Source: Actinomycetota bacterium (lineage in GTDB: Bacteria > Actinomycetota > Acidimicrobiia > Acidimicrobiales > JAJPHD01). From it: DNA of 55,665 nt. A program made the position numbers and the translations under genes. The stretch lies in assembly GCA_021325455.1 (NCBI GenBank), contig JAJPHD010000025.1, positions 1-55,665 on the forward strand, written 5' to 3'. Below, in pieces: positions 1 through 55,665 of the stretch (the stretch's first letter is position 1; every line of letters starts with the position of its first letter). The notes under the pieces were generated by a model. It ran no database searches. It worked only from the letters and a program-made list of their open reading frames with translations, and was not told the origin of the DNA.

Positions 1-1275
1 ACCGAGATCGGGATGGACCCGGCCGAGGTGCGCAGGCGGAACCTGGTGCCTGCCGACGCCTTCCCCTTCACCACCCCCACCGGCACCACCTACGACAGTG
101 GGGACTATGCCCGGGCCTTGGAGCTGGTGCTCGACGCCGCCGGCTATCCCTCCCTGCGGGAGGAGCAGGCCCGGCGGCGGGCGGCCGGCGACAGGTGCCA
201 GCTCGGGATCGGCCTGTCGGTGTACGTGGAGATAACCAACGGCCTCCCCGGCTCGGAGTTCGGGGCGGTGCAGGTGCGGCCGGACGGGACCGCCCTGGTC
301 CGCACCGGGACCTCCCCCCATGGGCAGGGCCACGCCACGGCGTGGTCAATGCTGGTCGCCGACACGCTGGGGATCCCGGTGGACTCCATCCAGGTGGTCC
401 ACGGGGACACCGACGTGGTCCCCCGGGGCATAGGCACCTTCGGCTCCCGCTCCCTGCAGACAGGAGGGGTGGCCGTGCGCCAAGCGGCCGTGGAGGTGGT
501 GGAGAGAGGCCGCCGGCTGGCAGCCGAGCTCCTCGAGGCCGATCCCGCCGACGTCGTCCTCGACCTGGCGGGCGGGCGGTTCCACGTGGCGGGGGCTCCC
601 GAGGCCAGGGGGGCTGCCCGCACCTGGGCCGAGCTGGCCCGGGAGGCGCAGGAGCGCGCCGGGGCCGCGGTGGGCGAGAGCGGAGAAGGAGGGCCGCAGG
701 GAGACGGGGCGGTCTCGAAGCCGGCGACGGGCGGCGGCCAGAGCAAGGTGGCACTGCCCGCCGGGCGGCTGGAGGCGGAGGTGGACTTCGAGCCGCCCGG
801 GCCCACCTTTCCCTTCGGTGCCCATGTGGCCGTGGTGGAAGTCGATACCGAGACAGGCCGAGTGGAGCTCCGCCGCCTGGTGGCCGTGGACGACGCCGGA
901 CGGATCGTGGCGCCGCTGCTGGCCGAGGGGCAGGTCCATGGTGGGTTGGCCCAGGGTGCCGCCCAGGCCCTCCTGGAGGAGATGCGCTACGACGAGCAGG
1001 GGAACCCGCTCACCGCGACCCTGGCCGACTACGCCTTCATCACTGCGCCCGAGCTCCCCAGCTTTGAGACCGTCCATGCCGAGACACCCACGCCCCGCAA
1101 CGAGCTGGGTGCCAAGGGGATCGGTGAGTCGGGCACCATCGGCTCGACCCCGGCCGTGCAGAATGCCGTGGTGGATGCCCTCGTCCATCTCGGGGTGAGG
1201 CACCTGGACATGCCGACCAGCCCGGAGAGGATCTGGCGGGCGGTGACCTCGGCCTCGGCCGGCCGGACCGCCTGA
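1..1275 (+). CDS. Xanthine dehydrogenase/CO dehydrogenase-family large subunit, C-terminal part (5' end outside window)
   Basis: This is the C-terminal half of a molybdopterin-binding hydroxylase large subunit; the reading frame is open to base 1, so the gene starts upstream. It shows the SPHGQGH cofactor-binding segment, the GSRS(L)xxGG stretch and the GAKGIGESG motif with the catalytic-type glutamate. It aligns along its whole length with the C-terminal half of the complete large subunit at 2088-4469, so the two are tandem paralogues. A Gly/Glu-rich linker (roughly 675-760) is absent from the paralogue. The substrate cannot be told from this part. It probably belongs to the same operon as the small subunit that follows. 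Confidence 0.88.
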   Translation, partial: TEIGMDPAEVRRRNLVPADAFPFTTPTGTTYDSGDYARALELVLDAAGYPSLREEQARRRAAGDRCQLGIGLSVYVEITNGLPGSEFGAVQVRPDGTALVRTGTSPHGQGHATAWSMLVADTLGIPVDSIQVVHGDTDVVPRGIGTFGSRSLQTGGVAVRQAAVEVVERGRRLAAELLEADPADVVLDLAGGRFHVAGAPEARGAARTWAELAREAQERAGAAVGESGEGGPQGDGAVSKPATGGGQSKVALPAGRLEAEVDFEPPGPTFPFGAHVAVVEVDTETGRVELRRLVAVDDAGRIVAPLLAEGQVHGGLAQGAAQALLEEMRYDEQGNPLTATLADYAFITAPELPSFETVHAETPTPRNELGAKGIGESGTIGSTPAVQNAVVDALVHLGVRHLDMPTSPERIWRAVTSASAGRTA

Positions 1276-1390
1276 GGGGGCCGGCGGCATCGGTGGCCGG
1301 CGGCGCCCGCCCAGTCCGCCTAAGGGGGCCGGCGGCATCGGTGGCCGGCGGCGCCCGCCCAGTCCGCCGGGGGGGGGCCGGCGGCGCCCA
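1276..1390 (+). repeat. Tandem repeat spanning the end of the large-subunit gene, 48-bp period
   Basis: Two identical 45-bp GC-rich blocks lie at 1276-1320 and 1324-1368, with a decayed third at 1369-1390. Each block follows a GCC plus stop trinucleotide (TGA at 1273, TAA at 1321), so the repeated unit includes the region of the stop codon. The 48-bp period keeps frame. The rest of the 276-nt gap before the next gene (1391-1551) shows no other feature I can support. Confidence 0.85.
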
Positions 1391-1551
1391 CCCCGGTGGC
1401 CGGGCTCCCGCAGGCCCCTTGCGACCCAGGTCGTCAGAGGCCCGCGTGATGCGCCATGATGGGCCCAACCGCCGGGAGCTCGATCCTGTCGGCGCCAGCA
1501 GGACACCCAGAAACCGAAGCCAGCACTAGCTACGAGAGGGGTTGGTCGCCC

Positions 1552-2091
1552 GTGAAGGTAGCCATGACCGTCAACGGCAAGACCTACGAGCACGAGGTCG
1601 AGCCCCGGCTGCTCCTGGTGTACTACCTGCGGGAGGTGCTGGGGCTGACCGGCACCAACGTGGGGTGTGACACCACCTCCTGCGGGGCGTGCACCGTGCT
1701 GCTCAACGGGGAGTCGGTGAAGTCCTGCACCGTCCTGGCCGTACAGGCCGACGGGGCCGACATCACCACCATCGAGGGCCTGGCCGGCCCGGACGGCAAG
1801 CTCCACCCGATCCAGGAGGCCTTCCGGGAGCACCACGCCCTCCAGTGCGGGTACTGCACGCCAGGGATGGTCATGGCGGTGACGTCCCTGCTCCGGGAGA
1901 ACCCCCACCCGAGCGAGGACCAGGTCCGCTTCGGCCTGGAGGGTAACCTCTGCCGCTGCACCGGGTACCACAACATCGTGAAGGCCGTGCTGGCCGCCGC
2001 GGCCGCGGGGGCGGGGAGCGCCCCCATCGGGGCGGGCACGGCCGGCGCCGTCCCCACCGGAGGCGCCGTAGCTGGCGGTGGGGCCCGATGA
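1552..2091 (+). CDS. coxS: CO dehydrogenase-like small subunit, 2x[2Fe-2S]
   Basis: This is the electron-transfer subunit of a molybdenum hydroxylase. An N-terminal plant-type ferredoxin domain carries Cys39, Cys44, Cys47 and Cys59. A C-terminal helical [2Fe-2S]-binding domain carries Cys99, Cys102, Cys134 and Cys136 (QCGYC and CRC motifs). I chose GTG 1552 because a purine-rich RBS (GAGAGGGG) lies about 11 nt upstream and the protein then starts at the usual KVxMTVNG; the frame extends upstream to an ATG at 1456. The length is 179 aa with an Ala/Gly-rich tail. The last bases overlap the large-subunit ATG (ATGA). The small-large-medium order fits form II clusters. Confidence 0.93.
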
Positions 2092-4469
2092 GCGCCACCC
2101 AGGCCCCGGCAGCTGGCACCGTGGGCTCCCGGCTCACCCGGCTGGAGGACCCGGCGCTCCTGACGGGGGAGGGCCGCTACGTCGACGACCTGGCCGTCCC
2201 CGGGGCGCTGCACCTGGCCGTGCTGCGCAGCCCCTACGCCCACGCCCGCATCCGCTCCGTGGACACCTCGGCGGCCCTCTCCCAGCCGGGCGTGGTGGCT
2301 GCCTTCTCCGGAGCCGACCTCCAGCAGGAATGGGCATCGCCCATGCCCTGCGCCTGGCCCGTCACCCCGGACATGAAGAACCCGCCCCACTATCCCCTGG
2401 CCGTCGACACTGCTTGCTATGTGGGTGACGGGGTGGCGGCGGTGGTGGCCGAGACCGCCGAGCAGGCCCAGGACGCCCTGGCCTCCATCACGGTGGACTA
2501 CGAGGAGCTGCCGGCGGTGGTGGACCTGGAGGATGCCGCCAGCGACCGCGTGCTGGTGCACGAGTCCCTGGGCACGAACACCTCCTACGTGTGGGAGCTG
2601 AACCCCGACCCCGAAGCCGTGGAGAGGGCCTTCGCCGGCGCCGCTCACACGGTGTCCGAGCGGTACGTGCAGCAACGCCTCATCCCCTCGGCCATGGAGA
2701 CCCGGGGCGTCTGCGTGGTGCCCCAGCCGTACGGGGGCGAGTACACGCTGTACTCCGCCACCCAGATACCCCACATTTTGAAGATCATGGCCGGCCTCAC
2801 CACGGGTATCCCCGAGTCCAAGGTCCGCGTCGTCGCCCCGGAGGTGGGAGGCGGGTTCGGCTCCAAGCTGAACGTCTACGCGGAGGAGCTCCTGTGCCTG
2901 GCGCTGGCCCGCCGGCTCCGCCGCCCGGTGCGCTGGCGCGAGGAGCGCACCGAGAACGCCCAGGCCACCATCCAGGGCCGAGGCCAGGTCCAGCGCATCG
3001 AGCTGGCCGCGGACTCGGAGGGGAAGCTGATGGCGGTCAGGGTGAAGTTGCTGGCCGACATGGGTGCCTACCTCCAGCTGGTGACACCGGGCATACCCCT
3101 GCTCGGGGGCTTCCTCTACCACGGCGTCTACCACACACCGGCCTATTCCTTCTCCTGCCAGAGCGTCTTCACGACCAAGACCCCGACCGACGCCTACCGG
3201 GGGGCGGGCCGGCCCGAAGCCACCTACGCCATCGAGCGGGCCATGGATGCCCTGGCCCGCAAGGTCGGCGTTGACCCGGCCGAGATCCGCCGGCGCAACT
3301 TCATCCCCACCGAGTCCTTCCCCTACGGCTCCACCCCCGGGCTGGTGTTCGACAGCGGCAACTACCCCGCTGCCTTGGACAAGGCGCTCCAGCTGGTGGG
3401 CTACGAGGAGCTCCGGGCCGAGCAGGCCCGGCGTCGGAGCGCCGGGGAGACCAAGCACCTCGGCATCGGGATCTCCTCGTACGTGGAGATGTGCGGCCTG
3501 GCCCCCTCCCGGGTCCTGGCCTCGCTCAACTACTCGGCCGGCGGCTGGGAGGCCGCCACCGTGCGCATCCTGCCCACGTCCAAGGTCCAGGTCGTCACCG
3601 GCACCAGCCCTCACGGGCAGGGCCACGTGACCTCGTGGTCCATGATCGTGGCCGACAAGCTGGGGATCTCGCCCGAGGACGTCGAGGTGATCCATGGTGA
3701 CACCGCCTCGTCCCCCCACGGCATGGACACCTACGGGTCGCGTTCGCTGTCCGTGGGCGGAACCGCCGTCTACCTGGCCACTGAGAGGGTGCTGGACAAG
3801 GCCAAGCGCATTGCAGCCCACCAGCTGGAGGCGGCCGAGGAGGACCTCGAGTTCTCGGGCGGGGCCTTCTCGGTCAGGGGGTCTCCGGAGCGTTCCATGC
3901 CCCTGGCCACGGTCGCCTTCGAGGCCTTCACGGCCCACAACCTCCCCGAAGGCACGGAACCGACCCTGGAGGCCTCCGTCACCTGGGACCCGCCCAACTT
4001 CACCTTCCCCTTCGGCACCCACGTGGCCGTGGTCGAGGTCGAGGAGGAGACCGGGCGCATCGAGCTCGTCAAGTATGTGGCCGTGGACGACTGCGGCAAC
4101 CAGGTGAACCCCCTGCTGGTCGAGGGACAGGTCCACGGTGGGATCGCCCAGGGCGTGGCCCAGGCCCTCTGGGAGGAGGCCGTGTACGACAAGGACGGGA
4201 ACCTGCTCTCGGCCACCCTGGCCGACTACCTGGTGCCGGCAGCCTCGGAGTTGCCCAGCTATGTCACCGACTCCACCGTGACCCCGAGCCCGACCAACCC
4301 CATGGGCGTGAAGGGAGTGGGCGAGGCCGGCACCATCGCCTCCACCCCGGCGGTGATGAACGCCGTGGTGGACGCCCTGTCCCCCTTGGGGGTCACCGAT
4401 CTGGACATGCCAGCCAGCCCCATGCGGGTCTGGGAGGCGATCTCCCGGGCTCGTCAGGGCCGAAATTGA
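2088..4469 (+). CDS. coxL: Form II CO dehydrogenase-like / aldehyde oxidase-family large subunit (Mo-MCD)
   Basis: This 793-aa catalytic subunit should bind the molybdopterin cytosine dinucleotide cofactor. The active-site loop reads AYRGAGR (about residues 369-375), the form II signature, and not the AYXCSFR of proven (form I) CO dehydrogenases. SPHGQGH (near 510) and the C-terminal [10 protein letters not shown] with its conserved Glu are intact. The gene overlaps the small subunit by 4 nt. Form II enzymes are often annotated as CO dehydrogenase, but their true substrate is frequently another aldehyde or heterocycle, so CO oxidation is not established here. It is a paralogue of the partial gene at 1-1275. 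Confidence 0.92.
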
Positions 4470-4513
4470 CCTGGTTCCCCTTGCCGTCGCCTTCCACTGC
4501 CGCCCCTTCCCCC

Positions 4514-4520
4514 AAGGAGG
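4514..4520 (+). promoter_or_regulatory. Shine-Dalgarno site fixing a TTG start
   Basis: AAGGAGG sits 7 nt before TTG 4528. It is the strongest ribosome binding site in the cox-like operon and is the reason for choosing a TTG start for the FAD subunit. Confidence 0.75.
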
Positions 4521-4527
4521 TCTGCCG

Positions 4528-5355
4528 TTGATACCCGCTGCTTTTGACTACACCCGGGCCGGTTCGGCCGAGGAGGCCGTCTCGCTCCTCAGCCAGCACG
4601 GTGACGAGGCCAAGCTCCTGGCGGGCGGCCACTCGCTGCTGCCTCTCATGAAGCTCCGCCTGGCGACCCCCGCCCTGCTGGTGGACGTGGGGCGGCTGGG
4701 AGAGCTGTCATACGTGCGTGACGAGGGGGACCACATCGCCATCGGCGCCCTCACCCGCCACCATGACCTGGTGCACTCCGACCTGCTGCGCCAGCAGGTG
4801 CCGATCCTCTCCCACACCGCCGGGCTGGTGGGCGATCCTCAGGTGCGCCACCGGGGCACCATTGGCGGGTCGTTGGCCCACGGGGACCCGGCCTCGGACC
4901 TGCCGGCCGTCGTGCTGGCCCTGGGCGGCACCCTCGTTGCCCGGGGTCCCAGAGGGGAGAGGACCATACCGGCCACGGAGTTCTTCCGTGGGTTCCTGGA
5001 GACGGCGCTTGCCCCCGACGAGCTGCTCACCGAGATCCGGGTGCCAAAGGCCGGCGGGGGCTGGTCCTACCAGAAGTTCAACCGCCGGGCGTTCGACTGG
5101 GCCATCGTGGGGGTGGCGGCCGTGGCCGACGGCGGGGGAAGGGCCGCTGTCTCGCTGGTGAACATGGGCCCCACCCCCCTGCGGGCCACGGCCGTGGAGG
5201 AGGCGCTGGCCGGCGGGGCATCGGTGGCCGAGGCAGCCAGCCACGCCGCCGATGGCCTGGACCCGCCCTCGGACCTCAACGCCAGCCCCGAGTACCGCCG
5301 GCACCTGGCCACGGTCCTGGTCCGCCGGGCCCTCGAGGAGGCGGGCACCCGCTGA
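4528..5355 (+). CDS. coxM: CO dehydrogenase-like FAD-binding medium subunit
   Basis: This 275-aa flavoprotein subunit has the two FAD-binding motifs of the family: AGGHSLLPLMK near residue 32 and TIGGSLAHGDPASD near 111. A CO_deh_flav_C-like C-terminal part follows. The start is TTG 4528, set by a perfect AAGGAGG RBS at 4514-4520 with 7 nt spacing; there is no ATG or GTG that would keep the N-terminal FDYTRAGS block. It accepts electrons from the 2Fe-2S subunit. The next gene begins 2 nt after the stop, which supports a single transcript. Confidence 0.92.
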   Translation: MIPAAFDYTRAGSAEEAVSLLSQHGDEAKLLAGGHSLLPLMKLRLATPALLVDVGRLGELSYVRDEGDHIAIGALTRHHDLVHSDLLRQQVPILSHTAGLVGDPQVRHRGTIGGSLAHGDPASDLPAVVLALGGTLVARGPRGERTIPATEFFRGFLETALAPDELLTEIRVPKAGGGWSYQKFNRRAFDWAIVGVAAVADGGGRAAVSLVNMGPTPLRATAVEEALAGGASVAEAASHAADGLDPPSDLNASPEYRRHLATVLVRRALEEAGTR

Positions 5356-5357
5356 CG

Positions 5358-6302
5358 GTGAACCCGGTGGAACGGCCCCCGGCCAGCCCGGAGGAGGTCC
5401 AGGCCGCCCTGGCCCGCCACGGGTACCTGGCTGACGAGGGACTGGCCACCGCCGTCTTCCTCGCTCTGGCCCTGCAGCGGCCACTGCTCCTGGAGGGGGA
5501 GGCCGGCGTGGGCAAGACCGAGGTGGCCAAGGCCCTGGCCCGATGGACCGGCGGAGAGCTGGTGCGCCTCCAGTGCTACGAGGGGATCGACGTGTCCCAG
5601 GCCGTCTACGAGTGGGACTACTCCCGCCAGCTGCTGCACCTGCGGGCGGCCGAGGCGCGGGGCAGCGCCACCGGGCAGGGCTTCGGACCGGAGGTGGAGG
5701 ACGAGCTCTACTCGGAGCGGTTCCTGGTCCGTCGCCCCCTGCTGGCCGCCATCGCCCCCGTCGGTGCCTCTCCCGGATCGCCGCCGCCGGTCCTGCTGGT
5801 GGACGAGGTCGACCGCTCCGACGACGAGTTCGAGGCCTTCCTCCTCGAGATCCTGTCGGACTACGCCGTGACGGTGCCCGAGCTGGGGACGTTCCGGGCC
5901 GCCGTCCCCCCCGTGGTGGTGGTGACCTCCAACCGGACCCGTGATGTCCACGATGCCCTGAAGCGGCGCTGCCTCTACCACTGGGTGGAGCATCCCGACT
6001 TCGAGCGGGAGGTGGCCATCGTGGCACTGCGGGCTCCTGGGGTGGACGAGAAGCTGGCCCGGCAGGTCGCTGCCGCCGTGGAGAGGCTGCGGGACCTGGG
6101 TCTCTACAAGCCGCCCGGAGTGGCGGAGACCATCGTGTGGGCCGAGGCCCTGGCGGCACTGGGGCGTTCTGAGCTGGATGAGGCCAGCGTGGAGCTCACC
6201 CTGGGCACCGTGCTCAAGTACCGGGAAGATGCCGAGAGGGTGCGGGGCGCCGGGGTGGGGGACCTGGTGCGGGCGGCGGTGGGGCGGGCCTCGGTGGGGT
6301 GA
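5358..6302 (+). CDS. coxD: MoxR-family AAA+ ATPase (CoxD-like)
   Basis: This 314-aa AAA+ protein has Walker A GEAGVGKT (residues 47-54), Walker B LLVDEVD and a sensor segment VVVTSNRTRDVHDALKRR, typical of MoxR ATPases. In cox-type clusters CoxD acts with the VWA protein CoxE as a chaperone that assembles the sulfurated Mo/Cu site of the large subunit; that role is inferred from family and position. The GTG start lies 2 nt after coxM, and the end overlaps the VWA gene by 4 nt. Confidence 0.9.
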   Translation: MNPVERPPASPEEVQAALARHGYLADEGLATAVFLALALQRPLLLEGEAGVGKTEVAKALARWTGGELVRLQCYEGIDVSQAVYEWDYSRQLLHLRAAEARGSATGQGFGPEVEDELYSERFLVRRPLLAAIAPVGASPGSPPPVLLVDEVDRSDDEFEAFLLEILSDYAVTVPELGTFRAAVPPVVVVTSNRTRDVHDALKRRCLYHWVEHPDFEREVAIVALRAPGVDEKLARQVAAAVERLRDLGLYKPPGVAETIVWAEALAALGRSELDEASVELTLGTVLKYREDAERVRGAGVGDLVRAAVGRASVG

Positions 6303-7558
6303 GCCGGGGCAGCGCCGGTAGCGCCGGACAGGAGGAGCGGGTGGCGTCGGGGAACGGGTCCGCCGGGCAGGGAGCGCTCCCGGGCGGGAGGTGGCAGGGG
6401 GATGCCGAGCCTCGGGAGCCGCCCCGGAATGGCCCTGGCGGCCCAGGGCCCAGCCGGGTCTCCGAGCATCTCCCCGTGGCCTTCGCCCGGGTCCTGCGGG
6501 CCTCGGGGCTGGACGTCCCGGTGGGCTCGGTGGTGGCCTACGCCGCCGCTCTGGGCCGGCTGGGCCTGGACCGCCAGCAGTCCGTGTACTGGGCCGGGCG
6601 GGCCACCCTGGTCCGGCGGCCCGAGGACGTGGCTCCCTATGACCGGGCCTTTGCTGCCTTCTGGCTGGGGCGCCCGCCCGTCACCCCGGGCCAGGTGGCA
6701 GCCGTCCCCGTCACCCTGGCCCTGGACGAGGGGGAGGAGGGTGGCCGGGAGGAAAACGGGCAGCGGGAGGAGGAGGGCCTCACCCTGGCCGTGCGCTACA
6801 GCCGGACCGAGGTGCTCAGGCACAAGGACTTCGCGGCCTGCACCCCCGACGAGTTGGAGGAGGCCTATCGCATGATGGAGGGCGTGCGCCTGCGGGCTTC
6901 TCCGCGCCGCTCCCGCCGGCAGGTGGCGGCCCGCCATCGTGGCAAGAGGCCGGACCTGCGGCGCACGGTGCGCCAGGCCCTCAGGGCCGAGGGGGAGCCC
7001 CTGCGCCGGGAGTGGAGCGAGCCGGGGGTGAGGCCACGACGGGTGGTGCTGCTGTGCGACATAAGCGGCTCCATGGAGCCCTACGCCCGAGCCCTCATCC
7101 GGTTCCTGCACGTGGCGGTGGCCGGCGGCCCCAAGGTCGAGGCCTTCACCCTGGGAACCCGGCTCACCCGGGTGACCAAGGAGCTCTCCCAGCACGACCC
7201 CGATGTGGCATTGGCCCGGGCCACCCGCAGCGTGGCGGACTGGTCGGGTGGGACCCGCCTCGGCGAGGGGCTCGCCGCCTTCAACGACCGTTTCGGGGTC
7301 AGGGGGATGGCGAGGGGAGCGGTAGTGGTCATCCTGTCCGATGGCTGGGACCGGGGGGACCCCCGGGTCCTGGCCCGGGAGATGGCCAGGCTCAGCCGGG
7401 TCGCCCACCGGGTGGTGTGGGTGAACCCCCTCAAGGCCAGCCCGGGCTATGCCCCGCTGGCCCGCGGGATGGCTGCGGCCCTCCCCTACGTTGACGACTT
7501 CGTGGAAGGGCATTCGTTGGCCTCGCTCGAGGGCCTGGTGGAGGTGGTGAGCCGATGA
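6299..7558 (+). CDS. coxE: VWA-domain protein (CoxE-like)
   Basis: This 419-aa protein has a low-complexity N-terminal 50 residues, a helical CoxE region and a C-terminal von Willebrand A domain with the metal-ion-dependent adhesion site DISGSM (about residues 259-264) and a later ILSDGWDRGD. It is the usual partner of the MoxR ATPase in molybdenum-hydroxylase maturation. GTG 6299 overlaps the coxD stop. A downstream start near the conserved VAFARVLRAS is possible, because the first 55 residues look poorly conserved. It ends with an ATGA overlap with the XdhC gene. Confidence 0.88.
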   Translation: MSRGSAGSAGQEERVASGNGSAGQGALPGGRWQGDAEPREPPRNGPGGPGPSRVSEHLPVAFARVLRASGLDVPVGSVVAYAAALGRLGLDRQQSVYWAGRATLVRRPEDVAPYDRAFAAFWLGRPPVTPGQVAAVPVTLALDEGEEGGREENGQREEEGLTLAVRYSRTEVLRHKDFAACTPDELEEAYRMMEGVRLRASPRRSRRQVAARHRGKRPDLRRTVRQALRAEGEPLRREWSEPGVRPRRVVLLCDISGSMEPYARALIRFLHVAVAGGPKVEAFTLGTRLTRVTKELSQHDPDVALARATRSVADWSGGTRLGEGLAAFNDRFGVRGMARGAVVVILSDGWDRGDPRVLAREMARLSRVAHRVVWVNPLKASPGYAPLARGMAAALPYVDDFVEGHSLASLEGLVEVVSR

Positions 7559-8700
7559 AGGAGGTCATGGCCGACATCGACCGGTGGCGGTCGGCCGGGA
7601 AGAAGGTGGCCGTGGCCCGGGTGGTGGGGGTGGAGGGCTCCGGGCCCCGGGACCCGGGGGCGACCATGGCGGTGAGCGAGCAAGGAGAGGTGGCCGGCTC
7701 GGTGTCCGGGGGGTGCGTCGAGGGGGCGGTGGTCACCGAGGCCCTCGATGCCCTGGCCCGGGGCGAGGGGGCCCGACTCTGCACCTTCGGCTACTCCGAC
7801 GACGAGGCCTTCGCAGTGGGGCTCACCTGCGGAGGGACCATCCACGTGCTGGTGGACCCGGGCATAATGCCCGTCTACGAGTCGCTCCGGGCATCCCTGC
7901 GGGCCGAGGAGCCGGTAGCTCTGGCCACCGTCGCCTCCCTGGAGGTGGCGGACAGCGGGGACGAGTCCCTGCCGCCCCTCGGCACGACCATGCTGGTTAA
8001 GGAGGGGGGGGCGGTCGAGGGGAGCCTGGGGGAGGAGGACCTGGACCGGGTGGTGGCCCGGGATGCCCTTGGTGCCCTGGCCAGCGGGCTGTCCACGACC
8101 CGCCACTACGGGCGCCACGGCGAGGCCCGCCAGCGGGAGGTGGCCGTCTTCCTGGAGGTGTTCGCGCCCCCGCCCAACATGATCATCTTCGGGGCGGTGG
8201 ACTTCACCGCTGCCCTGGCCCGCATGGGGAAGCTGCTCGGCTACCGGGTCACGGTCTGCGATGCCAGGCCCGTGTTTGCCACCCCGGCCCGCTTCCCGAT
8301 GGCGGACCAGGTCGTGGTGGACTGGCCCGATCGCCACCTGTCTGCCGTGGGTGCGGGGCTCGGTCCGCGCGACGCCGTCTGCGTGCTCACCCACGACCCC
8401 AAGTTCGATGTGCCCGCCATCGTGGCCGCCCTGCAGACCAAGGTCGGGTACCTGGGCGCCATGGGCTCGCGGCGCACCCACGTGGACAGGGTGGCCCGCC
8501 TCCGGGAGGCAGGGGTGACGGAGGAGGGGTTGGAGCGGGTGCTGGCCCCGATCGGGCTCGACATAGGGGCCCGCACCCCGGAGGAGACGGCGGTCTCCAT
8601 CTGCGCCGAGATCATCGCCCGCCGTACCGGGCGTCAGGCGCCATCCCTGCGCGATGCCGAGGGCCCGATCCACCACGGGATGGAGGCGGCCCGGGCCTGA
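7555..8700 (+). CDS. XdhC/CoxF-family maturation protein
   Basis: This 381-aa protein has an N-terminal XdhC/CoxI domain (VEGSGPRDPGATMAV, then SGGCVEGAVV) and a C-terminal Rossmann-type XdhC domain (MIIFGAVDF, LTHDPKFD, YLGAMGSRRTH). XdhC proteins bind Mo-MCD and help sulfurate it before insertion into the hydroxylase. It is the last gene of the operon that starts before the window; each gene from coxD to here overlaps the next by 4 nt. The family is clear; the exact step it serves here is inferred. Confidence 0.9.
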   Translation: MKEVMADIDRWRSAGKKVAVARVVGVEGSGPRDPGATMAVSEQGEVAGSVSGGCVEGAVVTEALDALARGEGARLCTFGYSDDEAFAVGLTCGGTIHVLVDPGIMPVYESLRASLRAEEPVALATVASLEVADSGDESLPPLGTTMLVKEGGAVEGSLGEEDLDRVVARDALGALASGLSTTRHYGRHGEARQREVAVFLEVFAPPPNMIIFGAVDFTAALARMGKLLGYRVTVCDARPVFATPARFPMADQVVVDWPDRHLSAVGAGLGPRDAVCVLTHDPKFDVPAIVAALQTKVGYLGAMGSRRTHVDRVARLREAGVTEEGLERVLAPIGLDIGARTPEETAVSICAEIIARRTGRQAPSLRDAEGPIHHGMEAARA

Positions 8701-8802
8701 GTGGCCTCCCGCAAGGGCCTCCCCGGCACAAGTGCCCGCCGGGAAAATTAGGGCCCACGCCGGGAGACGGAATGTGGCCGGGCAAGGGGGGAGGCGCAAC
8801 GG

Positions 8803-8895
8803 CCATTTTGGAGTGCGCAAGGTCACTCTGATGGCCCTGGGGCTGGATATGTGGCTCCAGGTTGACTCGGAATGATCCAACGCACTCCGAAATGG
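8803..8895. repeat. 93-bp dispersed imperfect-palindrome element, copy A
   Basis: The ends form an inverted repeat: CCATTTTGGAGTGCG at 8803 against CGCACTCCGAAATGG ending at 8895, with one mismatch in 15. A looser dyad continues inward. The reverse complement of the whole 93 bp aligns without gaps to 25081-25173 at about 64 of 93 positions by eye. The core is less GC-rich than its surroundings. No convincing gene lies here: the gap 8701-9101 holds this element, a C-rich low-complexity run (about 8938-9055) and a possible promoter box TAACGT at 9086-9091. Confidence 0.8.
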
Positions 8896-8937
8896 GGGTA
8901 GCACCAAACAGGTCGGCGGCTCCGGACCTAAAGACGC

Positions 8938-9055
8938 CAAGCCCCCCGCCGGCCGCCGGCCGCGCCGCCCCCGCCCCCCGTCGGCCGCCCCGCCCCGGCC
9001 GCCGCCCCGCCCCGGCCGCCGCCCCGATCCCCCCCGCCCCACCCCCGCCAACGAC
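8938..9055. repeat. C-rich low-complexity tract
   Basis: This stretch is built of short degenerate repeats such as CGCCCCGGCCGC, adjacent copies of which are near-identical around 8990-9020. It is open in the frame of the following dehydratase and would encode a Pro/Ala/Arg-rich extension, but a protein start inside it would be atypical for the dehydratase family, so I treat it as non-coding spacer. Confidence 0.6.
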
Positions 9056-9101
9056 GCGCCTCCGGCCCGCCGCCGGGGAAGGGGCTAACGTAAGGGCCCA
9101 G

Positions 9102-10841
9102 ATGCCCACGGACCCCCATGTTGCCCGCCCCCCCCTTCGCAGCTCGGCATGGTTCGGCATCGGGGGCAAGCTGGGCTTCCTCCACCGCTCCCACACCCGC
9201 TCCCAGGGCTTCACCCCCGAGGTCTTCGACGGGCGCCCGGTCGTCGGCATCGCCAACTCGTGGTCCGAGCTCACCCCGTGCAATGCCCACCTGAGGGAGC
9301 TGGCCGAAGCGGTCAAAAGGGGCGTGTGGCAGGCGGGCGGGTTCCCCCTCGAGTTCCCCACCATGTCGCTCGGCGAGACCCTGATGCGCCCCACGACCAT
9401 GCTGTACCGCAACCTCATGGCCATGGAGGTGGAGGAGTCCCTGAGGGCCAACCCCCTTGACGGGGTGGTCCTCCTGGCCGGGTGTGACAAGACCACGCCG
9501 GCCCAGCTGATGGGGGCAACCAGCGTGGACCTGCCGGCGGTCATGGTCACCGGAGGCCCCATGCTGACGGGCCGCTTCCGGGGCCAGCCCGTGGGCTCGG
9601 GGACCGACGTCTGGCGCTTCAGCGAGGAGGTGCGGGCCGGGATGATGGCCCCCGAGGAGTTCCTCGAGGCCGAGGCCTGCCTGTCCCGCTCCCATGGCCA
9701 CTGCATGACGATGGGGACCGCCTCCACCATGGCCTGCCTCACCGAGGCCCTGGGCCTGGCGCTGCCGGGCTCGGCTGCCCTGCCCGCCCCCGATGCCGGC
9801 CGGCTGCGGACCGCCCAGCTCGCCGGCCAGCGCCTGGTGGCCATGGTCGGGGAGGGGCTCAGGCCCTCCTCGGTGCTCACCCGGGCCGCTTTCGAGAACG
9901 CGGTGCGGGTCAACGCCGCCATCGGGGGCTCCACCAACGCCGTGGTGCACCTGCTGGCCCTGGCGGGGAGAGCCGGCGTGGACCTCACCCTGGACGACGT
10001 GGACCGCCTGGGAGCGGCCGTCCCCACCCTGGTGGACCTCAAGCCCTCGGGGCGCTTCCTGATGGAGGACTTCGCCTACGCCGGCGGGCTCCCCGCCGTG
10101 ATGGCCGAGATCGCTGACCTGCTGCACCTGGACGCCCTCACCGTCACGGGCCGGACCGTGGGCGAGAACCTGGAGCGAGCCGAGTGCTTCAACCGGGAGG
10201 TGATCCGTTCCCGGGACGAGCCCCTGCTCCCACCGGGGAACGCCACGGTCGTGCTGCGGGGCAACCTGGCCCCCGACGGGGCCGTCCTCAAGGCGTCGGC
10301 GGCCTCGCCGGAGCTGCGCTCCCACCGGGGAAGGGCCCTCGTGTTCGACTCCATCGAGTCCTACGACGAGGCGGCCGACGACCCGTCCCTGGAGGTGGGG
10401 CCGAGCGACGTCCTGGTCGTTCGCTACGCCGGGCCCCGCGGCTACCCGGGGATGCCCGAGGTGGGCAACCTGGCCCTCCCGAGGAAGCTGCTGGCCCAGG
10501 GGGTGACGGACATGGTGCGCATCTCCGACGCCCGCATGAGCGGCACCTCCTACGGGACCGTGGCGCTGCACACCGCCCCGGAGGCGGCGGTGGGTGGCCC
10601 CTTGGCCCTGCTGGAGACGGGGGACGTCGTCCGCCTGGACGTCGAGGGCCGCCGCTTGGACATGGAGGTGGACGAGGCGACCCTGGCCCGCCGGCGGGCA
10701 GCGTGGACCCCGCCCCCCCGGGCCGCCGAGGGGGGCTGGGTGGGGCTGTACCTCGACCACGTGCTCCAGGCCGACCGGGGTGCGGACCTGGACTTCCTGG
10801 TCGGGGCCCGGGGCAACGGGGTGCCTCGCCGCTCCTTCTAG
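9102..10841 (+). CDS. IlvD/Edd-family dehydratase, probably sugar-acid (pentonate) type
   Basis: This 579-aa Fe-S dehydratase removes water from a 2,3-dihydroxy acid. The three cluster cysteines appear in TPCNAHL, AGCDKTTP and HCMTMGTAST; the C-terminal RMSGTSYG block with the catalytic-type Ser is present. The N-terminal GIGGKLGFLHRSHTRSQG resembles arabonate/xylonate dehydratases more than the IlvD of valine synthesis, so I favour a sugar acid as substrate. ATG 9102 was chosen over the long upstream frame because the extension is low-complexity; AAGGG lies 5 nt upstream and a TAACGT box 10 nt upstream. Dihydroxy-acid dehydratase remains an alternative. Confidence 0.85.
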   Translation: MPTDPHVARPPLRSSAWFGIGGKLGFLHRSHTRSQGFTPEVFDGRPVVGIANSWSELTPCNAHLRELAEAVKRGVWQAGGFPLEFPTMSLGETLMRPTTMLYRNLMAMEVEESLRANPLDGVVLLAGCDKTTPAQLMGATSVDLPAVMVTGGPMLTGRFRGQPVGSGTDVWRFSEEVRAGMMAPEEFLEAEACLSRSHGHCMTMGTASTMACLTEALGLALPGSAALPAPDAGRLRTAQLAGQRLVAMVGEGLRPSSVLTRAAFENAVRVNAAIGGSTNAVVHLLALAGRAGVDLTLDDVDRLGAAVPTLVDLKPSGRFLMEDFAYAGGLPAVMAEIADLLHLDALTVTGRTVGENLERAECFNREVIRSRDEPLLPPGNATVVLRGNLAPDGAVLKASAASPELRSHRGRALVFDSIESYDEAADDPSLEVGPSDVLVVRYAGPRGYPGMPEVGNLALPRKLLAQGVTDMVRISDARMSGTSYGTVALHTAPEAAVGGPLALLETGDVVRLDVEGRRLDMEVDEATLARRRAAWTPPPRAAEGGWVGLYLDHVLQADRGADLDFLVGARGNGVPRRSF

Positions 10842-10929
10842 GCGCCCCGGCCCCCACACGCCCTAAGCCGGCCCGGCTCCCACACGCCGCCGGGTGCCCC
10901 TCCCACCCGCCGCCGGGTGCCCCTCCCAC
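10838..10929 (+). repeat. Stop-spanning tandem duplication plus 23-bp tandem repeat after the dehydratase
   Basis: The last bases of the dehydratase gene (10838-10862, including its TAG) are repeated with few changes at 10863-10888, where TAG has become TAA. A second short tandem follows: a 22-bp CGCCGCCGGGTGCCCCTCCCAC block at 10885 recurs exactly at 10908. The run ends near the convergent cupin gene. Confidence 0.75.
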
Positions 10930-10958
10930 CGGCCGGCGGCCTCGCCTGGCAGGGCCGG

Positions 10959-11306
10959 TCAGGCGCCGGCTTGCAGGTGGGCCTCGGCGCACTCCACCCC
11001 GGAAGGCCCCACGGTAGCGGCATGGCCGACCCCGGGGTCCAGGACCATGCGGTCGCCGGGGTTGAGCGGGATGTCTCCCGAGTCGGTGTGGAACACGATC
11101 GAGCCCGACAGGCAGCACAGCACCTTGCGGTAGGGATGCTCGTGCCAGGCGTAGCGGTCCCCGGGAGCGTTGCCCCAGCGGTATGGGGACAGCCCCTCGG
11201 CCCGCAGGCCTTGGACCAGTTCCTCCGGCCCCTGCCCTGAGCCCCAGCCCTCCTGCACGCTCACCCCGGCTCCCATGAGCCCCAGCATGGGCCAAACTGG
11301 CGGCAT
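10959..11306 (-). CDS. Small cupin-domain protein
   Basis: This protein of up to 115 aa has a single cupin fold. Motif 1 is visible as DRYAWHEHPYRKVLCCLSG (metal-ligand type HxH, with Lys where the motif usually has Glu) and motif 2 as PGDRMVLDPGVGH. It could be a sugar-binding or small-molecule-responsive protein; no function can be assigned. ATG codons at residues 1, 7 and 11 are all possible starts, because none has a clear RBS. It is divergent from the MocA-like gene with only 24 nt between them, and convergent with the dehydratase. Confidence 0.75.
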   Translation of the reverse strand: MPPVWPMLGLMGAGVSVQEGWGSGQGPEELVQGLRAEGLSPYRWGNAPGDRYAWHEHPYRKVLCCLSGSIVFHTDSGDIPLNPGDRMVLDPGVGHAATVGPSGVECAEAHLQAGA

Positions 11307-11330
11307 GGAGCCAGCAGCCGGAGGGGCCCG

Positions 11331-11891
11331 GTGACCATGGCCGCCGTGGTCCTGGCGGCGGGCGGCTCCCGGCGCTTCGCCGGCGAGGGGCCCAAGCTGA
11401 CGGCGCCCTTTCGTGGGCGCCCTCTGGTCACGTGGGCCGTGGAAGCTGCCCTGGGGGCGGAACTAAATGAGGTCGTGGTGGTCACGGGCGCCGTTGACCT
11501 GGAACCCCTGCTGCCCGCCGCCGTCACCCTCCTCCACAACCCGGCCTGGGCTTCCGGGCAGGGCGGGTCGCTGGGAGTGGCCCTGGACTGGTGCCGGCGC
11601 CAGGGCCACGAGGCGGCGGTGGTGGGCCTGGCCGATCAGCCCCTGGTCCCGGCGGAGGCCTGGAAGGCGGTGGCCGGGGCCCCGCCGGCTCCCGTCGTGG
11701 TGGCCACCTACGATGGGAGGAGGCGGAACCCGGTCCGGTTGGACCGCTCGGTATGGCCCCTGCTATCCCTCGACGGGGACGAAGGGGCTCGCTCCCTGAT
11801 GAGGGGGAGGCCGGACCTGGTGGCCGAAGTAGCCTGCCAGGGCAACCCCATGGACATCGACACGGTGGAGGACCTGCAGGCGTGGAGCTGA
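11331..11891 (+). CDS. MocA/MobA-like molybdenum cofactor nucleotidyltransferase
   Basis: This 186-aa NTP-transferase has the N-terminal VVLAAGGSRRF(A)GEGPK nucleotide-binding loop, an NPAWASGQGGSL block and GLADQPLVP. These match the MocA branch, which cytidylates molybdopterin to make the MCD cofactor used by CO/xanthine dehydrogenases; MobA is the guanylyl counterpart. The setting next to CoxG and a cox-like operon favours MocA. GGAGGGG at 11320-11326 could serve GTG 11331 (4 nt) or, better, ATG 11337 (10 nt). It overlaps the next gene by 10 nt. Confidence 0.85.
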   Translation: MTMAAVVLAAGGSRRFAGEGPKLTAPFRGRPLVTWAVEAALGAELNEVVVVTGAVDLEPLLPAAVTLLHNPAWASGQGGSLGVALDWCRRQGHEAAVVGLADQPLVPAEAWKAVAGAPPAPVVVATYDGRRRNPVRLDRSVWPLLSLDGDEGARSLMRGRPDLVAEVACQGNPMDIDTVEDLQAWS

Positions 11892-12706
11892 CCAACGAGT
11901 TCAAAGTGAGCGTGCCGGTGGAGCAGGCCTGGGCCATCCTCACCGACGTGGAGCGGATCGCCCCCTGCATGCCCGGAGCGGAGCTGCGGGAGGTAGAGGG
12001 CGACGAGTACCGGGGGGTGGTGAAGGTGAAGGTGGGGCCCATCACCGCCGAGTACCGGGGGAAGGCCAGGTTCCTGGAGCAGGACGAGGAGGCCCACCGG
12101 GCCGTGCTGAGGGCCGAGGGCCGGGAGACGCGGGGTCAGGGCAACGCCAACGCCACCATCACCGCCACCCTCGAGCCCGAAGGGGACGGGACCAGGGCCT
12201 CGGTCGTGACCGACCTCGCCATCACCGGGCGGGTGGCCCAGTTCGGTAGGGGAGTCCTGGCCGACGTCTCGAGCAAGCTGCTCACCCAGTTCGTGCAGTG
12301 CCTGGAGACCACCGTCCTGGCCGGCGAGGGCGCCCCTGGCAGCCAGGAGGCGGCCGCCGCGGCCGCCGCCGACGGCAGCAGCGAGGCCGTCGGCTCCACC
12401 GACAGCGCTGCCGACGGCACAGCCGGGGGCGGCGCCCCCGAGCCGTCCCCGATTGGAGGGGGGGCACCGGCCGCCGCGACCGGCCCCACCCCTTCGGCGG
12501 TGGGTGGAGGAGCTCCCGCCGTGGGTGGAGGAGCTCCCGCCGCCGGCGGGGTGCGCACCATCGAGTCCCGCCAGGCGGAGCCCGTGGACCTGGTGGGGGT
12601 GGCGGGCGGCTCCGTGCTGCGCCGGCTCGGCCCCGTAGCCGGGGGGCTGGGGGCAGTGGTGGCCCTGCTGGCCGCCCTGGTCTTCTGGCGCCGCCGGCGG
12701 CGGTGA
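11882..12706 (+). CDS. coxG: CoxG-like SRPBCC protein with C-terminal membrane anchor
   Basis: This 274-aa protein starts with the CoxG signature ELTNEFKVSVPVEQAWAILTDVERIAPCMPGA, followed by an SRPBCC ligand-binding fold to about residue 145. A long Ala/Gly/Pro linker follows, and then one transmembrane helix (about 247-267) with an Arg-rich cytoplasmic end. Known CoxG proteins tether CO dehydrogenase to the membrane and may hand electrons to quinone; that role is inferred here. GTG 11882 lies inside the end of the MocA gene. An exact 21-bp tandem repeat (12500-12541) encodes part of the linker. Confidence 0.88.
   Translation: MELTNEFKVSVPVEQAWAILTDVERIAPCMPGAELREVEGDEYRGVVKVKVGPITAEYRGKARFLEQDEEAHRAVLRAEGRETRGQGNANATITATLEPEGDGTRASVVTDLAITGRVAQFGRGVLADVSSKLLTQFVQCLETTVLAGEGAPGSQEAAAAAAADGSSEAVGSTDSAADGTAGGGAPEPSPIGGGAPAAATGPTPSAVGGGAPAVGGGAPAAGGVRTIESRQAEPVDLVGVAGGSVLRRLGPVAGGLGAVVALLAALVFWRRRRR
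12500..12541 (+). repeat. 2x21-bp tandem repeat inside the CoxG linker
   Basis: Two exact 21-bp units encode a repeated VGGGAPA heptapeptide in the disordered linker of the CoxG-like protein. It is a length-variable spacer between the folded domain and the membrane anchor. Confidence 0.85.
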
Positions 12707-14073
12707 CGGGGCCCTCCGAGCGCGACAGGGAGCAGGTCGCAGCCCTCCTGGGTCGCCAGCCCCGGGGGGCCTTCGAGGTGGTGGTGCGGGGGGCCGGGGG
12801 CAGGCCGGTGGTGGTGCGCAACGAGCCCTTCGAGTTCGACGGGCGGCCCATGCCGACCCGCTGGTGGTTGGTGGGCAAGGAGCTGCGGGAGGCGGTGAGC
12901 AGGCTCGAGGCGGGGGGCGGGGTCAAGGCGGCGGAGGCCGCCGTCGACCCCGCCCGGTTGGCGGCCGCCCACGAGCGGTACCGCCAGGAGCGGGATGCGG
13001 CCATCCCGCCGGGCCACTCCGGGCCCCGGCCACAGGGCGGGGTCGGGGGGGCCCGGCGCGGGGTCAAGTGCCTGCACGCCCACCTGGCCTGGTTCCTGGC
13101 CGGCGGGGACGACCCGGTGGGCCGCTGGGTGGCTGAGCGCCTGGGCCTGCCTGCTGCCGTGGCTGCCGTGGACTGCGGGACCAACTCCACCCGCCTTCTC
13201 GTGGCGGGAGCGGGCGGAGCCCCGCTGCGCCGGCTTATGCGGATCACCCGGCTGGGCCAGGGCGTGGACGCCACCGGCCGCCTCGACCTCGAGGCGGTGG
13301 AGCGGACCCTCGCCGTGCTGGCCGAGTACCGCGAGGAGATGGACCGCCTGGGGGTGGGCCCGGTCAGGGCGTCGGCCACGTCGGCGGTGCGCGATGCGGC
13401 CAATCGGGACGATTTCCTGGACGGGGCGGAGAAGGTGGTGGGCACCCGCCCCGAGCTGCTGAGCGGGGAGGAGGAGGGGCGGCTCTCCTACGCCGGGGCC
13501 ACTGCCGACCTGGACCCCGCGGCCGGCCCGTACCTGGTGGTGGACATAGGAGGGGGCTCGACCGAGCTCGTGGCCGGGCCCGGAGGGGGAGCCGAGCCCG
13601 AGGGGGTGGTGTCCATAGACGTGGGCTGCGTGCGGGTGACCGAGCGGTTCCTGCACCACGACCCCCCAACGGAGGAGGAGGTGGCGGCGGCCCGCCGGGC
13701 GGTGGGGGAAGCCCTGGACCGGGCGGTGGCCGCCGTGCCCGCCGCCCGGGGGGCCCGGGTGCTGGTGGGGCTGGCCGGCACGGTCACCACGCTGGCGGCG
13801 CTGGACCAGGGCCTGGAGAGCTACGACCGGGACCGGGTCCACCACTACGTCCTCGACCGGGGCAGGGTGGAGGAGCTGGCCTCGGTGCTGCTGGGGGAGC
13901 CCGCCGCGGCCCGCTCGGCCCGGGCCGGGGTGGAGGCGGGCCGGGCCGACGTCATCGCCGGCGGGGCGCTCGTGCTGGCGGTGGTGATGGAGCGCCTGGG
14001 GATCGACCGCTGCCTGGTGTCGGAGGCCGACATCCTGGACGGGATGGTGGCTTCGCTGCGGGGACTGCCCTAG
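12703..14073 (+). CDS. DUF501 - Ppx/GppA phosphatase fusion protein
   Basis: This 456-aa protein joins two domains that are normally separate neighbouring genes in actinobacteria. Residues 1 to about 145 are DUF501 (NEPFEFDGRPMPTRWWLVGKELR; RGVKCLHAHLAWFLAGGDDPVGRWV). Residues about 152-456 are exopolyphosphatase/pppGpp phosphatase (AAVDCGTNSTRLLVA phosphate-binding loop, VVDIGGGSTELV, GLAGTVTTLAA). No stop codon separates them. GTG codons at the junction (near 13159) could allow a second, shorter Ppx product. The gene overlaps coxG (GTGA) and the next gene by 1 nt. Expected role: polyphosphate or (p)ppGpp metabolism. Confidence 0.88.
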   Translation: MTGPSERDREQVAALLGRQPRGAFEVVVRGAGGRPVVVRNEPFEFDGRPMPTRWWLVGKELREAVSRLEAGGGVKAAEAAVDPARLAAAHERYRQERDAAIPPGHSGPRPQGGVGGARRGVKCLHAHLAWFLAGGDDPVGRWVAERLGLPAAVAAVDCGTNSTRLLVAGAGGAPLRRLMRITRLGQGVDATGRLDLEAVERTLAVLAEYREEMDRLGVGPVRASATSAVRDAANRDDFLDGAEKVVGTRPELLSGEEEGRLSYAGATADLDPAAGPYLVVDIGGGSTELVAGPGGGAEPEGVVSIDVGCVRVTERFLHHDPPTEEEVAAARRAVGEALDRAVAAVPAARGARVLVGLAGTVTTLAALDQGLESYDRDRVHHYVLDRGRVEELASVLLGEPAAARSARAGVEAGRADVIAGGALVLAVVMERLGIDRCLVSEADILDGMVASLRGLP

Positions 14074-14909
14074 TGGGGACCCCGGCCCTGCAGGTCGGCC
14101 TGTTGGCCGACCTGGACGGCTCCAGCCCGGTGCCGTGGCTGGCCCTCCGGGCGGCGCGCTCCGAGCTGCGTCGGCGCCTCCCCGGTGCCGACGTGAGGGC
14201 CTTCTCGGTCTCCCCGCGGGGCGGCGCCTGGGACGGGGGGGAGGCGGTGGAGGCTATTCCTGCCTGGGGGGAGGGCTGCCTGCCGCCCGGCCTCGACGCG
14301 GCCCTGGTCATGACGGCGGCCCGGGTCGAGCCGCCCTGCCCGGCCGTCCGCGCCGAGCCGGGGGACCTGGCCCGTCTGCTCCCCGAGGTCCTCGACCAGG
14401 CCGTGGTGGCCAAGCGGCGGGCCTGGCTGGAGCTCATGGGATGGTGGCCGGAGCCTCCGGTGGGCCCTGAGCTGCTCAGCCCCGAGGACTGGGTGGCGCT
14501 CGGCGCTCCCATCCCTGCCGACCCCGGGGCGGGAGAGCGGGCCCGGGCGGCGCTGGACGAGGTGGCCCGGCTGGTGGACGCCCGGGCGGCGGGTGAGTGG
14601 CAGGAGGGGGCGGGGAAGGGGCCATGCCATTTCGAGGAGCTGCAGGAGGCGGCTCGCCTGGAGCGGGAGAGGCGGCTGCTGGCTATGAGGCTGGTCCTGG
14701 CGGAGGTGGTGGACGACCTGGGGGGGAGGAAGGACCAGGCCGAGGCGGCACTGGCCAGGTGGCGCCGGGAGGTGTCCGAGGCCTGGGCGGCCCAGGATGC
14801 GGAGCTGGTGGCCCTGCGCGCCCGGGTGGGGGAGCTGCCTCCGGGCAGCGGGTTCCGGGAGGAGCTGGGACGGGCCCTGCGGTTCCTGCGGCGGCGGCTG
14901 GCCCGGTGA
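14073..14909 (+). CDS. Hypothetical protein with C-terminal coiled coil
   Basis: I do not recognise this 278-aa protein. The N-terminal third has an alpha/beta look (ALQVGLLADLDGSSPVPWLALRAA). The C-terminal third, from about residue 190, is rich in Glu, Arg, Leu and Ala with heptad-like spacing and probably forms a coiled coil. GTG 14073 shares one base with the previous stop, and the 3' end overlaps the glycosyltransferase start by 4 nt, so it is made together with that enzyme and may be a partner in the same glycan pathway. That is inference from position only. Confidence 0.6.
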   Translation: MGTPALQVGLLADLDGSSPVPWLALRAARSELRRRLPGADVRAFSVSPRGGAWDGGEAVEAIPAWGEGCLPPGLDAALVMTAARVEPPCPAVRAEPGDLARLLPEVLDQAVVAKRRAWLELMGWWPEPPVGPELLSPEDWVALGAPIPADPGAGERARAALDEVARLVDARAAGEWQEGAGKGPCHFEELQEAARLERERRLLAMRLVLAEVVDDLGGRKDQAEAALARWRREVSEAWAAQDAELVALRARVGELPPGSGFREELGRALRFLRRRLAR

Positions 14910-16471
14910 GCCCGGTGCAGGTGCCGACGGTGGGGGAGCCGACCGTATCCGTGGTCATGCTCACCTACGGGGGCAGGGAGTGGGTGGAGGCTTCCCTACG
15001 GGCTCTGGTGGACTCCACCCCGCCCGTCTACGAGCTGGTCGTGGTGGACAACGCCTCTCCCGACGGGACGGGGGAGTGGCTGGCCCGCAACCTGCAGGGA
15101 GCCCAGCTGGTCCGGAACGCCTCCAACGTCGGGTTCGGTCCGGGTGTGAACCAGGCCGCCCTCCTGGCCCGGGCCCCCTACCTGTGCCTGCTCAACAGCG
15201 ACGCCCTGGTCACCCCGGGGTGGCTGGCCGCCATGGTGGCCTGCCTGGAGGGGGCGGAGGGGTGCGGGGCCGTGGTGCCCATGCTGTTGAACCTGGACGG
15301 GACCCTGCAGGAGGCGGGCGCCGTGGTGGGCAGGGAGGGGACCACCATGTCGATCGGCTGGCGGGACGACCCCAGCCGGCCCTGGTACTGCTTCCCCCGC
15401 TACGTCCCCTACGGCAGCGGCGCCTGCCTGGTGGTGCGCCGCTCGGACTTCCTCGCCCTCGGGGGCTTCGACCCTGCCTACGGGAAGGGCTACTTCGAGG
15501 ACGTGGACCTGTGCTTCCAGATGGCCCAGGCGGGCCTGCGGGTGGCCTACGAGCCCCGTGCCGTGGTGCGCCATGTACGGGGGGCCTCCAGCAGCGCCGG
15601 CCTCGTGGCCAGGCTGAGGGAGGCGAACAGGGAGGAGTTCTGCAGGAGGTGGGGGGCCGAGTTGGCCCGCCTCCCCTCCCTCGTCGACCTGCCCCGCCAC
15701 CCCTACCGGGCCATCGCCGCCCGTGATGCCGGGACGCCCGACAGGGTGCTCGTTGTGACCGATCGTCTTCCGAGGCAGCGCCAGGGGAGCCGCGCCGGGG
15801 ACCTGGCCTTTGGCCTTGCGGGGGTGGCGGGGCAGGCCAGGATCACCATGGTGGGCCTCGAGGACCTGGGGCCTGCGGAGGAGGCCTCGTGGCTGCTCGA
15901 TGCCGGGGTGGAGCTGATCTGGGGCGTGGGTGACTGGGAGGACTGGATGGGCCGCCACCTGTGCCATTTCGGGGTGGCGGTGGTGGTGGCGGCCCCGGGC
16001 CAGGGCGCCGGGCCCCCCGAAGCCGCCGGGACCCCCGAAGCCCCCGGGCCCCCCGGAGGCGCCGGGACCCCCGAAGGCGCCGCCGGCGCCGGGGCGGCGG
16101 GGGCCGGCTTCCGCAGCGCCGGCGGGGATGACCCGGTGATGCGGCGGGCTTCCTCCCTTCTGGAGCGGTACCAGCCGCAGGCGGCGGTGGTGCTGGACCT
16201 CCCCAGCCCCGAGGCGCTGGCCCGTGTGCCCAGCTCTCTGCTGGCCCGGGCGGAGGAGCTGTGGTGCCCTTCACCACCGGCGCAGGAGGCTGCCGGCGGC
16301 CTCAGGGTGTCGGCCGTGGGGCCGGCGTCTCCAGAGGGGATGGACCGGGCCCTGGCGGCGGCCTTGGCCCGCCTGGGCGTCGTGCCCACGGGGCCGGCGG
16401 GTTGGCCCCGCCGGGGAGCGGTGCCGGCAGGGTGGCCGGAGGAGCGCGGCCCGCGAACGGCCCCCGGGTGA
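14906..16471 (+). CDS. Family 2 glycosyltransferase with C-terminal GT4-like region
   Basis: This 521-aa protein begins with a GT-A fold: SVVMLTYGGREWVEASLRAL, VVVDNASPDGTGEWL, NVGFGPGVNQA, LLNSDALVTPGW (the DxD-type nucleotide-sugar site) and GYFEDVDLCFQMAQAG. It resembles rhamnosyl/mannosyl transferases of surface-glycan loci. After about residue 270 comes a second alpha/beta domain (RVLVVTDRLPRQRQGSRAGD) that looks like the N-terminal half of a GT4 enzyme, broken by a Pro/Ala/Gly repeat linker (about 370-405). GTG 14906 overlaps the preceding gene by 4 nt. The sugar and acceptor are unknown. Confidence 0.82.
   Translation: MSPVQVPTVGEPTVSVVMLTYGGREWVEASLRALVDSTPPVYELVVVDNASPDGTGEWLARNLQGAQLVRNASNVGFGPGVNQAALLARAPYLCLLNSDALVTPGWLAAMVACLEGAEGCGAVVPMLLNLDGTLQEAGAVVGREGTTMSIGWRDDPSRPWYCFPRYVPYGSGACLVVRRSDFLALGGFDPAYGKGYFEDVDLCFQMAQAGLRVAYEPRAVVRHVRGASSSAGLVARLREANREEFCRRWGAELARLPSLVDLPRHPYRAIAARDAGTPDRVLVVTDRLPRQRQGSRAGDLAFGLAGVAGQARITMVGLEDLGPAEEASWLLDAGVELIWGVGDWEDWMGRHLCHFGVAVVVAAPGQGAGPPEAAGTPEAPGPPGGAGTPEGAAGAGAAGAGFRSAGGDDPVMRRASSLLERYQPQAAVVLDLPSPEALARVPSSLLARAEELWCPSPPAQEAAGGLRVSAVGPASPEGMDRALAAALARLGVVPTGPAGWPRRGAVPAGWPEERGPRTAPG
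16011..16110 (+). repeat. Pro/Glu/Gly-coding repeat tract in the glycosyltransferase
   Basis: Degenerate repeats of a GGGxCCCCCGAAGCC-like unit encode alternating PPEA, TPEA and TPEG peptides in the linker of the C-terminal domain. Confidence 0.65.
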
Positions 16472-17382
16472 CGTACGGTGGACCGGTGCTCTTCGTGGCG
16501 ACCTCTGATGGCATCCGCGGCCAGGATGGCAGCGCCGAGCTGGGTGGGCACCGGGTCCGGGCCCTGGCCACCGACGGGGGTGGCTGGTGGGCGATCGTGG
16601 ACGGCCACGAGGTCTACCGCCGACCTGACGGGGGCGCCTGGGCGCCGGCGGCCCGTTCCAGCGAGCCGCTGACCTGCCTGGCCCCCCTCGATGAGGGGGG
16701 CCTCCTGCTCGGTGCGGCCGGGGCCCGGCTGCACCTCTTCCGTGCCCCAGGCTCCCTGGATCCGGTCGAGTCCTTCGACCGGGCGCCGGGGCGGGAGGAG
16801 TGGTACACGCCCTGGGGGGGTCCGCCCGACACGCGCTCTCTGGCCGTGGCCGGGGACGGCACGCTCTACGTGAACGTGCACGTGGGAGGGATCCTCCGCT
16901 CGGCCGACCAGGCCCGCAGCTGGGCGGTGACCATCGACCTTCACGCTGACGTCCACCAGGTCGTCTGCCCCCGTCCCGGCCAGGCCCAGCTGGTCCTGGC
17001 CGCCTGTGCCGACGGCCTGGCCGTGAGCGAGGACGCCGGGAGCACCTGGGTGCTCCGGGAGGTGGGGCTCCGCCGGACGTACTGCCGGGCGGTAGCCGTC
17101 GCCGGCGACACCGTGCTGGTGTCGGCCTCGGACGGCCCAGGAGGGTCGCACGCCGCCGTCTACCGGGCCCCCTTGAAGGGCTGCGAGCGCTTCGAGCGCT
17201 GCCGGCGGGGGCTGCCCGAGTGGTTCGAGGGGAACATCGACACCGGATGGCTGGTGGGGACGGATGGCCTGGCGGCCTTCGTGGGCCCCGACGGCAGGCT
17301 TTACCGGTCAGAGGACGAGGGGGGCACCTGGGAGCAGGCCGGCGAGGACCTGGGGGAGCCGTCATGGTTGCTCGCGACGTGA
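16468..17382 (+). CDS. Asp-box (BNR/YCF48-like) beta-propeller protein
   Basis: This 304-aa protein has a predicted beta-propeller made of short repeats. Three Asp-box-like motifs are visible: SADQARSW, SEDAGSTW and SEDEGGTW. Such folds are found in sialidases, exo-alpha-sialidase-like lyases and photosystem assembly factors. No signal peptide is seen, and no catalytic residues can be pointed out. GTG 16468 overlaps the glycosyltransferase by 4 nt (a second GTG at 16486 is possible), and the next gene starts inside its 3' end. The operon suggests a role connected with glycan synthesis, but the function is not known. Confidence 0.75.
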   Translation: MTYGGPVLFVATSDGIRGQDGSAELGGHRVRALATDGGGWWAIVDGHEVYRRPDGGAWAPAARSSEPLTCLAPLDEGGLLLGAAGARLHLFRAPGSLDPVESFDRAPGREEWYTPWGGPPDTRSLAVAGDGTLYVNVHVGGILRSADQARSWAVTIDLHADVHQVVCPRPGQAQLVLAACADGLAVSEDAGSTWVLREVGLRRTYCRAVAVAGDTVLVSASDGPGGSHAAVYRAPLKGCERFERCRRGLPEWFEGNIDTGWLVGTDGLAAFVGPDGRLYRSEDEGGTWEQAGEDLGEPSWLLAT

Positions 17383-17987
17383 CGGTGGCCGGCGCCGACC
17401 GGCTCTCCGGGCGCCGGGTCTACCTGCGCCCCTTGGTGGTGGACGACTTCGCCCAATGGAGGGAGGTGCGCCGGCGCAGCCGGGACTGGCTCACCCCCTG
17501 GGAGCCCCGACCGCCGGCAGGCGCCGGGGACGTGGTGGAGGACCGGCGGGCCTTCGCCTCACGGTGCGGGGCCCGCCAGCGCGAGCGCCAGCTCGGCACG
17601 GGATACGGGTTCGGCATATTCATAGAGGGGGGAAACCTGGTCGGGGAGGTGAACCTCTCGTCGATCCAGCGGGGCCCTCTCCAGAGCGCCTACGTGGGCT
17701 ACTGGGTCGACCGGGCCCAGGCCGGCCGTGGCTATGTGCCCGAGGCAGTGGTGGTGGTCTTCCGCTACGCCTTCGAGGACCTCAACCTGCACCGGCTACA
17801 GATCTCGATCATCCCCCGCAACCGCCCGAGCCGGCGGGTGGCCGAGAAGCTGGGCCTGCGGGACGAGGGAGTGGCGGTGCGCTACTTGGAGATCAACGGG
17901 CGGTGGGAGGACCACATCCGCTACGCCATAACCGCCGAGGAGTGGTGGGAGCGCAGAGCCGACTACCTGCGGGACTGGGTGCTCTAG
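17364..17987 (+). CDS. GNAT acetyltransferase, RimJ/RimL type
   Basis: This 207-aa protein matches ribosomal-protein N-acetyltransferase-like enzymes: VYLRPLVVDDFAQWREVR at the N terminus, an IGEV-like strand (NLVGEVNLSSI), the acetyl-CoA-binding QAGRGYVPEAVVVVFRYAFEDLNLHRL and NRPSRRVAEKLGLRDEG. ATG 17364 has a GGGGGAG site 6 nt upstream and overlaps the preceding gene by 19 nt. It is the last gene of the chain that began at 11331. The target of acetylation (protein N terminus, antibiotic or sugar amine) is unknown. Confidence 0.85.
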   Translation: MVARDVTVAGADRLSGRRVYLRPLVVDDFAQWREVRRRSRDWLTPWEPRPPAGAGDVVEDRRAFASRCGARQRERQLGTGYGFGIFIEGGNLVGEVNLSSIQRGPLQSAYVGYWVDRAQAGRGYVPEAVVVVFRYAFEDLNLHRLQISIIPRNRPSRRVAEKLGLRDEGVAVRYLEINGRWEDHIRYAITAEEWWERRADYLRDWVL

Positions 17988-18002
17988 GTCCCAGGCACGG
18001 CC

Positions 18003-19676
18003 CTACGGCTGGCCCGCTCCCACGAAGTAGGTCTGCCACCCAGGCCAGAGGGGCGTGATGGCCACCGGCACCCCGGGTTGGGAGGCCTGGATGATCTCTC
18101 CGTTGCCCACGTACATGACCACGTGGTTGATCCCCGGCTGGGAGTCGAAGGGGAACGAGAAGAACAGCAGGTCCCCGGGCTGGAGGGCTGAGGTCGGGAC
18201 CGGGGTGGTGTCGGCGTACTGAAGCGACGCCAGGTGGGGGAGCGAGACCCCGGCCGCCTGCCAGGCCAGCATGGTGAGCCCTGAGCAGTCCACACCGGCC
18301 CGGCTCGCCCCTCCCCAGACATAAGGCACCCCGACGTAGCTCTCGGCGGCCTTCACTGCCGCCTCCCCGCCCTGGCCAGGAGGAGGGGGCGAGTGGACGG
18401 TCGTGGTGGTGGCGAGCGGCAGGGTGGTGGTGGTCGTGGTCGGGGGGACGGTGGTGGGGGGCACGGAGGAAGGCGGAGTGGCGGAGGCCTGGGTGGTGGT
18501 GGAGGCGGAGGCCGCCTGCTGGGCCGCTTGCTGCTGGGCGGCCTGCTCGGCTGCCTGCTGGGCCGCGGCGCGTTGGGCCGCGGCCTGCTGGGCCGCCTGG
18601 CGCTGGGCAGCTGCCCGGGCTGCTGCCTGCTCCGCCGCCGCCCGGGCGGCGGCCTCCTCGGCGGCCTTGGCCGCGGCGGCCCGAGCCGCAGCCTGGGCGG
18701 CGGCCTGCCGGGCGGCTTGGGCGCTGGCCTCGGCCTGCGCCTGGGCCTGGCGCAGCTGCCGGCTGGCGTCTTGCTGGCTGGCGGCTGCCGCCTGGGCCTG
18801 GGCCTCGGCCTTGGCGGCGGCGGCGCTCTGCTGGCGGGCCCGTTGGGCCGCGGCCTGCTCGGCCGCCACCTGGCGGGCCAGGGCGTCGCGCAGGTCAGCC
18901 AGCTGGACCTGGTCGGCCTGCTGCAGCTGGATGGCAGCCTGGCGCTCCTTTGCCACCTGGGCCAGCGCCTGCCTGCTGGCCCTGGCCTCCCGGGCCATGG
19001 CGGCCCGGGCGGCCCGGAGACGGTGGACGGCCCTCACGTACTGGACCACGGCGTCATGGGAGCGCGACGTGATGGTGGAGGCATACTGCTGGCGGATGCT
19101 CAGCTGGTCCGCCGAGCCCACGGCGAACATGGAGTCCATGCTGGACGCCGGGTTGGCGAGCACCCAGTCCGTGACCATGGCCTTGCGCAGGTAGGAGGTG
19201 TCAGTGGAGAGCTGGCGCCGGGCCCGGGCCAGGGCGGCACGGGCCGCTTCCAGGCGCTTCTTGGCCTGCTGGGCCCGGATCATGGCGGCGTCGTAGGCCT
19301 CGTCGAGGCCGGAGACGCGATACTCCTGCTCCGTGAGCAGCTGCTGCACGGCGCTCACTGAGGACTGGGTACGGCTCACCTGGTGGCTGGCCGCCCCGGC
19401 CTCGGCTTGAGCCTGGGAGGCGCTGGCCTGGGCCTCCGAGGCGCTCTGGCGGGCCTGGGCGGCGGCGTCCCTGGCCTCCCGGGCCCTGGCCGCCGCCTGC
19501 TGGGCGGCTTGCTGGGCCGAGCGAGCCCTGGCCCTGGCCTGGGCCACTGAGCCGCCCTGGCCACTGCCAGAGCTGGCCGCGGCGGCAGGGGCCGCCACCC
19601 CGCTCACCGCCAGCGTGACCGACAATGCCGTCCCAGCTGCCGCGGCGCCATAACGCCGCCGAGATCCGGAGGCCAT
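18003..19676 (-). CDS. Secreted NlpC/P60 peptidoglycan endopeptidase (RipA/CwlO-like)
   Basis: This 557-aa secreted cell-wall hydrolase starts with a Sec signal peptide (about residues 1-35, Arg-rich then Ala-rich, ending PAAAAS). A very long Ala/Gln/Arg coiled coil (about 40-390) follows, then a Thr/Pro linker (near 395-430), and a C-terminal NlpC/P60 domain with catalytic Cys in DCSGL and His in INHVVMY. It should cut D-Glu-mDAP stem-peptide bonds during cell separation. The coiled coil probably keeps the enzyme inactive until an FtsX-like partner binds, by analogy with RipC/PcsB. It is monocistronic and ends 15 nt from the convergent GNAT gene. Confidence 0.9.
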   Translation of the reverse strand: MASGSRRRYGAAAAGTALSVTLAVSGVAAPAAAASSGSGQGGSVAQARARARSAQQAAQQAAARAREARDAAAQARQSASEAQASASQAQAEAGAASHQVSRTQSSVSAVQQLLTEQEYRVSGLDEAYDAAMIRAQQAKKRLEAARAALARARRQLSTDTSYLRKAMVTDWVLANPASSMDSMFAVGSADQLSIRQQYASTITSRSHDAVVQYVRAVHRLRAARAAMAREARASRQALAQVAKERQAAIQLQQADQVQLADLRDALARQVAAEQAAAQRARQQSAAAAKAEAQAQAAAASQQDASRQLRQAQAQAEASAQAARQAAAQAAARAAAAKAAEEAAARAAAEQAAARAAAQRQAAQQAAAQRAAAQQAAEQAAQQQAAQQAASASTTTQASATPPSSVPPTTVPPTTTTTTLPLATTTTVHSPPPPGQGGEAAVKAAESYVGVPYVWGGASRAGVDCSGLTMLAWQAAGVSLPHLASLQYADTTPVPTSALQPGDLLFFSFPFDSQPGINHVVMYVGNGEIIQASQPGVPVAITPLWPGWQTYFVGAGQP

Positions 19677-19950
19677 CCTCTACCGCCACCTTTCGGATGT
19701 TCCAAAAAATGGGTCCGATCAGCGGGGAAACCCGTCACGCCTCCGGCTAACCCCTCGAAACCGCCAGAAGACTACTCCGCGTGGGGGAGCAACTCAAGCT
19801 TTTCGACACGCATCTGCAACATGGGCGCAACACCCCCCTCGGCGGCGCCCGGTACGCCGGGGCGGCCCTGGGCGGTTGCTGCGCCCCCCGGACCGGACGA
19901 CGCACCCCTCCTTGACCCGCCTGTGCCCGCCCCCTACGCTCCGCCCGGAG
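19677..19950. other. Divergent intergenic region between NlpC/P60 and MaoC genes
   Basis: This 274-nt region should hold both promoters. On the minus strand an ACGGGTTTCCCCG stretch near 19720-19735 can form a short hairpin. On the plus strand a TACGCT box at 19934-19939 lies 11 nt before the MaoC ATG. I looked for a c-di-AMP (ydaO) or c-di-GMP riboswitch in front of the wall hydrolase and could not support one. Confidence 0.4.
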
Positions 19951-20793
19951 ATGGCGATCAACCCGGAGGCCGTCGGCGCCACCAGCGGCCCCTTCGAGAG
20001 ACGGTGGGGGTCCAGCGAATGCCTTCTCTACGCCCTGGGGGTAGGGGCGGGGACCGAGGAGCTGGCCTTCTCCACCGAGAACAGCGTGGGAGTGGCCCAA
20101 GCCGTGCTGCCCACCTTCGCCACGGTCATAGGCCGGGCCCGCCTCCCCAAGGAGGTGGGGAGCTTCGACCCCGCCATGCTGGTCCACGGCGAGCAGGCGC
20201 TCGAGCTGGCCGGCCCCCTCCCCGTCGAGGGCCATGTCCTCACGACCGTCGAGGTGGTGGGTATCTGGGACAAGGGCTCGGGCGCCCTCGTCGTGTACGA
20301 GACCCGGTCCACCGACGCCGGCACCGGCGAGTGGTGCTTCACCAACCGGTCATCGGTGTTCATCCGGGGGGAGGGGGGATGGGGTGGGCCCCGCGGCCCC
20401 TCGGGCCCGCGCCACGAGCCGCCCGAGCGGCCCCCGGACCATGTCGTCACCTATGAGACGGCGCCGGATCAGGCTCTCCTCTACCGGCTGTCCGGCGACC
20501 GCAACCCGCTCCACTCCGACCCGGTCTTCGCCGCCCGGGCCGGGTTCGAGCGCCCCATCCTCCACGGCCTCTGCACCTACGGGTTCACGGGCCGAGCCCT
20601 GCTGCACTGCCTGTGCGGGTCCGACCCCGCCCGCTTCCAGGCCATGGAGGGCCGCTTCAAGGCGCCCGTGTACCCCGGTGACCTGCTCACCATCTCCATG
20701 TGGGAGGGAGCTGACGGCGCGAGCGCCGTCTACCGCACCGAGACCCAACGGGGCGAGATCGTCATCGACTCGGGCTTCTTCCGGTCTAAATAG
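19951..20793 (+). CDS. MaoC-family enoyl-CoA hydratase (double hot-dog)
   Basis: This 280-aa protein resembles eukaryote-type (R)-specific enoyl-CoA hydratases with two hot-dog domains. The C-terminal hydratase-2 motif is clear: YRLSGDRNPLHSDPVFAARAGFERPILHG, with the catalytic Asp and His. The N-terminal domain carries the substrate-binding side. It would add water to trans-2-enoyl-CoA in beta-oxidation or a related acyl-CoA pathway. ATG 19951 was preferred to the upstream ORF start because the protein then begins at the conserved part; GGAG directly precedes it, so initiation may need no standard RBS. It stands alone. Confidence 0.85.
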   Translation: MAINPEAVGATSGPFERRWGSSECLLYALGVGAGTEELAFSTENSVGVAQAVLPTFATVIGRARLPKEVGSFDPAMLVHGEQALELAGPLPVEGHVLTTVEVVGIWDKGSGALVVYETRSTDAGTGEWCFTNRSSVFIRGEGGWGGPRGPSGPRHEPPERPPDHVVTYETAPDQALLYRLSGDRNPLHSDPVFAARAGFERPILHGLCTYGFTGRALLHCLCGSDPARFQAMEGRFKAPVYPGDLLTISMWEGADGASAVYRTETQRGEIVIDSGFFRSK

Positions 20794-20905
20794 CCGCCTC
20801 GCTCCCCCCGGTCCCGCTGCCGCTCACGCCGGGCCCGAGTGGGCAGGGGATCCTTCGGGGAGCGGGGTCATTTCGCCCAGGACTAGGGTTCTGGGGCACA
20901 AAGCC

Positions 20906-20991
20906 GGGCGCGTGGTGGAACCGGTAGACACAGCGCACTTAAAATGCGCCGCTCCGGGAGGAGCATGAGGGTTCAAGTCCCTCCGCGCCCA
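20906..20991 (+). tRNA. tRNA-Leu (anticodon TAA)
   Basis: A full 86-nt cloverleaf can be drawn. The acceptor stem is GGGCGCG/CGCGCCC with discriminator A. The anticodon stem is GCGCA/TGCGC with the loop CTTAAAA, giving anticodon TAA. A long variable arm typical of class II tRNAs follows, with a T arm GAGGG-TTCAAGT-CCCTC. CCA is not encoded. It decodes UUA, the rarest Leu codon in such a GC-rich genome. It lies 10 nt from the 3' end of the convergent ligD polymerase gene. Confidence 0.95.
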
Positions 20992-21001
20992 CGTGCCCGC
21001 C

Positions 21002-21892
21002 TCAGAGGCGGGGGAGGCGCTGGCGGCTGTGGTCGGCGATGGCGGCCCACAGGTCGCCCCGCTCGGCCAGGCGGCTCGCCATGTTGGCCACCGTGTAGCG
21101 CCGGGGGGTGAGGGCGGGGTCCGAGAGCTCGTCCCTCTCCAGAGGGGCAGCGACGGGGGCACCAGGGAGGGCCCGCACCGCGTAGGGGGCCACTGCCGTC
21201 TGGGCGTAGGCGTTCCGGCCGACGTCGATGAAGATGCGCCCGCCCCGCTTGCTCTTGCGGGCCTCGGTGGTGAGGTGGGAGGGATCGGAGGCGGCCAGGC
21301 GGGAGCCCACTTCCTCGGCGAAGCGGCGGGTGGCCTCGAAGCCCTGGCGGCGCTCGACGGGGATGACCACGTGCAGCCCGCTGGACCCCGTGGTCTTGGG
21401 GAAGCTGGCCAGGCCCATCTCGTCGAGCATCCCGCACAGGGTCTGGGCCGCCCGGCGAACGAGTCCGAAGTCGGCACCGGAGGGATCCAGGTCGAACACG
21501 ACCTGGTCCGGGCGGTCCGGCCGGTCGGCCCGGCTCAGCCAGGGGTGGAGGGTTATGCACGCCTGGGACGCCAGATAGGCCAGGGTGGCCTCGTCGTTGC
21601 AGACCACATGGTCGAGGGTCCCGCCCTCCTTGCGCATGCGCACCCGCCTGATCCAGTCGGGGAAGTAGTCGGGGGCGTCCTTCTGGTAGAAGCCGCCGGC
21701 CTCGATCCCGTCCGGGAAGCGCTGGAGCATGAGGGGCCGGTCGGCGAGGTGGGGGAGCATGGCCGGCGCCACCTCCCGGTAGTAGGCGAGGAGGTCGGAC
21801 TTGGTGATGCCGTCAGCCGGGAACAGCGCCTTGGCCGGGTGGCCCAGCTCGAAGCGCCGCTTGCCGACCTCCACCTCCAGGGTGTCAGCCAT
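21002..21892 (-). CDS. Stand-alone LigD polymerase domain (NHEJ polymerase/primase)
   Basis: This 296-aa archaeo-eukaryotic primase-type polymerase matches the PolDom of bacterial LigD. The metal-binding DLD is Asp134-Asp136 in VVFDLDPSG. GSSGLHVVIPV and the DVGRNAYAQTAVAPYAVR block are intact. It adds ribonucleotides or deoxynucleotides at broken ends during non-homologous end joining. Its start overlaps the ligase gene end by 8 nt, making it the third gene of a ligD operon whose domains are separate proteins. No ku gene is in the window. Confidence 0.92.
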   Translation of the reverse strand: MADTLEVEVGKRRFELGHPAKALFPADGITKSDLLAYYREVAPAMLPHLADRPLMLQRFPDGIEAGGFYQKDAPDYFPDWIRRVRMRKEGGTLDHVVCNDEATLAYLASQACITLHPWLSRADRPDRPDQVVFDLDPSGADFGLVRRAAQTLCGMLDEMGLASFPKTTGSSGLHVVIPVERRQGFEATRRFAEEVGSRLAASDPSHLTTEARKSKRGGRIFIDVGRNAYAQTAVAPYAVRALPGAPVAAPLERDELSDPALTPRRYTVANMASRLAERGDLWAAIADHSRQRLPRL

Positions 21893-22901
21893 GGCTGGTG
21901 GGCCTCTCCCGGGAGACCTCCGTGGCTGGCTTGTCCGGCCGCAGGCCCTCGAAGCGGGGGTGGCGGAGCTTGCCGTCCTCGGTCCACTCGGTGAAGGCGA
22001 CCTGGGCCACCAGCTCGGGGCGGACCCAGTGGACGCCCCGCACCCGCTCGGGGTCCTCGAAGGGCGGGCGGCCCTGCTCCAGGGCGTCGAGGCGCCGGCG
22101 CAGGTCGGTGAGGACGGTGCGGGTGAACCCGGTGCCGACCTTGCCCGCGTAGCGCAAGCTTCCCCTTTCGTAGTAGCCGACGAGGAGGGCGCCCAGGCCG
22201 GTGCGGCTGCCGCTGGGCTCGGTGAACCCGCCGATCACCAGCTCCTGGCCGGCCGAGCACTTCATCTTGAGCCAGTCGGGAGAGCGGCGGGAGGCGTAGG
22301 GGGCGTTGGCCCTCTTGGCGATGATCCCCTCCCATCCCTGGCGGCAGGCATGCTCCAGGTAGGCCTGGCCGTCCCCGTTGCGGTGGGTGGTGAACCGGAG
22401 CCGGCCGTGGCGCCCGAAGGAGATGGTGGCCCGGAGCAGGGACTTGCGGGCTCGCAGCGGCAGACGGGTGGTGTCCTGGCCCTCCAGGTGGAGGAGGTCG
22501 AAGAGGTAGAAGTAGACCGCCACCGGACTCCTGCGGGCTGCTTCAGGATCGGTTATGCCCAGGCGCTGCTGCAGCCGGGAGAAGCGGGTCTGGCCCCTCT
22601 CGAAGGCCACCACCTCGCCGTCCACCACGAAGTCCTGTGCCTCCTCCCCTCCGAGGGCGTCGGCCAGCTCGGGGTAGGTGTTGGCGAGGGGCTGGCGGGT
22701 GCGGGAGAGGAGCCGGACCCTCCCCCCGTGGCGGAAGCCGAGGACCCTCTCTCCGTCCAGCTTGCGCTCGAATATCCAAGCCGGGTCGGAGAAGCGCCGT
22801 TCGGTGAGGGTGGCGAGCATGGGCCCCACCCATTCCGGGTGGCTGGCAGGGCGCAGCAGGTCCCGGAGAGCGGGGCTGAGCGTGGCGAAGGGGTCGCTCA
22901 T
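21885..22901 (-). CDS. Stand-alone LigD ATP-dependent DNA ligase domain
   Basis: This 338-aa ligase has the adenylation motif KLDG (Lys47 in FERKLDGERV), downstream motifs DFVVDGEVVAF, YLFDLLHLEG, EGIIAKRANAPY and WLKMK, and an OB-fold (LGALLVGYYERGSLRYAGKVGTGF). ATG 22901 overlaps the stop of the phosphoesterase gene (ATGA); the open frame extends further upstream but only as a shadow of that gene. Together with its neighbours it rebuilds LigD as three polypeptides. Confidence 0.92.
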   Translation of the reverse strand: MSDPFATLSPALRDLLRPASHPEWVGPMLATLTERRFSDPAWIFERKLDGERVLGFRHGGRVRLLSRTRQPLANTYPELADALGGEEAQDFVVDGEVVAFERGQTRFSRLQQRLGITDPEAARRSPVAVYFYLFDLLHLEGQDTTRLPLRARKSLLRATISFGRHGRLRFTTHRNGDGQAYLEHACRQGWEGIIAKRANAPYASRRSPDWLKMKCSAGQELVIGGFTEPSGSRTGLGALLVGYYERGSLRYAGKVGTGFTRTVLTDLRRRLDALEQGRPPFEDPERVRGVHWVRPELVAQVAFTEWTEDGKLRHPRFEGLRPDKPATEVSRERPTSHG

Positions 22902-23656
22902 GACCCCTGGGGGCCCGGACCGGCCGAGCCCCGGGGGCGGCCCCTGGCGGACTTGGTCCCCTTGGGGCCCCGCCGCCCCCCGGCCCCCTCGCCCTCCCCG
23001 CCTCCCGTTCCCTGCGCCCTGCGGCCCCTTCCCTCCTCGGCGGCCACCTCTTCCACGGTCCGCCCCGAGCGCACGGACTCGGGCTGGGTGCTGGTGGGAT
23101 GGCGGCGGGAATCGGCCCCTTCGTCCTTCATCTTCACGAGCAGCCAGGCCTCGGACCTCCCCTCGCGGATGCGGGTCAGGGCGTAGCCGCCGGTGAGCTT
23201 CTGGCCCTCGAGCCACACGCTCAGGTGCCCTCTCTCGATGGCCTCCTCCACCGGTACGTCGCCCAGGTTCCGATAGGTTCCGGCGTCCCAGATGATGACC
23301 GGCCCGGCGCCGTAGTTGCCTTCGGGGATCACCCCCTCGAACCCTGCGTAGTCGAGCGGGTGGTCCTCGGTGGGCATGGCCAGCACCTTGTCGGCGGGGT
23401 TGGTGGACGGCCCCTTGGGCACGGCCCAGGACTTGAGCACGCCGCCAGCCTCCAGGCGGAAGTCGTAGTGCATGCTCGTGGCGTCGTGCTGCTGGATCAC
23501 GAACCGGGGCCGGCCCCCTCCCCGGCGGCTCCTCTCACCCGCCCGGCTGGGCCCCGCGTTCCCGCCGGCCCCGGCGGGGCCTCCGCTGGGCTCGGGCGTG
23601 CGCCGGAAGTCCCTTTTGTGCTCGTAGTCGGCGGTGGAAGGTCGCTGGCGGGCCAT
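22898..23656 (-). CDS. Stand-alone LigD 3'-phosphoesterase domain
   Basis: This 252-aa protein has the LigD PE domain: FVIQQHDATSMHYDFRLEAGG (active-site His, His, Asp and Arg), LKSWAVPKGPS and GVIPEGNYGAGPVIIWDAGTY. It trims 3' phosphates and ribonucleosides so that ends can be ligated. The N terminus is basic and the last 70 residues are a Gly/Arg/Lys-rich tail, possibly for DNA contact. It is the first gene of the operon and lies divergent from the Rieske gene, with 95 nt between the chosen starts. Confidence 0.9.
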   Translation of the reverse strand: MARQRPSTADYEHKRDFRRTPEPSGGPAGAGGNAGPSRAGERSRRGGGRPRFVIQQHDATSMHYDFRLEAGGVLKSWAVPKGPSTNPADKVLAMPTEDHPLDYAGFEGVIPEGNYGAGPVIIWDAGTYRNLGDVPVEEAIERGHLSVWLEGQKLTGGYALTRIREGRSEAWLLVKMKDEGADSRRHPTSTQPESVRSGRTVEEVAAEEGRGRRAQGTGGGEGEGAGGRRGPKGTKSARGRPRGSAGPGPQGS

Positions 23657-23751
23657 GGGGATGTGGCGGTTGTGTGTACCCGCTGGCCCGGGATCGTATC
23701 CCGGTGGGCCATGATGGCCCCCTGGGGACGGCTAAGAGAAAGGAGACCGCG

Positions 23752-24822
23752 GTGGCACTGCCCTCACCGGCCCGGGCCCGGACCCTGCCCTGGAGCTGGT
23801 ACTGGGACCCCGAGGTGGCGCGGCGCGAGGAGCGCCTGTTCACCACGAGCTGGCAGTACGTGGGGCCCCTGGAGAAGGCGGCCGAGCCGGGGCAGTTCTT
23901 CACCGCCCGCTGTGGGCCCGTGCCGGTGGTGGTGGTGAGGGACGAGATGGGGGTGCTGAGGGGGTTCGTGAACGTGTGCCGCCACCGGGGGACGCCCGTG
24001 GCCTCGGGTGAAGGGCGCTGCGGGACCACGTTGCAGTGCCCCTACCACGCCTGGACGTACGCCCTGGACGGGAGCCTCCGGTCCGCCCCCCGGTCGGGCC
24101 GGGAGGAGGGCTTCGATCCCTCCCGGCTCGGGCTGCTGCCGGTCGCGGTGGGCTCCTGGGGCCCCTTCGTGTTCGCCAACTGCTCGCCCGAGGCCCCCTC
24201 GCTGTCGGAGACGCTGGGCGACCTGCCCGGCATGGTGGCCGAGGCCGGGCTGGACGTGGAGGGGCTGCGGTTCCGCCGGCGCTCCCATTACCAGCTGGCA
24301 GCCAACTGGAAGATCGCGGTGGAGAACTACCTCGAGTGCTACCACTGCCCCGTCGCCCACCCTGGCTTCACGGCCGTCATGGAGGTGGCGCCGGAGCGCT
24401 ACCGGCTGAGCGAGGCCCCCACCTTCGTGAGCCACCTGGCCCCGCTCCGTCAGCGGCCTCTGCAGACCCCCTACCCCCTGGAGGGGCCCGTAGGGGTGGG
24501 CAGCTTCCACCTGATCTGGCCCAACCTCAAGGTGAACGTGAATCCCGGCCAGCCCAACCTCTCCATCGGCCCGGTGGCGCCGGAGGGGCCGGAGCGCTGC
24601 TCCGGGTTCCTCGACTACTTCTTTGCCGACACGGTCGGCGACGACTGGGTGGAGTCCTTCATCGCCTTCGATGACCAGGTGGGCACCGAGGACCGGTCCT
24701 TGGTGGAGGCGGTCCAGCGGGGGATGCGTTGCGGGGTGCTGGACGAGGGCCACCTGCTCCTGGACAGCGAGTGGCTCATCGCGGCCTTCCAGGCCTACGT
24801 GCGGCGGGAGTGCGGCGGCTAA
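23752..24822 (+). CDS. Rieske non-heme iron oxygenase, alpha subunit
   Basis: This 356-aa protein belongs to the ring-hydroxylating oxygenase family. The Rieske cluster ligands are Cys76, His78, Cys96 and His99 (CRHRG and CPYH). The mononuclear-iron region is NWKIAVENYLECYHCPVAHPGF with His198 and His203. GTG 23752 was chosen over the upstream ATG because AAAGGAG (23739-23745) is 6 nt away. No beta subunit, ferredoxin or reductase is adjacent. The sequence is closer in style to choline/carnitine-type monooxygenases than to naphthalene dioxygenase, but the substrate cannot be named. Confidence 0.88.
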   Translation: MALPSPARARTLPWSWYWDPEVARREERLFTTSWQYVGPLEKAAEPGQFFTARCGPVPVVVVRDEMGVLRGFVNVCRHRGTPVASGEGRCGTTLQCPYHAWTYALDGSLRSAPRSGREEGFDPSRLGLLPVAVGSWGPFVFANCSPEAPSLSETLGDLPGMVAEAGLDVEGLRFRRRSHYQLAANWKIAVENYLECYHCPVAHPGFTAVMEVAPERYRLSEAPTFVSHLAPLRQRPLQTPYPLEGPVGVGSFHLIWPNLKVNVNPGQPNLSIGPVAPEGPERCSGFLDYFFADTVGDDWVESFIAFDDQVGTEDRSLVEAVQRGMRCGVLDEGHLLLDSEWLIAAFQAYVRRECGG

Positions 24823-24882
24823 GCAATGACAGTCCTCCGCCGTCCCCATAGGGAAGGGAGGCTCCTGGGCCGGCGAGGCCCG

Positions 24883-24924
24883 CCGGCCTGGGCCGGCCGG
24901 CCTGGGCCGGCGGGCCTGGGCCGG
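24883..24924. repeat. 3x14-bp tandem repeat
   Basis: Three consecutive units of CCGGCCTGGGCCGG (the third with one change) follow the Rieske gene. The unit is itself a near-palindrome. Confidence 0.85.
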
Positions 24925-24968
24925 CGGCCGTTGCCCTGCGGGCCTGGTCCTGTGGGAGGAGGCCGAGG

Positions 24969-25052
24969 GCAAGCACCCGCTGGCGAGGGCCCACTGGCAA
25001 GCCCCCGCTGGCGAGGGCCCGCTGGCGAGGGCCCGCTGGCAAGCCCCCGCTG
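24969..25052. repeat. 6x14-bp tandem repeat
   Basis: Six consecutive 14-bp units alternate between two versions, GCAAGCCCCCGCTG and GCGAGGGCCCGCTG. It has the same period as the unrelated array 45 bp upstream. No credible gene overlaps it. The 24823-25341 gap holds these arrays, the GAAATAGCTATTTC palindrome and the second 93-bp element. Confidence 0.88.
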
Positions 25053-25073
25053 GCTGACAAGCGCCCGCCCGGC

Positions 25074-25087
25074 GAAATAGCTATTTC
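25074..25087. repeat. Perfect 14-bp palindrome GAAATAGCTATTTC
   Basis: This perfect AT-rich palindrome in very GC-rich DNA overlaps the left end of the 93-bp element. It is a candidate protein-binding site; the regulator is unknown. Confidence 0.7.
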
Positions 25088-25173
25088 AGAGTGCAAGAGC
25101 TCATTCTGAGTCAACTTGAGTCCATATAGCAGCGCTGGATGCAATCAGAGTGATCCTGCGCACTCTGCAATGG
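25081..25173. repeat. 93-bp dispersed imperfect-palindrome element, copy B
   Basis: This is the same length as copy A at 8803-8895 and aligns to its reverse complement without gaps at about 64 of 93 positions by eye. Within the copy the left arm ATTTCAGAGTGC and right arm GCACTCTGCAAT are inverted, and TCATTCTGA/TCAGAGTGA form an inner dyad. The most conserved blocks are the outer arms, the GAGTCAAC segment and ATCAGAGTGA. The left end overlaps the GAAATAGCTATTTC palindrome. Confidence 0.8.
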
Positions 25174-25328
25174 CTCTTGCCAGGCCGGCTGGCGTTGGCC
25201 CCCCACACCTTGCCCCAACCGCCATGAGGCAGCGGTCCCCGGGGTGGCCCCTCCCCGGACAGCGGCCGGGGGCAAGAGGCCAGCTTGGCGGGCAGGAAGC
25301 TGCCTAGAGGCGCCCCGAAGGCAGTCGG

Positions 25329-25334
25329 TACGCT
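25329..25334 (+). promoter_or_regulatory. -10-like box TACGCT, leaderless start at 25342
   Basis: TACGCT ends 7 nt before GTG 25342. It decides the start of the small membrane protein. Confidence 0.5.
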
Positions 25335-25341
25335 AGAAGGC

Positions 25342-25815
25342 GTGGTGCAGCGGTGGTTGTCCCCCAGGGCTCTGCTGATCCACCTGGGCATCCTGATCTG
25401 GGCTCCGGGGTGCATGGCGGCCTGCTGGTGGCAGGTCACGGTCGCCCTCGCCGGCGACGCGCTGGGCTGGGTGTACAGCATCGAGTGGCCCATCCTCTCG
25501 GCCCTGGGGATACTCGTCTGGTGGCACCTCATCACTGACGACCCCGACACGGTCGGGGCCCGGGGCCTCCAGCGGGCCCGGCGCCTGGCGATGGCGACGG
25601 GCGGTGCCCCCGGGGGAGGGCTTCCGGGTGACGGACAAACCGGGGGAGCTGCGTCGCCGGGGAGCGCCCGGGCCGCTGGACCAGGGGTGGACGGGACGGC
25701 GGGAGGGGTGCGCCGGCGCCGCTACGAGGAGGAGGACCCCGCCCTGGCTGCCTACAACGACTACCTGGCCGCGCTGGCCGCCAGCGGCAGGCGCAAGACC
25801 CTCCGGCGCCCATGA
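25342..25815 (+). CDS. Small actinobacterial membrane protein (two predicted TM helices)
   Basis: This 157-aa protein begins QRWLSPRALLIHLG after the start and has two hydrophobic helices (about residues 12-32 and 48-68) separated by a short loop with WW and Trp-rich edges. A charged C-terminal tail ends in a conserved-looking YNDYLAALAAS. I recognise this as a small membrane protein often placed before a DUF3817 gene in actinobacteria, with no known function. GTG 25342 was chosen because TACGCT lies 7 nt upstream, fitting a leaderless transcript. It overlaps the next gene by 4 nt. Confidence 0.75.
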   Translation: MVQRWLSPRALLIHLGILIWAPGCMAACWWQVTVALAGDALGWVYSIEWPILSALGILVWWHLITDDPDTVGARGLQRARRLAMATGGAPGGGLPGDGQTGGAASPGSARAAGPGVDGTAGGVRRRRYEEEDPALAAYNDYLAALAASGRRKTLRRP

Positions 25816-26177
25816 GCGCGGCCGCCTCGCTGCGGGCTTACCGGGTGATGGCCTACGTGGTGGGCGTGGGCCTCCTGGTCCTGGTGTTCGCCGGCGTGCC
25901 CCTGCAGTACGGGGCCAACCAGCCGGCCGTGGCAAGCATCGTGGGGCCCATCCACGGCGTGCTCTACATCATCTACCTGCTGGCTGCCTACAACCTCTCC
26001 CGCAAGGCTCACTTCAGCCTGTTGCAGCTGGCCGCCATGGTGGGGGCCGGCTTCGTGCCCTTCCTGGCCTTCGTGGTGGAGCACCGGACCACCACGCGCA
26101 TCCAGAGGGACCTGCTCGCCTTCGAGGAGGCCCAGGCCGCCGCGGGGCGCCCCGGAGTCACCCAGGAGCAGGGGTAG
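25812..26177 (+). CDS. DUF3817 integral membrane protein
   Basis: This 121-aa protein has three predicted membrane helices. It shows the DUF3817 hallmarks: an N-terminal YRVMAYVVGVGLLVLV helix, the central VGPIHGVLYIIYLLAAYNL and a late FVPFLAFVVEHR helix. The role of the family is unknown. It overlaps the preceding membrane-protein gene by ATGA, so the two are translationally coupled and may form a complex. Confidence 0.88.
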   Translation: MSAAASLRAYRVMAYVVGVGLLVLVFAGVPLQYGANQPAVASIVGPIHGVLYIIYLLAAYNLSRKAHFSLLQLAAMVGAGFVPFLAFVVEHRTTTRIQRDLLAFEEAQAAAGRPGVTQEQG

Positions 26178-26252
26178 CCGACCAGCCGGGGCCCACCGCT
26201 CCCGAGGGCGGGCGCGGCTAGCTTTGCCTTGGACCTGCGAAGGGGAGAAGAG

Positions 26253-26792
26253 GTGGTTGCCGTGCCCGTAACCCGCCTGAACCATGCCGTCCTCTATGTG
26301 CGTGACCTGCGCCGGAGCGTGACCTTCTATACCGAGGTCCTGGGGTTCCGCCCTGTCAACATGACGCCGGACGGGTTCGCCGGTGCCGCCTTCCTGCAGG
26401 CCCCGGGATCCACGAACGACCACGACCTCGGCCTGTTCGAGGTGGGCCACGACGCCGGGCCGTCCCTGGCCGGCCGGTCGACGGTGGGCCTCTACCACCT
26501 GGCCTGGGAGGTTGACACCCTCGAGGAGCTGGAACGGCTGGCGGGGCGCCTGGGCGAGGCCGGGGCCCTGGTGGGCGCCTCGGACCACGGGACGACCAAG
26601 GCCCTGTATGCCAAGGATCCCGACGGGATCGAGTTCGAGGTGTCCTGGCTGGTGCCGGCGGAGCTGCTGGACGAGGCCGCCCTGGACGCCCGCCGGCGCA
26701 TCGGCCCTCTCGACCTCGACAGGGAGAAGGCCCGGTACGGCTCGCAGACGAGGGGGGGAGTGGGGATCTCGACCCCGAAGGTGCCGGCCTGA
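26253..26792 (+). CDS. VOC/glyoxalase-fold dioxygenase-like protein
   Basis: This 179-aa protein (from GTG 26253) has paired beta-alpha-beta-beta-beta modules. Candidate metal ligands are His in RLNHAVLYV, His in GLYHLAWEV and Glu in GIEFEVSW, the His-His-Glu set of type I extradiol dioxygenases. Ring cleavage of a catechol is possible but so are other VOC reactions. GGGGAG lies 5 nt before GTG 26253; GTG 26262 is an alternative. Upstream TAGCTT (26219) may be the promoter. Its 3' end is followed by stop-spanning repeats. Confidence 0.8.
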   Translation: MVAVPVTRLNHAVLYVRDLRRSVTFYTEVLGFRPVNMTPDGFAGAAFLQAPGSTNDHDLGLFEVGHDAGPSLAGRSTVGLYHLAWEVDTLEELERLAGRLGEAGALVGASDHGTTKALYAKDPDGIEFEVSWLVPAELLDEAALDARRRIGPLDLDREKARYGSQTRGGVGISTPKVPA

Positions 26793-26853
26793 CCGCGACG
26801 CTGGCCCGAGCGGCTGGCCCGACCGGGGACGCTGGCCTGACCGGGAGGCTGGC
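26786..26853 (+). repeat. Stop-spanning tandem repeats after the VOC gene
   Basis: A GGCCTGACCGxGACGCTGGCC-like unit occurs at 26786 (containing the TGA stop), 26816 and 26834. The TGA recurs at 26838, exactly 48 nt after the real stop and in the same frame. Confidence 0.7.
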
Positions 26854-26910
26854 TGCCACCGCCGGGCCGGCGGGGAGCGCCGGCGGCGGGCGCTGGCCGT
26901 TCAGTTTCCG

Positions 26911-27756
26911 CTACAGCTCCCCTGTCTCGGGCTCTCCCATCACCCGGGCCTGCTCGGGCCGGGGGCGGAGAAGGGCGGGGTGCAGGAGCCGCGCCGGCCC
27001 TGCCTGGTAGAGATCCGGCTGCCGGGCCCCTTCCGGCCCCGGGGAGGCGGTGCGGCCCACGGGGAGCACGAAGCCCTCTATGGAAAGGACCTTGCGGCGG
27101 AAGTTGGCGGCGTGCACGGGGGTCCCCCATACGGCCTCGTACACGTGGCGGAGCTCGGAGAGGGTGAAGGTGGGCGGGACGAAGGTGGTGGCAAGGGGCG
27201 TGTACTCCAGCTTGGCCCGGGCCCGCTCCACCCCGTCGGCCAGGATGGCCTCGTGGTCGAACGCCAGCCAGGGAGCCACCTCGGCCTCGAGGTCCTCCAC
27301 CGCCCAGAACCGGGCCGAGGTGGTGCCCCTGCCGCCCACCGGGGCCGGCAGGTCGGCCACCAGGCCCAGGTGAGCCACGGACACCACCCTGGTACGGGGG
27401 TCCCGGCCGGGGGCCCCGTAGGTGCGGAGCTGCTCCAGGTGCGCCACCTTGGGCCGCAACCCCGTCTCGCGGGCCAGCACCCGCCAGGCCGCTTCCTCCA
27501 GGTCCTCGGAGGGCCCGACGAAGCCGCCGGGAAGGGCCCAGCGGCCCCGAAAGGGCTCCTCGCCCCGCTGTACCAGCAGCACGGCCAGGCGCCCCTCGCG
27601 GATGGTGAGGATCACCACGTCGGCCGTCACCGCCGCTCCGGGGACGAGGCCGTCGGCCAGGGCCCGGTCAGCACCGGTCGCTCCCGGACGTCGGGGTTCG
27701 CCACGGGGCCGGCCGTCACCGGGCCAGGTGCCCGACCCTGGGTCAGGGCCGGACAT
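26911..27756 (-). CDS. nrtR: NrtR-type regulator of NAD metabolism (Nudix + winged helix)
   Basis: This 281-aa protein has an N-terminal Nudix domain and a C-terminal winged-helix DNA-binding domain (PPTFTLSELRHVYEAVWGTPVHAANFRRKVL), the NrtR layout. The Nudix box at residues 78-100 reads GFVGPSEDLEEAAWRVLARETGL: the catalytic REUXEE has become RVLARE, so hydrolysis is probably lost and ADP-ribose-type ligands are only sensed. It is the last gene of pncB-pncA-nrtR and overlaps pncA by 14 nt. It likely autoregulates the salvage operon; ligand and operator are inferred from the family. Confidence 0.88.
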   Translation of the reverse strand: MSGPDPGSGTWPGDGRPRGEPRRPGATGADRALADGLVPGAAVTADVVILTIREGRLAVLLVQRGEEPFRGRWALPGGFVGPSEDLEEAAWRVLARETGLRPKVAHLEQLRTYGAPGRDPRTRVVSVAHLGLVADLPAPVGGRGTTSARFWAVEDLEAEVAPWLAFDHEAILADGVERARAKLEYTPLATTFVPPTFTLSELRHVYEAVWGTPVHAANFRRKVLSIEGFVLPVGRTASPGPEGARQPDLYQAGPARLLHPALLRPRPEQARVMGEPETGEL

Positions 27757-28336
27757 GGTCGACCTCGCTGGAGCTGGTGATGGTGATGCCGGCCTCGGCC
27801 AGGGCGGCCAGGGAGGCGGCGGAGCGCTCAGGGTCCACCCCCACGGTCAGGTCCGCGAGGACGGTGGTGTGCAGGCCGGCCTCCTTGGCGTCCCGGGCCG
27901 TGGCGGACACGCAGTAGTCGGTGGCGATGCCGGCCACGTGCACAGCCTCGATCCCCCGCCCTCTCAGCCACTCCGCCAGCGTCTCTCCCGAGGGCGCGGA
28001 CCCGTCGAAGCCGGAGTAGGCCGGGGCCCACCTCCCCTTCGAGAAGACGGCGTCGGGGGACACGGCAAGGTCGGGGTGCAGCTCGGCTCCCGGCGTGCCG
28101 GCCACGCAGTGGACGGGCCAGGTCTCCTGGTAGTCGGGCTCCTGGCCGGGAGGGGCGAAGTGGGATCCCGGGTCCTCGTGCTCGTCCCTGGTGGCCAGCA
28201 CGGCCTCGTAACGGTCCCGATGGGCGGCGACCCAGCCCGTTATGCGCCGGGCCACCTCGGCCCCGCCCGCCACTGCCAGGGCCCCTCCCTCGCAGAAGTC
28301 TCGCTGCACGTCCACGACGAGCAGGGCGGTCGCCAC
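27743..28336 (-). CDS. pncA: Nicotinamidase
   Basis: This 197-aa isochorismatase-fold enzyme converts nicotinamide to nicotinate plus ammonia. The catalytic triad is visible: Asp in VVDVQRDFCEGG, Lys in FSKGRW and Cys in GIATDYCVSATARDA. A metal-site-like DEHEDPGSHF block lies between. GTG 28336 gives the normal family length; the upstream frame is Gly/Pro-rich and overlaps pncB. It makes the substrate of the upstream pncB product. Confidence 0.9.
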   Translation of the reverse strand: MATALLVVDVQRDFCEGGALAVAGGAEVARRITGWVAAHRDRYEAVLATRDEHEDPGSHFAPPGQEPDYQETWPVHCVAGTPGAELHPDLAVSPDAVFSKGRWAPAYSGFDGSAPSGETLAEWLRGRGIEAVHVAGIATDYCVSATARDAKEAGLHTTVLADLTVGVDPERSAASLAALAEAGITITSSSEVDHVRP

Positions 28337-28410
28337 CCCCTGCGCCCGCCGGCCCGGCCCACCAGATGACAAGGGCCCAGCTCCCCCGCCGGAGGGACCA
28401 CCGCCGCCGC

Positions 28411-29772
28411 TCACCTGGTCGCCTCCAGCATCTGCTCGAGCTCCTCCACAGGCGCCAGGGTCACTTCGAGGGCCGGCGGGCCGGCCACGATCATGCGGGC
28501 CACCGGAGGGAGCTCGGCCAGGGCCGCCTTGAGGTGGCGCCGGCTCTCCTCCAGGGTTGGCATGCCGAGCGGTCTGCCGGCCTCCATCACCCGGACCTGT
28601 AGGGGGCGGCTGGGCCCCGGAAGGCCGGGCCATCCGGGAGGGGGGTCGACCGCCGCCACCTCGCCGGTGGCCTGACCGGCAGCGTCGAGCCGGCGCCAGG
28701 CGACCTTGCGTCCGCCCCGGTTGGCCTTACCCGCCGACAGCTTGGCAACGGGACGCATCTCCCCGCTGGCCGGGTCGGCGATGGCCACCAGCTTGTAGAC
28801 GAAGCTGGCGCTGGGGGCCCCCGAGCCGGCCACGACCTTGGTCCCCACGCCGTAGGCGTCTATGGGCTCAGGGGCCAGCTCCTCGATCCCGTACTCGTCG
28901 AGATCGCCCGAGACGACGATGCGGGTGTCCCTGGCTCCGAGGGAGTCGAGCTGGGCACGGGCGGACCGGGCCGCCGACGCCAGGTCCCCCGAATCGATGC
29001 GGATGGCGCCCAGCTCCGGCCCGGCCACGTCTATGGCGGTGGCTATCCCCTGGGCCACGTCGTAGGTGTCGACGAGGAGGGTGGTGCCGGGGCCCTGGGC
29101 CTCCACCTGGGCCTCGAAGGCCTCCCGCTCGCTGCCGTGGGCCAGCACGAAGGCGTGGGAGGCGGTGCCCATGGTGGGTACCCCCCACCGCCGGCCTGCC
29201 TCGAGGTTGGAGGTGGCGCTGAACCCCGCCAGGTAGGCGGCCCGAGCGGCCGCCACGGCCGCCTCCTCGTGGGTGCGCCGGCTCCCCATCTCGATGAGGT
29301 TCCTGCCCCGGGCGGCGCAGACCATTCGGGCGGCGGCGGCCGCCACGGCCGAGTCGTGGTTGAGGATGGAGAGCACAACCGTCTCCAGCACCACCGCCTC
29401 TGCGAAGGTGGACTCGATCGTCACCACCGGGGAGGCGGGGAAGTAGAGCTCGCCCTCGGCGTAGGTGTCTATGGAGCCCCCGAACCGGTACGACGCCAGC
29501 CGCTCGAGGGCCCCCTGGCCCACCACCCCCGACCGGCCCAGCGCCTCCAGCTCCTCCTCCCCGAAGCGGAAGGCCTCGACCGCCTCCACCATCCGGGCCA
29601 CGCCGGCCAGCACCCCGTAGCGCCGCCCCGCTGGCAAGCGCCGGGAGAAGACCTCGAAGACCGCCCTCCGGTCCGCCAGCCCGGAGGCCAGCGCCGCCTC
29701 CAGCATGGTGAGCTCGTAGTGGTCGGTGAGGAGTGCGGTGCTGTCCGGCCCGTCCCGGGACGGAATCATCAT
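28411..29772 (-). CDS. pncB: Nicotinate phosphoribosyltransferase
   Basis: This 453-aa enzyme makes nicotinate mononucleotide from nicotinate and PRPP in NAD salvage. The N-terminal LLTDHYELTMLEAAL, central EMGSRRTHEEAA, IRIDSGDLA and GVGTKVVAGSGAPSASFVYKL are family hallmarks. The start ATG 29772 is preceded by GGAGGG with 5 nt spacing; an adjacent ATG at 29769 is also possible. It heads the pncB-pncA-nrtR operon. Confidence 0.93.
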   Translation of the reverse strand: MMIPSRDGPDSTALLTDHYELTMLEAALASGLADRRAVFEVFSRRLPAGRRYGVLAGVARMVEAVEAFRFGEEELEALGRSGVVGQGALERLASYRFGGSIDTYAEGELYFPASPVVTIESTFAEAVVLETVVLSILNHDSAVAAAAARMVCAARGRNLIEMGSRRTHEEAAVAAARAAYLAGFSATSNLEAGRRWGVPTMGTASHAFVLAHGSEREAFEAQVEAQGPGTTLLVDTYDVAQGIATAIDVAGPELGAIRIDSGDLASAARSARAQLDSLGARDTRIVVSGDLDEYGIEELAPEPIDAYGVGTKVVAGSGAPSASFVYKLVAIADPASGEMRPVAKLSAGKANRGGRKVAWRRLDAAGQATGEVAAVDPPPGWPGLPGPSRPLQVRVMEAGRPLGMPTLEESRRHLKAALAELPPVARMIVAGPPALEVTLAPVEELEQMLEATR

Positions 29773-29773
29773 T

Positions 29774-29790
29774 CTTGCCCTCCGGCCAAG
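29774..29790. promoter_or_regulatory. Possible NrtR operator over the pncB ribosome binding site
   Basis: CTTGCCCTCCGGCCAAG is a 17-bp imperfect palindrome (6 of 7 paired positions around a 3-nt centre) that contains the pncB RBS. An operator is expected near here because NrtR regulates pnc genes in other bacteria, but the match to any known NrtR site is not shown. Confidence 0.2.
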
Positions 29791-29825
29791 CTGTCCACCT
29801 ACGCCCTCCGCTCCTCCCGCGTCCT

Positions 29826-30698
29826 CTAGGCGCGAGCGGTCACCTCGCTGTCAGCCGATCCGGTAGCGCCCAGGGCCGGTGCGCCGGCTACCCCCTCGGC
29901 GTCAGGTTCCTGCCCCGGACCGGGCACGCCCCGGCGCTGCCTTGCCCAGCGGAAGAGCAAGAAGGCGCACATGCCAAAACCGATGGTGATGAGGACGAGG
30001 CTGGCCCCCTCCACGGCGTCCCACAAGCCGGCGGCGTTGAGCCACAGGTACTCGTCGAAGAACCTGCTCACGTCCCACACCCCGAGCATGGTGAAGAAGA
30101 CCAGCCCGGTGGGGCCTTGGTGGGCCCGGACCCAGCGCTCCACGGCGAGGAGCACCAAGAAGACGCCGAAGCTCTCCAGGCACTGGAAGATCGGCACCGG
30201 TATCCGGTACCCCGCCTCCCCGGCGTACTGCAGCCCATACCAGGCGTGGGTGGGAAGGCCCCCGCCGTTGATCTCGAAGTTGGGGCCCAGCAGGCGGCCC
30301 ATGGACCAGGCGGCCATGAGGACGGGTGAGATGAAGTCCAGGCCGCGCAGCCCGAACAACGCCGGGCAGTGCCGCTTGGCGAACCAGAGCCCCACGGGGA
30401 CGGCGAAGAGGAGGCCCCCATAGGACGAGAGGCCCCCGTGCCAGACGGCCACTATCTGGCCGGGGTGGCTGTGGTAGTACTGGTTCCAGTTCGCTATGAC
30501 GTGGACGACACGGGCACCGACGATGGCGGCGGCCACGATCCAGAGGAAGGCCCGGTTCATCCAGTCCGTCGCATAGCCCCTGGCCCGCAGGCGGCGGTTG
30601 GTGTAGACGAGGCCGAACCAGAACGTGAGGGCCAGCCCGATCCCGTAGGTGTGGATGTTGAGGGGCCCGAGGTGGAAGACGATGGGGACCGGCTTCAC
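29826..30698 (-). CDS. lgt: Prolipoprotein diacylglyceryl transferase (divergent Lgt)
   Basis: This 290-aa multi-pass membrane enzyme transfers diacylglycerol to the lipobox cysteine of prolipoproteins. Several TM helices are clear, along with the GIGLALTFWFG N-terminal helix and GGLSSYGGLLFAVPVG. The Lgt signature region is unusual: GRLLGPNFEINGGGLPT in place of the common GRxGNFxNxExxG, keeping the Arg but shifting the spacing. GTG 30698 was chosen over ATG 30737 because TACGCT lies 7 nt upstream and the protein then starts at KPVPIVFHLGP. It is divergent from the radical SAM gene. Confidence 0.85.
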   Translation of the reverse strand: MKPVPIVFHLGPLNIHTYGIGLALTFWFGLVYTNRRLRARGYATDWMNRAFLWIVAAAIVGARVVHVIANWNQYYHSHPGQIVAVWHGGLSSYGGLLFAVPVGLWFAKRHCPALFGLRGLDFISPVLMAAWSMGRLLGPNFEINGGGLPTHAWYGLQYAGEAGYRIPVPIFQCLESFGVFLVLLAVERWVRAHQGPTGLVFFTMLGVWDVSRFFDEYLWLNAAGLWDAVEGASLVLITIGFGMCAFLLFRWARQRRGVPGPGQEPDAEGVAGAPALGATGSADSEVTARA

Positions 30699-30705
30699 GA
30701 TCCCC

Positions 30706-30711
30706 AGCGTA
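30706..30711 (-). promoter_or_regulatory. -10-like box TACGCT, leaderless start at 30698
   Basis: On the minus strand TACGCT lies 7 nt before GTG 30698. It supports the shorter Lgt start. Confidence 0.5.
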
Positions 30712-30765
30712 GGCCGGCCCCGCGGCGATGACGGCATCGCCTGGATCCTGGGAACGCATGTTCGC

Positions 30766-30771
30766 TAGACT
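30766..30771 (+). promoter_or_regulatory. -10-like box TAGACT, leaderless start at 30778
   Basis: TAGACT lies 6 nt before GTG 30778 of the radical SAM gene; no RBS is present. Confidence 0.55.
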
Positions 30772-30777
30772 GCTCCC

Positions 30778-31773
30778 GTGCAAGAGGGCGGAAGCCGGCC
30801 GGTCGCTCTGCGCTGGCGGCTGGTGGAGGAGGAGGAGCGCTGCGGCCAGGGTGAGCTGTTCCCCGAGCGGGGCGTTCTCGACCGCCATGTCGGCACGGGC
30901 GAGTACCGGGGCCTCGAGTTCCTCCATGTGAGGGCCAAGCGGGTCATCAACCGGGTGCCGGCCTCGTCCCGGATGCCGTTCCGCTGGACGATCAACCCCT
31001 ATCGGGGCTGCTCCCATGCCTGCACCTACTGCTTCGCCCGCCCCTCCCACGAGTGGCTGGGGCTCGGGATGGGCGAGGACTTCGAGCGCCGCATCGTGGT
31101 CAAGGTGAACGCGGTGGAGCGGACGCGTGCCGAGCTGGCCAGCCGGCGCTGGGCCGGGGAGCCCATCGCCATGGGCACCAACACCGACCCGTATCAGAGG
31201 GCCGAGGGGAAGTACCGCCTCACCCGGGGCATCGTGGAGGCCTTGGCGGAGGCGGCCAACCCCTTCTCGATCCTCACCAAGTCCACCCTCATCCTTGGGG
31301 ACCTGGAGCGCCTGGCCGAGGCGTCGCGGCGCACCGCCGTGCGGGTGAACCTGTCCATCGGCACGCTGGACGAGGGCGTGTGGCGGGAGACCGAGCCGGG
31401 CACCCCCCATCCCTGCCAGCGCCTGGCTGCCGTGCGGCGCATCAACGAGGCCGGGATCCCCTGCGGGGTGCTCCTGGCCCCCGTGATCCCCGGCCTCTCC
31501 GACCGGCCCGAGCAGCTGGAGGAGGTCGTGACCGGCTGCGTGGAGGCCGGGGCCGTCTCCATCTCCCCCATCCTCCTGCACCTGCGCCCCGGGGTGAGGG
31601 AGCACTACCTGGCCTGGCTGGCCGGGGCCCACCCCGAGCTCCTGGCCGCCTACCAGGCCGCCTACGGGGGCCGGGCCTACCTGCCTTCGCGGGACCAGGC
31701 CGCCCTCACCGGCCTGGTCGGCCGGCTGGAGCGGAGCGCCCGGCGGCGGGCCTGGCCATCCGGCGGCCCCTGA
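30778..31773 (+). CDS. Radical SAM protein, Rv2578c family
   Basis: This 331-aa protein carries the radical SAM cluster motif CSHACTYC (CxxxCxxC) within NPYRGCSHACTYCFARPSH, as in Rv2578c-like and SplB-like proteins. Other family blocks are GTNTDPYQ and SILTKSTLILGDLE. The radical chemistry and substrate are unknown; some relatives are annotated as DNA photoproduct-lyase-like without proof. GTG 30778 is 6 nt from TAGACT and has no RBS, fitting a leaderless mRNA. Confidence 0.88.
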   Translation: MQEGGSRPVALRWRLVEEEERCGQGELFPERGVLDRHVGTGEYRGLEFLHVRAKRVINRVPASSRMPFRWTINPYRGCSHACTYCFARPSHEWLGLGMGEDFERRIVVKVNAVERTRAELASRRWAGEPIAMGTNTDPYQRAEGKYRLTRGIVEALAEAANPFSILTKSTLILGDLERLAEASRRTAVRVNLSIGTLDEGVWRETEPGTPHPCQRLAAVRRINEAGIPCGVLLAPVIPGLSDRPEQLEEVVTGCVEAGAVSISPILLHLRPGVREHYLAWLAGAHPELLAAYQAAYGGRAYLPSRDQAALTGLVGRLERSARRRAWPSGGP

Positions 31774-31840
31774 AGCCCCGCCCGCACCAGGGGTGGCGGG
31801 CACCAACCGCGGGGCCAGCCGGGCAGCGCCGGGCCCCTGC

Positions 31841-32791
31841 TCAGCCGCCCGCCACCAGCACTATCTTGCCCACCTTGCCGCCCCCGGCGAAGTGGCGGTA
31901 CGCCTGCCCCGCCTCGGCCATGGGGTAGGTGGCTGCCACCGGCACCTTGACGTCGCCGGTGGACAGGAGCGGCAGCACATGGGCCTCGACGGCCCGGGCA
32001 GCGGCAGCCTTGCCCTCGAGGGGGCGGGCCCGGAGGGTGGACCCGTGTATGCGGCCACGGGATCCCATGAGGGCCCGCAGGTCCACCTCGGCGGTGGCGC
32101 CCGCACCCACCCCGATGACGGCGATGCGGCCCCCGCTGGCCAGGGAGGCCAGGTCTGAGGCGAGGTTCGGCCCCCCCACCAGCTCCAGGACCACGTCGTA
32201 GGGGCCGTGGGCGGCCGCCTGGTCCGGCTCGACGGCGGTGACGCGCGCCCCCAGGGCCTCCACGGCCTGGCGCTGCTCCGGCCGGCGGGCGGTACCGACC
32301 ACGCTGGCGCCGGCGCACAGCCCGAGCTGGACGCCGGCGGTGCCCACCCCACCGGCCGCCCCGTTCACCAACAGGCGCTCCCCGATGGTGAGCCCGCACT
32401 GGCTGAACAGGGCGTCGTGGGCGGTGGTGAAGACCTCGGGGAACCCCCCCGCCTCCTCCCAGGTCAGGTCGGGGGGGACGGGTAGGGCCACCCGCTCGTG
32501 GACCACGGCCAGCTCGGCCTGGCCTCCGCCCCCCACAATGGCCATCACCCTGTCGCCCGGGGCGAAGCGGGTCACCCCCGCCCCGACGGCCGCCACCTCG
32601 CCGGCCATCTCGAGGCCGGGGATGTCGGCCGGGCTCCCGGGAGGAGCGGGGTAGCGGCCCGCCTGCTGCAGCAGGTCGGCCCCGTTCAGGCCGGCCGCCC
32701 TGACGGCGACGAGCAGCTCGCCGGTGCCGGGCTCGGGATCGGGGTGCTCCCTCCAGTGCAGCTCTCCATCGACGATCGTGACGGCGCGCAT
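31841..32791 (-). CDS. Quinone oxidoreductase-like MDR protein
   Basis: This 316-aa medium-chain dehydrogenase/reductase lacks the structural and catalytic zinc cysteines, as in NADPH:quinone reductases. It shows [29 protein letters not shown], the [16 protein letters not shown] nucleotide-binding loop and a C-terminal [13 protein letters not shown]. It probably reduces a quinone or an enone with NADPH. ATG 32791 has TAGCCT 8 nt upstream. It is divergent from fumC with 44 nt between starts. Confidence 0.88.
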
Positions 32792-32799
32792 GGCGCCCG

Positions 32800-32805
32800 A
32801 GGCTA
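32800..32805 (-). promoter_or_regulatory. -10-like box TAGCCT, leaderless start at 32791
   Basis: On the minus strand TAGCCT lies 8 nt before ATG 32791 of the quinone oxidoreductase. Confidence 0.5.
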
Positions 32806-32822
32806 CCGGAGCCCTTCCCCGC

Positions 32823-32828
32823 TACGTT
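32823..32828 (+). promoter_or_regulatory. -10-like box TACGTT, leaderless start at 32836
   Basis: TACGTT lies 7 nt before the fumC ATG, with no RBS between. Confidence 0.55.
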
Positions 32829-32835
32829 CGGCCCC

Positions 32836-34236
32836 ATGAGCCAAGAGGACCAGGCGGCGAGCTACCGGATAGAGCACGACTCCATGGGCGAGGTCCGGGT
32901 ACCAGCCGGGGCCAAGTGGGGAGCCCAGACCCAGCGGGCGGTGCAGAACTTCCCCATCTCGGGACTGCGCATCGACCGCGACCTGATAGCGGCCTTGGCT
33001 GCCATCAAGGGCGCCGCCGCGGCCGTCAACGCCGAGCTGGGCGTCATCGACCCCGACGTGGCCGACGCCTTGCAGGAGGCGGCCGCCGAGGTGGCGGAAG
33101 GGCGCCACGACGGCGAGTTCCCGATCGACGTGTACCAGACCGGCTCGGGGACGTCCTCCAACATGAACATGAACGAGGTGCTGGCCCATCTGGCCGGTGA
33201 GCGCCTGGGCAGGGAGGTCCGCCCCAACAACGAGCCCAACGCCTCGCAGTCCTCCAACGACACCTTCCCCTCGGCCATCCACGTGGCCGCCACCCGGGGG
33301 ATCGTGGTGGTCCTCATCCCCGCCCTCGAGCACCTGGCCTCGGCCCTCAGGCGCAAGGCCGAGGAGTTCGCCGGCGTGGTCAAGTCGGGGCGTACCCATC
33401 TCATGGACGCCACCCCTGTCACCCTGGGCCAGGAGTTCGCCGGTTACGCCGCTCAGGTCGAGCGCGGCGTGGAGCGCCTGCAGGCCTGCCTGCCCCGGGT
33501 GGCCGAGCTCCCCCTGGGGGGGACGGCCGTGGGCACGGGGCTGAACGCCCCACCCGGCTTTGCCACCAAGGTGATCTCCCGCCTGGCCGAGATGCTGGAC
33601 CTACCGCTCACCGAGGCACGGGACCACTTCGAGGCCCAGGGCGCCCGCGACGGTCTGGTGGAGGCCTCGGGCGCGCTGCGGACCGTCGCCATCTCGCTCT
33701 ACAAGATCGCCAACGACCTGCGCTGGATGGGCAGCGGCCCCCGTTGCGGACTGGCCGAGATCCGCATCCCCGACCTCCAGCCGGGCTCGTCCATCATGCC
33801 CGGCAAGGTGAACCCGGTCATCGCCGAAGCGGTGTGCCAGGTGGTGGCCCAGGTGGTGGGCAACGACGCCGCCGTGGCCTTCGGGGGAGCGGCGGGGAAC
33901 CTGGAGCTCAACATCATGCTCCCGGTCATCGCCCGCAACCTGCTCGAGTCCATCCGGCTCCTCTCCAGCGTGAGCCGGGCCCTGGCCGACAAGTGCGTGG
34001 CCGGCATCGAGGCCGACGAGGAGCGGTGCCGGACCTATGCCCTGTCGTCGCCTTCGATAGGGACCGCCCTCAACCCCTACATCGGCTACGAGGCTGCCGC
34101 CAAGGTGATCAAGCAGGCCATGGCCGAGGGCAAGGACCTCCGCACGGTGGTGCTCGAGCAGGGGCTCATGACCGAGGAGGAGGTGGACCGGGCCCTGGAC
34201 GTGCTGGCTATGACGAGGGGCGGCATCATGGGGTAG
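32836..34236 (+). CDS. fumC: Class II fumarate hydratase
   Basis: This 466-aa TCA-cycle enzyme interconverts fumarate and malate. The family signature [17 protein letters not shown] is present, with [14 protein letters not shown] and [18 protein letters not shown] upstream as expected for class II fumarases; argininosuccinate lyase and aspartase differ in these blocks. The ATG is 7 nt from TACGTT and lacks an RBS, so the mRNA is probably leaderless. The 3' end is tandemly duplicated. Confidence 0.95.
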
Positions 34237-34274
34237 GGCGCTCAGGGAGCGGCATCATGGGCTAGGGCGCTCAG
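34220..34274. repeat. 26-bp tandem duplication of the fumC 3' end
   Basis: The sequence from 34220 to 34245, which includes the last fumC codons and its TAG, recurs at 34249-34274 with one mismatch (29-bp period). The second copy contains the stop codon of the convergent LCP gene (34271-34273). Confidence 0.9.
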
Positions 34275-35884
34275 CGGCTGGGAAGGGGCTTGGCCACCGC
34301 CCCTGCCGGGCAGGCCCGGGGGTCGAAGCTGGGGAGCTTGGGGCGGGGGGGCAGCACCGGGCTCACCCCCGCGTTGTCGGCCGACTGGCTGGCCTGGGGG
34401 GCCCGGGCTGCCGTCGAGGTGGTGCTGGCCGAGGTGGTGGTCGTCCGGTGGCGGGCGGCCGGGGGCCTGGCCACGGCGAGCTTGGAGCCGGTCACCACCA
34501 CCACGTCGGTCCCGGCCGGGGTGGCCGGCCCGGCGGCCGTCCTGGCCATTCCCATGGTGACCTCGCCGGCCAGCTCCTGGGCCACCCGCTCGGCATCGGC
34601 CAGGTGCCCGGGGGAGTAGCGCACCACCGTCTCGGCGGGCTGTCCCGTAACCAGGGTGGAGCCGGTGTCCGTCACCTTGAATCCGAGGGCCCGGAGCGAG
34701 CGGGCCACGCTCGCCGCCTGGCCCGGGATGCCCGAGCCGTTGAGCACGCTCACGCTGACGTGGCGGGGGGCCACCGCCTGGCCAGGAGGCCGGGGCAGGC
34801 CGAGGGCCTTGTCGATGGTCTGCTGGTCCACGGGCTCGAGGGGCATGACCACGTCCCCGTAGTCGACGCCGTCGTACACGTAGCTGTTGGCGTAGGCGAT
34901 GGGGAGGGTGTAGGAGGGCATGGTCGCCGGGTTCACATGGCGGAAGTCCCGTACCAGGCGGACCATGGTGCCAAGGGTGAACCCGGAGTCCACCTTGAGC
35001 TGGGGAGCGATGTCGCCGACGACGTTGTTGGCCCTGATCGGGTTGGCCAGTCCCTCGTGGATCACCTGGCTCGCCAGTGCCTTCAGGAACTGGTGGTCCC
35101 GCTGGATCCTCGAGAGGTCCCCCAGGCCGTCGTAGTGCCAAGCGCCGTCGTGGAAGTAGAACATGTGCCGGGCCCGCACCAGGGCCAGGGCCTGGGTGCC
35201 GTTCAGGTGCAGGCATCCGGTGGTGGGGACGTCCAGGCCGGAGTAGGCGTCCTTCACGGGGTCGGGGAAGTACATGTCGATCCCGCCCAGGTCGTTCACC
35301 ACCCGCTGGAAGGTGTCGAAGTTGAGCTCCACGTAGTGGTTGATGGGGATGCCGAGGTCGTCCTGGATGGTCTGCACCAGCCGCTGAGGGCTGACGTTCA
35401 AGGCGTCGTCCACCCGCAGGGCCCGGTGCGTGCCGGGTATGGGGAGCCACAGGTCCCTCGGTATGGAGAGCAAGGCAGCCTTGCGGGTGGCCGGGTCCAA
35501 GTGGAGGACCATGGTGACGTCGCTGCGCCCCCCGCCCACCTGGGCACAGGAGCCGAACTGGGCGGCCTGCTTGCCGTTGAGGACGCAGCGGGAGTTGTTG
35601 CCCACCAGGAGGATGTTCATGGGAGGCAGGCTCCCACCGGTACCTCCCCCGGAGCTGTCCCCGTCTCCCGCCTGGGGACTGTCCCCCGAGAACGGCTTGG
35701 TGAGGGCGGGCACGGAGACCTTGGCGATCTGGCCGTAGCGGTAGCGGAGGTAGGCATAGCCGCCCGCTGCCAGGAGCCCGGCCAGCACCACCACGCAGAC
35801 CGCCCCGATGACGAGCCGGCGCAGCCAGCTCCGCTGCCTCCGGTGCCGGGCGGGCGCGCGCCGATCCGGGGTCGAAGAGCTCAT
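34271..35884 (-). CDS. LytR-CpsA-Psr family wall-polymer ligase
   Basis: This 537-aa membrane-anchored protein has a cytoplasmic Arg-rich N terminus, one TM helix (about residues 25-45) and an extracellular LCP domain (about 88-260: NILLVGNNSRC, RSDVTMVLHLDP, SIPRDLW with the phosphate-binding Arg, NHYVELNFDTFQRVVNDLGGI, ALALVRARH). A LytR_C domain follows (VSVLNGSGIPGQAASVA...), and a Thr/Ser/Pro tail. It should attach teichoic-acid or arabinogalactan-like polymers to peptidoglycan. GGAGGAGG directly precedes the ATG and TAGCAT lies 8 nt away. It is divergent from the ISOCOT-like gene. Confidence 0.9.
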   Translation of the reverse strand: MSSSTPDRRAPARHRRQRSWLRRLVIGAVCVVVLAGLLAAGGYAYLRYRYGQIAKVSVPALTKPFSGDSPQAGDGDSSGGGTGGSLPPMNILLVGNNSRCVLNGKQAAQFGSCAQVGGGRSDVTMVLHLDPATRKAALLSIPRDLWLPIPGTHRALRVDDALNVSPQRLVQTIQDDLGIPINHYVELNFDTFQRVVNDLGGIDMYFPDPVKDAYSGLDVPTTGCLHLNGTQALALVRARHMFYFHDGAWHYDGLGDLSRIQRDHQFLKALASQVIHEGLANPIRANNVVGDIAPQLKVDSGFTLGTMVRLVRDFRHVNPATMPSYTLPIAYANSYVYDGVDYGDVVMPLEPVDQQTIDKALGLPRPPGQAVAPRHVSVSVLNGSGIPGQAASVARSLRALGFKVTDTGSTLVTGQPAETVVRYSPGHLADAERVAQELAGEVTMGMARTAAGPATPAGTDVVVVTGSKLAVARPPAARHRTTTTSASTTSTAARAPQASQSADNAGVSPVLPPRPKLPSFDPRACPAGAVAKPLPSR

Positions 35885-35982
35885 CCTCCTCCATGCTAGA
35901 GAGGCGGTGGCGGGCTCCTGTCGTCACCCGGGCCCGGCCCGGTCAGGGGGCACGGGCGCCCGTCCCGGCCCCCGGCGGGGGC

Positions 35983-35988
35983 TAGCGT
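35983..35988 (+). promoter_or_regulatory. -10-like box TAGCGT, leaderless start at 35996
   Basis: TAGCGT lies 7 nt before GTG 35996 of the ISOCOT-like gene and would exclude the alternative GTG at 35987. Confidence 0.5.
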
Positions 35989-35995
35989 GGCCGCG

Positions 35996-36802
35996 GTGCA
36001 CCCCATCGAGCGCCTGCGCTACGTGGCCCGGGCAGGCGGAGCACCCCCGTCGTCCCTGGTGCGGGAGGCGGCAGGAGCGCTGGCCGGCTTTGCCGATGAC
36101 CCAGCCGGACTGGTCACGGCTTGCCGGCGCCTGGTCGACCGCCATCCCCAGGTGGGCCCCATGTGGTGGCTGGCGGCGCGCATCCTCCAGGCTCCCAACC
36201 CTGTGGCCGAGGCCTGGCGGGTGGCCGACGAGCTGGACGAGGACCCCACCGCCGGCGTGCTCGCCGCTGCCATACCCGAGGCGGCGGCAGTGGTGGTGAT
36301 CGGGTGGCCGGAGCTGATCGGCTCGGCCCTGCGCCGACGGGGTGACCTGGAGGTCCTGGTGGTGGACGCCCTGGGCGAGGGGACGGCCCTGGCCCGCCGG
36401 CTGCGCAGCTCGCTCGAGGATGTGGTGGAGGTGGCCGAGTCCGGCCTGAGCGCCGCCGTGGCGGCGTCGGACCTGGTGCTGGTGGAGGCCCTGGCGATGG
36501 GGGAGGGCGGGGCGGTGGCCACCAGCGGCTCGTGGGCGGCCGCCGCCGTGGCCAGGTCCGCCGGGGTGCCGGCCTGGGTGGTGGCCGGCGCCGGCCGGGT
36601 GCTGCCCCCACCCCTGTGGGAGGCGCTGGCCCGGCGCTTGGACGACGACCCCGAGGAGCCCTGGGAACGGCCGTACGAGGTGGTTCCCCTGGACCTGGTG
36701 AGCCAGGTAGTGGCACCCGGTGGGCCTGAGGGCGTGGAGGCTGCACTGGCCCGGGCCGACTGCCCGGTGGCGCCCGAGCTGCTCCGGCCCATCGGCGCCT
36801 GA
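35996..36802 (+). CDS. ISOCOT/eIF-2B-like fold protein of unknown function
   Basis: This 268-aa protein resembles the eIF-2B/MtnA (ISOCOT) fold: an all-helical N terminus, then VVVIGWPELIGSALRRR, LEVLVVDA, a DLVLVEALAMGEGGAVATSGSWAAAAVARSAGVPAWVVAG stretch in place of the ligand-binding DGxxxNKxGT region, and a short C-terminal cap. It lacks enough signature residues to call a methylthioribose-1-phosphate isomerase. GTG 35996 lies 7 nt from TAGCGT; GTG 35987 is also in frame. The function is unknown. Confidence 0.65.
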   Translation: MHPIERLRYVARAGGAPPSSLVREAAGALAGFADDPAGLVTACRRLVDRHPQVGPMWWLAARILQAPNPVAEAWRVADELDEDPTAGVLAAAIPEAAAVVVIGWPELIGSALRRRGDLEVLVVDALGEGTALARRLRSSLEDVVEVAESGLSAAVAASDLVLVEALAMGEGGAVATSGSWAAAAVARSAGVPAWVVAGAGRVLPPPLWEALARRLDDDPEEPWERPYEVVPLDLVSQVVAPGGPEGVEAALARADCPVAPELLRPIGA

Positions 36803-36852
36803 TCTCCCCTCCCACCTGGCTGGCGGAAGCTGCCCAGGGGCAGACTGCTGGG

Positions 36853-37311
36853 ATGAGCAGACGAGCTGAGATCGCCATGACCGAGGAGGAGGTGGAGAGG
36901 TTCCTGCAGGGCCGGCGGCACATGAGCGTGGCCACCATTGGCGCCACGGGACAGCCACACCTGGTGGCCATGTGGTACGGCTTCCTCGACGACAGCCCGG
37001 CGTTCTGGACCTACCGCCGCTCCCAGAAGGCGGTAAACCTTCGCCGGGACCCGCGCCTCACCTGCCTGGTCGAGGACGGCGACACCTACGACACCCTGCG
37101 GGGCGTGGAGCTGGTCGGACGGGCGACCCTGATAGAGGACCAGCAGACCGTGGCGGCCGTCGGCCGGAGCGTGGCCGAGCGCTACAGCGGCCCCCTCGAC
37201 GACTCGGCCCGGGCCGCCCTGCTGGAGAGCGCCGCCAAGCGGGTGGCGGTGAGGATCGAGGTGGAAAGGGTGGTCTCCTGGGACCACCGCAAGCTGGGCG
37301 GGAGGTACTGA
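36853..37311 (+). CDS. PPOX-class / F420-dependent flavin-split-barrel protein
   Basis: This 152-aa protein belongs to the split-barrel FDOR/pyridoxamine-phosphate-oxidase group: MTEEEVERFLQGRRHMSVATIGATGQPHLVAMWYGFLD, FWTYRRSQKAVNLRRDPRLTCLVEDGDTY and a C-terminal IEVERVVSWDHRKL. The RRSQKxxNLRRDPR strand is typical of the F420-binding FDOR-B members of actinobacteria, so I favour an F420-linked reductase over PNP oxidase. CAGACT lies 6 nt before the ATG. It is followed 4 nt later by an SDR gene. Confidence 0.8.
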   Translation: MSRRAEIAMTEEEVERFLQGRRHMSVATIGATGQPHLVAMWYGFLDDSPAFWTYRRSQKAVNLRRDPRLTCLVEDGDTYDTLRGVELVGRATLIEDQQTVAAVGRSVAERYSGPLDDSARAALLESAAKRVAVRIEVERVVSWDHRKLGGRY

Positions 37312-37315
37312 GGGC

Positions 37316-38062
37316 ATGGATCTGGGTCTGAACGGCAAGCGGGCGGCGGTGGCCGCCGCCTCCACGGGCCTCGGGTTGGCCAGCGCCAGGGCGCTGGCCA
37401 GCGAAGGGGTGCGGGTGGCCATCTGTGGCCGGGACAGGGACCGCATCGAGCGGGCCGCTGCCTCCCTGCCAGGGGAGGCCGTTGCCCTGGTGGCTGACGT
37501 GTCCTCGCCTGAAGGTGCGGCCGGGTTCGTCCGCCAGGCTTCGCAATCCCTGGGAGGCCTGGACATCCTGGTGACCAACGCCGGTGGCCCGCCTGCGGGC
37601 AACTTCAGTGCCACCGACCTCAGCGCCTACCAGGCTGCCCTCAACCTCAACCTCATGTCGGTGGTGGCCATGTGCCACGAAGCCGTTCCCGCCATGCGGG
37701 CCCAGGGGTGGGGGAGGGTGGTGGCCATCACCTCGATCTCGGTCCGCCAGCCCATCCCCACCCTGATCCTGTCCAACACGGCCCGGGCAGGCGCCACCGC
37801 GTTCCTCAAGACCCTGGCCACCGAGGTGGCCCCCAACGGCGTGACAGTGAACTCCGTCCAGCCCGGCTATCACGCCACCGACCGGCTGCGGGCCCTGCGG
37901 GGGGACGCCGTGGACCAGCTGGCCGAGGAGATCCCCGCCAGGATGCTCGGCGATCCCGCCGACTTCGGCGCCGTGATCACCTTCCTCTGCTCCCAGCAAG
38001 CCCGGTTCATGACCGGCGCAGCCATACCAGTGGATGGAGGCGAGGCCAGGGGCCTGCAGTAG
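37316..38062 (+). CDS. SDR-family oxidoreductase with altered catalytic residues
   Basis: This 248-aa Rossmann-fold protein is like 3-oxoacyl-ACP reductase. The nucleotide-binding loop AAASTGLGLASA and NAGG are present, and Ser140 is in place. The catalytic Tyr and Lys are not: the YxxxK position reads S153-N-T-A-R157. A BKR-like SDR subgroup with an incomplete tetrad is known, so the gene may encode a working enzyme with different chemistry, or a non-catalytic protein. It has a GGAGGT RBS 9 nt upstream and follows the FDOR gene by 4 nt. Confidence 0.85.
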   Translation: MDLGLNGKRAAVAAASTGLGLASARALASEGVRVAICGRDRDRIERAAASLPGEAVALVADVSSPEGAAGFVRQASQSLGGLDILVTNAGGPPAGNFSATDLSAYQAALNLNLMSVVAMCHEAVPAMRAQGWGRVVAITSISVRQPIPTLILSNTARAGATAFLKTLATEVAPNGVTVNSVQPGYHATDRLRALRGDAVDQLAEEIPARMLGDPADFGAVITFLCSQQARFMTGAAIPVDGGEARGLQ

Positions 38063-38065
38063 GGT
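38060..38065 (+). promoter_or_regulatory. -10-like box TAGGGT, leaderless start at 38073
   Basis: TAGGGT overlaps the end of the SDR gene (its TAG stop is part of the box) and lies 7 nt before ATG 38073. Confidence 0.5.
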
Positions 38066-38072
38066 CGGACCC

Positions 38073-38753
38073 ATGGGAGAGATGATCACCTTTGCCAGCA
38101 ACGGCGGCACCGACCAGGGCTACCTGGCCACTCCGGCATCGGGTCGGGGCCCAGGTGTGGTCGTGATCCAGGAGTGGTGGGGCCTCGTCCCCCACATCAA
38201 GGACGTGTGCGAGCGCTTCGCCGGCGAGGGCTTCGTGGCGCTGGCCCCCGACCTCTACCGGGGCAAGACCGTCGACGAGCCCGACGAGGCCCAAAAGACC
38301 ATGATGGGGATGCGCATCGAGCAGGCCGCCAAGGACATGAGCGGGGCGGTCGACGAGGTCGACCGGCGCTCCACGGGCTCGGGGGTGGGGGTCGTCGGGT
38401 ACTGCATGGGGGGTGGCCTGGCCCTGGTGCTGGCCTGCCAGCGCCCGGACAGGGTCAAGGCCGTGGCCCCCTACTACGGGGTCATCGGGGGCCCCATCCC
38501 CCGTCCGGACTTCTCGGCCATGACGGCTGCCGTCCAGGGCCACTACGCCACCCACGATGACTTCGCCGGCCCGGAGGTGGCCCGCTCGCTGGAGGACGAC
38601 CTGCGGGGGCTCGGCAAGGAGGTCGAGTTCTTCATCTACCCCGACACCCACCACGGGTTCTTCAACGACACCCGGCCCGGCCAGTACTCGCCGGAGGCAT
38701 CCCGGCAGGCGTGGGAGCGGACCGTGGCCTTCTTCAGGGAGCACCTCGGGTGA
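38073..38753 (+). CDS. Dienelactone hydrolase family protein
   Basis: This 226-aa alpha/beta hydrolase shows the nucleophile Cys111 in GYCMGG and the active-site His in DTHHGFFND, with the family EWWGL block near residue 30. Dienelactone hydrolase opens lactones in the chlorocatechol path, but most family members have unknown substrates. ATG 38073 has TAGGGT 7 nt upstream and no RBS, so a leaderless start is likely even though the SDR gene ends only 10 nt before it. Confidence 0.88.
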   Translation: MGEMITFASNGGTDQGYLATPASGRGPGVVVIQEWWGLVPHIKDVCERFAGEGFVALAPDLYRGKTVDEPDEAQKTMMGMRIEQAAKDMSGAVDEVDRRSTGSGVGVVGYCMGGGLALVLACQRPDRVKAVAPYYGVIGGPIPRPDFSAMTAAVQGHYATHDDFAGPEVARSLEDDLRGLGKEVEFFIYPDTHHGFFNDTRPGQYSPEASRQAWERTVAFFREHLG

Positions 38754-38813
38754 GTGGACAGAGGGGGCGGGGGGAGCGAGCGGCCCTTTGGGGGATTTCA
38801 AGGACCGTCGGCC

Positions 38814-39773
38814 ATGTCGGCCCGTAGCAGGGAGCTTCCCCGTCGCTCCTGCCTGTCGGTGCCCGGGTCGAGCGAGCGCTTCCTGGCCAAGGCGCCCGGG
38901 GTGCCGGCGGACATGACCTTCCTCGACCTCGAGGACTCGGTGGCCCCCCTGGAGAAGGAGGCGGCCCGAGCCAAGGTCGTGGAGGCCGTGAAGAACCAGG
39001 ATTGGGGGGACCGGGTCCTTTGCGTCAGGGTGAACTCCTGGGACACCCGCTGGACCTACGGGGACGTGATCGAGGTGGTGGGCCAGGCTGGCGAGCGGCT
39101 CGACGAGATCATGATGCCCAAGGTGGAGAGGGCGGCCGAGGTGGTGGCCATGGACCTGTTGCTCACCCAGGTGGAGGCGAATGCCGGGTTGCCGCCCGGC
39201 CATATCGGCATAGAGGCCCAGATAGAGACGGCTCGTGGCCTCATCGATGTGGAGGAGATCTGCGCCGCGTCGGGCCGGCTGGAGGCCATCGTGTTCGGGC
39301 CGGCCGACTTCGCCGCATCCGTGGAGATGCCCGTGCTCACCGGCGGCATCCAGGTGCCCGAGTACCCCGGGGACCACTTCCACTACGTGCTGTCCAAGAT
39401 CCTCATGGCCGGGAGGGCCAACGGCCTCCAGGTGATCGACGGGCCGTTCCTCAGGATCCGGGAGATGGATGCCTTCCGGGACTACTGCCAGCGGTCCCGG
39501 GTGCTCGGCTACGACGGCAAGTGGGCTCTTCACCCCGACCAGGTGGCGGTGCTGAACGAGGTCTTCTCGCCCACCCAGGAGCAGTTCGACCAGGCCTGGG
39601 ACATCCTGGATGCTTACCGGCGGGCCACCGAGGGGGACGGCGGTGGCGAGCGCCGGGGGGCAGTCATGTTCGGGGACGAGATGATCGACGAGGCCAGTCG
39701 CAAGATGGCCATCAAGTTCGTGGCGAGGGGCGAGCGGGGGGGCCTGCGGCGCAGCGTGCCCCCGGCCAGGTGA
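38814..39773 (+). CDS. CitE/HpcH-family malyl-CoA lyase-like protein
   Basis: This 319-aa TIM-barrel protein has RRSCLSVPGSSERFLAKA, LDLEDSVAPLEKEAAR, MMPKVERAAEVV, IGIEAQIETARGL (active-site Glu) and GKWALHPDQV. It matches the CitE-like proteins that sit in actinobacterial ethylmalonyl-CoA clusters, where the enzyme cleaves beta-methylmalyl-CoA or malyl-CoA to glyoxylate plus propionyl- or acetyl-CoA. ATG 38814 was taken because AAGGAC lies 8 nt upstream and the longer frame to 38754 is low-complexity. The methylsuccinyl-CoA dehydrogenase-like and mesaconyl-CoA hydratase-like genes nearby support this role. Confidence 0.82.
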   Translation: MSARSRELPRRSCLSVPGSSERFLAKAPGVPADMTFLDLEDSVAPLEKEAARAKVVEAVKNQDWGDRVLCVRVNSWDTRWTYGDVIEVVGQAGERLDEIMMPKVERAAEVVAMDLLLTQVEANAGLPPGHIGIEAQIETARGLIDVEEICAASGRLEAIVFGPADFAASVEMPVLTGGIQVPEYPGDHFHYVLSKILMAGRANGLQVIDGPFLRIREMDAFRDYCQRSRVLGYDGKWALHPDQVAVLNEVFSPTQEQFDQAWDILDAYRRATEGDGGGERRGAVMFGDEMIDEASRKMAIKFVARGERGGLRRSVPPAR

Positions 39774-39806
39774 GGTCCCCGGGGGGTCGCGGGTAGGACA
39801 CCGGTC

Positions 39807-40118
39807 GTGGCAGAGTCGCACGTGCAGAGGCCGTCTCCCGGAGGACCGTCCCGCTGGCGGCCGCCGCCCAAGCGGCTGGCGCCGGTCTTCCGGGAGCTGC
39901 TGGCGGCCGGGATGGTGAAGAGGACCGGCCCCCACGGGGCCTGGGAGCTGACGGGGGAAGCCCGCCGGCTGCTGGACCAGCTGGACCGGGTGTCGCCCGA
40001 CCCGTCCAAGGTGGAGCTCTACTTCGGGCAGCGCTGCTCGGTGTGCGGGGAGGACACCGTGACCCGTCGCCGGGACGGTCGCCAGCTGTGCAACCGCTGT
40101 CTGCGCAGAGTGGCTTAG
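39807..40118 (+). CDS. Small winged-helix-like plus zinc-ribbon protein
   Basis: This 103-aa protein is not one I recognise. Residues about 22-60 (KRLAPVFRELLAAGMVKRTGPHGAWELTGEARRLLDQL) look like a winged-helix segment, and the C terminus has a CSVC...CNRC zinc ribbon. A DNA- or RNA-binding role is possible. GTG 39807 has TAGGAC 7 nt upstream and no RBS. It lies between the malyl-CoA lyase-like and methylsuccinyl-CoA dehydrogenase-like genes and could be a local regulator; this is a guess from position. Confidence 0.6.
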   Translation: MAESHVQRPSPGGPSRWRPPPKRLAPVFRELLAAGMVKRTGPHGAWELTGEARRLLDQLDRVSPDPSKVELYFGQRCSVCGEDTVTRRRDGRQLCNRCLRRVA

Positions 40119-40167
40119 GGGGAGCGGCTGCTTCAGGGGGCGTCCGGTGGCGGGCCCTGGCGGGGGA

Positions 40168-41808
40168 TCAGGCGGTGGCGGCGGCGACGAGGTGGCGGGC
40201 GATGACCTTGAGGGCCAGGGTCTCGTCGGCGCCCTCGAATATCGAAAGGACCCTGGCATCAACGAAGTACCGGCTCACCGCGTACTCCTCGGCGTACCCC
40301 ATCCCCCCGTGCACCTGCATGGCCTCCCGGGTGACCCATTCGGCCGCCCGGCAGGCGTAGGCCTTGACCATGGAGGACTCGGTGCCGCCTTCTCCCTTGG
40401 CCATGAGCCGGGCCACCTGGTAGGCGAACTGGCGGCAGGCCTGGATGGTGACGGCCATCCGGGCCAGCTTGACCTGGGTGAGCTGGTAGTCGGCGATGGG
40501 CCGGCCGAACACCACCCTCTCCCGGGCGTAGGCCAGGGCCGCTTCGTAGGCGGCTTGCATGACGCCCAAGGCCCTGGCTGCCGTCTGCAGGCGGCCGTTC
40601 TCGAACCCCTCCATCTGCAGGTAGAAGCCCCTGCCCTCGCCGGCGTCTCCTCCCACGAGGTTGTCAGCGGGCACCCTCCAGCCGTCGAAGGCGATCTCGT
40701 AGGAGTGCATGCCCCGGTAGCCGATGGTGTCGATGGCCCTGCCCTCCATGCGCCCGCCGCCATCCTGGGTGAAGGCGAAATGGCTGCCGGCGGCCCTGGG
40801 CTTCTCCACCACGAACAGGGACAGGCCGCGGTGGGCCTTGGCACGGTCGGGGTCGGTGCGGGCCAGGAGCATGAGCACCTCGGCCCGCCCGGCGAACGTG
40901 CACCACGTCTTGGTGCCCTGGATGCGCCAGGCGCCGTCGTCCCCTCGTGTGGCGGTACACGCCAGGTTTGCGACGTCGGACCCGTGGTCGGGCTCGGTGA
41001 CCGCCACGGCCGCCATCACCTCACCCGAGGCCAACCTGGGGAGCCACCGCCTCCTCTGGTCCTCCGTGCCGCCCTTCACCAGGGCCCGGGTGAGGATCTC
41101 CGGCCTGGTGATGAGAGACCCACCCGCCCCGAGGGAGGCCCGGGAAAGCTCCTCGGTCGCCACCACCATGCCCAGGTAGTCGTGCTCCCCTCCCGAGGCA
41201 AAGCCGCCGTAGGCCTCCGGCACGGACAGCCCGAAGGCCCCCAGCTGGGCCAGGCCGGCCAGGATCTCCTCGGGGATGTCCTCGTTGTGCCGGTGGATCC
41301 TCTCGGCCAGGGGCGCGATCCTCTCCTCGGCGAAGCGGCGGAAGGTGTCCGCCACCAGCTGGAAGTCCTCGTCGAGGTGCCGGGGGCCCTCCTGGCCCGA
41401 CAGGGCGGCCAGGTAGCCGGGGTCCCGGAAGGTGGCGAGGAAGGCCCGGGTGGGCTCCAGCAGGGCCGGTTCCACGCCCCAGGCTGCCTCGCGCCCGAGG
41501 AGGGAGCCCCACAGGGAGGCCACCGTGTCGGCAACCGAGGCACAGGCCATGGCCGCCTCGAGCTCGCCCTTGGTGCCGTAGTCCAGGCAGGCCCGGGCCG
41601 CCTCCACGGCCGCCGCAGCGTGGGCCAGGTCGTAGGCCAGGGCCTGGTGGCGGTCGATGCCCTCCGGGGAGGCTGGGGCCCCCTCGCCCCCCGAGCCGGT
41701 GGCGGCCTCGGGGGAGGCCCTGGCGGCCAGGGTGGCGGCTCCCCGGCCTACGACCTCCGTAGCGAGGTCCAGGGCGCCGGATGCTGCCTGCAGGTCCGGA
41801 GGGGGCAT
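40168..41808 (-). CDS. Methylsuccinyl-CoA dehydrogenase-like acyl-CoA dehydrogenase
   Basis: This 546-aa flavoenzyme has an extra N-terminal helical region of about 170 residues before a normal acyl-CoA dehydrogenase core, as in methylsuccinyl-CoA dehydrogenase (Mcd) of the ethylmalonyl-CoA pathway. Blocks such as HRHNEDIPEEILAGL, GEHDYLGMVVATEELSR, GSLITRPEILTRALVKGGT and SIFEGADETLALKV fit that group from memory. It would oxidise (2S)-methylsuccinyl-CoA to mesaconyl-CoA. ATG 41808 was chosen because the upstream frame is low-complexity; TAGAGT lies 10 nt before it. A general acyl-CoA dehydrogenase is the alternative. Confidence 0.82.
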   Translation of the reverse strand: MPPPDLQAASGALDLATEVVGRGAATLAARASPEAATGSGGEGAPASPEGIDRHQALAYDLAHAAAAVEAARACLDYGTKGELEAAMACASVADTVASLWGSLLGREAAWGVEPALLEPTRAFLATFRDPGYLAALSGQEGPRHLDEDFQLVADTFRRFAEERIAPLAERIHRHNEDIPEEILAGLAQLGAFGLSVPEAYGGFASGGEHDYLGMVVATEELSRASLGAGGSLITRPEILTRALVKGGTEDQRRRWLPRLASGEVMAAVAVTEPDHGSDVANLACTATRGDDGAWRIQGTKTWCTFAGRAEVLMLLARTDPDRAKAHRGLSLFVVEKPRAAGSHFAFTQDGGGRMEGRAIDTIGYRGMHSYEIAFDGWRVPADNLVGGDAGEGRGFYLQMEGFENGRLQTAARALGVMQAAYEAALAYARERVVFGRPIADYQLTQVKLARMAVTIQACRQFAYQVARLMAKGEGGTESSMVKAYACRAAEWVTREAMQVHGGMGYAEEYAVSRYFVDARVLSIFEGADETLALKVIARHLVAAATA

Positions 41809-41893
41809 CGGGTGAGCGACTCTATGCCGTTGGGGGGTCGGTGGCGAGCGGGCGGGCTTCGCCGGCGGGGCGAGTCTCGCCGGCGGGTGTCGG

Positions 41894-42742
41894 TCAGCGG
41901 GGCGGCCCGTTCGACCCGGCGACCAGGGCTGTGGTGTGCAGGTCACCGTGGTCGCACACCGTCTGGTCGAGGGCCACCTTGAGCTGGGTGGTCTGGTTGG
42001 GAGGCGTCACCTCGAGGGTGGCCGACGGAGGCTCGCAGCCGCCGCCGGCGGTGGGGACGTCGGACCAGGTCACATCGGTGGAGGCCGTCCCTCCGGGCCG
42101 GAGCACGACGGTCCGGGGGCCGGGGTCGCTCCGGAAGTAGGTGGGCCCCCGCACCGCTCGGGAGGGGATGGGGGCGCCGGCGGCGTCGTAGAGGCCCAGG
42201 CCCACGTAGCCGTGCATGACACAGCTCTGGGAGGAGGCGTTGAGGAGCACCAGGATCATCCCGAGGTGCCCGCCCCGAGCCTCCCCGGGGGCGGGGTACG
42301 CCCGCACCGCCAGCTGGGCGGTGGTGCACTCCGGCAGGGGAGGCTGGCTCGAAGGCGGGGCGGCCTGGGCCAAGGTGGTGCCGGTGGCGCCCGTGGTCGT
42401 GGCCGTGGTGGAGGAGGCCGCCTGGGTGGCGCCCGGGGTGGTGGACGTGCGCCGGGAAGGATGGGCGGTCGCGGCGTGGGACCCCGAGCGGTGTGCCCGG
42501 GGACCCGAACCGGCTGCCGTCACGCGGGTGTAGTTGTGGCCCCCGGAGATCAGGGCTCCTGCGGCGGCTCCGCCGCCCAGGGCCACCATGGCCCCGGCCA
42601 GGGCAGCCGAGCCCACCATGCGCCGCTGGCGGGCACGGCGGCGGACCCGGGCGTCGATGCGCTGGGGCAGGTCGGGGGAGGGTTCGACGCTCGCTGCCCG
42701 CCGGCGCAGCTCGGCCCGGAGGCGGTTCTCCAGGTCACTCAC
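41894..42742 (-). CDS. Membrane-anchored DUF4232 protein, likely anti-sigma partner
   Basis: This 282-aa protein has a short charged cytoplasmic N terminus (about 1-40), one TM helix (about 42-66), a Thr/Ser/Ala linker and an extracellular DUF4232 domain (CTTAQLAVRAYPAPGEARGGHLGMILVLLNASSQSCVMHGYVGL...). It overlaps the ECF sigma gene by ATGA. Position suggests an anti-sigma factor or sensor, but the N terminus lacks a zinc-binding HxxxCxxC motif, so this is inference. DUF4232 is otherwise a secreted domain of unknown ligand. Confidence 0.75.
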   Translation of the reverse strand: MSDLENRLRAELRRRAASVEPSPDLPQRIDARVRRRARQRRMVGSAALAGAMVALGGGAAAGALISGGHNYTRVTAAGSGPRAHRSGSHAATAHPSRRTSTTPGATQAASSTTATTTGATGTTLAQAAPPSSQPPLPECTTAQLAVRAYPAPGEARGGHLGMILVLLNASSQSCVMHGYVGLGLYDAAGAPIPSRAVRGPTYFRSDPGPRTVVLRPGGTASTDVTWSDVPTAGGGCEPPSATLEVTPPNQTTQLKVALDQTVCDHGDLHTTALVAGSNGPPR

Positions 42743-43251
42743 CGGTCGTCCTCCCCTATGGCGTCCCGGAGGCTGGAGAGGGCCCGGGCGAGGCGGGACT
42801 TGACCGTGCCGGGGGGCACGCCGAGCACGCGGGCCGTCTCAGCCTCGGAGAGGTCCTCCAGGTAGCGCAGCACGACCACCTGCTGTTGGGGGAGTGGCAG
42901 CCGGCGTACTGCAGCCCACAGCAGCTCGCGCTCGGCCACTCCCTCGTCCAGCTCGCGGGGTCCGGGCCCGGGGCTCCAGCTCTCCTCGTAGCGCCGGCGA
43001 ACGAGGAAGTGGCGATGGCGGTTGCGTATCCCGTTGACCACTGCCCGACGGAGGTAGGCCCCGAGGTCGTCCACCCGGCCCGCGGCCCAGCGGGGCCATA
43101 CCCGGGCGTAGGCGTCGGCCACCGCATCCTCGGCCTGGGAGAGGTCGCCGCACAGCACGTAGGCCAGGCGGACGAGGCGACGGTGGTCGAGGACCACCGT
43201 CTCGTGGAAGGCCCGCTCGCTCGCCACCCGGGTGGTGGCCGTCCCGCTCAC
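42739..43251 (-). CDS. ECF RNA polymerase sigma factor (SigE/SigM-like)
   Basis: This 170-aa sigma-70 family protein has region 2 (LDHRRLVRLAYVLCGDLSQAEDAVADAYARVWPRW) and region 4 (LPLPQQQVVVLRYLEDLSEAETARVLGVPPGTVKSRLARALSSLR with its helix-turn-helix). I took GTG 43251 as the start, trimming a proline-rich upstream extension that reaches 43353. A GATAGATAGATAG microsatellite (43254-43266) lies directly before it. The DUF4232 membrane protein is translationally coupled downstream. The stress signal is unknown. Confidence 0.87.
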   Translation of the reverse strand: MSGTATTRVASERAFHETVVLDHRRLVRLAYVLCGDLSQAEDAVADAYARVWPRWAAGRVDDLGAYLRRAVVNGIRNRHRHFLVRRRYEESWSPGPGPRELDEGVAERELLWAAVRRLPLPQQQVVVLRYLEDLSEAETARVLGVPPGTVKSRLARALSSLRDAIGEDDR

Positions 43252-43253
43252 GG

Positions 43254-43266
43254 GATAGATAGATAG
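43254..43266. repeat. Tetranucleotide (GATA)3 repeat upstream of the ECF sigma gene
   Basis: Three GATA units plus G sit 3 nt upstream of the chosen GTG, in the place where a -10 box would be expected. Too short to argue for phase variation by itself. Confidence 0.5.
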
Positions 43267-43435
43267 CCGAGCCGGGACGCCTGTGGGTGGCCCCGTCAGT
43301 GCGAGGGGGGGATGCGGTGCTCCCAGCTGGGCAGGCACATGAGGACATGACACCCGTGGGGCGGGCGCGGTTCCCCGTTGGGCCCGTGCCGGGCGCCGCC
43401 GCCTCCTCGGGTGGCAAGGCGGGGGGTGCCCCGCT

Positions 43436-43441
43436 TAGGTT
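43436..43441 (+). promoter_or_regulatory. -10-like box TAGGTT, leaderless start at 43450
   Basis: TAGGTT lies 8 nt before GTG 43450 of the DUF6941-like gene. Confidence 0.5.
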
Positions 43442-43449
43442 GGCCGCCC

Positions 43450-43893
43450 GTGAAAGTGACCATGATGCTTTGTGACGCGGCCCAGGTGGCGGAGGGCAAG
43501 CTGTTCATACTGGGAGGGGGCTGGAGCATGATCGGCCCCGCTCCCACCCCCTCAGCCATCGCCTTGAAGATCGAGGTGGGCTGGCACGAGGCCGAGATGC
43601 CCCACCACTGGGAGCTGTTCCTCCAGGACCAGGACGGCGCTGACGTCACCGTGGAGACGCCGGAGGGACCGCGCCCGGTGGAGGTGCGGGGTGACTTCCA
43701 GGTGGGGCGGCCCCCCGGAGTACCTGAGGGGAGCCCGGTGGACGTGACGCTGGCCATCAACCTGGGGCCCCTGCCCCTCCAGCCGGCCAGCCGCTTCACC
43801 TGGCGGCTCACGATCGACGGCGAGACCGACGAGGGCTGGACCCTGAGCTTCAGCACCCGACCCCCCGAGGCCGAGATCCCGGAGGCGATGTAG
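43450..43893 (+). CDS. DUF6941-like protein
   Basis: This 147-aa protein begins KVTMMLCDAAQVAEGKLFILGGGWSMIGP, a pattern I associate with the actinobacterial DUF6941 family (LCDxAQVxxGKLxILGGGW). It looks mainly beta-strand, with no TM helix or signal peptide. No function is known. GTG 43450 lies 8 nt after TAGGTT and has no RBS, consistent with leaderless translation; the frame open to 43378 is not needed. Confidence 0.72.
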   Translation: MKVTMMLCDAAQVAEGKLFILGGGWSMIGPAPTPSAIALKIEVGWHEAEMPHHWELFLQDQDGADVTVETPEGPRPVEVRGDFQVGRPPGVPEGSPVDVTLAINLGPLPLQPASRFTWRLTIDGETDEGWTLSFSTRPPEAEIPEAM

Positions 43894-43965
43894 CCCAGCG
43901 CCTGGCTCTGGCGGTGAGGCGTCGGTCTGGACGGGAGCGCCGCCGCCGTAGTAGGCGGGAGCGCC

Positions 43966-44481
43966 ATGACCACCTATGAGCGGCCCTTTGGCCGGTGCCT
44001 GGAGGACTTCGAGGTGGGGGACGTCTACCGCCACTGGCCGGGCAAGACCATAACCGAGTACGACGACCATCTGTTCTGCATGATCACCATGAACCACCAC
44101 CCCCTGCACACCAACACCTGGTTCGCCGAGCGGGACACGGTGCACGGGCGCAACGTGGTGGTGGGCAACCTCGTCTACTCGCTGGTGCTGGGCATGAGCG
44201 TTCCCGATGTGAGCGGTTCCGCCATTGCCAACCTCGAGGTGGAGTCACTCGTCCACCGCCACCCGACGTTCCACGGAGACACCATCTACGCCGAGTCCCG
44301 GGTGCTGGACGTGACCGAGTCGAGGTCGAAGCCCGACCGGGGGGTCGTGACGGTGGAGACCAAGGGCTTCAACCAGCGGGGGGAGGAGGTGTGCTCCTTC
44401 CGGCGAAAGGTCATGGTCTGGAAGCGGGAGGCCCAGCCGCCCCGGCGCCGGCCCTACGAGGAGGGTGTGTGGGGACCCTAG
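43966..44481 (+). CDS. Mesaconyl-CoA hydratase-like MaoC protein
   Basis: This 171-aa single hot-dog hydratase has EDFEVGDVYRHWPGKTITEYDDHLFCMITMNHHPLHTN, where the MNHHPLH segment replaces the usual DxNPxH. The NVVVGNLVYSLVLGMSVPDVSG and THGDTIYAESRVL-like blocks match, from memory, the MaoC protein of the Streptomyces ethylmalonyl-CoA cluster. It would hydrate mesaconyl-CoA to beta-methylmalyl-CoA, the step between the Mcd-like and malyl-CoA lyase-like products encoded nearby. GCGGGAGC precedes the ATG. Confidence 0.82.
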   Translation: MTTYERPFGRCLEDFEVGDVYRHWPGKTITEYDDHLFCMITMNHHPLHTNTWFAERDTVHGRNVVVGNLVYSLVLGMSVPDVSGSAIANLEVESLVHRHPTFHGDTIYAESRVLDVTESRSKPDRGVVTVETKGFNQRGEEVCSFRRKVMVWKREAQPPRRRPYEEGVWGP

Positions 44482-44560
44482 GCGAGCAGCATCGTTATCT
44501 CGCCTGCCATGGGGTCGGTTGGGGGCGGCCGGCCAGGAGACCCCTGCCCGGCCATGGCGC

Positions 44561-44596
44561 TTCAGCTGAGAGCTTCAGCTGGTAGGGGTTTCAGCT
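44561..44596 (-). repeat. AGCTGAA repeats across the selenoprotein stop codon
   Basis: On the minus strand AGCTGAA occurs at the stop codon of the selenoprotein gene (44596-44590) and again at 44580-44574 and 44567-44561. It is a small version of the stop-spanning duplications seen elsewhere. The 109-nt convergent gap 44482-44590 holds nothing else that I can support. Confidence 0.55.
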
Positions 44597-45139
44597 CGTG
44601 AGGGCGGCCAGAAGGCTGTCCAGGGCTCCGTCGGCCAGGGCGGCCAGCTCCTCGTCGGTGCGGTCCTGGATGGGGTGGGCCACGTAGACCGCTGCGGGCT
44701 CGACCCCGAGCGACCGGGCCTGGGCGGCCAGGGCCTCTCGGAACTCTTCGGAGGCCACGATCACGCCGGGCACCCCTCTTGACTCCAGGTCGGCGATGTC
44801 GTGCACACTGCACGACGTGCAGCTTCCTCAATCGGCCAGGGCTTCTATGACCACATCACAAGTGGTGGCGATGCGGTGCCTGAGGTCGACGGGAGCCGGC
44901 TTGGTGAAGGTGGGCTTGGAGTAGCGCTCCACCCGCAGACCCCGGCGGGACAGGTGGTCGGCTATGCGGTCCAGGAAGACATCGCCCCGGGACTTGGAGA
45001 TGTCCAGGAGACCGATGGTGGCTCCCGACAGGGAGGCCGGCCGGGGGGCCCGGGGCCGCTTGCTGGGCACGCGCTCCGACGTGGGGTCCAGTAGGACCCG
45101 GGGCCCCGGAGGGGGGGTCGAGGTCCCTGCGGTGCTCAT
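44591..45139 (-). CDS. UGSC-family selenoprotein (in-frame TGA = Sec104)
   Basis: The reading frame from ATG 45139 meets TGA at 44830-44828 and continues open to TGA 44593-44591, giving 182 aa if the first TGA is read as selenocysteine. The junction reads VVIEALAD-U-GSCTSCSVHDIADLE, the hallmark of the UGSC family, whose relatives have Sec or Cys at this site. Sec104 and Cys107 form a UxxC redox pair, with Cys110 nearby. AAGGAGG (45147-45153) lies 7 nt before the ATG, which overlaps the upstream gene by ATGA. A SECIS-like hairpin follows the TGA. The protein is soluble; its reaction is unknown. Confidence 0.9.
44798..44816 (-). promoter_or_regulatory. Candidate bacterial SECIS hairpin
   Basis: On the minus strand GTCGTGCA-GTG-TGCACGAC forms a perfect 8-bp stem with a 3-nt loop that starts with G. 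The loop begins 19 nt after the in-frame TGA, in the range expected for a bSECIS bound by SelB. It is also protein-coding (TSCSVHD). A competing smaller hairpin CTGCAC-GTC-GTGCAG lies closer to the TGA. Confidence 0.7.
44828..44830 (-). other. In-frame TGA recoded as selenocysteine
   Basis: Minus-strand TGA codon 104 of the UGSC-family gene. Conserved family sequence continues without interruption on both sides in the same frame, which excludes a frameshift and argues for recoding. Confidence 0.85.
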
Positions 45140-46593
45140 GCTCTGACCTCCTTCGTCACGGGCTCGCTGCCCGCCGGGCCGGACACCCAGCTCCCGATGA
45201 TGGCCGAGAACAGGCCGGCACGCCCGCCGGCGTGCACCACCAGGAGGCCTCCCGGGCGGAGCTTGGGCAAGGTGCGGTTCGTCTCTGCCCAGCGCGGCGG
45301 GATGCCCTCCGCCATGCCACCGGCTCCTTGGACCAGCTCCTCGACCGGCAGCTGGAGCAGCTCGTCCAGCTCGGCTCGCAGCCGGTCCTTGCTCCACCCC
45401 GCCCGGCGGAACACCTCGCCGTGCTCGGGAGAGACGACCAGCACGGCGTCGTAGGCCACCGGCCACTTGGGATGGGCCACCGTGCGCAGGCAGGCGGCGT
45501 AGGTCCGCACCAGGGAGGAGGGCTCCCGGGAAAGCTGGTCGAAGACCGCCCGTGGGGCCTCGCCGGCGAACACCGTCACGGCCGAGGTGCCCGGTGGGAG
45601 CCCTCTCTCCACCGACAGGGGCTCCCAGGGGGAGCCCTGCTCGTCCTCGGCGAAGCAGAATGTGTACTTCCCCGGTTGGCCAAGGGTGGCCCGGTCCACC
45701 TCACCCGGTCGGCCGCCGCCCACATTGCGGATCACCAGCTGCAGCGCCCGTCCGATGGTGGCGTTGGCCCTGTTCCCCGGGCCGAGGGCGTTGATGCCGC
45801 TGTTCATGCCGATGGCCCTGGCCAGCGGCCCGTTCACGATCACCACCGGGCCGGGGAAGTACGTGGTGGCCAGCACGCCGTGGGCATTGAACTCGGGAGT
45901 GCACGCCGCCTCCACCGCGGCCAGGACCACAGGTAGGTACTCCGGGCGGCATCCGGCCAGGACGGCGTTGACTGCCACCTTCTCCACCGTGGCCTCGGCC
46001 ATGTCGGGGGGGACCACCGCCACCACCTCGCCGGGGTCCCGGCTGGTCCCGCTCAGCATGCGCGCCACCCGCGCCTCGGTGGGGGCCACGACCGGGAGTC
46101 CGTCGGTCCAGCCCCGCTCGAACATGGCCTCGGCCTCGTCCTCCAGCTCGCCCAGGGGGATGCGCCTGGACGCCAGGTGCGCCCGCGCCCACTGCCCGGC
46201 TCGCCGGTCCTCCAGGGCGGGGTCCTGGGTCAGCGATCCGCAGCCGGGACGATACCCGGGCAGCCCGGGACCGAGACCCGTCGAGGAGCACACCTTCTCC
46301 CACTCGTCACGGGACCACCCAGCGGCACGGGCCACCTCCCTTCCCCCGGCCAGGCGCACGACGGTGGGGACGGTGTCGATGCCCAGGGCGAAGGACAGGT
46401 CCAGGCTCGAGTCGTCAATGCACGACAGCCCTGGGGGGAACCCCGGGCCGTCCTGGGTCAGGATCGTGAGGGACGCCCCGCCCTCGGCCAGCTGGGCCAG
46501 CACAGGGACGATCAGCCGGCAGGTGGGGCAGTCGGACCGGACCACCACGGCCAAGCCGTCGGGCAGGGCCGCCCGGGTGGTGAAGGTGGTCAC
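45136..46593 (-). CDS. Thioredoxin-like domain protein paired with the UGSC selenoprotein
   Basis: This 485-aa protein has an N-terminal thioredoxin-like domain with a CPTC redox motif (VVVRSDCPTCRLIVPVLAQL) and a thioredoxin-style VPTVVRLAGGREV strand. A large domain of unknown function follows (about 130-480) with recognisable blocks GWTDGLPVVAPTEARVARML, AVLAGCRPEYLPVVLAAVEA, FPGPVVIVNGPLARAIGMNSG and NRANATIGRALQLVIRNVGGG. GTG 46593 was chosen because TACGGT is 7 nt upstream; GTG 46602 is also in frame. It is the first gene of a two-gene operon and overlaps the selenoprotein by 4 nt, so it is likely its redox partner. Confidence 0.78.
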   Translation of the reverse strand: MTTFTTRAALPDGLAVVVRSDCPTCRLIVPVLAQLAEGGASLTILTQDGPGFPPGLSCIDDSSLDLSFALGIDTVPTVVRLAGGREVARAAGWSRDEWEKVCSSTGLGPGLPGYRPGCGSLTQDPALEDRRAGQWARAHLASRRIPLGELEDEAEAMFERGWTDGLPVVAPTEARVARMLSGTSRDPGEVVAVVPPDMAEATVEKVAVNAVLAGCRPEYLPVVLAAVEAACTPEFNAHGVLATTYFPGPVVIVNGPLARAIGMNSGINALGPGNRANATIGRALQLVIRNVGGGRPGEVDRATLGQPGKYTFCFAEDEQGSPWEPLSVERGLPPGTSAVTVFAGEAPRAVFDQLSREPSSLVRTYAACLRTVAHPKWPVAYDAVLVVSPEHGEVFRRAGWSKDRLRAELDELLQLPVEELVQGAGGMAEGIPPRWAETNRTLPKLRPGGLLVVHAGGRAGLFSAIIGSWVSGPAGSEPVTKEVRA

Positions 46594-46600
46594 CCCGGCC

Positions 46601-46606
46601 ACCGTA
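46601..46606 (-). promoter_or_regulatory. -10-like box TACGGT, leaderless start at 46593
   Basis: On the minus strand TACGGT lies 7 nt before GTG 46593, the first gene of the UGSC operon. Confidence 0.45.
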
Positions 46607-46668
46607 TTGCGCTCGGAAGGGACTCCGGTCCACGATCGGTAACCTCCCGTGCGAAGAGAAGGGGGAGA

Positions 46669-47511
46669 GTGCTGAAGGTCACGTTCTACGGAGTGCGAGG
46701 GTCGTGCCCGTGCTGCGGCGACCGCATCCGCCGTTACGGGGGCAACACGGCCTGCGTGGCCCTCGAGTCACCCGGAGAGCCCCCCATTCTCCTGGACCTG
46801 GGAACGGGGCTACGCAGCTTCGGGGAGGGCCAGCCCACCGACGGCAGCTTCCGGGGAGCGGCTCTGGTGAGCCACCTCCACTGGGACCATGTCCAGGGCC
46901 TCCCGTTCTTCCCACCCATAGACCGTGAAGGGGCGGTCATGGACGTGTACGGCCCCGGCCAGGACGGCACGACCCTCGCCGACTGCTTCGACGCCTTCAT
47001 GCGCCCCCCGTACTTCCCGATCAGGGCCAGCGACCTGCGGGGCCGGGTCCGCTTCCACGACCTGGCTGACGAGGATCTGGCCATCGGGGGGGCCAAGGTC
47101 CGGGCCCGCCAGGTCCCCCACCTCGGCGCCACCCTCGGCTATCGGGTGGAGCGTGACGGGACCAGCCTCGCCTACGTGAGCGACCACCAGGCTCCGCCGG
47201 GCCTGGACCGAGTGGACCCGGCCGTCTTGGAGCTGTGCGACGGCGTGGACCTCCTGATCCACGACGCCCAGTACACACCGGCCGAGTTCGCCGGCAAGGA
47301 GGGCTGGGGCCACTGCACGGTCGATTACGCCCTGCTCGTCGCCAAGGAGTCCGGGGCTCGTCGCTTGGCGCTGTTCCACCATGATCCCGCTCACGATGAC
47401 GACGACATCGACCGGCTCCTGGAGCAGGCCCGGCGGCGCGCAGCCAGCACGGGGCTCGATGAGGTCGTCGCCGCCGCCGAGGGCCTGGTGATCCAGCTGG
47501 ACGGTGCCTGA
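46669..47511 (+). CDS. MBL-fold metallo-hydrolase
   Basis: This 280-aa metallo-beta-lactamase-fold protein has the SHLHWDHVQG metal motif (HxHxDH), an early YGVRGSCPCCGDRIRRYGGNTACV segment, SDHQAP and FHHDPAHDDDDID. It looks like the cyclic-nucleotide phosphodiesterase/RNase Z-like branch, often found with GGDEF or redox systems. GTG 46669 has an AAGGGGGAG stretch just before it. It is divergent from the UGSC operon, with 75 nt between starts, and overlaps the flavin reductase gene by 8 nt. Confidence 0.85.
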   Translation: MLKVTFYGVRGSCPCCGDRIRRYGGNTACVALESPGEPPILLDLGTGLRSFGEGQPTDGSFRGAALVSHLHWDHVQGLPFFPPIDREGAVMDVYGPGQDGTTLADCFDAFMRPPYFPIRASDLRGRVRFHDLADEDLAIGGAKVRARQVPHLGATLGYRVERDGTSLAYVSDHQAPPGLDRVDPAVLELCDGVDLLIHDAQYTPAEFAGKEGWGHCTVDYALLVAKESGARRLALFHHDPAHDDDDIDRLLEQARRRAASTGLDEVVAAAEGLVIQLDGA

Positions 47512-48172
47512 GGATACGCCGCCCGTGCCCGAGGGCCCTGGGACAGCGCCCCTGGCTCCCGGTGGCGCCACTGGCCCCTTCGAGGGCGGTGGTCCCCGCG
47601 CCACTGGCCCCTTCGAGGGCGGTGGGCCCGGCGCCACGGGCCCCTTCGAGGGCGGCCCCGTGGAGCTGTCGGGGACGGAGCCGGTCTCGCCCGACCAGGC
47701 TCGCTTCCGGGAGGTCCTGGGCCACTTCGTGAGCGGGGTGACCGTGGTCACCACCATGGGCCAGGACGGGCCCCATGGGTTCACCTGCCAGGCCTTTGCG
47801 GCATTGTCCCTTTCCCCGGCCCTGGTCGTGTTCGCCCCTGCCAGGACGTCCCTCACCTGGCCCCGCATCCGGTCTGCGGGGGTCTTCTGCGTGAACGTCC
47901 TGAAGGACGACCAGGAGGCTCTGGGCCGGGTGTTCGCCACCAAGGGTGACGCCAAGTTCGACGGGGTGGGGTGGGGCCCGAGCGCCAAGGGCTGCCCGAT
48001 CCTGGCCGGGGCACTGGCCTGGGTGGAGTGCGAGTTGGCGGATGTGCACGACGCCGGGGACCACTTGCTGGTGATCGGGCGGGTGCTCGACCTGGGGGCG
48101 GGGGAGGGCCACCCCCTCGTGTTCTATCGGGGCGGCTTCTACCGGGGCGGCTTCGGCGCCTTCCCGGCCTGA
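47504..48172 (+). CDS. Flavin reductase-like protein
   Basis: This 222-aa protein has an N-terminal 55-residue repeat region and then a flavin reductase split barrel: FREVLGHFVSGVTVVTTMGQDGPHGFTCQAFAALSLSPALVVF, FCVNVLKDDQ, and a C-terminal HLLVIGRVLDLG with FYRGGF twice. It would reduce FMN or FAD for a partner monooxygenase. The start GTG 47504 lies inside the MBL gene; a start past the repeats is conceivable. The repeat region encodes three ATGPFEGG units and is probably disordered. Confidence 0.83.
   Translation: MPEDTPPVPEGPGTAPLAPGGATGPFEGGGPRATGPFEGGGPGATGPFEGGPVELSGTEPVSPDQARFREVLGHFVSGVTVVTTMGQDGPHGFTCQAFAALSLSPALVVFAPARTSLTWPRIRSAGVFCVNVLKDDQEALGRVFATKGDAKFDGVGWGPSAKGCPILAGALAWVECELADVHDAGDHLLVIGRVLDLGAGEGHPLVFYRGGFYRGGFGAFPA
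47565..47656 (+). repeat. 33-bp tandem repeat (2.8 copies) in the flavin reductase N terminus
   Basis: Units at 47565, 47598 and 47631 are near-identical and encode ATGPFEGGGP-type peptides. The 33-bp period keeps frame, so copy number could change without breaking the gene. Confidence 0.88.
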
Positions 48173-48223
48173 GCACCCGCTTTCCAGGGCGGCTTGGGCG
48201 CATTGCCGGCCTGAGCACCCGCT
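48145..48223 (+). repeat. Stop-spanning 37-bp tandem duplication after the flavin reductase
   Basis: The block 48145-48181, which includes the TGA stop at 48170-48172, recurs at 48187-48223 with three mismatches. The 42-bp period places a second TGA in the same frame. Confidence 0.88.
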
Positions 48224-48287
48224 CCCGGGGCGGCTCGCCAACCCGCCCCGGTCGGTGGGGTCGCCCCGGCTACCGGGGCTGCCCCGG

Positions 48288-48293
48288 TAGCCT
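48288..48293 (+). promoter_or_regulatory. -10-like box TAGCCT, leaderless start at 48300
   Basis: TAGCCT lies 6 nt before GTG 48300 of the RmlC-like gene. Confidence 0.55.
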
Positions 48294-48299
48294 CCCGTC

Positions 48300-48851
48300 G
48301 TGGCGAACATCACCCCCTCCGACGTGATCGCCGATGTGGTCATTGTCTCCCCCGACGTCCACCGCGACGAGCGGGGACGCTTCGTCGAGACCTACCGGCG
48401 GTCCTGGTTCCCATTGGGCCGGGAGATGGTCCAGGCCAGCCGGTCCGACAAGGCCGCCGGGGCCGTCGTGGGACTGCACTACCACCTGCACCAGGCGGAC
48501 TACTGGTACGTCCCGAGGGGACGAGCCCGGGTGGTGCTCCACGACCTGCGGGAAGGTTCCCCCACCGATGGCGCCACCCAGGTCCTCGAGATAGGCGAGC
48601 ACGACGACCGGGGCGTCTTCATCCCCCCGGGTGTGGCGCACGGCTTCGCGGCCCTGACCGACCTCACCCTCACCTACCTGGTGGACGGCTACTACAACCC
48701 CTCCGACGAGCTGGGCGTGGCCTGGGACGACCCGGAAGTGGGGGCCGACTGGGGGGTGGAGACCCCCATCCTCTCGGCCCGCGACCGGGCCAACCCGAGG
48801 AGGGCGGACATCGAGCCCCGTGACCGGCCCCGGGTCGGGCTGCGGAGTTGA
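48300..48851 (+). CDS. dTDP-4-dehydrorhamnose 3,5-epimerase-like cupin
   Basis: This 183-aa RmlC-type cupin shows DERGRFVETYRRSWFPL, the active-site GLHYHLHQADYWYV and IPPGVAHGFAAL, close to the catalytic His-Asp layout of RmlC. It could make dTDP-L-rhamnose for cell-wall glycans, but other rml genes are not adjacent, so a related sugar 3,5-epimerase or 3-epimerase is possible. GTG 48300 lies 6 nt after TAGCCT with no RBS, a good leaderless candidate. Confidence 0.83.
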   Translation: MANITPSDVIADVVIVSPDVHRDERGRFVETYRRSWFPLGREMVQASRSDKAAGAVVGLHYHLHQADYWYVPRGRARVVLHDLREGSPTDGATQVLEIGEHDDRGVFIPPGVAHGFAALTDLTLTYLVDGYYNPSDELGVAWDDPEVGADWGVETPILSARDRANPRRADIEPRDRPRVGLRS

Positions 48852-48940
48852 AGATCTCCTTGCATGTCAACCACCGAGGGCGGCCGACGTAGTTCAATGG
48901 TCTGGAACCGTATGGTGGTTCTCGGTGTCGGACGATAGGA

Positions 48941-48954
48941 GGGGAGTGCTCCCC
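48941..48954 (+). promoter_or_regulatory. Leader hairpin before the RodZ-like gene
   Basis: GGGGAGTGCTCCCC can fold into a tight stem, 15 nt before ATG 48970 and just ahead of the GAGAGAGG ribosome binding site. An upstream GAACC/GGTTC dyad (about 48905-48921) may add a second stem. Role unknown. Confidence 0.4.
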
Positions 48955-48969
48955 GGAGAGAGGCAGTAG

Positions 48970-50454
48970 ATGGCAAGCCTGGTGATCATCATCGCTATCG
49001 TCGTGGTGATCGTCCTCTTGCTGTCCGGCCTGAACCGGTTCCCCTGGCGCAGGGAGCGGCACTCGATCAAGCACTACAAGCAGGCCATGGGCGTGCTGAG
49101 CGAGGTGTCGCGTCGGACCGAGGATGTCACGGTGCCACCGGGGGAGGATGAGGCCGAGGCGGCGACGCCCAACGGCCAAGCGCCTCCTCGCCGGCCTGCT
49201 CCCCTCTATGCTCCCCGCCGTCCCGCCGGCCACCTGGACGACGACCAACGGGCACCCCGGCCGGAGGCCCAGCCGGCCACGGCAGGTCCGTACTGGTCCC
49301 CCCGGGCACCCACCTCCCCGGAGGACACCGGCATCCTCTGGATCGGCCCGGCGGGTGAGGAGCGCCCCCCTGGCCCGCCCGGGCCCGAAGAGGCCCCCGC
49401 ACCCCAGCCGGAGCCTGCCGCCACGACCATCCCGCCCGCCCCGGCGGCCGAGCCCCCGGCTGCTTCCGAGCCGGCGGCCGGTCCCGAGTTCCCGGCTGGT
49501 CCCGAGCCGGCGGCCAGTCCCGAGCCGTCGGCACCGGAGCTCCCCGCCGCCGCCCGAGCCGGGGAGGAGCCGGCAGCGGCCGCGGGCCTGGACCCCTTCT
49601 CGCGGCTGATGCAGCTGCTGCAGCCGGGGCACCGCACCCCCGCCCCAGAGGCCGAGTCGCCATCCAGCCCGGCCGCTTCCCCCCAGCCCCCCGAGGCTGG
49701 GGCCGGGCCCGAGCCCGAGCCGGCACCGGCCCCGGGCCGCTCGGGGCCCTCCTGGCCGCCTCGCCCTCCGAGGCTGCGTGCCGGGGCTCACGCCCGGCGC
49801 CGTCCCGCCAGGCTGGCCAGACCGGCCAAGACGCCGGAGCCCGCCGCCTCGCCCGGCGCGGCCCCTGCCCCGGCCGCAGCCTCGTCGGGTGCTGACTGGG
49901 ACGAGGAGCAGCGGTCCACACCGGCCCGCACCCTCCGGTTCTCGCTCGCCGGCAACCGGGGGAGCGCGGTGGCAGCCGTGGCGGCCCTGGTGGTGGTCGT
50001 GGCAGGGGCCGCCACTGCCCTGGCCGTCACCGGTGGCCGGCCCACCACTCCCGTCCGCCGGTCAGCCCCCAGGGTCCACCGCAGGGCGGCGCCAACCACA
50101 ACGACCACCACCACGACCTCGCCCCCGCTGCTCCAGCCCACCACGACCAGCGCCACCGGGGCCACCTACCGCCTGCCGGCGGGCCAGTCCACGGTGACCC
50201 TCTCGGCTACCGGCCCCTGCTGGATCCTGGTCCAGTCCGCGCCGCCCCCGGCCACGAGCCCGGTGGTCTTCGAGGGGACCCTCCTCGCCAACCAGACCAA
50301 GACCTTCTCGGCCAGCGGCTCCCTGTGGATCAGGCTGGGCTGGCCGGCCCACGCCGCCCTCAAGGTGAATGGTGTGCCGGTGCGCGTCCCGACCTCAGGT
50401 GCCACCCCCTTCAACCTCACCTTCGGGGCTCCCGGCGCCGGTTCCTCCGCCTAG
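48970..50454 (+). CDS. RodZ-like membrane protein with C-terminal DUF4115, no HTH
   Basis: This 494-aa protein has an N-terminal TM helix (about residues 2-20), a short basic segment, a long Pro/Ala/Glu-rich region (about 60-300), a second TM helix (about 332-352), a Thr-rich linker and a C-terminal DUF4115 domain (YRLPAGQSTVTLSATGPCWILVQSA...), the periplasmic domain of RodZ. The N-terminal helix-turn-helix of RodZ is absent. It may have a wall or cytoskeleton role. The ATG has GAGAGAGG 6 nt upstream. Its last 60 bp overlap the convergent oligopeptidase gene. Confidence 0.78.
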   Translation: MASLVIIIAIVVVIVLLLSGLNRFPWRRERHSIKHYKQAMGVLSEVSRRTEDVTVPPGEDEAEAATPNGQAPPRRPAPLYAPRRPAGHLDDDQRAPRPEAQPATAGPYWSPRAPTSPEDTGILWIGPAGEERPPGPPGPEEAPAPQPEPAATTIPPAPAAEPPAASEPAAGPEFPAGPEPAASPEPSAPELPAAARAGEEPAAAAGLDPFSRLMQLLQPGHRTPAPEAESPSSPAASPQPPEAGAGPEPEPAPAPGRSGPSWPPRPPRLRAGAHARRRPARLARPAKTPEPAASPGAAPAPAAASSGADWDEEQRSTPARTLRFSLAGNRGSAVAAVAALVVVVAGAATALAVTGGRPTTPVRRSAPRVHRRAAPTTTTTTTTSPPLLQPTTTSATGATYRLPAGQSTVTLSATGPCWILVQSAPPPATSPVVFEGTLLANQTKTFSASGSLWIRLGWPAHAALKVNGVPVRVPTSGATPFNLTFGAPGAGSSA

Positions 50455-52566
50455 CCCCACGGCGTCGAGGATGAAGGCGTACACGAAGGCCTCGTCCCGC
50501 CAGGCGTCGTAACGGCCGGAGGGGCCCCGGTGGCCGGCCCCCATCTCGGTCTTCAGCAGGACGACGTTGGTGGGTGAGGCGGCCCGGAGGGCCTGGACCC
50601 ATTTGGCCGGCTCCCAGTAGCTCACCCGGGGGTCGTTGAGGCCGGCCGTGGCCAGGATGCGCGGGTAGGGGCGGGGTGCCACGTTGTCGTAGGGCGAATA
50701 GGACTTCATGGTCGAGTAGACCGCCGGGTCGGACACCGGATTGCCCCACTCCTCCCATTCCGTCACCGTGAGGGGCAGGGTGTCGTCCAGGATCGTGGTC
50801 AGGCAGTCCACGAAGGGGACCTCGGCCACGATGGCCGCGAAGCACTCAGGGGCGGCATTGGCCACGGCCCCCATGAGCAGTCCGCCGGCGCTGCCTCCCC
50901 GGGCCACCAGGCGGGCGGGCTCGGTCCACCCGCCGGCGATCAGGTGGCGGGCGCAGGCGATGAAGTCGGAGAAGGTGTTGGGCTTGGCCAGGAGCCTGCC
51001 CTCCTCGTACCAGGAGCGCCCCATCTCGCCACCCCCCCGCACGTGGGCTATGGCGAAGACGAACCCCCGGTCGAGCAGGGAGAGGCGGAAGGACGAGAAG
51101 GCGGGGTCCACGCTGTGCTCGTAGGAGCCGTAGCCGTAGAGGAGGCAGGGTGCGGGCCTCTCCAGGTCCAGGCGGTACACGAGCGAAATGGGCACTTTGG
51201 CCCCGTCGGGGGCGACTGCCCACTCCCGCTCCGTGCGGTAGGCAGAGGGGTCATAGCCCCCGAGCACCGGCTGACGCTTGCGCAGCGTCGTCCGCCCCGT
51301 CTCCAGGTCGTGGTCGTAGACCGAGCGCGGCGTCACGAGTGAGGTGTAGCCGTAACGCAGGACCTTGGACCCGATCTCCGGGTTCGCCTCCCCCCAGGCG
51401 GTCGAGACCTCCTCGGGTTGGGCGATGGCCCTCAGGGTGCCCGGGTCGGGCAGGCCGTCAGGCCCGAGGTCGGCCACCCGGATCCGCCGGCAGCCGCCAG
51501 CCCGCTCGTAGAGCACCAGGTGGGAGGAGAAGAGGTCGATGTCGTGGAGGCGCACCTCCGGCTCGTGGGGGAGGGCCTCGCTCCAGTGCTCCCGGCCGGG
51601 GGTGGTGTCAGGGGCAGTGAGCAAGCGGAAGTTGGGTGCCCCGTCGTTGGTGACGATGAAGAAGCGGGTCCCGAGGTGGTCCAGCCGGTACTCGAGGCCC
51701 TGGTGGCGGGGCTCCACGACCAGGAAGTCCCCGTCGGGGTCGCTGGCCCGGAGGACCCTGGCCTCGGTGGTCATCTTGCTCTCGGTCTCTATGACCACGT
51801 AGCTCTCGTCCTTGGTGAGGGCCACGCTCAGGAAGAACCGCTCGTCGGGCTCGGTGAGAACACAGGCGTCCTGGTCCGACGGTGTGCCGAGGCGGTGACG
51901 CCACACCTGATAGGGGCGCATGGCGGCGTCAGGGCGGGTGTAGAAGACGGTGCCACTGTCCCCGGCCCAGGCCAGGCCGTAGTAGGTGTCCTCCACCACG
52001 TCGGCCAGGTCCTCACCTGATTCCAGGTCCCGGAAGCGCAGCGTGTAGCGCTCGCCCCCCGTGGTGTCGGTGGCGTAGGCGAGGAGCCGGTGGTCGGGGC
52101 TGACGGCGAAGTTCCCGAGGGCGAAATAGCTCTGGTTCTCGGCCAGGAGGTTCTGGTCCAGGATCACCTTTTCGCCCGGCAGCGTCTCCCCCTCGGCTCC
52201 CTCCGGGAGGGCGGCGTCCGCATCGGGGTCCCCGCTGGCCGGGCGGCGGCAGTGGATGGGGTACTGGGCCCCCTCCCTGGTACGGGTGTAGTAGAGGAAG
52301 GGCCCCTTGCGCACGGGCACCGAGAGGTCGGTCTCCTGGATGCGGGCCCTCATCTCGGCGTAGATGGCCTCCCGCAGGGCCGCCGTGTGGGCGCACATGG
52401 CCTCGGTGTAGGCGTTCTCGGCCTCGAGCAGGGAGATCACCTCGGGGTTGTCCCGCTCCCGGAGCCAGTACCAAGGGTCCACCCTCTCGTCACCGTGGGC
52501 CCGCAGGACATGGGGCCGGCGAGGAGCGACGGGGGGCGCGGCAGGTTGGGGTGGCGCTTGGGTCAT
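50395..52566 (-). CDS. ptrB: Oligopeptidase B-like prolyl oligopeptidase family protein
   Basis: This 723-aa serine peptidase has an N-terminal beta-propeller (DPWYWLRERDNPEVISLLEAENAY at its start) and a C-terminal alpha/beta hydrolase domain with the nucleophile in ARGGSAGGLLMG and the His in MGAGHRGPSGR. Oligopeptidase B cuts after Arg/Lys in short peptides in the cytoplasm; no signal peptide is seen. No RBS precedes ATG 52566. The C-terminal tail is Gly/Glu-rich and lies antisense to the end of the RodZ-like gene. Confidence 0.9.
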   Translation of the reverse strand: MTQAPPQPAAPPVAPRRPHVLRAHGDERVDPWYWLRERDNPEVISLLEAENAYTEAMCAHTAALREAIYAEMRARIQETDLSVPVRKGPFLYYTRTREGAQYPIHCRRPASGDPDADAALPEGAEGETLPGEKVILDQNLLAENQSYFALGNFAVSPDHRLLAYATDTTGGERYTLRFRDLESGEDLADVVEDTYYGLAWAGDSGTVFYTRPDAAMRPYQVWRHRLGTPSDQDACVLTEPDERFFLSVALTKDESYVVIETESKMTTEARVLRASDPDGDFLVVEPRHQGLEYRLDHLGTRFFIVTNDGAPNFRLLTAPDTTPGREHWSEALPHEPEVRLHDIDLFSSHLVLYERAGGCRRIRVADLGPDGLPDPGTLRAIAQPEEVSTAWGEANPEIGSKVLRYGYTSLVTPRSVYDHDLETGRTTLRKRQPVLGGYDPSAYRTEREWAVAPDGAKVPISLVYRLDLERPAPCLLYGYGSYEHSVDPAFSSFRLSLLDRGFVFAIAHVRGGGEMGRSWYEEGRLLAKPNTFSDFIACARHLIAGGWTEPARLVARGGSAGGLLMGAVANAAPECFAAIVAEVPFVDCLTTILDDTLPLTVTEWEEWGNPVSDPAVYSTMKSYSPYDNVAPRPYPRILATAGLNDPRVSYWEPAKWVQALRAASPTNVVLLKTEMGAGHRGPSGRYDAWRDEAFVYAFILDAVGLGGGTGAGSPEGEVEGGGT

Positions 52567-52604
52567 AGGGGCCAGGATCGCGCACTGCGGGAAGCTCGGC
52601 CTGA

Positions 52605-52632
52605 ACTAGTAAGCTAGGACTAGTAAGATAGG
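52605..52632. promoter_or_regulatory. Tandem 14-bp promoter repeat between ptrB and the Rpf-like gene
   Basis: ACTAGTAAGCTAGG and ACTAGTAAGATAGG lie head to tail. Each contains a -10-like box (TAAGCT 52610-52615, TAAGAT 52624-52629); the second is 6 nt from the GTG of the Rpf-like gene. Both boxes could act, giving a leaderless and a 5'-extended transcript. Confidence 0.55.
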
Positions 52633-52635
52633 ACC

Positions 52636-53676
52636 GTGTCGCGAAGGGTGGCACGGCTGGGCGTGAGCCTGTGCCTGGGCACCGGTCTCCAGCTCGGGCT
52701 CCTCGTCACCCCCGCCCGGGCCCTCCCGCCTCGGGCCGGGGGGCCGGCCGGGCACGCGGCCGCTAGCCCGGTGGCCTCGCTCCGCCGGCGGGCCGCCGCC
52801 CTTGCGGCCGGGATCGGGGCGGGCGCCACCCAGGTGTACCGGGACTCCGTGGCCCTGGGCATGGCCGAGGCCGAGGTGCGCAGGCTCCGCCGGCAGCTTG
52901 CCACCGCCACCCGGGCCGTGGTGCGCTCCAGGTCCTTGGTGGCCGAAGCGGCCCGCCGGTTGCGGGAGGAGGCGGTCCTCGACTACACGGAGGCAGGCCT
53001 GCCGGGCCCGCTGGGCTCGGCATTCGGCACTCAACCGGCCGGAGCTGAGCAGGCCCAGGTCATCCTCTCCGCCGCCTCGGCCCGGACGGATCAGGCCTTG
53101 GAGGCCTACCGCCTGGCGACTAGGACCCTCGAAGGCCGCCGGACCGCACTGGCGGCGGCCGAGGCGACGGCAAACCGGGTGGCGGAGCGCTACTACGCCA
53201 GGAGGGCCCGGTTGCAGGCCGCCCTGGATGCCGAGGCTGCCGCCCTGGCTCGGGTGAGAGGCCGGCTGGCCCGTCTGGTGGCGGAGGATCACGTCCCAGA
53301 GGGAGGGGCCGGCCCGGCCTCAAGTGGCTCGGGTCCTGGGTCACCGGGTCCCGGCCTGGCCGGGGGTGTGCAGGGCCTGCCCCTTCCGACCGGTGTGAGC
53401 GGGCTGGCCTCCACCCTGGCTCAGGGCATGCCAGCCACCCTGGCGGGCGACCTCGCCCGGCTGCGCCAGTGCGAGTCCAGCGGCAACTACCGGGCCGACA
53501 CCGGCAACGGCTACTACGGCGCCTATCAGTTCGACCTGACGACCTGGGAGGGCCTGGGCTACCAGGGACTGCCGTCCGAGGCCCCGCCGGCCGTGCAGGA
53601 CCAGGCCGCCTACCGCCTCTACCAGGAGAGAGGGTGGGCCCCCTGGCCCACCTGCTCGGTGATGCTGGGGCTGTAA
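52636..53676 (+). CDS. Secreted Rpf-like transglycosylase with coiled coil
   Basis: This 346-aa protein has a signal peptide (about residues 1-29, ending PARA), an Ala/Arg-rich coiled coil (about 50-220), a Gly/Pro linker and a C-terminal resuscitation-promoting-factor/transglycosylase domain: LRQCESSGNYRADTGNGYYGAYQFDLTTWEGLG with catalytic Glu280, then AYRLYQERGWAPWPTC. It should cleave glycan strands of peptidoglycan and aid growth resumption. Coiled coil plus lytic domain resembles the NlpC/P60 protein at 18003-19676. GTG 52636 is a leaderless-type start. Confidence 0.87.
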   Translation: MSRRVARLGVSLCLGTGLQLGLLVTPARALPPRAGGPAGHAAASPVASLRRRAAALAAGIGAGATQVYRDSVALGMAEAEVRRLRRQLATATRAVVRSRSLVAEAARRLREEAVLDYTEAGLPGPLGSAFGTQPAGAEQAQVILSAASARTDQALEAYRLATRTLEGRRTALAAAEATANRVAERYYARRARLQAALDAEAAALARVRGRLARLVAEDHVPEGGAGPASSGSGPGSPGPGLAGGVQGLPLPTGVSGLASTLAQGMPATLAGDLARLRQCESSGNYRADTGNGYYGAYQFDLTTWEGLGYQGLPSEAPPAVQDQAAYRLYQERGWAPWPTCSVMLGL

Positions 53677-53720
53677 CCGGGGCGGCTGGCAGTTCGGGCG
53701 CCCCTCGGGGAGGATGGGGC

Positions 53721-55355
53721 ATGGCCCGGATCCTGGTGACCGAGAAGCTGGCCCCCCGGGGCCTGGAGGCCATGGCCGCGGCCGGCCACGAGGTGGAGGT
53801 GCGCCTGGGCCTCTCGCCTGCTGAGGTGGTCGAGGCGGTCCGGGGCGCCCATGCCCTGGTGATCCGCTCCGCCACCCGGGTGACCGAGGAGGTGCTGGCG
53901 GCCGGGACGGAGCTGGTGGTGGTGGGGCGGGCCGGCATCGGCCTGGACAACGTGGACGTGGGGGCAGCCACGAGGCGGGGCGTCATGGTCGTGAACGCTC
54001 CTCAGTCCAACGTGCTGTCGGCGGCCGAGCACGCCATGGCCCTCCTGCTGGCCCAGGCCCGCAACATCCCCCAGGCCCATGCCGCCCTGGTGGCAGGGAA
54101 GTGGGAGCGCTCTAGGTGGGAGGGCGTGGAGCTGCACGGCAAGACCCTCGGGGTGGTGGGGCTGGGGCGGGTGGGGGCACTGGTGGCCCAGCGGGCCCTG
54201 GCGTTCGGGATGAGGCTGGTGGCCTACGACCCTTACGTGGGGAGGGAGCGGGCCCGGCAGATGGGAGTGGAGCTCATGGGCCTGGAGGAGGTGATGGCCG
54301 AGGCCGACTTCATAAGCATCCACTTGCCCAAGACCAGCGAGACCATGGGATTGATAGGCAAGGAGGTGCTGGCCCGGGCCAAGCCGGGGGTGCGCATAGT
54401 CAACACCGCCCGGGGAGGCATCGTGGACGAGGAGGCCCTGGCCGAGGCCGTGAGGAGCGGGCGGGTGGCGGGAGCGGCCCTGGACGTCTTCGCCACCGAG
54501 CCCACCACGTCCTCCCCCCTCTTCGAGCTGGACCGGGTGGTGGTCACCCCGCACCTGGGGGCCAGCACGGTGGAGGCCCAGGACAAGGCGGGCGTCACCA
54601 TCGCCGAGCAGGTCATCCTGGCCCTGGCCGGAGAGTTCGTGCCCTTTGCCGTCAACGTGGCGGCCACCGAGGCGCCGGAGGCCGTACGGCCCTTCCTCCC
54701 CCTGGCCGAGCACCTGGGCCGGTTCCTGGCCTCCCTGCTCGGTGGCCTCCCTCCTGCCCTGGACATCGAGTACGAGGGGGGCTTGGCGGGGGCGGACACC
54801 CGGATCCTTTCGCTGGCCGTCCTCAAGGGGCTGTTCGCGGCGGGCACGGAGGAGCCGGTCAGTTATGTCAATGCTCCCCAGCTGGCCGCTGAGCGGGGCC
54901 TGGAGGTGAGGGAGACCACCACCTCGGTGACCCGCAACTACGTGAACCTGATCACCTTGCGCGGCGGCGGCCATGCCGTGGCCGGCTCGGTGGCCGGCCT
55001 GGCCGGGCAGCCCCGCATCGTCATGGTGGACGGTTACATGGTGGAGGTGCCGCCCGCCCCCCACATGTTGGTCGTGCACAACGACGACCGTCCCGGGATG
55101 ATCGGCCTGGTGGGCACGGTCCTGGGCGAGGCGGGGGTGAGCATCTCCAGCATGGCCGTGGCCCCCTCGGGCTCGGATGGCGGAGGGGCGGAGAGCTCGG
55201 TGGGCGGCGCGGCGGGGGGTTCGGTGGACCCGGGCCTGTCGTCTGGGACCGCCCTCATGATCCTTGCCACTGACCGGCCCGTTCCCGGGGAGGTGGCTCG
55301 CCAACTGGCTGAGGCCCCGGGGATCCTCGGGGTCCACCTGGCCGGGGCAGGCTGA
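53721..55355 (+). CDS. serA: D-3-phosphoglycerate dehydrogenase
   Basis: This 544-aa enzyme opens serine biosynthesis. It has the NAD-binding GLGRVGALVAQRAL loop, active-site RGGIVDEEAL, a PHLGAST block with catalytic His, an ASB (allosteric) domain and a C-terminal ACT domain (MLVVHNDDRPGMIGLVGTVLGEAGVSISSMAV), as in the long mycobacterial form. The ACT domain contains a Gly/Ser-rich insertion of about 25 residues, which is unusual. ATG 53721 has GGGGAGG 7 nt upstream. The stop lies in a tandem repeat. Confidence 0.93.
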   Translation: MARILVTEKLAPRGLEAMAAAGHEVEVRLGLSPAEVVEAVRGAHALVIRSATRVTEEVLAAGTELVVVGRAGIGLDNVDVGAATRRGVMVVNAPQSNVLSAAEHAMALLLAQARNIPQAHAALVAGKWERSRWEGVELHGKTLGVVGLGRVGALVAQRALAFGMRLVAYDPYVGRERARQMGVELMGLEEVMAEADFISIHLPKTSETMGLIGKEVLARAKPGVRIVNTARGGIVDEEALAEAVRSGRVAGAALDVFATEPTTSSPLFELDRVVVTPHLGASTVEAQDKAGVTIAEQVILALAGEFVPFAVNVAATEAPEAVRPFLPLAEHLGRFLASLLGGLPPALDIEYEGGLAGADTRILSLAVLKGLFAAGTEEPVSYVNAPQLAAERGLEVRETTTSVTRNYVNLITLRGGGHAVAGSVAGLAGQPRIVMVDGYMVEVPPAPHMLVVHNDDRPGMIGLVGTVLGEAGVSISSMAVAPSGSDGGGAESSVGGAAGGSVDPGLSSGTALMILATDRPVPGEVARQLAEAPGILGVHLAGAG

Positions 55356-55448
55356 GAGTTCCCACAGCGGCGGGAGTTCCTATTGGGGCGGGGGGCGGGG
55401 TGAGGGTTCCCACCAGGGCGGGAGTCCCCACTGGGCCGGGGGGCGGGA
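55353..55448 (+). repeat. Stop-spanning 48-bp tandem duplication after serA
   Basis: The 48 bp starting at the serA stop (55353-55400) recur directly at 55401-55448 with about 9 mismatches; both copies begin TGAGxGTTCCCAC. The period is 48, the same as after the genes ending at 1275 and 26792. Confidence 0.85.
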
Positions 55449-55665
55449 CGTGGCCGAGCACCAGCATCTCGAGAAACACGGCGTACTTTTCGCGCTGCGG
55501 CGCGATAATTACCCCGGAGCGCGAAGAGTAGGCCGGTTTTCCGGAAGACCCGAGGGTCCCTAGTGCCCCAGCAGCAACGTTTGAGGGCGCGTCCACCACC
55601 TGAACGTCGAGGTCGCGCACACTGGTCCTGTCGTGTCGGATCGGCGGGGAGGCGGTGTGCGAGAA
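55449..55665. other. AT-richer intergenic tail with dyad symmetry
   Basis: No gene that I can support starts here before the window ends. An exact 8-bp inverted repeat TTCGCGCT/AGCGCGAA (55489-55496 and 55518-55525) flanks a segment containing ATAATTA, and CCGGTTTTCCGG follows near 55534. The local AT content suggests a promoter or operator for a gene beyond the window, but this is inference. Confidence 0.4.

Follow-up and report, generated by a model that had tools for sequence, protein, structure and literature searches.

The UGSC proteins were reported as a major selenoprotein family in a 2008 survey of ocean metagenomes (PMC2398784, in its available text), and they appear among the families listed in the accessible portion of a 2026 review (PMC13188914). 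The family is already catalogued and is biochemically uncharacterised. A further point of reference is provided by GrdB and PrdB, known enzymes of thiol-driven reduction which, like the system described here, include another subunit encoded in their operon, in the case of GrdB and PrdB the pyruvoyl-forming GrdE or PrdA; a UxxCxxC motif is carried by GrdB proteins (PMC6778437; likewise PMC13188914, as far as its text was available). The window analysed here comprises 55,665 nt of contig JAJPHD010000025.1 (GCA_021325455.1) from an Actinomycetota bacterium (Acidimicrobiales; JAJPHD01) and harbors a UGSC gene together with an upstream partner gene. The partner, its selenocysteine (Sec) form and the GrdB-like alignment presented below are not mentioned in the available parts of PMC2398784 and PMC13188914.

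The UGSC gene and its family

Read through its in-frame TGA, the gene yields a protein in which the residues around this codon are EALAD-U-GSCTSCSVHD. PF24696 matches residues 16-181 (E 2.3e-44; 152 bits against a cut-off of 25), and the NF041046 profile gives 152.8 bits against a curated cut-off of 125. As a single Pfam match spans both sides of the TGA and the NF041046 cut-off is passed, the coherent frame across the codon is not due to chance. The window protein shares with both family models its whole length, the UGSC motif and the family position of Sec, and no difference was found that would exclude membership. Since the family is already known from the 2008 survey, Pfam, NCBIfam and the 2026 review, the gene represents a new member of it. 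Positions 44591-45139 almost certainly encode a UGSC-family selenoprotein, for which we infer Sec insertion itself from the sequence.

Start codon, strong ribosome-binding site, ATGA overlap and both TGA codons lie where an initial annotation had placed them, as verified base by base (Table 1), and its assignment to the UGSC family with coherent protein on both sides of the TGA is borne out by the profile matches. The same annotation had anticipated that ordinary gene calling would return two fragments; without recoding, we likewise obtained 103 aa, plus a possible 71 aa from GTG 44806. Its proposal of Sec at residue 104 is supported, and the UxxC centre that it described is part of a fuller motif, UxxCxxC. 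This motif reads UGSCTSC in the window, and most relatives have CxxC or C at the third position. Apart from the fuller motif, the inclusion of the upstream gene in the system and the long-standing cataloguing of the family go beyond that annotation.

Table 1. Positions of the UGSC gene, the partner gene and their elements within the window.
Feature	Position	Strand	Basis
Probable UGSC-family selenoprotein gene, 182 aa, predicted Sec at residue 104	44591..45139	-	PF24696 and NF041046
Start codon ATG of the UGSC gene	45139-45137	-	Base-by-base reading
Ribosome-binding site AAGGAGG of the UGSC gene	45147..45153	-	Seen directly; 7 nt from ATG
In-frame TGA, predicted Sec codon 104, first residue of UxxCxxC	44828..44830	-	TGA in 110/110 relatives; Cys in five divergent homologues
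Terminal TGA of the UGSC gene	44593-44591	-	Base-by-base reading
SECIS-like hairpin GUCGUGCA-GUG-UGCACGAC	44798..44816	-	Fixed loop position and compensatory changes
Partner gene, 488 aa, ATGA overlap with the UGSC start	45136..46602	-	Homologue upstream in 107/110 loci
Thioredoxin-like domain, partner residues ~16-107, CPTC at residues 25-28	46282..46557	-	PDB profile match; fold comparison
Cys121 codon of the partner PGCGS motif	46240..46242	-	TGA here in 12 relatives
Partner core domain, residues ~156-488	45139..46137	-	Also fused to UGSC or alone without thioredoxin domain

The upstream partner gene

The stop codon of the partner gene (TGA 45138-45136) overlaps the UGSC start codon, and a 4-nt overlap of this ATGA kind occurs in 53 loci. 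The partner homologue is encoded on the same strand as UGSC and is directly adjacent to it in nearly all of the loci where it is found upstream; at L020, L022 and L130 it lies about 1 kb away. No homologue was found at L023, L026 and L106 among the 110 loci, the contigs of L106 and L023 ending near UGSC. Within the class, the A2 profile identified the partner in 88 of 247 genomes. Other flanking genes were not conserved beside UGSC in most loci examined, and a search of the UGSC neighbours for a clue to the substrate gave none. The neighbours in the window, all on the plus strand, encode a DUF6941 protein (43378-43893), a MaoC-like dehydratase (43966-44481), a metallo-beta-lactamase-fold protein (46177-47511) and a flavin reductase-like protein (47504-48172).

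In two loci, L136 and L137 (genomes G133 and G058), a single open frame that contains the UGA encodes both UGSC and the partner core, and the Sec codon resides within a GCUGSCTP motif. Similarly, the UGSC/Unknown_1 fusion of the 2008 survey (Figure S1A in the available part of PMC2398784) joins UGSC to an uncharacterised domain, whereas the window has two separate genes. Unknown_1 plausibly corresponds to the partner core. The UGSC protein and its 488-aa partner are very likely to be functionally paired, as judged from sequence data.

The N-terminal 100 residues of the partner, including CPTC, resemble thioredoxin (PF00085): a partner profile matched thioredoxins in the PDB (E 4.2e-5), and fold comparison with thioredoxins gave VIA-align Z values of up to 9.4 over residues 8-107. 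In contrast to thioredoxin, the window partner stays below the curated cut-offs and is fused to a core that is both large and new. Neither Pfam nor NCBIfam contains a family that matched this core, and NCBIfam offered no family covering the partner beyond weak thioredoxin matches. When the partner was used for a fold search, thioredoxins made up most of the matches, with class I fumarate hydratases at low confidence; the search has thus barely probed the core. The partners at L074, L077 and L079 consist of the core only and lie beside UGSC without a thioredoxin domain, indicating that a built-in thioredoxin donor is not essential.

The PGCGS motif is conserved in the partner. Its Cys, present in the window, is replaced by TGA (PGUGS) in 12 relatives, the loci L041, L080, L085, L091, L093, L099, L105, L111, L115, L119, L120 and L203. 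In most of these copies the UGA is followed by a SECIS-like hairpin such as GUCGACCC-CGGGC-GGGUCGAC, with the loop about 20 nt away, and a compensated variant, GUCGAUCC-CGGGC-GGAUCGAC, also occurs. Some copies, for example those of L099 and L111, contain a mismatch and fold otherwise; in four Cys copies folded alongside, including that of the window, the hairpin is absent. PGUGS has no entry in the 119-family table of the 2026 review (PMC13188914, available part), which includes the families of the Haft 2023 and 2025 papers, and a text search for PGUGS returned nothing. It is therefore likely that the PGUGS partner constitutes a new selenoprotein family, with an earlier mention in those papers being possible. 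TGA codons near the G210 and G133 partners were rejected as Sec codons, being located upstream of the start. The partner match at L031 contains stops.

Fold of the UGSC protein and possible chemistry of the pair

Structural modeling of the UGSC protein (pLDDT 90.2) predicted an alternating alpha/beta domain of five beta-alpha units with a flavodoxin-like fold, in which Sec104 is positioned just before the helix following the third strand. Foldseek and VIA-align comparisons returned flavodoxins, CheY-like receivers and other Rossmann-type proteins (Z 9 to 11.6), with no thioredoxin among the matches listed. The model does not suggest the thioredoxin-like fold that had been put forward for UGSC in the available text of PMC2398784. 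Matches to flavodoxin or receiver-type folds provide little information on UGSC function. Sequence searches against the PDB yielded nothing significant for UGSC and nothing for one GrdB homologue.

Profile comparison by hhalign aligned UGSC residues 90-182 with the C-terminus of GrdB/PrdB, Sec on Sec, at 91% probability, compared to <1% for reversed and shuffled controls and 57% with the motif masked, all of these values being single pairwise comparisons of shallow alignments. With GrdB/PrdB (PF07355, TIGR04483), UGSC shares a UxxCxxC motif placed between the end of a strand and the helix after it, and then a GIP-strand element. In contrast to these proteins, none of 50 UGSC members produced a PF07355 match at E up to 1, the C-terminal lobe alone aligns, and profile comparison of the partner with GrdB gave nothing. 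In the absence of a PF07355 match, UGSC is not filed as GrdB; the PF07355 model extends no further than the Sec codon and therefore misses the UGSC-like part. Among actinobacterial GrdB-/PrdB-like proteins (L169-L177, L179-L198), the PF07355 match ends right before the TGA, and the Pfam model is apparently truncated at the Sec codon. GrdB copies among these read UGTGTRCG and lack the first Cys of UxxCxxC. By analogy, we consider it about evenly balanced whether the chemistry of UGSC is that of a GrdB/PrdB-like reductase.

We moderately favour the view that UGSC and its partner form a two-component, thiol-driven Sec reductase. SelB, tRNA-Sec and the hairpin after the UGA would insert Sec at residue 104. 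Based on the known chemistry of GrdB/PrdB (PMC10298544) and on the domain content, it might be hypothesized that the selenolate of Sec104, located where a helix begins, would attack the substrate, after which a selenenyl-sulfide with Cys107 or Cys110 would form. The partner thioredoxin domain (CPTC) might then reduce this bond, perhaps through a Cys/Sec relay at PG(C/U)GS, while the core domain may help to bind the substrate. Such a redox relay would be favoured by the CPTC domain together with PG(C/U)GS, which appears to hold Sec with its own hairpin in the 12 relatives.

A less probable explanation, which we regard as rather unlikely, is that the two proteins act as a general thiol-disulfide or peroxide-removing couple with no specific organic substrate, in which UGSC would bear a peroxidase-like Sec centre and the thioredoxin domain of the partner would reduce it. 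According to the accessible text of PMC13188914, most uncharacterised UxxC selenoproteins are thought to be thiol oxidoreductases, and the thioredoxin domain of the partner would fit such a role. However, the flavodoxin-like UGSC model has yielded no evidence of likeness to peroxiredoxin or thioredoxin among the matches listed, this reading would leave the large, conserved core of the partner unexplained, and the paralogous UGSC copies in single genomes are better suited to specific substrates. UGSC matches number 10 in G012, 6 in G118 and 5 each in G040, G058, G069 and G099; the many copies per genome in some relatives are suggestive of different substrates. Improbable to a greater degree is a reversed division of labour, with the partner as the enzyme and UGSC as its Sec-containing carrier of electrons or selenium. 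The core is indeed the larger, highly conserved component and is kept where the thioredoxin domain has been lost; on the other hand, Sec in UGSC is nearly invariable and Cys versions are rare, as would suit a catalytic nucleophile, and Cys121 of the partner is replaced by Sec in a minority only.

Returning to the thiol-driven reductase, the wider proposal of a new two-subunit Sec reductase class, distantly akin to GrdB/PrdB and with the partner as an undescribed selenoprotein family, is tentative and in our estimate slightly less than evenly probable. If true, some species would use two selenocysteines, one per subunit. A partner that is nearly always present and brings both its own thioredoxin domain and a second Sec site would make a testable two-component enzyme out of an orphan, and the pairing shows which genes to co-express, two adjacent genes that ordinary gene calling splits at their Sec codons. 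It is the two-component system and the second Sec site of the partner that are worth following up.

Decoding of the TGA codon

UGSC is present in 67 of 148 genomes of the order. Codon 104 is TGA in every one of the 110 relatives for which a script read the motif, and exactly one internal TGA occurs in nearly every UGSC copy among the matches listed for the 148 genomes. Thus, the TGA does not stem from a sequencing error, one of the points that the initial annotation had marked for checking, and with the protein conserved on both sides a pseudogene was likewise discarded. Homologues ending at the TGA, also named there, were not seen among the relatives, and five divergent UGSC copies for which no stop was reported carry Cys exactly in the Sec column, as the annotation had suggested looking for.

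Following the UGA, the sequence reads GGAAGCUGCAC-GUCGUGCA-GUG-UGCACGAC, with a stem of 8 bp and a GUG loop that begins 19 nt from the UGA with G as its first base. This hairpin lies within the description of bacterial SECIS elements in the available part of PMC13188914, namely a G in the first two loop positions at 16-37 nt after the UGA. The bare hairpin rules also hold for 206 of 439 control stretches, and the minimum-energy fold of 45 nt of the window prefers other pairs; the case for the hairpin therefore rests on its fixed position and on covariation. The loop is located at 19 nt in 109 of 110 UGSC homologues. The pair +18/+24 is C-G in 104 homologues and G-C in six, and +15/+27 is G-C in 93, A-U in 13 and G-U in four. 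In the six G-C cases, Cys110 is changed to Trp (TGC to TGG) and a silent substitution in a Val codon (GTG to GTC) re-establishes the pairing, a combination that is difficult to account for by the protein sequence.

Of the genomes with TGA-type UGSC, 61 carry selA and three do not, compared to 25 with selA among the other 84 genomes (Fisher p 2e-17, phylogeny ignored). That the TGA is an ordinary stop, giving a 103-aa protein or two separate proteins, is extremely improbable: GTG 44806 could start the 71-aa product and the three genomes in question (G001, G062, G069) lack a selA match, but their assemblies are 78-84% complete, and the invariant TGA, the protein conservation on both sides, the covarying hairpin, the existence of Cys variants and the complete Sec machinery all speak against it.

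The genome to which the window belongs (2.95 Mb, 96% complete) encodes the sel genes that the initial annotation had proposed to search for. No tRNA-Sec was found in the window itself; elsewhere, a tRNA-Sec (67.2 bits, cut-off 47; tRNA-SeC with anticodon TCA according to ARAGORN) resides on one contig with selA and selB within about 18 kb. SelA (413.6 bits), selB (256.7 bits) and selD (353.3 bits) each exceed their cut-offs. The SelD of this genome (L018, C17:383263-384186) is itself a selenoprotein, with one TGA in the catalytic loop GAGUACKL.
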